From Candidatus Sumerlaeota bacterium (lineage in GTDB: Bacteria; Sumerlaeota; Sumerlaeia; JAFGJS01): DNA of 32,757 bases. Under the pieces are notes generated by a model. That model did no database searches and was not told the DNA's origin. It saw only the letters and a program-made list of their open reading frames with translations. Both the position numbers and the translations under genes were made by a program. Positions 1 to 32,757 of this stretch are shown piece by piece. The DNA lies in the NCBI GenBank assembly GCA_016928995.1, contig JAFGJS010000003.1:1-32757 (forward strand). Reading direction: 5' to 3'. Numbering within the stretch: the first letter of the stretch is position 1; each line of letters opens with the position of its first letter.

Positions 1-111
1 GCCTCCTTCCACAAGGATCTCAAGGGGATGGCCGAAGGTAACCGGAAAAACTATCACCCGTCAATTAAATATCAACAGAGTACTAGCAGGATTCCATTTC
101 ATTAAACTGCC
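1..111. other. window edge, possible 3' end of a plus-strand gene
   Basis: One plus frame stays open from base 1 to a TAA at 103-105, which could be the last 34 residues of a gene entering from the left. A second plus frame is also open to a stop near base 112, so the call is ambiguous. Neither translation resembles a family I recognise. No terminator hairpin was seen between this edge and the convergent gene ending at 112. Confidence 0.2.
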
Positions 112-3100
112 CTAGTAAAGAACCCAATGGCCTGAGACTGAACTGCTTTCGTCGACGCTCAGGACCGTGATGTTCAATGTCGCGTCATCCTGGGCGCTTT
201 GGGAATCGGTGACGCGAACGGTAAAACTGTTGACGCCTGTATCTCCGCTGCCTGGCGTGCCGGAAAGCGCGCCATCGCTGGCGACGCTGAGCCATGAAGG
301 CCCGTCCACCTTGCTGAAGGTCAACGTGTCGCCTAAATCGTCATCAGCCGCATCGCCGGCAAGCGTTTGACCCGTGTAAGCCACGCCAACGGTCGCATAG
401 ACTTTGGCAACAGGATCGCTCAGCCAGTATGGAGAGCTGTTCGTGGCGATAACGGTTATATTCAATGTCGCTTCATCATAGTCGCCCTCGGAATCGGTGA
501 CGCGAACGGTAAAACTGTTGGCGCCTGCGTCTCCGCTGCCTGGAGTTCCGGAAAGCGCGCCGTCGCTGGCGACGCTGAGCCAGGACGCCCCGCTCACCTT
601 GCTGAATGTCAACATGTCGCCCGGATCGGAATCAGCCGCATCGCCGGATAGCGTCTCTCCCGTGTACGCCACAGCAACCGTCGCATCGCTCTTGGCGATT
701 GGATCGCTGATGAAATACGGCGCATTGTTGAGTTCTTCGCCATTCGCCAGCGTCGCCACGTCATCGGCGCTCAGCGCCTCAGAGTAAACGCGGAAATCGT
801 CGGCCAAACCATTGAGATAAGGATCGGTGGCAAAGATTGATTTTCCGATATAGCCCCGAGTAATGCTGCCAAGACTGGAGGGAGTGATTGTCATGGATGT
901 ATTGGAGCCGACGGGACTGCCATCGACATAAAGCTGGCCGGTGCTTCCGCTTAACGTCACAGCCACATGAATCCAACTCCCGCTGGAAAGCGCCGCTGTG
1001 CCGTTGATTTGCTCCTCATTGTTATATCCGGATGTTGTCATCGCAAAACGAATCGCGTTGCCGCCGGAATAAGGAGTCAGGAACATGTAACTCCCCGTGC
1101 TTGCGTCGGGCGTCGTGTCCGTGCCAAAATCAAAAACGCGCGTCCACATGGTGACGCTGTCCAGATACACCCAACCCGTGATCGAAAAATCAGTCAGATC
1201 GTCCAGCACGCCCTGGGAAAGTTCCACGTATTGCGAAGAAGCGGAAACCAGATGCACAGCGTTGTCCAGTTGTCCGGTTTCCCATGCGGGACTATTGATT
1301 GTGCCGGCGTCAAGACCGCGGCCGCTGGAATCGTATGCGACAGAACCCGAAGTCTCGTCGAACTTCAAGTGCATACGCAGCGTGGAGGGCGTGATAGCAA
1401 CCTCGGCAGAGTCGCCGCTCTCGCCCTGAGTATTGTTGCTGCTGACGACGTAATAGTAGGTCACGCCGTTGGTCAAACCAGTGTCGGGGTATGTCCTTAT
1501 CGTCAAATCGGAAGCGATGGTGGTGTATGGTCCGCCGCTTACAATGGCTCGCTTGACGTTATACGAATCCGCGGCATTGCCGGCGTCCCAGTTCAGGGTC
1601 GCTCCGCCGTCTTCGGGAATCCCTGTGACATTGTCCGGGGCTTCGGGATCAGGATAGACAAGCGCGGTCAATTCGGCGACGCTGAGGGCGCGGCTGTAGA
1701 TGCGCAGATCATCCAGCGCGCCATTGAAATAAGGATCGTCCCACTGCGATTTTCCAAGATAGTTCTGCGTCGTGTTGCCAAGGCTGGCGGGGTTGAGCGT
1801 CATGGAAGGATTGGAGCCAACCTGCGTTCCATTGATGTATAGGCGGCCGGTGCTTCCGCTCAATGTAACGGCGACGTGCGTCCAGACGCCGGCCGAGATG
1901 GCGGTGGAACTGTCGATCTGCTGCTCGCTCACCGAGGCGGTGCGGATGGCGAAACGCATCAATGCGGATGAGCCCGAGTATTGTGTCGTGAGGAACATAT
2001 AGTTGCTCGTGTCCGTGCCGAAATCGAAAATGCGCGGCCACGATTCGAAACTCGTCACATTCACCCAGGCGCAGATTGTAAAATCGCCCAAGCCGCTCAC
2101 CACACGTTCCGGCAGCGTGACGAATTGTGAAGAGCCGCTCGAAAAGGCAAGGGAGTTGCTCAACTCGCCCTCGCTCCATGCCGGCGAATTGATGAGGGCG
2201 CCATCCCAGGCGTTGCCGCTGGAATCCGAGGCTGCGTCGCCATCGGTTTCATCGAACTTTAACCAGGCGACCAGATCGGAAACAATCACGTCGGCCTCGT
2301 CAGAATCGTCGCTTTCGCCTAGTCCGTTGACCGCGCTGACCACATAAAAGTAAACAGTGCTCTCGTCTGCGGTAGTGTCCGAATAAACATCATCGGTCAC
2401 ACCCGTGGCAATCGTCGTGTAGGATCCGCCGCTCACTGTGGCGCGCTTGATGTTATAGGAATCGGCGTTGGGACTGGCGTACCCGCTTAAAACGACCACC
2501 GAGCCGCTGCGCGAGGCGTCAAGCCCCAAGGGAGCAATGGGCACGTTGTTCACGGTGATCTGAACTTCCGCAGTGTCCGTAGCGCCGCTTGGATCGGAGA
2601 CACGAATGACGAATTGATTCAAGCCGATGTTGGAATTGTCCGGGGCGCCGGAAAGCGTGCCGCCAGAGGCGACCGTCAGCCATTCAGGACCGCTGATTTT
2701 CGTAAAGGTCAGCGTGTCGCCATCATCGTCCGTCACTTCATTGGTGAGATTTTCTCCCAGCGTGCTGTAATCCACGTCCGGATCAATCGCGGAAAGGACG
2801 GTCGGCCTGGCGTCAAAGGCCGGCGCATTGTTGGCGCTGCCGCCCCACAGATCATAAATCTCGGCGCCGGTCAATCCACGCGAGTAGATGCGGAAATCGT
2901 CCAGCATGCCGTCCAGATAAGGATCATCGTCCGACTGGGACCGGCCAAGATAGTTCTGTTCCGTGTCGCCCAAATGGTACGGGCGCAATGTCATCGAGCT
3001 TGCCGTTCCTGTGGGAACGCCGTTGACGTAGATGATTCCCGTATCGCCGCTCAACGTAACGGCGATGTGCGTCCATGTCCCGGTCGGTATCGCCACTGTG

Positions 3101-5409
3101 CTGTCAATGATCTGCTCAACATCGCTAGCCGTGTAAAACTTGAAACGCGGATTACCGGAACTCGCTTCAGAGATCAGCGTCATGTAATAGATCTCGCTGT
3201 CGCCAAAATCGAAAATGCGCGTCCATATTTCGGAGCTGTCGAGATACACCCACGTGGCGACAGTGAAATCGTTGCATTGGCTGACCACGCCGGTCGTAAA
3301 CGAAACGTACTGGCTGCTCCCGTCAAGGTTCACCGCGTTGCCGATCATGCCGCTGACGAATGTGGCTCCGCCGGCAAGCGTGCCGTCCCAGCCATTGCCC
3401 GACGAATCGCTCGCCGTGACGCCGCTGGATTCATCGAACTCCAGATGCACATACGGACCGAATGTGCCTGACGTCACGGCTATCGCCTCGGATGACGGCA
3501 AGCCGGCGCCGGCAATGTTCAGCCCCTTCACGATGTAATAGTACGTCGTCCCCTCGTTCACATCATTGTCGGAGTAGTTCGTCGAAGCTGTTTCAGTGAT
3601 CGTCATGTACGGACCGCCGCTCTCTGTGGCGCGCCGCACCAAATAGCTCGTAGCACCGGCCGCCGCCGGCCAACTCAACGCCACGCTGCCCGTACTGGGC
3701 GTAGCGTTCAGACTCGCCGGCGTAGCGGGCAAACTCGTCGTCGCTAAGCCCTGGATCAAATCAATGCAGTCGAGACTATATCCAGCGCTTAAGTAACCCG
3801 TGCTTCCTGAACCGCTGATGGGGTAAACATAAAGCGTATTGGTTCCCGTGACCAGCGCACTGGCCGGCACGCTGAAAGAATAGATGACGTTGTTGCCTCG
3901 ATAGGTGCCGACTGTCAGCGTGCGGGTGTCAGGCTGGCTCGAAGGGCCTTGAAACGACGACGTCCACGAATTAACGCCGATATTCGGCCGGCCGCCTTCA
4001 TAGGCGCAGGTGATGCCCACGCGAAGGGCGCTGGCCACGACTTGACCGGCAGTGAGTGCGAACTGAATCGTTTGGGTGCCGTTGATATCCTTCCACTGAT
4101 AACACGGAATGCCTTCCGCGGCGGTTGAAGTCCCGACGACAAACGTCCCGGGATTCCAGCTCTCCATGCGCACATCCGACGGATGCATGATGTTGACTCT
4201 GTCGCCGTTGACAAATTCCCTCGGCGTGCCGTCCCATTCGCCGATCCGCCACAGCGGCGTGGTGAAAGCCGGATCGCTCGTGATGGCAATCGCGCTGACT
4301 GGCGTCGTCTGACCGGCAGTCACGGTGACGGTATCGGTGTGAACTCCGTATTCATTCTTATAAACGGTAAGCGTGTAGACGCCCGGAATCAGACCTTCCG
4401 CGTAAAACGAACCGTCAACATCCGATGCATCCGCCCAGTATTGAGCCGCGCTATTGGCAAATCTGACGGTGTAGTCGTAACGCGTGTCGCGTCCCGTGAT
4501 GCCGCCGCAATGCACGTTGCCGCGATCGGGGGCATCGACATAGCCGATCATCCCCATGCCGTTGAGCCAGGAAGAATCCACCGAATCCGGCACGGCTCCA
4601 TCCGTGAAAACCAAAGTATAGGAATTCAAAATATCCTTGCGCAGATCCTCGGTCTGACCTTCGCCATAGTTGATGATATAAGTGACCTCCTGATCGCTGC
4701 CGCCCTGATTCAGCAAACAACGATAAAAAGGACCGCCCGAGCCGCCCTCCTGATTGTCGCGCAACATCCACACCCCGACATGATCGCCGGTCGCCCCGAT
4801 GTAATCCCAATCCTTGAGGCGCATGTTGGAATAATGCTTTGAGCGCGTCTCGCCATTCGCCATGCCATAAACATCGGCCGATTCGATGGCCCCCGTGGTT
4901 CCGGTCAGGTCAGACGGCGGCGGACCATAAGGCAGATTGCTATACGGCATTCGCACGATGTAACGGCACAATCCGCCGCCTGTAATCGGCTGCGTGGTGA
5001 AGTAAGTGCCCATATAGATCTGCGGATAGCCATTTCGCGCAATGTAATAGTGCGTCAGTTCATCCGTCACAACCGTGATCTTGATGTGATCCGCATCCAC
5101 CACCTGTGCGCTGACGGTCACATTCGAGGTGTCGTACCCGAGCCAGTCAAAGCCGGAATTGATGTGCGAACCGCGGCTCTGATCCTGGTATTCAACACCG
5201 TTGTATACCAGGCTCATGATGTCGCCCGGAGACTGCGTGCTGGAACCGTAATCGACTCTGCGAATCTGGAAGACCAATCCAGCGTCAGTGTCTACGGTAT
5301 AGGCGTCAGTGCTGGTCGTAAGTCCAAAATCAGCAGACACCTGCATGGACGGCGCCATGCAAGCCATCAGGATTATAGCCAAAATAATGGTATAGTTAGA
5401 TTTCATCAT
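112..5409 (-). CDS. secreted modular rhamnogalacturonan lyase (PL4-like) with FN3, LamG and Ig-like modules
   Basis: The 1765-residue protein starts with a signal peptide (about 1-26, cleavage after VSA). Residues 27-555 resemble the three-part fold of PL4 rhamnogalacturonan endolyases: a beta-sandwich catalytic part, a small carboxypeptidase-like domain near 320-375, and a jelly-roll part opening with the PL4-typical PLWRIGEWDGTP stretch at 385-396. The enzyme would cleave the RG-I backbone of pectin by beta-elimination. The tail reads FN3 (560-648), LamG (653-857), Ig/cadherin-like (862-955), FN3 (957-1045), LamG (1047-1252), FN3 (1256-1343), LamG (1345-1555) and two Ig-like repeats (1562-1657, 1658-1753). 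PL4 enzymes are usually about 500-650 residues, so two thirds of this protein is accessory. Start: ATG-ATG at 5409 behind a GAGGGGTGG site. The C-terminus ends in GHWVLY with no recognised sorting signal. Catalytic residues were not verified. Confidence 0.85.
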   Translation of the reverse strand: MMKSNYTIILAIILMACMAPSMQVSADFGLTTSTDAYTVDTDAGLVFQIRRVDYGSSTQSPGDIMSLVYNGVEYQDQSRGSHINSGFDWLGYDTSNVTVSAQVVDADHIKITVVTDELTHYYIARNGYPQIYMGTYFTTQPITGGGLCRYIVRMPYSNLPYGPPPSDLTGTTGAIESADVYGMANGETRSKHYSNMRLKDWDYIGATGDHVGVWMLRDNQEGGSGGPFYRCLLNQGGSDQEVTYIINYGEGQTEDLRKDILNSYTLVFTDGAVPDSVDSSWLNGMGMIGYVDAPDRGNVHCGGITGRDTRYDYTVRFANSAAQYWADASDVDGSFYAEGLIPGVYTLTVYKNEYGVHTDTVTVTAGQTTPVSAIAITSDPAFTTPLWRIGEWDGTPREFVNGDRVNIMHPSDVRMESWNPGTFVVGTSTAAEGIPCYQWKDINGTQTIQFALTAGQVVASALRVGITCAYEGGRPNIGVNSWTSSFQGPSSQPDTRTLTVGTYRGNNVIYSFSVPASALVTGTNTLYVYPISGSGSTGYLSAGYSLDCIDLIQGLATTSLPATPASLNATPSTGSVALSWPAAAGATSYLVRRATESGGPYMTITETASTNYSDNDVNEGTTYYYIVKGLNIAGAGLPSSEAIAVTSGTFGPYVHLEFDESSGVTASDSSGNGWDGTLAGGATFVSGMIGNAVNLDGSSQYVSFTTGVVSQCNDFTVATWVYLDSSEIWTRIFDFGDSEIYYMTLISEASSGNPRFKFYTASDVEQIIDSTVAIPTGTWTHIAVTLSGDTGIIYVNGVPTGTASSMTLRPYHLGDTEQNYLGRSQSDDDPYLDGMLDDFRIYSRGLTGAEIYDLWGGSANNAPAFDARPTVLSAIDPDVDYSTLGENLTNEVTDDDGDTLTFTKISGPEWLTVASGGTLSGAPDNSNIGLNQFVIRVSDPSGATDTAEVQITVNNVPIAPLGLDASRSGSVVVLSGYASPNADSYNIKRATVSGGSYTTIATGVTDDVYSDTTADESTVYFYVVSAVNGLGESDDSDEADVIVSDLVAWLKFDETDGDAASDSSGNAWDGALINSPAWSEGELSNSLAFSSGSSQFVTLPERVVSGLGDFTICAWVNVTSFESWPRIFDFGTDTSNYMFLTTQYSGSSALMRFAIRTASVSEQQIDSSTAISAGVWTHVAVTLSGSTGRLYINGTQVGSNPSMTLNPASLGNTTQNYLGKSQWDDPYFNGALDDLRIYSRALSVAELTALVYPDPEAPDNVTGIPEDGGATLNWDAGNAADSYNVKRAIVSGGPYTTIASDLTIRTYPDTGLTNGVTYYYVVSSNNTQGESGDSAEVAITPSTLRMHLKFDETSGSVAYDSSGRGLDAGTINSPAWETGQLDNAVHLVSASSQYVELSQGVLDDLTDFSITGWVYLDSVTMWTRVFDFGTDTTPDASTGSYMFLTPYSGGNAIRFAMTTSGYNNEEQINGTAALSSGSWIHVAVTLSGSTGQLYVDGSPVGSNTSMTITPSSLGSITRGYIGKSIFATDPYLNGLADDFRVYSEALSADDVATLANGEELNNAPYFISDPIAKSDATVAVAYTGETLSGDAADSDPGDMLTFSKVSGASWLSVASDGALSGTPGSGDAGANSFTVRVTDSEGDYDEATLNITVIATNSSPYWLSDPVAKVYATVGVAYTGQTLAGDAADDDLGDTLTFSKVDGPSWLSVASDGALSGTPGSGDTGVNSFTVRVTDSQSAQDDATLNITVLSVDESSSVSGHWVLY
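151..726 (-). repeat. tandem duplication of a 96-residue Ig-like module (288-bp period)
   Basis: Within the PL4-like gene, two adjacent units of 96 codons are very similar in DNA as well as protein: blocks at 203 and 491 are offset by exactly 288 bp and share long identical runs. Each unit ends in a TLNITV strand. A more diverged single copy sits at residues 862-955 of the same protein, so the pair looks like a recent duplication. Confidence 0.8.
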
Positions 5410-5660
5410 CTATCCACCCCTCTGTTAATAAATTGAGTGTTGAAGGTAAGAAAGCAAAAAACGAGGCATGCTAATCCGATCTGAACCGCAACACAGCAAA
5501 ACTATCGTATCGCTTGTCATGCAACTATAGGGTCAAATATATATTGTTCATTCACAACAGGCAACGCTAATTTGCAACCCAATGCTTGAAATATTCATGT
5601 AAATTTCAATGCGCGCTAAACCGTCTATTTTGAACGATTCTTACTTTATTAAAATCTTAT

Positions 5661-5752
5661 TCGTACTCGTACTCAGCGCAGCGGTACTCGTACGCGATTT
5701 TAGCGCTGTTGTCCCTGTTGAATCACATTTTCGAAGATGAGTGCGAGTACGA
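5661..5752. repeat. inverted repeat with TCGTACTCGTACTC arms
   Basis: The 14-base arm at 5661-5674 is matched by its reverse complement at 5739-5752 with one mismatch. A further TACTCGTACG copy lies between them at 5683-5692. The arms are themselves GTAC-based micro-repeats. It could be a structured RNA, a protein-binding array or a decayed mobile end. Confidence 0.5.
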
Positions 5753-5883
5753 CCATAAATTCATTGCTTTTCAACAAATCAAACGGTTCTCGAAGATAAT
5801 TGCCGCATCGCCCATCACAAGCCCGACCATCACAGGGGTGTTACGGATACAGAACATCTCTCGAAAGTTGAGGCCCTATCCCT

Positions 5884-5912
5884 AAAATGTGGCACAGCCG
5901 CCCTTGGTTGTG
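5884..5912. repeat. dispersed palindromic repeat, copy 1
   Basis: These 29 bases are the reverse complement of 24926-24954 with two mismatches. The core can fold as CACAGCC/GGTTGTG. An 11-base block TCTCGAAAGTT lies just upstream here (5869-5879) and also just upstream of the other copy (24896-24906), so the two loci share a composite element. Confidence 0.7.
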
Positions 5913-5960
5913 AACCTATTTCATTCGGATAAACTATTGAGCACTATTATATGTTGGAAA

Positions 5961-8360
5961 TCAACGAATCATCAGAGCGGCATCATCGATATAGAGGGCG
6001 CCTTCCACTGTGGCTTCGGCGTGGAGCACGATCCATACGTTCAGCGCATCTTCCATTGCTTTGATGTATTCAGGATTATCCGTGAGGAAGGTGTGCGTTT
6101 TCCATTCGCGGCATTCGGCGAGAGGGATTTCTCCAAGAACCATCCACCAGTTTTGCGTGCTTTGCATCACGATCTGAATCTTGGCTTCGGGATCGTCGCA
6201 GCGGAAATTGTCAGCGGTCTTGAGGTCGAGCCGCACGCCGCGGATGTTGCGTTTGGCCACGCCGTCCGGCAACGACTGAATCACAAGCGCCTCCTGCTTT
6301 TTCGTTTCGGCCGGATTCTTGCCGTCGAAGTCCACGCGCACGACGCCTTCATTGGGCCGCACGCTGAAGTCCATCGCCAGCGCCCACTGCGAATGCAGGC
6401 AGGACGGCACGGCGGTCTCCTCAAACGGCCATAGAATACGCAGCTGCGGAATCGACTCCTTGAATCGGATCGTCTTTTCAGCCGCTAGATTGCCGCCGGA
6501 CTTAATCGCCACTGTAGCCTCGCCCACGCCCGTCGAACGCAGGAAGAAGCGCCCGGCAGCCTCTTGTAAACGCACGACCTGCCGGTCGGCCTGCGCGACA
6601 CCCGTCACCTCAAGCGAACAGTAAGGGTAATATATTGGTTCACTGGTTTTTCCATCATAGGCGCAAACCCAGCCTTGGACCTTCGCATTGGCGAACTCTT
6701 CGTCAGGCAGGATGATTTCGAAGCGGATGGGCTCATACTTGACGGCCTTTCTGCGCCAATTCAGAAAGGATTTCTTGGCTTCCTTGGGGATACTTATAAT
6801 TTCGCTTGGCACAGTCAAACTGTGGCCGGTTTCCGGAATGCGATAGACGATCACGCTGGCAGGCGGCACTTTGACGAAAAAGACTGGTCCGCATTGCATT
6901 GGATCAATCTTGGGTCCGAAATTCCAGCGAACCGTATCGAATTTCTCATGGCGCGGACGATCTGGCTTGTCATCGTACCAAAAATATTCCTGGCTGGTGA
7001 AACACACCTGATCGCCTCGCGCCTCCGCTTGGAAATTCTCCAAAACCATAACGAGCTGACCTTCCCGGTCGCCCGAACGGTTTACGACTAAAATTGAAAC
7101 GCCGTCCTCCGTGTGAGTCGCGTATGCCGATAGATTCTCCGCGCCGTCGAGCCGCGATTCCAGCAGCGCATCGCCCATCAGACGGCTCCACATCCACGAG
7201 CCCCAGTAATGCGCCGCACGCATGGGCTCCGCTTGCGCGGGCGTCAGGTTGGTCATTTCGAACTGATTCGAGAACGTCATGCCCGCGCGGAACATCTCGC
7301 CCACGAACAGCGCGTGCCACTGCGCGCCGTGCATACTCGGCCAGCCCATGTTCCATTCCGAGTAGCCGATCTCGATTTCGTCGGCGCGGTCCGGTTGGTG
7401 CTGGCGAATCGCAGAGAGAACGGGTTGAATATCCCACTGCGGAATCATCGCGCGGGAGAACAGGTCTTCGTCGCTATCCGCGCTGTTGGCCGGATAGGTG
7501 TGGATGGAGACGAAATCCACCAGCTCGCCGCAATTCCGCAGCACGTCTTCGTACCAATCCATGCACCCGACCTTGATGCTCGGATCGACCGCCTTCATCG
7601 CCGTGGCGAATTCCTGATACCGATGCCAGTAGATTTCGCCGTTGAGCTTCTTGCCGCCGGGCAGGTTGTGACCGGCCTCCCAACTGCCGCCGAGCTCGTT
7701 GCCGAGTTCCCAATACTCGACTGGATAGCTTTTCTTTTGAACCCAGCGCACCCATTCCGCGGCGTCGCGCGGCGTGCCCTGGCCCATGTTGACGATCACC
7801 ATCGCCGTGCAGCCGACGTCCCGAATAAATTCGTGCATGTATTTCACGTCGATATTGCCGTTCCATGACTCCGAAGTTTTCTCATCCACACAGAACGGCT
7901 TGCCCTCCATCGCCAGAAATCCGGGGGCGTAATCCGAATAGTCCACATCCCACACACCGAACGGCGCGGACCATTCGGAATACGGCTCGGGCGAAAATTT
8001 GGGCATGTCGAACCGGCCGTCCTTCAGCACGCCATTGCCGTTCCACCAGGTGATATCGCCCCAACTGCCGCCAGGGATGCGGATCACGGTCGGTCCCAGG
8101 TCGCGGTAATACTGGCGGATGGCCGAATTGTCATAAAATTCCTTCGGCGACCATCCGGCCATGTTGGTTCCCGTCAGGCGGCGATGATCGATCTCGCGGA
8201 GCACCTTCGCCGCATCGACCGTCAAGCGCCCATGAGTTGGCGTTATATCTGTGCGGAAAGTCGGCGTTGTTGAAGTAGTGGAGGTTTCCGTTTGCGCGAA
8301 AAGTGCGCTCATCGAAAAACATCCTAACAGAATGATGACAGCCAGTGTGCGTTGAGTCAT
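5961..8360 (-). CDS. secreted clan GH-A glycoside hydrolase, GH51-like (arabinofuranosidase type)
   Basis: With the ATG at 8360 the protein has 799 residues and begins with a good signal peptide (MTQRTLAVIILLGC, cleavage near LFA/Q). An in-frame TTG at 8408 and an ATG at 8381 extend it but spoil the signal; no start has a strong ribosome site (AAGG lies 13 bases before 8360). The catalytic TIM barrel carries WELGNE, whose last Glu (about residue 222) fits the acid/base, and YSEWN, whose Glu (about 335) fits the nucleophile. This is the layout of retaining clan-A enzymes such as GH51 arabinofuranosidases. Residues from about 620 on look like a beta-sandwich of the CBM4 sort. The neighbouring PL4-like gene on the same strand suggests removal of arabinose side chains from RG-I. 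The family is less certain than the clan; GH44 or GH39-like are alternatives. Confidence 0.75.
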   Translation of the reverse strand: MTQRTLAVIILLGCFSMSALFAQTETSTTSTTPTFRTDITPTHGRLTVDAAKVLREIDHRRLTGTNMAGWSPKEFYDNSAIRQYYRDLGPTVIRIPGGSWGDITWWNGNGVLKDGRFDMPKFSPEPYSEWSAPFGVWDVDYSDYAPGFLAMEGKPFCVDEKTSESWNGNIDVKYMHEFIRDVGCTAMVIVNMGQGTPRDAAEWVRWVQKKSYPVEYWELGNELGGSWEAGHNLPGGKKLNGEIYWHRYQEFATAMKAVDPSIKVGCMDWYEDVLRNCGELVDFVSIHTYPANSADSDEDLFSRAMIPQWDIQPVLSAIRQHQPDRADEIEIGYSEWNMGWPSMHGAQWHALFVGEMFRAGMTFSNQFEMTNLTPAQAEPMRAAHYWGSWMWSRLMGDALLESRLDGAENLSAYATHTEDGVSILVVNRSGDREGQLVMVLENFQAEARGDQVCFTSQEYFWYDDKPDRPRHEKFDTVRWNFGPKIDPMQCGPVFFVKVPPASVIVYRIPETGHSLTVPSEIISIPKEAKKSFLNWRRKAVKYEPIRFEIILPDEEFANAKVQGWVCAYDGKTSEPIYYPYCSLEVTGVAQADRQVVRLQEAAGRFFLRSTGVGEATVAIKSGGNLAAEKTIRFKESIPQLRILWPFEETAVPSCLHSQWALAMDFSVRPNEGVVRVDFDGKNPAETKKQEALVIQSLPDGVAKRNIRGVRLDLKTADNFRCDDPEAKIQIVMQSTQNWWMVLGEIPLAECREWKTHTFLTDNPEYIKAMEDALNVWIVLHAEATVEGALYIDDAALMIR

Positions 8361-8529
8361 GAGTTCAGAGATACCTTTCATCCATTCGGCTTTGTCATAT
8401 TGACTCAATCTAGCGCCCTTCCGTTTGCCTCGCCATTTTTTTCGAGCCGATCCATCGCGCGTTGTTTTTGATTGCGATTTTCAGCCGCTTTCGGCATCGT
8501 CGCAGGATTCAATGCAAATGGAGCGAACA

Positions 8530-9423
8530 ATGCCAGTTTACAGCATGACAGGTTACGGACAAGCCCGCACACAAACCCCGCTGGGCGAATTTGCGGTGCA
8601 GCTCAAAAGCGTGAACAACCGCTTCGCGGACGTGCAAGTGCGTATGCCGCGAGAATTCAACGCGCTGGAAATTCCATTGCGCGACCGGGTGAAGAACGCC
8701 CTGCTGCGCGGAAAGATCGACGTAGCAATCCAATGGTCGCCGTCCGAGCAAGCGGCGCGAACCGTGAAGTTGGACAAGGAGATTATCAACTCGTTGCGCG
8801 AGCAAATCATGGAGATGCAACGCGAGTGGGGCGCGGAAAGCGACGTGCCGTGGCGCGATCTGCTGGGGCTGCCCGGCGCGGCGTCCATCGAACAGCCAGA
8901 GATCGACCTCGAAACGGCGCGCGAGATGCTGGAGCAAGCCGTGGATGCGGCGCTGAAGCCGATGCTGGAGAGCCGCGCGAACGAAGGCAATGCGCTGAAG
9001 GAGCATCTGCTGGCGGAGATATGCGAATTGATCACGATGACAGAAACCGTAGAAACTGTGCGCGGCGAGGTGGTGGAACAATACCGGGAGAAATTGATGA
9101 AACGTTTGGAGGAGCTGATGCAGCGCGCGCCCGACGCCATCGACGACAGCCGGATCGAAGCCGAAGTGCTGATCATGGCGGAGCGCTGCGACATCACCGA
9201 GGAGCTCGTGCGGTTGCGTTCGCATTTCCAGGCGTTCAACAACGAGTTGACCGGCGATACGACGGACGAGGTAGGCAAAGGATTGGAATTCCTGACGCAG
9301 GAGCTCAACCGCGAAGTGAACACCATCGGCTCCAAGGCGCGCCTGACCTCGGTCAACTCGACCGTGGTGGAGATGAAGAAAATCATCGAAAAAATCCGCG
9401 AGCAACTGGCGAATATCGTGTAA
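8530..9423 (+). CDS. yicC: YicC-family endoribonuclease
   Basis: The 297-residue protein starts MPVYSMTGYGQA and ends with the family's conserved C-terminal block (FLTQELNREVNTIGSKA, then a helix to LANIV). YicC_N covers about residues 1-155 and DUF1732 about 205-297; length matches the family. E. coli YicC is described as an endoribonuclease acting on RNAs such as RyhB, in the cytoplasm. Start: ATG at 8530, preceded by GGAG with six bases between; upstream in-frame starts lack such a site and would add residues the family does not have. In many bacteria gmk follows yicC, but here the next gene is a nitroreductase-like one. Confidence 0.92.
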   Translation: MPVYSMTGYGQARTQTPLGEFAVQLKSVNNRFADVQVRMPREFNALEIPLRDRVKNALLRGKIDVAIQWSPSEQAARTVKLDKEIINSLREQIMEMQREWGAESDVPWRDLLGLPGAASIEQPEIDLETAREMLEQAVDAALKPMLESRANEGNALKEHLLAEICELITMTETVETVRGEVVEQYREKLMKRLEELMQRAPDAIDDSRIEAEVLIMAERCDITEELVRLRSHFQAFNNELTGDTTDEVGKGLEFLTQELNREVNTIGSKARLTSVNSTVVEMKKIIEKIREQLANIV

Positions 9424-9438
9424 CGCGGAACTGATTGT

Positions 9439-9523
9439 ACGCAAAGACGCAAAGGCGCGGAGAGCGCAAAGATATATAACAAATAACATTCTTGTATTTC
9501 TCTGCGTCTTTGCGCCTTTGCGT
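9439..9523. repeat. inverted pair of 'ACGCAAAGACGCAAAGGCGC' repeats
   Basis: The arm at 9439-9464 is followed, after about 35 bases, by a near-reverse complement at 9500-9523 (CTCTGCGTCTTTGCGCC at its start). Together they could form a long imperfect hairpin just behind the yicC stop. A further single copy of the same motif lies at 10143-10174. Similar purine-rich GCAAAG repeats are common between genes in environmental bacteria. Confidence 0.8.
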
Positions 9524-9561
9524 TTAATTGGTTATGCGCATTCTTGATGGAGGAAGCGACA

Positions 9562-10125
9562 ATGGAAACACTGGAAGCGATACGCAAACGGTGCAGCCTG
9601 AAGAATCAATTGTCCGGCAAGGAGATCAATCCGGAGCTCATCGAGACGATCCTGGGAGCGGCGCGTTTGGCGCCTTCGGCGCGCAATACGCAGCCGTGGC
9701 GCTTCGTCGTCGTACAGGGGAAGGATACGATCAAGAAACTGACCGAGACGGCGTTCTTCGGACCGGCCGTAGTGGTCGGGGACGCGCCGGTGATCATCTT
9801 CGTTTGCGCCCGGCCGGATGACGACGTGACGGTCGAGGAAAAAGAGTACTACCTCTTCGATTTGGGGCTGGCAGTGGAAAATATGCTGCTAGCGGCGACG
9901 GATCTGGGGCTGGCGACGCACCTGGTGGCTAGTTTCAACGAGGCCGAAGTGAAACGGCTCCTGAACATCCCCGAGGACGTTCGCGTGGTCATCGCCACGC
10001 CGCTGGCGTATCCTCCCGGCGCGTCCTATGACGAAGCGGCTGAGGAAAAGCTGAGTCAGCGCAGCCGGAAAGACATGCGGGAAATCGCCTACTTCAACAA
10101 GTGGGGCGAGCAAGCGGCGGAATAG
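9562..10125 (+). CDS. nitroreductase-family flavoprotein
   Basis: With the ATG at 9562 (GGAGGA seven bases upstream) the product has 187 residues, typical of small FMN-dependent nitroreductases. The N-terminal basic stretch AIRKRCS and the APSARNTQPW motif at residues 37-46 are the usual FMN-phosphate and substrate-pocket signatures; helix LGLAVENMLLAATDLGLAT at 101-119 is the conserved dimer helix. The family reduces nitro-compounds, quinones or similar acceptors with NAD(P)H in the cytoplasm; the substrate cannot be told from sequence. It follows yicC after a repeat-filled gap and may be read separately. An ATG at 9544 is in frame but lies before the strong ribosome site. Confidence 0.88.
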   Translation: METLEAIRKRCSLKNQLSGKEINPELIETILGAARLAPSARNTQPWRFVVVQGKDTIKKLTETAFFGPAVVVGDAPVIIFVCARPDDDVTVEEKEYYLFDLGLAVENMLLAATDLGLATHLVASFNEAEVKRLLNIPEDVRVVIATPLAYPPGASYDEAAEEKLSQRSRKDMREIAYFNKWGEQAAE

Positions 10126-10142
10126 GTCTACCGTTGCTTATA

Positions 10143-10174
10143 ACGCAAGGCGCAAAGACGCGGAGGTCGCAAAG
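10143..10174 (+). repeat. dispersed GCAAAG repeat supplying the ribosome binding site of the next gene
   Basis: These bases match the repeat at 9439 in style (ACGCAA, GGCGCAAAGACGCGGAG). They contain GGAGG at 10162-10166, eight bases before the ATG at 10175, and the start codon abuts the repeat edge. No other Shine-Dalgarno site is available. Confidence 0.7.
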
Positions 10175-10786
10175 ATGATAAAACTGCGTTCATGCTTGTT
10201 TTTGATGATTGTTTTAATTGGTTGCGCAGCTCAGGAGAACTACGCGCCTCAGAACGGCGATATCATCTTCCATACTTCAACCTCCAGCCAAAGCAAAGCG
10301 ATCCAACTAGCCACTAACTCGCCATACAGTCACATGGGCATTGTTTACATTCAAGATGGCAAGCCTTTTGTTTTCGAAGCCGTGCAGCCGGTCAAATCCA
10401 CTCCCCTTGCGGAGTGGATCGAACGCGGCGAAGGAAATCATTTTGTCGTCAAACGCCTGAAAGATGCTTCGGAACGCCTGACGCCTGATATATTGAAACG
10501 AATGAAATCAGCTGGTGATACAATAGCTGGCAAAGACTACGATCTTTACTTCGAATGGTCTGATAATCGCATCTATTGTTCGGAACTCGTCTGGAAGGTC
10601 TATGACCGCGCGGCGGATATTCAGCTCGGCGAACTTCAAACCATCTCTGAATTCGATCTTTCTCATCCCATTGTCGCGGCAAAAATCAAGGAGCGTTTCA
10701 ACGGCTCCATCCCCGCCGATGAAACGGTGATTTCACCAGCAGCGATATTTAATTCACCAGAATTGATCACATTCTATCAACAATGA
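10175..10786 (+). CDS. YiiX-like permuted papain-fold (C92/NlpC-P60-like) lipoprotein
   Basis: The 203-residue product has a lipoprotein signal with lipobox LIGC (Cys17). The body matches the YaeF/YiiX permuted NlpC/P60 family: NGDIIF at 27-32, SHMGIVY with His53 and IYCSELV with Cys135, the expected His and nucleophile Cys in permuted order. Such proteins are predicted amide or thioester hydrolases acting at the envelope on peptidoglycan or lipid substrates; the actual substrate is not established. The start at 10175 uses a GGAGG site inside a dispersed repeat. The gene ends 41 bases from the convergent membrane-protein gene, with no terminator seen between. Confidence 0.85.
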   Translation: MIKLRSCLFLMIVLIGCAAQENYAPQNGDIIFHTSTSSQSKAIQLATNSPYSHMGIVYIQDGKPFVFEAVQPVKSTPLAEWIERGEGNHFVVKRLKDASERLTPDILKRMKSAGDTIAGKDYDLYFEWSDNRIYCSELVWKVYDRAADIQLGELQTISEFDLSHPIVAAKIKERFNGSIPADETVISPAAIFNSPELITFYQQ

Positions 10787-10827
10787 ATGAAGAAGATCAA
10801 AGAAAGAGGACGCATCTTGACTCCGCA

Positions 10828-11928
10828 TCAAGTTTCGCTTGCTGTGCTTTGCCCGGTGGATGAATCGTCGGCTTCGATTCCCTGCTCCATCTGCTCCAGG
10901 TCCGCCAGCAGGTTCTTGTGGAAGATCCGCGAGGTGTAGAATAGCACGATGAAACCGACCGCCGCTCCGTAAAACAAGGTGCAAACGCGCAGCATGAAGA
11001 TGAAAACCTGGGCGCCCGTGAGGCCGATCATGGCGAGAAGCCACATAATTGAACCCTCAAAGCCACCCAGTCCGCCGGGCAGAAAGAAGAAAAAGCCGCC
11101 GATGATGCTGGCGATGCAGAACATGAAGACGATGTTGGCGAACGTTGCCACTTCGTTGACGCCGAAGCCATAGCCAATCACCCACACGCCCAGGATCTCC
11201 CACAGCCAGCTGAACACGGCGAGCATGGTCATCAGCAGCAGATTCCGCGCCGTGAGCAGCGAAAAGGTCGATTCATAGAGGTTCGAAATCTTCTCCGTAA
11301 TCTTGCCGGAAATCTTTTCCGGCAGCATGCGTTGCATCAGGTTCAGGCAGCCATAGACGAACTTGCGCCAGCGGACCATGCCGATCAGCGCGATCATGAA
11401 AACCGCGGCGACGAGCAGGTAAATAATCAATTGCGAACGCATGCTCAAAAACCCGGAGGCGCCGCCTTCCACTGCCGCGGCGGAATTCTGCGCGCTTTTC
11501 AGATAGATCGGCATCGTGACGATGCAGAGGAAGATCATACCGAGCAGGTCGGTCAGCCGCTCGCAAAAAACCAGCGGCACGGACTTGCTGTAGGGCGCAT
11601 TATAGATGTCTTTGAGTAAAAAAGGCTTGATCAGTTCGCCGATGCGTCCCGGCGAGATGCACATGGAAAAGCCGCTGAAGTAAATCAGCCAGCTTCCCTT
11701 GCGCGGAACATCGATCCCCGCCTGGCGGCGAAAGAAATCCCACTTAAGCTCGCGGATCAGAAAGTTGATCAGAATCAGAATCAACGCGGGCGCCAGCACC
11801 CACCATTTAAATTGGCCGATGTCTTTCAAATTTTTTTTGAAGTCGCCAAAGATGATCATCGTGGAGTAGACCACCACTACAACGACTAGCAGGTAGATCA
11901 GATTGCGGATCAGTTTCGATTTGGTCAT
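10828..11928 (-). CDS. LPG-synthase-TM / UPF0104 family flippase-like membrane protein
   Basis: The product has 366 residues from the ATG at 11928 and about eight membrane-spanning stretches (first at 8-27, then 43-58). Family marks are SPGRIGELIKPFLL near 92-105 and LPGGLGGFEGSI at 283-294, both typical of the PF03706-type integral membrane region of lysylphosphatidylglycerol synthases and related putative lipid-intermediate flippases. No aminoacyl-transfer domain is attached. It is the last gene of an apparent minus-strand operon with a GT4 glycosyltransferase, which favours a role in glycolipid or surface polysaccharide handling. The start is uncertain: 11928 has no good ribosome site, and a GTG at 11997 (389 residues) has CGAGG close by. 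The C-terminal tail is acidic and Ser/Thr-rich. Confidence 0.85.
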   Translation of the reverse strand: MTKSKLIRNLIYLLVVVVVVYSTMIIFGDFKKNLKDIGQFKWWVLAPALILILINFLIRELKWDFFRRQAGIDVPRKGSWLIYFSGFSMCISPGRIGELIKPFLLKDIYNAPYSKSVPLVFCERLTDLLGMIFLCIVTMPIYLKSAQNSAAAVEGGASGFLSMRSQLIIYLLVAAVFMIALIGMVRWRKFVYGCLNLMQRMLPEKISGKITEKISNLYESTFSLLTARNLLLMTMLAVFSWLWEILGVWVIGYGFGVNEVATFANIVFMFCIASIIGGFFFFLPGGLGGFEGSIMWLLAMIGLTGAQVFIFMLRVCTLFYGAAVGFIVLFYTSRIFHKNLLADLEQMEQGIEADDSSTGQSTASET

Positions 11929-12075
11929 GGAATTATCAGGTTTTTCCGCTTCAAACGCTCGAGCGGAGAAGTCATGTAATGGAATATCGGGCCGCACAGC
12001 CTCGAAACCGGAAGTTTTCGGCTCCGCGCCCGGACTGTCAAGCCCTTTAAGGATTCTTTGTGGAATGCGGCAATA

Positions 12076-12345
12076 TTAAAGGCCGGGGTGCTCCTCCGGC
12101 TCAACCACGGCGTACGCCTTTTGCAGGCGGTAAACCGCCTCGTTGATCTCCGCGGGCGGCCATTGCAGATCCTCAAGGTTGCGACGGACCATATCGATAT
12201 TCTGCGTCTCCTCATACAGCCCCTCGACCTGGTCCCATTTATGCGGAGGCAAGAAAACCCGGTTCTCCCGATCCAGCCGGCAACCCAGCATGGCTACGGC
12301 GAATCCGGCGATGGTCAAAATCTGCACTACGCGTTTGCTGTTCAT
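12076..12345 (-). CDS. small hypothetical lipoprotein
   Basis: The 89-residue product starts with a lipoprotein signal ending in MLGC (Cys22). The mature part is short, charged and helical (VEGLYEETQNIDMV, then LEDLQWPPAEINEAVYRLQKAY), ending in EEHPGL. I do not recognise the family. Its ATG overlaps the stop of the upstream lipoprotein gene by four bases (ATGA), so translation is probably coupled. Position in the operon suggests an outer-membrane or periplasmic partner of the GT4/flippase-like genes. Confidence 0.75.
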   Translation of the reverse strand: MNSKRVVQILTIAGFAVAMLGCRLDRENRVFLPPHKWDQVEGLYEETQNIDMVRRNLEDLQWPPAEINEAVYRLQKAYAVVEPEEHPGL

Positions 12346-12854
12346 GGTTGCTTCTCCGTGATGGAATTGTCTGGCGCGGAATCTTCCGTTTGATCCGCCG
12401 AATGCTCAACACCCACATCGACCGCCAGACGGGGTTGCGCGCGGTCGAATCGCACGACGATCCCTTCCAAATAGAATTTCCCCGCCGGTATTGCGCCGAC
12501 GCGGCTGGGAGCGTTGGGGGTGTAGCTGACTTTTTCGTATAAAACGGTCGCCTTGCGCATCTGGATCACGCCGTCGCCGCCCAATTTACGAGCCTGGCGT
12601 TTCAATTCCGCCCTGCCCGCCTCTTCCACGGCCCAGTCCTCATAAACATGAGTGCGGATCATGGCGATCTTTTGAAACGGCTCCTGAAACGTGTCTTCGG
12701 TCAGAGCGATGGGATACTCTGGCGGCCGCGAAGCATAACGCTCCTCTGTCAGGCGGAAAACCTGCGGATAGGCGGAGCACGCAACGAGCGCGGCGGCGAT
12801 GAGCAACACGGCCGGCGCGCTGCGAGCCAGATTATTGATTGTCGGAGCGATCAT
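12342..12854 (-). CDS. hypothetical lipoprotein
   Basis: From the ATG at 12854 the product has 170 residues with a signal segment (LARSAPAVLLIAAALVAC) and a lipobox-like LVAC at about residue 29. A GGAG lies ten bases before this ATG, inside the end of the upstream GT4 gene, which it overlaps by 23 bases. The longer open frame to 13052 would lie over the GT4 gene and is not credible. The mature part holds AELKRQARKLGGDGVIQM, a helix followed by a strand reminiscent of small envelope proteins in which Ala/Gly-rich 'LGADAVI' turns occur, but I do not assign a family. The C-terminus is acidic. Confidence 0.75.
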   Translation of the reverse strand: MIAPTINNLARSAPAVLLIAAALVACSAYPQVFRLTEERYASRPPEYPIALTEDTFQEPFQKIAMIRTHVYEDWAVEEAGRAELKRQARKLGGDGVIQMRKATVLYEKVSYTPNAPSRVGAIPAGKFYLEGIVVRFDRAQPRLAVDVGVEHSADQTEDSAPDNSITEKQP

Positions 12855-14028
12855 GACGGTTAGTCTCCAGCATTTTTTCAAACATGTCAATGATTTGGGA
12901 CGTATTGCATTCCCACGCGCGTGTTTGTACCACGCGCGCGCGCGCTTCTCGACCCATTTTTTCACGTTCTTCAGGATTCTGATGCAGCCGTGTGATGCAA
13001 TCGACGATCTCCTCCACATTGCCAGGTTCGAAGAGCAGCCCTTCCTCGCCATGCGTCAACGCCTCCTCCACTGGAATCAGGCGCGGGGCGATCGCCGCCT
13101 TGCCGATGGCCTGGTATTCAAACAATTTGGTCGGCGAGGCCCATGTATGCGATCCGGAGATCAATGTAAAATCGAGCGCCTTGATGTAATTCGGCACCAA
13201 CTGGTAGGAGACGCTGCCCATAAAATGAATGTGATCCTTCAATCCCTGTTCCGAAGCGACAACGCGGTTCTGCTGCACTTGCAGCGTGTCTCCGCCGATC
13301 ACCACGATATGCACCGGGCATTGCCGGCTCTTCAGGATCTTGGCGACATCAAACAACAGGTCAATTCCATGCCAGTCGGTCAGCGTGCCGACATAACCCA
13401 CGATAGTATGCTCCCGCGGAATGCCCAATTCACCTTTGATATCGCGCGGCTCCACGTCCGGCGTGAATGTGGCGACATCCACGGCCATCGGCATGATTAC
13501 GATCCGCTCAGGCTCCACCCCCTTCTTGATGAAGGAGTCCTTCAGCGGTTTGGAAACCACAATCACGGAAGGGGCGTTCAGCAAAACGCGATTCTCCAAT
13601 ATTTGCGCAATACGGGGAAAGTGCAGGCGCGTGCGCTGTTCCTGCACGAGAAAACTGTTGACTTCCAGGATGCGCGGCAGGCCGTATTCCGCGGCCAGCC
13701 GCATGCCGACGGTGGAATACAGTGAATAGCGCTCATAGATCACATCCGGCTTGTACTGCTGAAAAATCGTACGCGCCTTGTTGATGACGCGCCAGTTGTA
13801 GAGCCAATGCCGCAAGTCGCTCCCCATCCATTTTCGCATAAACGGAGGCGTCTCGATAATCTCAATGTCGTCGTTGCCCTGGTCATCCGTGCCGCGATTC
13901 GGAGTGAGCACGAAGACTTTATGCCCGGCTTGCTGCAGGGCGCGCGCCGTTTCCCGAACGTGGGTGGAACAGCCTTTGCGCCCTAGAATCGGGATGCCGG
14001 AATCGCAACATAGATAACAGATCTTCAT
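12832..14028 (-). CDS. GT4-family glycosyltransferase
   Basis: The 398-residue protein (ATG at 14028, AAGG seven bases upstream) shows the GT-B fold of family 4. The N-terminal half begins MKICYLCCDSGIPI with a Gly-rich loop and STHVRETARAL helix. The C-terminal half carries IVGYVGTLTDWHGIDLL and the nucleotide-sugar motif SPTKLFEYQAIGKAAIAP near 298-315, where the E-x7-E second Glu position is not clearly conserved (it reads FEYQAIGKAAI). It would add a sugar from a nucleotide donor to a lipid or glycan acceptor on the cytoplasmic face; donor and acceptor are unknown. It sits between thpR and two lipoprotein genes in one minus-strand run. The first nine codons of the longer frame (from 14055) are probably untranslated. 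Confidence 0.9.
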   Translation of the reverse strand: MKICYLCCDSGIPILGRKGCSTHVRETARALQQAGHKVFVLTPNRGTDDQGNDDIEIIETPPFMRKWMGSDLRHWLYNWRVINKARTIFQQYKPDVIYERYSLYSTVGMRLAAEYGLPRILEVNSFLVQEQRTRLHFPRIAQILENRVLLNAPSVIVVSKPLKDSFIKKGVEPERIVIMPMAVDVATFTPDVEPRDIKGELGIPREHTIVGYVGTLTDWHGIDLLFDVAKILKSRQCPVHIVVIGGDTLQVQQNRVVASEQGLKDHIHFMGSVSYQLVPNYIKALDFTLISGSHTWASPTKLFEYQAIGKAAIAPRLIPVEEALTHGEEGLLFEPGNVEEIVDCITRLHQNPEEREKMGREARARVVQTRAWECNTSQIIDMFEKMLETNRHDRSDNQ

Positions 14029-14094
14029 GACGGGCCTTTTGCGTTTTCTGAGCAATTGGAGCGCATCATCAGCGCAGGTTGGAAGGATGTCAAA

Positions 14095-14688
14095 TCAAAC
14101 TTGCCTCAACGCAACAGAGGCCAGTTCCGTGTAATTCGGTCCGCCGGGAAGCAGCTCGCTGCGAAATAGAACGACGCGATCAGCGACGCTTTCACCGCAA
14201 TCGGCGAGGTGATGCGAGCGCACAAGGTCCATCAGCGGCCGAACCGCCTTGATCGACTGCATCCGGGCGAGGGTGACATGCGGATGAAAGGGCTTGCCTT
14301 CGGGATTGAAACCGAGCGGACGGATCGCCTGAACCACGGATTTCTGCAGCGCCTTGAGCGGCTCCTCCCCTTTCCCGACTCCAAGCCAGAGCACGCGCGG
14401 CTGGCGTTCATGGGGAAAAACGCCGAGACGCTTGAGACGAAAAACGAAGGAAGACATCGGCGCGGCCATTTGCTGAAGCGCAGCCTTGATGGCCGAAGCC
14501 TGCTGCGCAGGGATTTGGCCGAGAAAAAAAAGCGTAATATGGAGGTTCTCCGGCTCGACCCACTTCGGATGCGCGCCGGTGAATCGTGCGCCTTTCTGCA
14601 GATTGGCGGATAATTCCTGCGCCCGCTGCAGCGCTGCGGGTGAAAGCGGCAGAGCGATGAATGCGCGCATAGCGTCGTTGGCCGGCAT
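14095..14688 (-). CDS. thpR: RNA 2',3'-cyclic phosphodiesterase (2'-5' RNA ligase family, ThpR)
   Basis: The 197-residue protein carries the two HxTx catalytic motifs of the 2H phosphoesterase superfamily, LHITLFFLG (His50) and FHPHVTLAR (His137), with the usual spacing and length. ThpR opens 2',3'-cyclic phosphates on RNA and can join tRNA halves in vitro; its physiological job is unclear. I chose the ATG at 14688 because AGGAGG lies five bases before it; the in-frame ATG at 14724 has no ribosome site. It appears to be the first gene of the run leading to the GT4 and flippase-like genes; 66 bases separate it from the GT4 gene. Confidence 0.9.
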   Translation of the reverse strand: MPANDAMRAFIALPLSPAALQRAQELSANLQKGARFTGAHPKWVEPENLHITLFFLGQIPAQQASAIKAALQQMAAPMSSFVFRLKRLGVFPHERQPRVLWLGVGKGEEPLKALQKSVVQAIRPLGFNPEGKPFHPHVTLARMQSIKAVRPLMDLVRSHHLADCGESVADRVVLFRSELLPGGPNYTELASVALRQV

Positions 14689-14995
14689 CAGCGCCTCCTT
14701 GCTTCGATCAGCTGTTTCCTTCATTCAATCAGCATCGGGATGATGATATGGGTTCTGAAGCCGCGCTGTCAATCCAAGGCTTACGCCCGTACGTCTACTG
14801 AACAATTCTGATCAACTGGCTCATCGAAATGATTGACGAAGCCTCCAGCAGTTATTATGCTCTGCAACATGTTTGTATAAAGGACTTGGGATGACATCCC
14901 ATTCCCTGAAAAGTTCGAATTGTGATAAATTTGATTGAGCCTCGACAACTAGTTCGGTTTAATGCACACGACCTTTCAACGAGGAGGCGGCTGCA
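14689..14995. other. 307-bp divergent intergenic region
   Basis: It lies between the thpR run (minus) and the prepilin gene (plus), so it should hold both promoters. A short mirror element GGGATGACATCCC is at 14888-14900, about 96 bases before the prepilin ATG, and could be an operator. I see no sigma-54 TGGCAC-N5-TTGC site and no RNA gene. Confidence 0.5.
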
Positions 14996-15595
14996 ATGAA
15001 GCATGGCTTCGCCGCAAAATACGGCTTCACCTTGATTGAGATGCTGATCGTCGTGCTTATCATCGCCATCTTGTCTGCAATCGCCGTTCCGAATTTTCTG
15101 GAGCAACAAATTCGCGCCAAGGTCTCCAAGGCCAAAGTCGACATGCGCACGCTCGTCACCGGCCTTGAAGCCTATAATGCTGACAATAATTCCTATCCGA
15201 TTGATTACGACGAGGAATATGGCACGAGCATCGGCTGGGTTTTTAATGATTTTGAAAGTTGGAAACAGCTCACCACGCCGCAAGCGTATATCAGCACGGT
15301 TCCCTATTCTCCGTTTCTGATCCAGGGGCGCGACCATCACAATCCCTATGACCCTCAGCAGGAGGTATACATCTACTGGGGGCCCGCAAGCCACAATCCG
15401 CAGCGCTGGGCGGACATCAGCGCCTATTTCGCCATCGTCTGCGCCGGGCCGGACAATGACCGGGATTTCTATGAAGACATCATTGACGACCTCTGCGCCA
15501 AGCAACCTTTGGGTATGAATTCGTTATACGATCCGACCAATGGCACGATTTCCAACGGCGATGTCATCTGGACCGGACACGGTTTGCATAACTGA
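14996..15595 (+). CDS. type IV pilin-like prepilin (type II secretion pseudopilin style)
   Basis: The 199-residue protein has a class-III signal: a short leader ending in Gly10, then FTLIEMLIVVLIIAILSAIA with Glu at mature position 5, so prepilin peptidase would cut before Phe11 and methylate it. The globular part is Asp/Tyr/Asn-rich (NPYDP at 117-121, YDPTNGTISNGD near the end). The long-globular, single-gene prepilins common in PVC-type bacteria look like this; whether it builds a pilus or a pseudopilus is open. The start is supported by GAGGAGG eight bases upstream. No other pilus gene is in the window. Confidence 0.88.
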   Translation: MKHGFAAKYGFTLIEMLIVVLIIAILSAIAVPNFLEQQIRAKVSKAKVDMRTLVTGLEAYNADNNSYPIDYDEEYGTSIGWVFNDFESWKQLTTPQAYISTVPYSPFLIQGRDHHNPYDPQQEVYIYWGPASHNPQRWADISAYFAIVCAGPDNDRDFYEDIIDDLCAKQPLGMNSLYDPTNGTISNGDVIWTGHGLHN

Positions 15596-15749
15596 CAACT
15601 CGACGAATCTCCACGAACTGCGATTCCCCAAGCGGCAAAAAGGCACAAGCATGGCTTGCGCGCGCTGATAATCGGTGTTATGGCTTAATCGATGATCAGG
15701 ATCAAGTCTCCGGCGCTCGCTGGATGAGACGATTACGGAGCGACATATC

Positions 15750-16754
15750 ATGCTGAATGCGATTATCGTTGGAGCGGGGCCGGCAGGTCTCGCTGTCGCT
15801 AATACGCTGCAGAACGCGGGTTTTTCCGTGCAACTGCTCGAACGCGGCGCCGTGGCCGATCACGTGAGTCAATACCCGACGTTCATGCAATTTTTTTCCA
15901 CGCGCGATCTGCTGGAAATCGACGGCTTTCCGCTGACCATCACGGAGGAAAAACCGACGCGCCAGCAGTACCTGAACTACCTTGCGCGATTCGCTCACGA
16001 CCGCAGACTCGACGTGCGCACATACACTGATGTGGAGCGAATCGCACGTAGTGAGGATGGAACGTTTCAGGTGACAGCGCGACCGCGCGGACGCGATGCG
16101 GAGATCATTTCCACGCGTTGCGTGATCGTGGCGTGCGGGGCGTTTAACAATCCGCGCATGCTGGACGTGCCGGGCGAGGAACTGCCGAAAGTGACGCATC
16201 ATTTCAAAGAAGCGCATCCCTACGTGGGCAAAAAGACGCTCGTGGTCGGCGGACGCAACTCGGCGATCGAGGTCGCGCTGCATCTCTGGCGCTCCGGCAG
16301 CGACGTCTCGCTCTCCTATCGCCGCGAAACGCTGGAGGGCTACGGCATCAAGTACTGGCTGCTGCCGGACATCCAGAACCGCCTCATGAACGATGAAATC
16401 CACGATTACACCGGCACGGAAGCCGTGCGGATCGGCTGGGACAGCGTCACGTTGCGGAAACGGAAAAATGGCGAGGAATTTTCCATCGAGAACGACTTTG
16501 TCGTCGCCTGCACCGGCTTCGATCCTCCGGCCGATTTCCTGCGCCAGGCGGGCGTCGAGGTTGAGGAAGGCACAAACATTCCATCGCACAACGAGCGCAC
16601 GCTGGAGACCAATGTGCCAGGGCTGTTCGTCGCCGGCACGATCATCGCCGGCAACGTCAGCGGCCACGTGTTCATCGAAAACTCCCGTCATCACGGCGGG
16701 ATGATCCTCAGCCGTTTGAAACAATCGCTGAAGTCTACTATCCGCGGAAAATAA
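15750..16754 (+). CDS. ypdA: YpdA-family FAD/NAD(P)-dependent (bacillithiol disulfide-type) reductase
   Basis: The 334-residue protein starts with a Rossmann FAD site, IIVGAGPAGLAVANTL (residues 5-20), and has a second nucleotide site LVVGGRNSAIEVAL near 165-178. Overall order and length fit the YpdA/Bdr group, which reduces bacillithiol disulfide with NADPH in bacteria that make bacillithiol. No CxxC redox pair of the thioredoxin-reductase kind is seen, as expected. Start: ATG at 15750 with GGAG nine bases before. It stands apart from its neighbours (150-bp gap before, 72 after). The exact thiol partner in this organism is inference; a general flavoprotein oxidoreductase is the fallback call. 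Confidence 0.82.
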   Translation: MLNAIIVGAGPAGLAVANTLQNAGFSVQLLERGAVADHVSQYPTFMQFFSTRDLLEIDGFPLTITEEKPTRQQYLNYLARFAHDRRLDVRTYTDVERIARSEDGTFQVTARPRGRDAEIISTRCVIVACGAFNNPRMLDVPGEELPKVTHHFKEAHPYVGKKTLVVGGRNSAIEVALHLWRSGSDVSLSYRRETLEGYGIKYWLLPDIQNRLMNDEIHDYTGTEAVRIGWDSVTLRKRKNGEEFSIENDFVVACTGFDPPADFLRQAGVEVEEGTNIPSHNERTLETNVPGLFVAGTIIAGNVSGHVFIENSRHHGGMILSRLKQSLKSTIRGK

Positions 16755-16826
16755 CGAATAGTTGAAACTTTTCTTCAATGATACAGTCAGAATATATATG
16801 GGAAAAACAGTGAAGGAGCATGACTT

Positions 16827-17150
16827 ATGATGGAAAGCGAAGAAAGAGGCTGGGCCATGGCGGCTCATCTGCTGCCGCTGGCGGGATTCAGTTTTTTTGG
16901 TCCACTGATCATCTGGCTGATTAAAAAAGACGTGTCCGAATTCGTCGAAGACCAGGCGCGCGAATCCTTAAATTTTCAACTGACTCTGCTGGTCGGAGTT
17001 ATCATCGGTATCTGCACTTCGTTTATCGGCGTCGGCGTTCTGCTCCTGATATTCCTATCCATTTTCATGGTGATTATCGAAATCATCGCCACAGTCAAAG
17101 TCAACCAAGGCGAACGCTATCGCTACCCGCTTTGCATCCGGTTTATTTAA
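16827..17150 (+). CDS. DUF4870 (Tic20-like) small membrane protein
   Basis: The 107-residue protein begins with the DUF4870 pattern: ERGWAMAAHLLPLAGF, then GPLIIWLIKKD, then FVEDQARESLNFQLT, followed by two membrane helices and a short basic tail with YRYPLCIRFI. These helices form a four-TM bundle related to Tic20; function in bacteria is unknown. Start: ATG at 16827 after AAGGAG with eight bases between. The stop codon TAA (17148-17150) is itself part of the 8-bp target duplication of the mobile element that follows, so the insertion landed exactly at the gene's end. Confidence 0.88.
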   Translation: MMESEERGWAMAAHLLPLAGFSFFGPLIIWLIKKDVSEFVEDQARESLNFQLTLLVGVIIGICTSFIGVGVLLLIFLSIFMVIIEIIATVKVNQGERYRYPLCIRFI

Positions 17151-17302
17151 CTGATGTTACGCGCCTCCCGTTTTTTTGGAGTGCGCAGGCCATGCCTGCG
17201 CCTTGGACGAGCGGAATTTTGTCCACAATCCGGCGGAATCCCGCCACGACGCAAGGCGGCATGGCCGCCGCACTCCACGGACTCGGACGTACGTAACATC
17301 AG
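17151..17302. mobile_element. 152-bp MITE-like element with 8-bp target-site duplication
   Basis: The ends are perfect inverted repeats CTGATGTTACG / CGTAACATCAG (11 bp). The flanks carry a perfect direct repeat TTATTTAA at 17143-17150 and 17303-17310, the expected footprint of transposition. Inside are a second, imperfect inverted pair (17178-17205 and 17252-17276), each arm itself a hairpin such as GCGCAGGC-CAT-GCCTGCGC. It encodes nothing, so it would be mobilised in trans. No matching transposase is in the window. Confidence 0.82.
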
Positions 17303-17410
17303 TTATTTAATTTAACGAACGATTCTCACCATGGCGTTTTATAAGTTATTCGGCAAACCTAATTCCAATCAAAAAAAACGACTTGCCCCTCAGCCAAACG
17401 TTAAAAAAAT

Positions 17411-17434
17411 ACCGCCCCGTTTAATCGGGGCGGT
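17411..17434 (-). terminator. intrinsic terminator of the GH16-like gene
   Basis: A nine-pair perfect stem ACCGCCCCG/CGGGGCGGT with a six-base loop lies 48 bases past the stop at 17482. On the minus strand it is followed by ATTTTTTTAA. On the plus strand it is followed by TGTATTTT, so weak bidirectional action is possible. Confidence 0.88.
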
Positions 17435-17481
17435 TGTATTTTCGCGCATTCATTCACATGGATATAATCATGCCAGTAAAA

Positions 17482-18234
17482 TTACCACTGAGAAACGCTG
17501 CGGCAGGTATAGGAAGCGCTCGTTGGTCCCGGAGAACCGGAGGAGCCTTCCATCTGCAAGTTGCGGATCAGCCAGAAGTTTTTGTTCCGGAAATCGCTGC
17601 CTGTGTGGGTCGCGGTCCAGCTGCCATTGATGTACAGCCAAACCCACGCGTCGTTTTCACCGGCCACGGTGCTCTTCAACTGCATATGAGTCTTATAGTA
17701 CGTATTGTTTGAACTGGTCAGTTTGGTTTCCCAGCTGCCGTCGTATGTGTTCTGCCAAACCGTTCCGCTGCCCTTCCACTCAGCGATGTCCACTTCGCCG
17801 GTCCAGGCGCCTTCGGTCGTGATCCAGAAGGCCGGCCAGGTGCCGGTGACGGTCGGAGCGCTGCAGTAAGCCTGGGCGCCCGTAGAGGAGTCGCCGGACC
17901 ACATGTACAGCTTGGTAGTGCTGTAAGAACCGCCGGAGTTGTATTTGTAGCCTTCGGCGCCCGGTTGCGTGGCAACCATTGTATCGCCGCACCAAGCCAT
18001 ATAAACGGATCCGTTATGCGTCAGGCCCCACGGATAGCCTCTGACCCAACCCGTGCCGCAGTCCGTGCTGCCGCTGGAACTGCTGCTGGAGCTGCTGCTG
18101 GAACTACTGGAGCTGCTCGAACTGCTGCTTGAACTGCTCGAACTGCTGGGTCGGCGGGCGTTAGCATCAGCCACCAGCGCGATAAAAAGAATCAGGACTA
18201 AGCTTGATACTGCAATGTTTCTCGCTGTAGACAT
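17482..18234 (-). CDS. secreted GH16-like glycanase with a 25-serine linker
   Basis: The 250-residue protein has a signal peptide (about 1-26), the short stretch RRP, 25 consecutive serines (30-54) and one compact domain (58-250). The domain holds GTWPAFWIT (131-139) followed by EVDIAEW at 147-153, matching the GH16 signature E-x-D-x-x-E; Glu147, Asp149 and Glu152 would be nucleophile, helper and acid/base. GH16 enzymes cut beta-1,3/1,4-glucans or galactans such as laminarin or agar; the substrate is not readable here. Cysteines at 59, 82, 124 and 245 may pair. At about 190 residues the domain is on the short side for GH16. Start: ATG at 18234 behind AAGGAAGGG. A strong terminator follows. 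The serine run mixes AGY and TCN codons. Confidence 0.78.
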   Translation of the reverse strand: MSTARNIAVSSLVLILFIALVADANARRPSSSSSSSSSSSSSSSSSSSSSSSSSGSTDCGTGWVRGYPWGLTHNGSVYMAWCGDTMVATQPGAEGYKYNSGGSYSTTKLYMWSGDSSTGAQAYCSAPTVTGTWPAFWITTEGAWTGEVDIAEWKGSGTVWQNTYDGSWETKLTSSNNTYYKTHMQLKSTVAGENDAWVWLYINGSWTATHTGSDFRNKNFWLIRNLQMEGSSGSPGPTSASYTCRSVSQW

Positions 18235-18511
18235 AATTGAAACCCTTCCTTGACGTTTTTGAGCGACTTTCGCCGCTTTCCTGCCCCACTGCTTTCTCGT
18301 ATCCGTTCCACCGGCAAGGATGGAAACCAGAGAAAGCTTTCACGCGAACGATACCTCTATTTTCGCGTGACAGCATTACCCGGCCACTGTCTAACCGGCG
18401 GCGATCAATCTTCAGCCGCCCAGCAAGCACAATACATTTTAAAACGGTGTCCTTGAAAAGGACGTTGCGTCTCGGATGAACGCTTCTTAGAATTCCACAT
18501 CACCTCCTTTG
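18235..18511 (-). promoter_or_regulatory. hairpin-rich upstream region (candidate long leader) of the GH16-like gene
   Basis: Several strong stems stack here: GCTTTCTC/GAGAAAGC (18291-18298 with 18330-18337), TCACGCGAA/TTCGCGTGA (18340-18370, nine perfect pairs), GGCGGC/GCCGCC (18397-18420), and GTCCTT/AAGGAC (18449-18463). At 18499-18510 the minus strand reads AAAGGAGGTGAT, a 12-base perfect match to the anti-Shine-Dalgarno end of 16S rRNA. This looks like a transcribed leader, but I could not match a known riboswitch class. Confidence 0.45.
18405..18500 (-). CDS. possible 31-residue leader peptide
   Basis: The ATG at 18500 directly follows the perfect AAAGGAGGTGAT site and opens a 31-codon frame (MWNSKKRSSETQRPF at the start, ending CWAAED). 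The spacing from GGAGG to ATG is only two bases, which is shorter than normal. The alternative GTG at 18498 has better spacing but stops after three codons. Translation is therefore doubtful; the feature is listed because such a strong site with no gene behind it needs explaining. Confidence 0.25.
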   Translation of the reverse strand: MWNSKKRSSETQRPFQGHRFKMYCACWAAED

Positions 18512-18519
18512 CTTAATAA

Positions 18520-19461
18520 TGGACGCGATGCCATTAGTATTTCATGCATCGCCGCACCTCGTTTTCCATGCAATGATAATATAGGCTTGAAACCAAACCG
18601 CCGCTTCAATCGTTTGAATACCGCTATGTAAAAAAACACCCTCGATGATAGCTACAGCACCGACGCATTAATGCGTTATTGAATCGCGCACAGTGCAGAT
18701 GCGTCCCATTTTAATTTTTGTGTTTGGTAAGCCGGTTGCAGAAAACCTATTCCGCGATAACTTATTGTTAATGCAAAAACGACACACTGAAGATAAGACC
18801 ATTCTTCTCACTGCGCTAAAAGGATAATCAAATCATCGTGCACATTCCCTCCATAGATTGAGTCTTAATGGAGGAATATCCCAAAGTGAATTCAAGTTTC
18901 CAGCTTCGGGATGCTTAGTTCTCCACTGGCTTTGAGTTCAGTATTCAGACTCTCCGCTTTCTACCGTTCTCCTCCTCAAATATTATTCGTCCGAACACCA
19001 TATTACATTTTCAAGGAATTATAGCTTATACGTTCAATATGTATAAAATGTCAAGTTAAATACAGTTTAATGTTTTTTTTCCATTCCTTTTTAACCTGCA
19101 TCCCTCTAAACGGCGCGGAATTCGGCGATATGCGCAATGATCCAGAAAAATATTAATACTTAATATTTCTATTCTCCGCATGAGATATTCCGGCACTTTT
19201 CATGGGATATTTCTCGCACTTTTTCACTGTGAATTCCATCGAAACCGAACAACTGATATTATTCAAAGCATGTGGATGCTTTATTAAACCGCTTATGATC
19301 CTTTTTTTGTGTTTACTTGTCTGAAAATCATTTATTGATCATTCGTTTACCCATCATATTTGACCAAATGGTAGCTCGATGCAGCGTTATACAAATAAGG
19401 CTTGTGCGCACGAAGCCAATATGGGAAAAAGTGAATTCATTCTCGTCGAACAGGTGATCCG
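18520..19461. other. AT-rich intergenic region with palindromes and a direct repeat, no gene seen
   Basis: No credible gene occurs on either strand in these 942 bases between divergent genes. They contain a 14-bp perfect palindrome ACGCATTAATGCGT (18663-18676), an AT-rich inverted repeat AAATATTAA-TAC-TTAATATTT (19148-19168), and two copies of a GATATT..CGCACTTTT motif starting at 19184 and 19206. Promoters for the genes starting at 18234 and 19462 must lie here, but I could not place them. Confidence 0.6.
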
Positions 19462-20232
19462 ATGATGTCAACGATTCAAGGATGTGTGATCGTCACAGGC
19501 GGGGCGCAGGGAATTGGCAAAGGCATCGCATCGCATCTGCTGGAAAACGGCGTTCCTGTCGCCATCCTGGATTGCGACGCCGAAGCGGGCGAAGAATGCC
19601 TGCGTCAATGGAATCAGCATGCGCAACGAATGCTGTTCACGCAGACGGATGTGGCGAATGAAGATTCGGTGCGCAGCGGCGTTGATACTGCCGTTGAGCG
19701 CTTCAAAACGATCGGCGGCCTGGTGAACAACGCCGGCATCGCAACAGCGCATGGCGGTTCTGTTGAGACTTTGGCGCTGGAGGATTGGAACCGGGTGATC
19801 GGCGTCAACCTGACCGGCTGCTTCCTGCTGGCCAAGCACGCGACGCCGCATCTGCGCAAGTCGCGCGGCGCCATTGTGAACATCGCCTCGACGCGCGCGC
19901 TGCAATCCGAGCCGAACACCGAAGCCTATGCTGCATCCAAAGGCGGCATTGTGGCGCTGACACACGCCCTGGCGATCAGCCTCGGTCCGGAGATTCGGGT
20001 CAATTGCATCAGCCCCGGTTGGATCGAGGTCGGCCCGTGGAAAAAGTCATCGCGACGAAAAGAAGCCAGGCACAGCGACGCCGACCGGCTGCAGCATCCC
20101 GCGGGCATCGTCGGCGAACCGCAGGATATCGCCTCAGCTGTGGAATACCTGCTCAGCGAGTCCTCGCGCTTCATCACCGGTCAAAACCTGATCATCGACG
20201 GCGGCATGACGAAGAAAATGATTTATGTTTGA
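19462..20232 (+). CDS. short-chain dehydrogenase/reductase (classical SDR)
   Basis: The 256-residue protein has all classical SDR marks: cofactor loop TGGAQGIG (12-19), NNAG (89-92), and the tetrad Asn116, Ser143, Tyr156 and Lys160 (YAASK). SPGWIEVGPW sits at the usual substrate-loop position and the C-terminus has the common ITGQNLIIDGG turn. Asp37 after the second strand favours NAD(H) over NADP(H), by the usual rule. It oxidises or reduces an alcohol/ketone, quite possibly a sugar or sugar acid, but the substrate is unknown. Start: ATG-ATG at 19462 with AGGTGA upstream. It converges on the DUF971 gene with only 27 bases between stops. Confidence 0.9.
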   Translation: MMSTIQGCVIVTGGAQGIGKGIASHLLENGVPVAILDCDAEAGEECLRQWNQHAQRMLFTQTDVANEDSVRSGVDTAVERFKTIGGLVNNAGIATAHGGSVETLALEDWNRVIGVNLTGCFLLAKHATPHLRKSRGAIVNIASTRALQSEPNTEAYAASKGGIVALTHALAISLGPEIRVNCISPGWIEVGPWKKSSRRKEARHSDADRLQHPAGIVGEPQDIASAVEYLLSESSRFITGQNLIIDGGMTKKMIYV

Positions 20233-20259
20233 ATCAACAGCATATTCAGCTTGCGAGAA

Positions 20260-20613
20260 TTAACGCAGTTCCTCAGGCGGACGCTTGGGATGCGTACAAC
20301 CCGGATTCTGACACAGCTCGCGCAGGTAGCGGAAGGTGAAGATGCCTGTGTTATGGCCGTCGGCGAACTTGACGGTCAATGCGTAACGCCCGACTGATTC
20401 AATGCCAAGCGCCATCAGGTTGTCATCCACTTTGTTCTTATCGAGCAGCGTCCGGCCGGTCCATTCATCCACGCAATTCGCGCAGGGGCAATTCCGCCGT
20501 AGATGCGAGATGCGCCAACGGCACCGGCAGCCATCGGTCCATTCGATGCCGAAGGTGTGGGCGTCGATTTGTTCAATGCTGCGCACGAGCAGCGGTTTTT
20601 TGATTGTGGGCAT
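20260..20613 (-). CDS. DUF971 domain protein (Fe-S assembly associated)
   Basis: From the ATG at 20613 (GGAG about nine bases upstream) the product has 117 residues and is a single DUF971 domain. The marks are HLRRNCPCANCVDEWTG with Cys42, Cys44 and Cys47, and a second pair in CQNPGC (Cys101, Cys106), suited to binding metal or an Fe-S cluster. DUF971 is the C-terminal domain of plant HCF101 and is found next to or fused with Mrp-type ATPases; here the Mrp gene lies upstream on the same strand. The longer frame to 20646 begins at a TTG inside a repeat and is unlikely to be used. Confidence 0.85.
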   Translation of the reverse strand: MPTIKKPLLVRSIEQIDAHTFGIEWTDGCRCRWRISHLRRNCPCANCVDEWTGRTLLDKNKVDDNLMALGIESVGRYALTVKFADGHNTGIFTFRYLRELCQNPGCTHPKRPPEELR

Positions 20614-20645
20614 GATGGCCGGCTCCGTAATTGATCGAATTTTCA

Positions 20646-20870
20646 ATCCTAATCTTAATCGTAATCGTAATCTTCAAACCGGGTTCCGGGCTTCGGGTTT
20701 CGGGCTTCGGAGTCCTGGATAGTGCGGCTTCGCCACGGATAAAGAAACTTCCCTAAATAAGCCTGTGCCAGATGTCATTCAAGTCTGCGACAAATGTCAT
20801 TGCAATATCATCCTGAAAAATGCCCGCCGGCTCCTACTCCCGGAACCCGAGACCCGAACCCCGGAACCCG
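20646..20870. repeat. inverted pair of CCCGAAACCC-type repeats between the mrp-like and DUF971 genes
   Basis: 20681-20710 is a run of GGGTTCCGGGCTTCGGG-type units, and 20839-20870 is its inverted counterpart (CCCGGAACCCGAGACCCG). Next to the first arm is a short run of AATCGTAATC units (20650-20673). The arms flank about 130 bases with no gene. Such degenerate proline/arginine-like repeats are typical intergenic fillers of environmental bacteria. Confidence 0.75.
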
Positions 20871-20872
20871 AC

Positions 20873-21970
20873 CTACATCGCCTGCCAATCCAATTGGAAG
20901 GATTTGAGATAATGGCCGCTTTCCGCGCTGTAGATCGCCAGCTGCGCGGCGACGGATTCCGCGATCTGCTTGTAGGCTTTCGCCGGTTCGGAATCGGGAT
21001 GGCTGTGCACGATGGGAAAGCCCTTGTCGCCCGAATCCGCCACTTTCGGATCAATCGGCACGCCGCCAAGAAACGGCACGCCGATACTATTGGCGATGCG
21101 CTGTCCGCCGCCGCTGCGAAAAATGAAGTGCTCCTTGCCGCAGCCGTCGCAGATGAAACTGCTCATCGTCTCGCAGACGCCAAGCACGGGCACGCCGGTC
21201 TTTTCGAACATGTCCACCGCGCGCTCCACGTCGGTCAGCGCGATATCTTGCGGAGTCGTGACGACCACCGCGCCAGTGAGCGGCGCGTTCTGCGACAGCG
21301 TCAGCTGGATGTCGCCCGTGCCGGGAGGATAGTCGATGACCAGATAGTCCAGAACGCCCCAGTCCACCTGTTGCAGAAACTGCATCGTGGCGCCCGTGAC
21401 CATGGGGCCGCGCATGATCGCCGCCTGACCGCGCCGCATGAAATACGCGATCGAGATAACCTTGATGCCCATAGCAACGCCGGGCAGGATGACGCCTTGC
21501 TCGGGAGCCTCCGGCGTCTGATCGGTGTAAAGCATCGTCGGAATCGAAGGGCCATAGATGTCGGCGTCAAGAATGCCGACTCGCGCGCCGGTGAAACTCA
21601 GCGCCATGGCGATGTTCACGGCCGTCGTGGATTTGCCCACGCCGCCCTTGCCGGACGCCACGGCGATGGTGTTCTTGACGTTGCGCAGCGTCTCACGCGT
21701 GCGCGCTTCAGTGTCCGGCTCGGGATTGACGATGGTCACCTTCGCCGCGCTGAAGCCGCCTGCGGACTTCAGCGCCTCGATGCAATCGCGCTCGAGTTTC
21801 TCACGGTGCGGAGTGGCTGGATTGACCAGAGCCAGTTCCAGCGTCACGCCGCCGCCCTCGACTTGAATATTTCTCACCATCTCCAGCTCGGCGACGCCGC
21901 GCCCGACATCCGGTTCATTCACCGCGCCCAGCGCTTCGAGCACACGATTCTGTTCCTCTTTTGAACTCAT
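20873..21970 (-). CDS. mrp: Mrp/ApbC (NBP35)-type Fe-S carrier ATPase with N-terminal DUF59
   Basis: The 365-residue protein has an N-terminal DUF59/MIP18-like domain (about 5-85) and a P-loop ATPase core: SGKGGVGKST (deviant Walker A, 106-115), DADIYGPSIP (136-145), IDYPPGTGD (212-220) and the Fe-S-binding CxxC pair in CDGCG (Cys274, Cys277). Mrp proteins carry and hand over Fe-S clusters in the cytoplasm. I chose the ATG at 21970; the longer frame begins with TTG at 21991 and covers the ribosome site GGGGAGG, which lies 12 bases before the ATG. The DUF971 gene downstream completes the domain set of plant HCF101. Confidence 0.93.
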   Translation of the reverse strand: MSSKEEQNRVLEALGAVNEPDVGRGVAELEMVRNIQVEGGGVTLELALVNPATPHREKLERDCIEALKSAGGFSAAKVTIVNPEPDTEARTRETLRNVKNTIAVASGKGGVGKSTTAVNIAMALSFTGARVGILDADIYGPSIPTMLYTDQTPEAPEQGVILPGVAMGIKVISIAYFMRRGQAAIMRGPMVTGATMQFLQQVDWGVLDYLVIDYPPGTGDIQLTLSQNAPLTGAVVVTTPQDIALTDVERAVDMFEKTGVPVLGVCETMSSFICDGCGKEHFIFRSGGGQRIANSIGVPFLGGVPIDPKVADSGDKGFPIVHSHPDSEPAKAYKQIAESVAAQLAIYSAESGHYLKSFQLDWQAM

Positions 21971-22212
21971 TTTATGGTCAGTCCTCCCCAAACAATGCGC
22001 ATCGGTTGATTACGTCCTGAAGTAAGGCAGTATGCAACCTGAACGCGCAATACGCAAGACGATTTCCGGGAGAATCGCGATTCCCGAAAAAACGAAAATC
22101 GGTGTTGCAACAATCAATCCACGAACTGCATAAAAAAAGCTCACTGAGACAAACCTGACTCATGCGGATAAGTCCGATAACGAAAATCCCCCGGAAACGA
22201 AAGGATAGACAA

Positions 22213-24762
22213 ATGACTTGGCGAATTAAATTGTTTCTGATTACGGCTGGAATTCTATGCCGATCCATCACCGGCGCTATGGCTCAGCCCACGGATTCGA
22301 GCGTCGGCCTTCATCTCGATGCCGCTGAATCTATTACAATAAACGCCTCAATGAACCTTCCTTCGCATCATGGCGCCGAATCAGGATCGTGGGACTTATT
22401 GCTAGCCTTCATCCTCGGCGGCGGCGTGCTATTCCTGCCCCTGACCGGCATGGCGCAATTCCTGCAGGGCGACGCAGTGGATGTCAGCGAGGATTTCCAG
22501 CCGATGGAGCAGGTCTATTTCTTTGCGGACCGGCTCGCGGAATTCGATCCAGCCACGGGTCAAGGCGCGCTGGAATGGGCGCGGCATCGCCGCAGAGCGA
22601 ACATGGATTTCAATAAAAACACGCGTATTTTCTTACGCGCCGACAGCAACGAATTTCCCGGAACCGAGTACGACCAAAATCCCGCCCTGCCGTTTTCCAT
22701 TTCATTCGTCTCACCGCGCACAGTGCGTCTGCGTTTCGCGACACGCTCCATGCCGCTGCAGGATACGCCTTCATTGATACTGGCAGGCGACGTGCCGCAA
22801 GACGACTCATGGAAGATAGAAGAAGACGATAATGGCGCAACCTTCACCAGCGCCTGCGGCATTGTGCGTATTGCGAAGCAACCCTGGAAAATCGAATTCA
22901 TGGATGCAACCGGCAGGCTCGTGACTCGCACGCAAAATCAAGGGGATTTTCACTCTCTCACGCCGCCGATTCCGTTTTCGTTTATCCGGCGCGCCAACGA
23001 CATGGGACGCAGCATCTGCGCGAATTTCCAACTGACGCACGACGAGAAGATCTTCGGCTGCGGCGAATCTTTCACGCGCTTCAACAAGCGCGGACAACGG
23101 ATCAATGTCTATCCGCAGGACGGCATGGGCGTGCAGACAACAAGAACTTATAAGCCGATCCCGTTTTTCATGAGCAACGAAGGTTACGGCATGTTCGTGC
23201 ACACCAGCGCGCCGCTGACCTTCGATTTCGGCCGGGAGTTTGATCAGGCCGGGATGATCTACAGCGGCGACGAGACGCTGGATCTGTTCGTATTCCTGGG
23301 CAGTCCGAAGGAAATTCTGGAGGAATACACCGCGCTGACTGGACGCAGTCCCGTGCCGCCGCTCTGGTCGTTCGGACTCTGGATGAGCCGCATCACCTAC
23401 AAGTCTGAAGAAGAAGCGCGCGAGGTGGCCGCCAAACTCCGCAAGCACGAAATCCCGTGCGACGTGATCCATCTCGACACCGGCTGGTTCGAGACCGACT
23501 GGCGCTGCGATTATCAATTCTCATCATCGCGCTTCGATGATCCGGTCAAGATGATTGCGAATTTAAAGGAGGACGGATTCCGCATCTGTCTATGGCAATA
23601 TCCCTATTTCACCAGCAAGAATCCGCTGTTCGACGAGATCGTGAAAAAAAGCCTGTGCGTCCGCAACGCCGGCGGCGAATTGCCCGCCGAAGACGCCGTG
23701 CTGGACTTCAGCAATCCGGAGACTGTGAAGTGGTATCAGGAAAAACTGGCCGGGCTGCTGAAACAAGGCGTCAGTGCGATCAAGGTGGACTTTGGCGAAG
23801 AGGCGCCGTTGGTTGGACTCTATGCCTCCGGCCGAACGGGCTATTACGAGCATAACCTCTATCCTCTGCGTTATAACATGGCCGCGGCGGAGATCATCAA
23901 AGAAGTGACCGGCGACTCGATCATCTGGGCGCGCAGCGCCTGGGCCGGCAGCCAGCGCTATCCGCTGCATTGGGGCGGCGACGCGGAAAACACCGATTCC
24001 GCGATGGCCGCGACGTTGCGGGCCGGGCTGTCCTTCGGACTTTGCGGCTTCACGTACTGGAGCCATGACGCGGGAGGATTCGTGGGGCGGGCGCCGCGCG
24101 GATTATATCGCCGCTGGATAGCCTTCGCCGCGCTGACCTCGCACACGCGCTGTCATGGCGCGCCGCCGCGCGAACCGTGGGCGTATGACGAGGAATTCAT
24201 GGATGACTTCCGCCGCACGATGGAACTCAAGTATACCTTGATGCCATACATCTACGCGCAAGCGACGGCGTCGTCCGCCAAGGGTTATCCATTGTTGCGC
24301 GCGCTATTTTTCGAGTTTCCGGACGATCCCGGCGCCTGGCAGATCGACGACGAGTACATGTTCGGATCGGACCTGCTGGTTGCGCCGCTGTTCGACGAAG
24401 GTAATAGCCGCAAGGTTTATCTGCCGACGGGCGCCTGGTTGAATTACCAGACCGGTGAAGTCTACGCCGGAGCGCAGTGGCACACTATCGACGCCGGACC
24501 AGTTCCGATCGTGCTGCTGGTCCGGGATCACTCCGCGATCCCGCACATCAGCTTGGCGCAAAGCACAGCCAACATGGACTGGAGCCAAATCGAACTGTGC
24601 GTTTATAGTTCCGACAACGCCCCAGCATACAGTCTGTTCGCAATGCCTGGAGGCGAGTTAGAGACACTAGAAGTGGATGCCGACCGAGATACTCCACGCT
24701 TGCAATCCGATCCGCTTGCGGACCAGGTGAATTGGACAATCAGTCATTTCAAAAAACAGTGA
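22213..24762 (+). CDS. secreted GH31 enzyme, YicI-like alpha-xylosidase/alpha-glucosidase
   Basis: The 849-residue protein starts at the ATG at 22213 (AAAGGA seven bases upstream) with a signal peptide ending GAMA/Q at residues 24-25. A second hydrophobic segment, LLLAFILGGGVLFLPLTGMA at 62-81, follows after about 37 residues. From 82 on it is a normal GH31 enzyme: N-terminal beta-sandwich, then a TIM barrel with nucleophile Asp526 in IKVDFGE and acid/base Asp590 in HWGGD, and SHDAGGF downstream. These motifs match E. coli YicI more than starch-type members, so release of alpha-xylose (xyloglucan oligosaccharides) is the best guess; alpha-glucosidase activity is the alternative. It stands alone on the plus strand, 220-240 bp from the divergent mrp-like gene. 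Confidence 0.88.
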   Translation: MTWRIKLFLITAGILCRSITGAMAQPTDSSVGLHLDAAESITINASMNLPSHHGAESGSWDLLLAFILGGGVLFLPLTGMAQFLQGDAVDVSEDFQPMEQVYFFADRLAEFDPATGQGALEWARHRRRANMDFNKNTRIFLRADSNEFPGTEYDQNPALPFSISFVSPRTVRLRFATRSMPLQDTPSLILAGDVPQDDSWKIEEDDNGATFTSACGIVRIAKQPWKIEFMDATGRLVTRTQNQGDFHSLTPPIPFSFIRRANDMGRSICANFQLTHDEKIFGCGESFTRFNKRGQRINVYPQDGMGVQTTRTYKPIPFFMSNEGYGMFVHTSAPLTFDFGREFDQAGMIYSGDETLDLFVFLGSPKEILEEYTALTGRSPVPPLWSFGLWMSRITYKSEEEAREVAAKLRKHEIPCDVIHLDTGWFETDWRCDYQFSSSRFDDPVKMIANLKEDGFRICLWQYPYFTSKNPLFDEIVKKSLCVRNAGGELPAEDAVLDFSNPETVKWYQEKLAGLLKQGVSAIKVDFGEEAPLVGLYASGRTGYYEHNLYPLRYNMAAAEIIKEVTGDSIIWARSAWAGSQRYPLHWGGDAENTDSAMAATLRAGLSFGLCGFTYWSHDAGGFVGRAPRGLYRRWIAFAALTSHTRCHGAPPREPWAYDEEFMDDFRRTMELKYTLMPYIYAQATASSAKGYPLLRALFFEFPDDPGAWQIDDEYMFGSDLLVAPLFDEGNSRKVYLPTGAWLNYQTGEVYAGAQWHTIDAGPVPIVLLVRDHSAIPHISLAQSTANMDWSQIELCVYSSDNAPAYSLFAMPGGELETLEVDADRDTPRLQSDPLADQVNWTISHFKKQ

Positions 24763-24814
24763 TCCGTCTGGATAGATCAACACAATGACAATGACGGAAA
24801 GCTGGCAAGGGCGA

Positions 24815-24850
24815 TTGTCCTCTATCGCCCGAAACGGACGGTTAGGACAA
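24815..24850 (+). other. weak hairpin behind the GH31 gene
   Basis: TTGTCCT at 24815-24821 pairs with AGGACAA at 24844-24850, with an inner CCG/CGG. No T tract follows, so it is not a standard terminator; it may still block 3' exonucleases. Confidence 0.35.
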
Positions 24851-24895
24851 CCATTCATACCTATCACAATAAAGCGGTCGGTGTGCTATAGCATT

Positions 24896-24979
24896 TCTCG
24901 AAAGTTTTTCGTATTGATCAGCGGTCACAGCCGAGGGCGGCTGTGCCACATTTTTCAGAAAGCGCTATTTCTTTCGAGA
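24896..24979. repeat. 84-bp palindromic element, full copy
   Basis: The ends are TCTCGAAAG (24896-24904) and CTTTCGAGA (24971-24979). The centre is a perfect hairpin CACAGCCG-AGGG-CGGCTGTG (24926-24945). The left end and the centre recur near 5869-5912, so this is a dispersed family. No coding capacity. Confidence 0.7.
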
Positions 24980-24998
24980 CGTTCTAGTGCTACGTTGA

Positions 24999-25660
24999 CG
25001 CCACGGGAGTGGCGTGACAATGCTAGCTCCGGTTTTCAAACCGGGGTACGATGTCCTGATTATCAGCCGCGCCCCGGCAGGGGCGCGACAAGCGGAATCA
25101 ATCGAGAAAAAATCGCGAATCGTATTTGACGCCGTGTTTGATCAACAGCCCTTCGTATTCTTCCGCAAAACTGCGTTTGCGATGATGCTCCGCCTGGTTC
25201 TGTATGTACCGATATACGCGGTCCTGTTGGCTGTAGCTTACGGTGAACGCGCCATAACCTTCCTGCCACGCGAACTCCATGCGTCCGGTTTGATCGTGAT
25301 AATGCTTGGAGGAACTGCCCTTGATCGCCTGCACCACGTCGGCGACATCTGGTTTGGATTTCAAACGGCAAAGGATATGAACATGGTCGGCGGTTCCGTT
25401 GATGATCATCGCCTTCCCGCCATGATTAGCGATGATGCCGGCCATGTAGGGATAGAGCAATTTTTGGGTTTCGGCGTCGATGAGAGGTTGCCGGTGTTTG
25501 GTTGAGAAAACGATGTGATACAGCAGAACGGTGTAGGTGTGAGCCATGCGGCGCGCCTCGTGGATGGTTTTGTGGCGCCCCTGCCGGGGCGCGGAATGTA
25601 TTACGCCGGTTTACCCCGGTTTAAAAACCGGGGCTAGCATTGCTTTGTCCCTGCCGGGAC
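24999..25660. mobile_element. REP-like hairpins flanking a Y1 transposase gene (REPtron-like unit)
   Basis: Three hairpins lie left of the gene: 24999-25014 (CGCCAC-GGGA-GTGGCG), 25029-25044 (CCGGTTT/AAACCGG) and 25069-25086 (GCGCCCC-GGCA-GGGGCGC). Three mirror-image partners lie right of it: 25575-25592, 25614-25633 and 25647-25660. The left block 25018-25086 is an inverted copy of 25575-25642 including the CAATGCTAGC edge. The whole unit is thus a large palindrome with the transposase gene in the middle, the layout of RAYT/REP systems. Confidence 0.8.
25098..25547 (-). CDS. IS200/IS605-type Y1 (HUH) transposase, REP-associated
   Basis: The 149-residue protein is a single Y1_Tnp domain. The HUH metal motif is DHVHIL (His55, His57) and the catalytic tyrosine is most likely Tyr114 in YRYIQNQAEHH, within the C-terminal helix. 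These enzymes cut and join single-stranded DNA at hairpins with a 5'-phosphotyrosine intermediate. The gene looks intact: full length, ATG at 25547 with GAGG eight bases upstream, and both active-site motifs present. Mirrored REP-like hairpins on both sides suggest a domesticated RAYT-like role rather than a plain insertion sequence; no second orf (tnpB) is present. Confidence 0.9.
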   Translation of the reverse strand: MAHTYTVLLYHIVFSTKHRQPLIDAETQKLLYPYMAGIIANHGGKAMIINGTADHVHILCRLKSKPDVADVVQAIKGSSSKHYHDQTGRMEFAWQEGYGAFTVSYSQQDRVYRYIQNQAEHHRKRSFAEEYEGLLIKHGVKYDSRFFLD

Positions 25661-25689
25661 ATTTCTCAATATCGAAGCTTCAACCTACT

Positions 25690-25744
25690 GTGCTCTTCTT
25701 AATCTTCAAACTACTGTGTGCTCGTCTTAATGCTGATTCTTCAT
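25690..25744. repeat. short imperfect tandem repeat
   Basis: Two units of about 28 bases, beginning CAACCTACTGTG and CAAACTACTGTG and each ending in TCTTAAT, are joined head to tail just past the stop of the receiver-domain gene. They have the style of intergenic fillers; no hairpin terminator was seen. Confidence 0.5.
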
Positions 25745-25749
25745 CCGGT

Positions 25750-26895
25750 TCACGGGTGAGGTTTGTATTGATCGAGCAGACCGTAGAAGTCGAGGCCGAT
25801 GTAGCCGCAGATCAATACGAGCGAAATGAGGAAGAAAATCACGCAAAGGGCGGTGAGTTTGCGGCGAGCGCCGCGGATCTCAGGCTCGACGCTGTTGCGG
25901 GCCATCTGGGCGATTTCACTCTTGGCCTGCTCGCGGATGTAACGCGGGATGGTGGTGTTGATGGCGATCTCAAGCTGCCGGTCGATGATCTCAGGCAGGC
26001 GTTCGCGCGCGGCTTTCTGCACGGTTTTCTGCGCGACGGATTCAAACTGGCGCGACATTTCGCTGAAGAGCTCTGGCACGACTTCCTTGACGGCCTGCTC
26101 CATGCGTCCCTGAATTTCGCGCGGCAGCACGATCTCCAGGTTCTCCTTGACGCGGTCGCGGATCTGCGAGGGCAGCGTGCGCTCCACGGAACGCTTGACG
26201 GTTTTCTCGGTCACCTCGCGCAGGATGGTCTCGATGGCCTCGGCGACCTTGCGCTCGGCGAGTTTCTCCACCATGGACTTCGCGACTTCGTGCACGGTCA
26301 TGCGCACGAGTTCCTGCTCTTTTTCCGCGGTGAGTTGCGTGACGCGTTGATCCACTTCGACGGTCGCGCGCTGGTCGATCTTGGACACGACGTTCTGAAT
26401 GGCGCGTTCCACGATGAGCTGGGTTTTATTTTCAACGGCCTTGGAGATGTGCTCCTCGGCGAGTTGGCTCATTAACTTGTTCGCCGCTTCATCCAGGTAG
26501 GCGCGCGTCTTGATCTCCAGTTCGCGCTCCTCAATCATTGACCGGATCTTATGCACCAGGTTCGCCGGATCAAAAGGCTTTTTGATATAGCCGTTGGCCC
26601 CGCGCAATGGCGGATCGCTCCCCTTTTCAACCTCGGCCTCGTCCACGAGCAGCAGCACAAGAGTCTGGAATGTATCCGCGTCGGATTTCAGTTCGCGCGC
26701 GGTCGTATAGCCGTCCACGCCGTCCATGCCAGTGTCGAGAATCACAATGTCGAAGTCCTTGATTTCCGGACTGACGAGCGCGGACATGCCGTTGGACGCC
26801 GTGCGGACGCGATAACCGGCCTCGGCAAGGGTGTTCTGGGCAATCTCCTGGACCGCCGCGCTGGGATCGATAATCAGGATGCGTTCACCGGCCAT
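25750..26895 (-). CDS. receiver-domain protein with helical Pro-repeat region and C-terminal membrane anchor
   Basis: From the ATG at 26895, seven bases after the upstream stop, the protein has 381 residues. Residues 1-118 form a CheY-like receiver domain with phospho-acceptor Asp54 (ILDTGMDG) and Lys106 (KKPF). The usual acidic pair is reduced to one Asp (IIDPSA) and the beta-4 Thr/Ser is replaced (LLLVDEAE). Residues 120-345 are charged and helical, with hydrophobic-Pro turns at 242, 258, 274, 301 and 317, a spacing of mostly 16. One membrane helix (348-368) lies near the C-terminus, leaving about 13 residues outside. A cytoplasmic, membrane-tethered signalling adaptor is inferred. It is co-transcribed with the PATAN gene and probably works with the MglA-type GTPase. 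Confidence 0.85.
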   Translation of the reverse strand: MAGERILIIDPSAAVQEIAQNTLAEAGYRVRTASNGMSALVSPEIKDFDIVILDTGMDGVDGYTTARELKSDADTFQTLVLLLVDEAEVEKGSDPPLRGANGYIKKPFDPANLVHKIRSMIEERELEIKTRAYLDEAANKLMSQLAEEHISKAVENKTQLIVERAIQNVVSKIDQRATVEVDQRVTQLTAEKEQELVRMTVHEVAKSMVEKLAERKVAEAIETILREVTEKTVKRSVERTLPSQIRDRVKENLEIVLPREIQGRMEQAVKEVVPELFSEMSRQFESVAQKTVQKAARERLPEIIDRQLEIAINTTIPRYIREQAKSEIAQMARNSVEPEIRGARRKLTALCVIFFLISLVLICGYIGLDFYGLLDQYKPHP

Positions 26896-26902
26896 GTTCT
26901 GG

Positions 26903-28201
26903 TCATCCTTCCTGGCGGTCGATTTCGCCGCAAAGTGCGTCAATGCTGTATTCAGCGTTCATGTGCTCGCGATACTGCGAGCTGAAGGCGTCCTTGACAT
27001 TCTGCAGGAGTTTGCGCGTTTGCTTTTCACCGATGCAAGTGAAACACTCGTGGGTGATTTCGCGCATCAATCGCTGCAGGGCCTCCTGGGCGTCTTCATA
27101 GACGCCTTGCATGTTGTCGTTCTGATTATGAAAGCGGTTGTATTTCTCGAAAATTTCAGGACGTAGCCGATTATTTCGGGTGTAAAACAAATCCGCTCGA
27201 GGATAGATGTTTAAACATTCCCTCCAGATCGCATCCACCCAATGTCTCAACCGTATATCGCCGAAATCGCGATTCTTTTCGCATCCCTCGACATACTCAT
27301 TGATGAATCCGCACCAGATTCCAAGGGGCGAGGCATGACGCGGCTTGCGGCTGGTTGATCCGTTCTCCTTCCGCCCAAACAGGCTTCCCAGCGTCCATTC
27401 CCTGCGTTCCTGAACGGGCGCCTCAGTTTTCTCTTCTTCCTCAACCTCGTAGTTATCCGCATGGCAAGGAGAACGGGGCGTCTCTTCTTCGTCGAGGATT
27501 TCGAGAATGCGCGATTTGAGGAATGTGTTCAGGATGCGGTAGGTTTCAAACTTCCCCAGGCACGAGCGGCGGACAAGCGAACTCACAGTGTAGTATCCGT
27601 TGATCAGCGAGAGCACCTTCCATTCGTTCTCGGTGAGTGAAATGTCGCGCTCCCAGTTGGGCGGCAAGGGAGCGATGGTGATGACGGAATCGCTGGAAGG
27701 GATGTTGCCGCTGATGCGCTCCCATTCGTCGATGCGGCGCGTGCCTTCGATCAGCAGCGGCTCGATGTCGATCTCGATCACCACGTCGTCGATCTCATCG
27801 GGATCGTGATGTTCGAATTTGAAGTCCCCTTCATCCGTGTCGAAAAGTTTCCAGACCTCCTCCTCAAGTTGCAGTTTGATGGCCTGCTTGAGGATGTTGC
27901 GGTCGATCAATCCCTGTTCGATCAGCATCTCGCCGAGACGCTGGGTTGTGGCGGCTGCTTTCTGCTGATCCAGCGTGCGATCCAGCTGTCCGCGCTGAAC
28001 CAGGCCGCGATAGACGAGCATTTCGCCGAGTTTGAATTCGCGCTTCAGCGTGGAGGAATTGACGATGCGGCCGCGGAGGATATACAGGTCGATTGAATTG
28101 CCGGGCTGCTTGATGGATAGCGTTCCGGTCATCTTGCTCATCGCCAGGAATTGCAAGATTTCGGGGAGACTGAATGCCTTGAGACTGCCTTCAAGTTCCA
28201 T
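26903..28201 (-). CDS. DUF4388 (PATAN) domain protein with tandem MshEN-like motifs
   Basis: The 432-residue protein opens with the PATAN/DUF4388 pattern: LEGSLKAFSLPEILQFLAMSKMTGTL, then YILRGRIVNSS, and closing WKLFDTDEGDFKFE at 117-130. Between these halves lie two 24-residue units, 57-80 (KLGEMLVYRGLV start) and 88-111 (RLGEMLIEQGLI start), each ending in Gln. They fit the RLG-x2-L..G..L..Q pattern of c-di-GMP-binding MshEN domains. Residues 185-240 look like a winged helix (LTENEWKVLSLI, then YRILNTFLKSRIL). An acidic linker (240-270) leads to a helical C-terminal domain (295-425) I do not recognise. PATAN proteins often neighbour MglA-type GTPases and receiver proteins, as here. Start: ATG at 28201, GGAG ten bases upstream. 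Confidence 0.85.
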   Translation of the reverse strand: MELEGSLKAFSLPEILQFLAMSKMTGTLSIKQPGNSIDLYILRGRIVNSSTLKREFKLGEMLVYRGLVQRGQLDRTLDQQKAAATTQRLGEMLIEQGLIDRNILKQAIKLQLEEEVWKLFDTDEGDFKFEHHDPDEIDDVVIEIDIEPLLIEGTRRIDEWERISGNIPSSDSVITIAPLPPNWERDISLTENEWKVLSLINGYYTVSSLVRRSCLGKFETYRILNTFLKSRILEILDEEETPRSPCHADNYEVEEEEKTEAPVQERREWTLGSLFGRKENGSTSRKPRHASPLGIWCGFINEYVEGCEKNRDFGDIRLRHWVDAIWRECLNIYPRADLFYTRNNRLRPEIFEKYNRFHNQNDNMQGVYEDAQEALQRLMREITHECFTCIGEKQTRKLLQNVKDAFSSQYREHMNAEYSIDALCGEIDRQEG

Positions 28202-28356
28202 AGCGTGATTGCTCCGTAGCTCTGTCGAGCATGGCGCTATTGTTTCGACGGGATCTGAAATATTATCGCCAGCGTCATCTTGATCGCAATAGTGAAAATT
28301 ATTTTTTGTCAGCGCATAAACAAATGCAAAGTCAAAAACAAGAAAATGACACGCGT

Positions 28357-28388
28357 GACGCGAAAGATGGCCGCGTCTGTTTTTTTAT
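28357..28388 (+). terminator. possible plus-strand terminator
   Basis: Stem GACGCG/CGCGTC (28357-28362 with 28372-28377) is followed by TGTTTTTTTATA on the plus strand. No plus-strand gene is known upstream; it might end antisense transcription into the MglA-type gene. On the minus strand it lies just behind that gene but lacks a T tract. Confidence 0.35.
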
Positions 28389-29776
28389 AAGATGCTGGGC
28401 TTCCCTGCGGGCGTCAGTTTTAGTCCTTTAATCAACGCTTTCTGATAGATGTATATATTGCGGTCCATTGCATTTTTGACGTACACCGACACAGTGGGCT
28501 TGCGGGTTTGCCGATCCACCTCGTCCTCGTCGCCGTATATCAGGAATTGAGCGACGGCCGTGCTTTCCATCATCGGCTCCGATCCTGACTGCTTCAATGT
28601 ATAGTAGCAAGGTGTGCGCATGAAGCCGAAGGTGCGAATGTCTCCATTGAGCTGAAAACGCCGCGCGCCATTGTCGCCTTCCAAACTGAGAAATTCGATG
28701 CGCGCCGAGCCGATCCGCATGCCCAGCCAATGCACGTCGCATTTCTGCACGATATGCACCGGCGGCTCTTTCTTTTCGGGTTTCCTCTCCTCCGCAGGCT
28801 GCGACACGGCCATTGGTTGAGTGGAACTGGCGGGCTCCTCCATCACCGGTTCCTCGACCGGCCGCTCAATAACAGGGGGAATGACCGGCGGCGGAACGCT
28901 TTGCTCCTGGACTGGCGAAGGAACTGCATACTGCGGTTGCGGCGCCTGAGGGACGGCGGGGCGTGGCGGCTCTGGCTTCGGTTGCTGAGTGCGCCGAGGC
29001 TGCTGGGCTGCGACGCCTTGCTGAACTGCCGTGCGCGGCTGGCGCCGGATCTCTTCCATCTCCAGTTCGATGCCGTCACTGGCGCGCGACGGCGCCGAGG
29101 GCGGCGCTGAGGGCGACGCCAAGGGCGGCGGCTCGACTGACCGAGGCGCGGCAGATACTGGACTTTCTGACTCCGGACGCTGCTGCTCACCGTCCATCTG
29201 CTGCCGCAGTTTTTTCAATAACTTGACGCTGATCGACCGCAGCGTCTCGCGCACTCCGGTTCCTTCGGTGGCGATGGCCTCAAAGTAATCCACGCCCGGA
29301 TTGAGCGCCATCTGCAAGGCATCAACGTCCAAGCAGTTAGGCAAATCGCGCTTGTTGTATTGCATCACCCACGGAATCGAATCGAGATCATAGCCGAAGT
29401 CAGCGAGATTCTCGCGCAAATTGATCATGCACTCGCGATTCTCATCAAGACGCTCGGCTTGTGAGTCGGCGACAAATACGATGGCGTCCACATTGCGCAG
29501 GACGAGCTTGCGCGTGGCGTTGTAGAACACCTGGCCGGGCACGGTGTAAAGCTGAAATTTCGTCTTCATGCCTTGCACGTCGCCCAGATTCAACGGCATG
29601 AAATCGAAAAAGAGCGTTCGCTCGGATTCGCTCTCCAGTGAGACCAAATCACCCCGGAAACGATTGGGAATCTGCCCATGAATCACTTCCAGGTTTGTGG
29701 TCTTACCGCCTAAGCCCGGTCCGTAGTAAACAATTTTACATGAAATTTCATTAAAGGATCGATTGAGCGTTGCCAT
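28385..29776 (-). CDS. MglA-type small GTPase with Pro-rich linker and C-terminal domain
   Basis: With the ATG at 29776 (GGAG seven bases upstream) the protein has 463 residues. Residues 1-197 are an MglA-like Ras-family GTPase: P-loop GPGLGGKTT (19-27), LESESERTLFFDFMP (48-62), switch II region YTVPGQVFYNATR (77-89), NKRD (141-144) and a G5-like AIATEGTG (167-174). MglA sets cell polarity and drives motility in myxobacteria and others, and is normally about 195 residues alone. Here a Pro/Gln-rich linker (198-340) joins a beta-rich C-terminal domain (343-463) that I do not recognise. The gene heads a minus-strand set with the PATAN and receiver-domain genes; 183 bases separate it from the next. 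No MglB/roadblock gene is in the window. Confidence 0.9.
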   Translation of the reverse strand: MATLNRSFNEISCKIVYYGPGLGGKTTNLEVIHGQIPNRFRGDLVSLESESERTLFFDFMPLNLGDVQGMKTKFQLYTVPGQVFYNATRKLVLRNVDAIVFVADSQAERLDENRECMINLRENLADFGYDLDSIPWVMQYNKRDLPNCLDVDALQMALNPGVDYFEAIATEGTGVRETLRSISVKLLKKLRQQMDGEQQRPESESPVSAAPRSVEPPPLASPSAPPSAPSRASDGIELEMEEIRRQPRTAVQQGVAAQQPRRTQQPKPEPPRPAVPQAPQPQYAVPSPVQEQSVPPPVIPPVIERPVEEPVMEEPASSTQPMAVSQPAEERKPEKKEPPVHIVQKCDVHWLGMRIGSARIEFLSLEGDNGARRFQLNGDIRTFGFMRTPCYYTLKQSGSEPMMESTAVAQFLIYGDEDEVDRQTRKPTVSVYVKNAMDRNIYIYQKALIKGLKLTPAGKPSIL

Positions 29777-29792
29777 TCCCGCGCTCCACATG

Positions 29793-29842
29793 GCCTTCTC
29801 TGTAGAAGGCGCACGCTTTTTGTGTTGTCACATGATCATGTG
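29793..29842 (-). promoter_or_regulatory. hairpin and 14-bp palindrome upstream of the MglA-type gene
   Basis: A perfect seven-pair hairpin GCCTTCT-CTGT-AGAAGGC (29793-29810) sits just ahead of the ribosome site. A perfect palindrome CACATGATCATGTG (29829-29842) lies about 53 bases before the ATG. The palindrome has the size and symmetry of an operator for a dimeric regulator; the hairpin could limit translation. No convincing -35/-10 pair was placed. Confidence 0.45.
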
Positions 29843-30072
29843 GCATGAATAGCTGTAATAAGCATGTATTAACCGGCATTTAACTCTGATTTGCAAGGAT
29901 TTTTATCGCTTTTCGCACTTCCGGCATCCCATCACTGACTACTCAATACTGTAAGTATCGGTTATCTTTCGCCGTTTTTCAATTTTTTTTTAGCACATTT
30001 TTTACAATGCAAAGATATCTCGATTTCGGTCGCGAATCCGTTTGCAGTCCCGTTGTCCTATGATCCCTCGAC

Positions 30073-31092
30073 TTATCCATGCAGCTGCGCAGGAATGAAG
30101 CCGATGGCGTCGTGAAAGCGCTGGAGCGCCGGTTGCGATCGCACACAGGCGCGCTCGGCGCCGTCACGCAAAACGTTATTCAGATAGACTTTGTCGTCGA
30201 TAATTTCATGGTAGCGTTTCTGGATCGGCGCCAGGCTCTCCACCACCAGTTCCGCCACATCGCCCTTGAAACCGCCGTAGCCTTGCCCGCCATATGCACG
30301 TTCGATTTCCGCAAAGCTCTTGCCGCTGAAAGCGGAGTGGATCGACATCAGGTTGGCCACACCCGGCTTGCCTTCCGGATCCCACTTGATTTCCTCGCCG
30401 GAGTCGGTCACGGCGCGCATGATCTTGCGCTTAATCCGCTTCGGCTCGTCCAGCAGCGCGATGTAGTTCGTCTCCGCCTTGTCGGACTTGCTCATTTTTT
30501 TGGTCGGCTCCTGCAGGCTCATGATGCGCGCGCCGACCTTGGGGATGTACGGCTCGGGAACTTTGAAGATTTCCGCGTTGTATATATTATTCACACGCTG
30601 CGCCAGATCGCGCGTGAGTTCGAGATGCTGTTTTTGATCCTCGCCCACGGGCACCAGATCCGCGTCATACAGCAGGATGTCGGCCGCCATCAACGTCGGA
30701 TAGGCGAACAGCCCCACATTGGCCTTTTCCGCGTTCTGGGCCTTGTCCTTGAACTGCGTCATGCGCGAAAGCTGCCCCATCTGCGTGTAGCAATTCAGTA
30801 GCCAGGCGAGCTGCGAGTGCCCCGGCACATGCGACTGGGCGAAAAGAATATGATGCTCCGGATCCAATCCGCAGGCCAGATATTGCGCGATGAACTGGTA
30901 GCTGCGCTGCAGCAGCTCCTTCGGATCCTGCCGCACGGTGATGGCATGCAGATCGACCAGGATAAAGATGCAATCGTAATCTTGCTGCATCTGCACCCAG
31001 TTGCGCACGGCTCCGATGTAATTGCCAATGGTTAAAATGCCCGATGGAGCGCTGCCGCTGAGCAACACTGGTTTGCCGCTGTTTGCCGTCAT
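30073..31092 (-). CDS. trpS: tryptophanyl-tRNA synthetase
   Basis: The 339-residue protein has both class I signatures, APSGILTIGNY (15-25, the HIGH-like motif) and KMSKS (199-203), and the TrpRS-typical stretches GQLSRMTQFKDK and PVGEDQKQHLELTRDLA. It charges tRNA-Trp in the cytoplasm. Length and motif order match bacterial TrpS. Start: ATG at 31092 with AAGG upstream. It stands as a single minus-strand gene, about 300 bases upstream of the MglA-type gene on the same strand. The coding part is ordinary and shows no disruption. Confidence 0.96.
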   Translation of the reverse strand: MTANSGKPVLLSGSAPSGILTIGNYIGAVRNWVQMQQDYDCIFILVDLHAITVRQDPKELLQRSYQFIAQYLACGLDPEHHILFAQSHVPGHSQLAWLLNCYTQMGQLSRMTQFKDKAQNAEKANVGLFAYPTLMAADILLYDADLVPVGEDQKQHLELTRDLAQRVNNIYNAEIFKVPEPYIPKVGARIMSLQEPTKKMSKSDKAETNYIALLDEPKRIKRKIMRAVTDSGEEIKWDPEGKPGVANLMSIHSAFSGKSFAEIERAYGGQGYGGFKGDVAELVVESLAPIQKRYHEIIDDKVYLNNVLRDGAERACVRSQPALQRFHDAIGFIPAQLHG

Positions 31093-31430
31093 AACGCCTT
31101 CGCCTCGTGAATCCTTGTTTTTTCATACCCTTGCGCGAAAGAGTATTGGCGGGAGCAAGCCGTTTGGCAAAGTTTTTTTTGTGAAAAAGCCGGTTTTTAT
31201 CTTGAAATCAACCTTGCCGCGCTCCAGGCAAATATCGCCTAATCAAGGCGATTCGAATGGATAAAAATAATCTTTCTTAATTTCCATAATTTACCTATTG
31301 AGTCATAAAGAGGTTCTGCCGATAACGATGGTTACCATTGATACAAAGCCTAGATTGGGAAGGAAGCGGGATTTTCCTGCCCGTGCGGCATTATTGACGC
31401 AGTGAAATACGATCCTATTCGAGGCTGATC
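31093..31430. other. 338-bp divergent intergenic region
   Basis: It should hold the promoters of trpS (minus) and of the PAS-phosphatase gene (plus). There is an inverted repeat ATCGCCT-AATCA-AGGCGAT (31234-31252) and a small mirror ATGGT-T-ACCAT (31328-31338). No T-box leader (no conserved T-box sequence or tRNA-acceptor bulge) was recognised for trpS, and no gene was seen. Confidence 0.5.
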
Positions 31431-32558
31431 ATGCAAATTCCGCCAGAATTAATATTTGATTCGCTCCAGGATGGAGTTTTTGCCACAAACAAGGAGCGGG
31501 AGATTGTCTATTGGAACAAAGCCGCCGAACGCATCACGGGCTGGAAAGCCGAAGAAGTGATGGGCAAAGGCTGTTTCGACGGCTTCATATGTCATGTCGA
31601 TAAAGACATGAACATTTTATGCCGCCAGAAATCCTGCCCCTTGCATCGTTGCATCGAAACCGGAGAAGCTGAAAAAGTCCCGATCATCATGTTTTCCAAT
31701 TCGCGGGACGGACGGCGCGTTCCGCTGCATATCAGCGTATCGCCGGTGCGAGACAAAAAAGGCGAAATTATCGGCGGCGTGCAATTCTTTCGGGATTTAA
31801 GCGAGACCTTTAAAGATTTGATGCGCGCCAAGGCTATGCAACAATCAGTCATGAATATGTCCACGCCGAACGATCCGCGCATTCAAATCAACGTGCATCG
31901 CATTCCTTATGATATTGTGAGCGGAGACTTCTACAAGGTTCACAAGATCTCCGATGATCAATACGGCATCCTCCTGGCGGACGTGACGGGCAAAGGCGTG
32001 GCGGCGGCGCTATACACCATGTATCTCGACTCGTTGTCGAATCTGCACACGGACTGGTTCAAGCAACCCGACGTCTTGCTTTACGCCTTGAACCAAAGCC
32101 TGTTCGCGTTGCAGGAAGTGGAGCCTACCTTCGCCTCAGCCATCTGCGCCAAGCTGGATTTGTCGAAAAAAACCGTCGCCATCGCCAGCGCGAACAATCC
32201 CAATCCACTGTTATTCAAAACCAGCGGAAAAACCGAGGTGTTGAATATGTCCGGTCCGACTCTGGGGATGTATCTGGAATCGGATTACCGGACGGAAGTC
32301 TTCCCCATTGATCTGAACGACCATCTGTTGTTCTACACAAACGGAGCGATCGAAGCCGGCGGAATGCCGAAAAACGCCCTGCCCCCGGATAAACTGCTGA
32401 ACGTTTTATCGCAGATTGGCTATCCGCAGAAACAGAATGCGAATCTGGCCTATGTTGAAAAAGGTTTGCAACAGTTCCAGGAATCCATTCAATTATCTGA
32501 TGATCTCACGTTGATGCAAGTCGCCGTCAAGAATTTCACTGAAGCGCATCTACGCTGA
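31431..32558 (+). CDS. PAS-domain SpoIIE/PP2C-type phosphatase-like protein
   Basis: The 375-residue protein has an N-terminal PAS domain (1-125) with the Cys/His cluster GKGCFDGFICHVD..LCRQKSCPL often found in phosphatase-linked PAS domains, then a SpoIIE-type PP2C domain (150-368). Metal-site motifs are SGDFY (Asp166), LLADVTGKG (Asp184) and SDDLT (Asp357/358). The fourth acidic position, normally TDG, reads FYTNGAIE with Asn304. Such proteins remove phosphate from anti-sigma-factor antagonists in partner-switching circuits; no antagonist or anti-sigma gene is in the window. Start: ATG at 31431 with GAGG six bases upstream. The gene is divergent from trpS. Confidence 0.9.
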   Translation: MQIPPELIFDSLQDGVFATNKEREIVYWNKAAERITGWKAEEVMGKGCFDGFICHVDKDMNILCRQKSCPLHRCIETGEAEKVPIIMFSNSRDGRRVPLHISVSPVRDKKGEIIGGVQFFRDLSETFKDLMRAKAMQQSVMNMSTPNDPRIQINVHRIPYDIVSGDFYKVHKISDDQYGILLADVTGKGVAAALYTMYLDSLSNLHTDWFKQPDVLLYALNQSLFALQEVEPTFASAICAKLDLSKKTVAIASANNPNPLLFKTSGKTEVLNMSGPTLGMYLESDYRTEVFPIDLNDHLLFYTNGAIEAGGMPKNALPPDKLLNVLSQIGYPQKQNANLAYVEKGLQQFQESIQLSDDLTLMQVAVKNFTEAHLR

Positions 32559-32757
32559 GCAAACCATTGGTATAAATATAATTTCAGGATGAATTCCGGG
32601 AAAAGCTCCCCGTGGAGTGGAAGCGGATTCTTAATCAGTATCTGCCCCATGCCTCCCTGCAACCCCTCGCCTGGGGCGCATCTTGACGGAGCTCCCAAAG
32701 TTATGCGAAAGTACATCTGGAGACGAGAAATGACTCCCATTCCTTTTCAAGCGAGGC
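32559..32757. other. right window edge, no gene assigned
   Basis: The 199 bases after the phosphatase-like gene contain no frame with a recognisable product and no clear terminator hairpin. An 83-codon minus-strand frame overlaps the end of the plus-strand gene and looks like a shadow. Confidence 0.4.

Follow-up and report, generated by a model that had tools for sequence, protein, structure and literature searches.

A conserved gene set for an MglA-type GTPase, a PATAN protein and a tail-anchored receiver protein in Sumerlaeota

An MglA-type GTPase, a PATAN (DUF4388) protein and a receiver protein are encoded by a set of genes that occurs across the phylum Sumerlaeota. We consider, with moderate confidence, that these genes specify a phylum-conserved signalling module whose role is to position or activate machinery at the cell surface, type IV pili being the most likely target. 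The module is delineated by the domains, motifs, transmembrane (TM) helix, gene order, conservation and joint absence reported below. The compact set described here, in which the gene order is fixed, the soluble parts are few and the TM anchor is single, would suit simple reconstitution of the link between MglA switches and c-di-GMP.

The gene set and its conservation

The analysis covered 32,757 nucleotides from an uncultured Sumerlaeota bacterium (assembly GCA_016928995.1, contig JAFGJS010000003.1, positions 1-32,757); this entire stretch is referred to as the window. Three open reading frames were confirmed on its minus strand:

28385..29776, minus strand: MglA-type GTPase with a linker and a C-terminal all-beta domain, 463 aa
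26903..28201, minus strand: PATAN (DUF4388) protein, 432 aa, PF14332
25750..26895, minus strand: receiver protein, 381 aa, in which a receiver domain is followed by a long, conserved helical stretch and a single TM helix at the C-terminus

The PATAN and receiver genes are separated by exactly 7 bases, as originally predicted (the PATAN stop codon ends at 26903 and the receiver gene starts at 26895), and the gap between the MglA and PATAN genes is 183 bases. The GTPase starts with the ATG at 29776, and its aligned orthologues begin at the same MATLN or a close variant of it. Counts of promoters and terminators at the set were the same as in shuffled sequences.

Conservation was assessed in a sample of 40 Sumerlaeota genomes (41 in the surveys of PilT and GGDEF). 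The PATAN gene was present in 36 of the 40 (35 clear cases and a contig-edge fragment in G011), and the receiver gene followed it on the same strand in all 34 genomes in which the neighbour was readable. The two proteins are ~25-50% identical among relatives, and the set occurs far beyond chance. A gene for a long MglA comes immediately before the PATAN gene, in the same orientation, in 18 genomes from 8 families (G000, G002, G003, G007, G008, G012, G015, G016, G021, G025, G026, G028, G030, G032, G034, G035, G036 and G038), and contig ends in G010 and G037 cut the locus in a manner that fits linkage. All three genes are jointly absent from G006, G014, G020 and G027. In a scan of 84,980 genomes with a tight alignment of PATAN orthologues (a first alignment was too diverse), which covers this orthologue family rather than PATAN proteins generally, the named matches were all from Sumerlaeota or BRC1.

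The original prediction took the three genes as one set and proposed a genome search for the trio; this search was run, and the genes are neighbours in most related genomes. The outcome that the prediction had named as refuting, genes not adjacent in relatives, was thus not observed, and a single set is well supported. The trio is not the whole set, however, but what remains of a longer operon that can encode as many as four roadblock proteins (see below), and its members are not equal. MglA is unlinked in f5 (the six genomes that have it), f6, G005 and G009, and the PATAN-receiver pair occurs without MglA in three f2 genomes and G039. Because MglA is thus unlinked or absent in several lineages, we regard PATAN-receiver as the invariant core and MglA as its usual, not obligate, partner. 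Loci L042 (G009) and L071 (G016) come from the same genus: in G016 MglA adjoins PATAN, whereas in G009 it is located ~9 kb from PATAN, on the other strand and at a contig end, owing to either an inversion or an assembly error.

These lineages bear on an alternative, namely that the locus holds two side-by-side units: a stand-alone PATAN-receiver unit for c-di-GMP and receiver signalling, and an MglA (plus roadblock) polarity unit, co-transcribed with it in some families only. This arrangement is possible, if somewhat unlikely. It would suit the absence of any MglA in f2 and G039, the location of MglA elsewhere in f5, f6 and G009, and the unequal gaps in the window (183 versus 7 bases), but it sits poorly with the upstream, same-strand MglA of 8 families, with the joint loss of all three genes in 4 genomes, and with the distinctness of the long MglA, which has a special C-terminal domain. 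Long and short, unlinked MglA proteins form two fully supported groups in a tree (100/100).

Domains and motifs of the three proteins

Within the three proteins, the following features were delineated:

29201..29776, minus strand: MglA GTPase domain, residues 1-192, with P-loop GPGLGGKTTN, Arg finger R53, TVPGQ with Q82, and NKRD
28757..29200, minus strand: Pro/Ala-rich linker of the GTPase, residues 193-340, pLDDT mostly 36-60, aligning poorly among orthologues
28409..28756, minus strand: C-terminal all-beta domain of the GTPase, residues 341-456, 8 strands in the AlphaFold model
27869..28033, minus strand: MshEN-type c-di-GMP motif pair within the PATAN domain, residues 57-80 and 88-111
27476..27718, minus strand: winged-helix-like domain of the PATAN protein, residues 162-242, from the model and a structure match
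26906..27334, minus strand: C-terminal helical domain of the PATAN protein, residues 290-432, from the model and alignment
26542..26880, minus strand: receiver domain, residues 6-118, with D54 and K106 kept and the Thr/Ser switch residue missing
25792..25848, minus strand: C-terminal TM helix of the receiver protein, residues 350-368, strongly hydrophobic, followed by a short tail

The predicted GTPase with an added C-terminal domain was borne out. Residues 2-192 match the solved MglA structures 6h17, 6hjh and 5ymx (E ~3e-67 in a PDB sequence search), and the top rows of Foldseek and VIA for the full-length model, in which the GTPase part is of low confidence, were all MglA. The active-site motifs (R53, Q82 and NKRD) are intact. 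R53 directly precedes the conserved switch-I Thr of G2 (R53-T54) and is invariant in the orthologue alignment; a motif scan recovered the Arg finger in 20 of 25 long-MglA sequences, the other five, from f5, having different letters around it. TVPGQ is present in G3 of all 25. The Arg finger and TVPGQ are marks of the Group 1 MglA that Wuichet and Sogaard-Andersen defined (PMC4316618), and by these motifs the GTPase domain belongs to this group. Its architecture is a variant one, with 463 residues and a C-terminal domain where single-domain MglA proteins have ~195 residues.

The C-terminal domain was modelled with a pLDDT of 75-94 in most 10-residue blocks (lowest, 68), and its profile matched in 25 of the 40 Sumerlaeota genomes. 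It had no convincing Pfam match (at most one alignment member per family) and no PDB sequence match, and we classify it, from its sequence, as an undescribed accessory domain. A resemblance to DUF3108 noted by eye was dropped, as PF11306 had no match in the window's genome and the Pfam comparison was unconvincing. Because the unlinked f5 copies of MglA fall in the long group of the tree and carry the beta domain, the fusion of GTPase and beta domain is probably old. The MglA of the window is the only one in its genome. Most relatives have, elsewhere, a second, short MglA gene followed by an MglB-like gene (L086-L099), which is absent from the window's genome; the G3 motif of these short proteins is GVPGQ or AVPGQ and their P-loop falls outside the GxGxxGKTTN pattern.

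The PATAN protein was correctly named in the original prediction, scoring 106.3 bits with PF14332 (gathering score, 25). Its modelled alpha/beta core is split by four helices (residues 58-120, between strands 45-51 and 126-131), i.e., it has the alpha-helical insertion in the core that is expected of PATAN. The c-di-GMP-type motifs also predicted for this protein were recovered within the insertion. Two 24-residue tandem motifs both fit the relaxed c-di-GMP motif pattern applied in searches by those who discovered MshEN (PMC5013675), and NCBIfam model NF053729 for the c-di-GMP motif scored 39.7 over residues 57-111 (cut-off, 38). A PATAN profile compared with the PDB matched PilF, PilB and MshE (best E, 1e-16), and the modelled insert superposes on c-di-GMP-bound MshE (5htl) with a Z score of 9.8 and an rmsd of 1.4 over 61 residues. 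The strict MshEN pattern does not fit: motif I starts with KLG (motif II with RLG) and the spacer is 7 rather than 5. We call the insert MshEN-like, without classing it as MshEN, and the protein is a putative c-di-GMP receptor. Both relaxed motifs occur together in 8 of 36 family sequences, including that of the window; elsewhere in the family, motif II frequently begins with Leu or Met or has its turn Gly replaced. Because both motifs fit in only these 8, c-di-GMP binding may vary between lineages. The window's genome has four GGDEF domains. G027 is the only one of 41 genomes without a strong GGDEF match and also lacks all three set genes; in f7 genomes, the set is absent and GGDEF is present.

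Structure matches to the C-terminal helical domain of the PATAN protein were weak (Z of 5.0 or less). The best structural matches to its winged-helix-like part were five entries of the GATOR1/SEA complex (SEAC and KICSTOR-GATOR1), with Z scores of 8.5-9.3 over 71-73 residues, 7-10% identity and Foldseek E values of ~0.9-5. The matched chains may be NPRL2/NPRL3-type subunits, which act on Rag GTPases. Because winged helices are common, we treat this resemblance as a lead only.

The receiver protein scored 65 bits with Response_reg. Of 33 orthologues, 31 retain the phospho-acceptor D54 and 32 retain K106; the second acidic residue is absent from many, and in all 33 sequences a residue other than Thr/Ser occupies the switch position, a departure from canonical response regulators. 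These features make classical phospho-signalling by the receiver possible but doubtful. Most of the invariant columns of the protein lie beyond the receiver domain, at residues ~146-260. A match of this helical region to DUF445 (30 bits, below the cut-off of 33.8) was taken as general helical resemblance. Each of the 32 full-length orthologues has a single TM helix close to its C-terminus; the tail anchor, which had been predicted for the window's protein, is therefore a family trait. A link between GTPase state, phosphorylation and second messenger at the membrane had also been suggested. The anchor and the c-di-GMP motifs are real, and phosphorylation is the weakest part of such a link, because no receiver of the family has the Thr/Ser switch residue.

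Roadblock genes in the larger operon

In several families (e.g., at loci L044, L048 and L051), the operon has the order TPR plus roadblock, four-TM plus roadblock, roadblock, MglA, roadblock, PATAN, receiver. Up to four roadblock-type (MglB-like) proteins thus surround the long MglA (L041, L044, L048, L051 and L053). Pfam identified the roadblock domain in the two small proteins and, for some members, in the TM protein as well; profile comparison supported it for the TPR protein (at the C-terminus; E, 3e-6) and for the four-TM protein (E, 7e-7). A roadblock gene separates MglA and PATAN in 16 of 18 linked loci, the exceptions being the window and G016.

The window's genome (92.5% complete) yielded no roadblock protein with Pfam, a profile of MglA-linked roadblock proteins or a profile of the TM-roadblock protein. 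The window fully covers the set locus, which lacks roadblock genes, and no remnants of one were found between MglA and PATAN. The lineage of the window has lost the roadblock genes of this operon, although a copy may lie elsewhere, in the missing 7.5% of the genome. The window's MglA is the longest branch of the long group (0.75) and differs at 6 sites that are invariant in the rest of the 25 sequences, two of these (49 and 51) being located just before the Arg finger; G016 has five such changes and all others have three or fewer, these counts being small and undercounting families with several sequences. The altered sites in the window and G016, both without an adjacent roadblock gene, would be consistent with a modified GAP interface. 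Some lineages have as many as four roadblock genes and this one has none, a contrast that amounts to a natural experiment on GAP replacement.

The roadblock loss, the long branch and the altered sites could also mean that the window copy is decaying and that its GTPase is no longer a regulated switch, and an IS200/IS605-type transposase gene (window 25098-25547) adjoins the set just downstream of the receiver gene. We consider decay very improbable, given that the three frames are open and of full length, that no damage is seen in the catalytic residues of the GTPase, in D54/K106, in either c-di-GMP motif or in the TM helix, and that Bdellovibrio MglA works without MglB (PMC3983030). Another explanation is that the roadblock has been dispensed with and that the beta-domain MglA is gated directly by a membrane-tethered, c-di-GMP-reading PATAN-receiver complex. 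If true, this would be a bacterial small-GTPase circuit regulated by a receptor for a second messenger rather than by an MglB-type GAP; we judge it quite unlikely.

Possible function and relation to known systems

Complex formation, c-di-GMP binding, membrane recruitment and pilus output are the steps that we infer for the phylum-conserved module. MglA would serve as a GTP/GDP switch, and the receiver protein would be a membrane-bound scaffold whose receiver domain faces the cytoplasm. The PATAN protein, carrying the MshEN-type motif pair, would be the obligate partner of the receiver protein, and the pair at the membrane would bind c-di-GMP and recruit, or be recruited by, MglA-GTP, the contact with MglA being made through the GTPase and/or beta domain. 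Once assembled, PATAN-receiver and MglA may act on pilus ATPases in the manner of cyanobacterial PATAN regulators and Myxococcus MglA partners. Roadblock proteins would tune the GTPase in a GAP-like fashion in most families keeping the linked set, and in the window's lineage MglA may run alone or under PATAN-receiver control, the roadblock having gone as MglB has in Bdellovibrio. This mechanism is proposed because of the analogies with Myxococcus, Synechocystis and Bdellovibrio, the phylum-wide occurrence of pili and the four GGDEF domains. Points against it are the non-obligate status of MglA, the receiver without Thr/Ser, and the departures from the MshEN motif, with both motifs present in 8 of 36 sequences.

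PilT-family ATPases were found in all 41 genomes, and one study reported type IV pilus systems in all of its Sumerlaeota MAGs (PMC8092238). Nothing points to the gliding motility mentioned in the original prediction; the system for surface motility that occurs throughout the phylum is the type IV pilus (PMC8092238). The presence of PilT was considered as a discriminating test of a pilus role and proved uninformative: because genomes without the module (f7 and G027) have it too, PilT does not single out pili. The same occurrence of pilus ATPases in module-free genomes would be compatible with a non-pilus target, e.g., envelope growth, the cell division site or a secretion system, with MglA as a general membrane-positioning switch, and the winged-helix-like domain of the PATAN protein makes another scaffold or regulatory role possible. 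Known MglA, PATAN-receiver and MshEN proteins, however, usually have type IV pili or related ATPases as their targets (PMC11580455, PMC5013675 and PMC9090330), and we view a non-pilus target as unlikely.

Several parts of the proposed module have counterparts in known systems. Neighbourhoods of MglA and PATAN genes in other organisms are already known and were reportedly noted by Makarova in 2006. Group 1 and 5 MglA genes are 'occasionally' found next to PATAN genes, as described by Wuichet and Sogaard-Andersen in 2014 (PMC4316618). In Sumerlaeota, by contrast, the association is phylum-wide and extends to a receiver partner with a tail anchor and to a larger operon with roadblock genes. A literature search found no paper joining DUF4388 with MglA. 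Three papers mention MshEN as well as PATAN, and one of them (PMC9090330) treats the two as separate proteins. Four features of the present set are new: the all-beta domain of the GTPase, the occurrence of an MshEN-like insertion in this setting, a partner that is tail-anchored and an operon that spans the phylum.

Group 1 MglA proteins of Myxococcus, Thermus and Bdellovibrio share with the window protein the Arg finger beside the switch-I Thr, TVPGQ, NKxD and the best PDB matches (PMC4316618), whereas the window protein adds the linker and a 115-residue all-beta domain and had no roadblock partner found in its genome. In Bdellovibrio, MglA acts in the absence of MglB and alongside a response-regulator protein and a c-di-GMP receptor at the pilus pole, where it affects pili (PMC3983030). 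This MglA/RomR/CdgA/TPR hub combines the same three kinds of component, the receptor role being putative in Sumerlaeota, but it uses a degenerate GGDEF receptor and RomR in place of a PATAN protein with an MshEN-like insert and a tail-anchored receiver. In Synechocystis, PATAN and receiver domains also occur together, in PixE, PixG and LsiR, which act on PilB1 (PMC9090330 and PMC7690835); PMC9090330 describes interaction of such PATAN-receiver regulators with PilB1. There they form one polypeptide, whereas in Sumerlaeota they are encoded by two adjacent genes and the receiver is membrane-anchored.

Myxococcus MglA, with SgmX and FrzS, recruits PilB (PMC11580455). FrzS, an MglA-associated protein with an N-terminal receiver without critical residues and a long helical C-terminus (PMC11580455), is, like the FrzS/AglZ-type pseudo-receiver partners of MglA as a group, similar to the Sumerlaeota receiver protein by published description only; no TM anchor is described for FrzS, whereas the Sumerlaeota protein is anchored and keeps D54 and K106. 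Actinobacterial conservons are likewise operons that join an MglA-family GTPase, a roadblock protein and signalling proteins (PMC4316618), but they involve a different MglA group, and no histidine kinase or CvnC was found among the conserved neighbours of the Sumerlaeota set.

Other genes of the window include one for a PAS and SpoIIE-type phosphatase protein (31431-32558, plus strand), which is located beyond trpS and is not a conserved neighbour of the set. A 1765-residue protein (window 112-5409) contains rhamnogalacturonan lyase, LamG-type and several Ig/cadherin-like domains, and further carbohydrate-active genes of the window are of the GH31 and GH16-like types.
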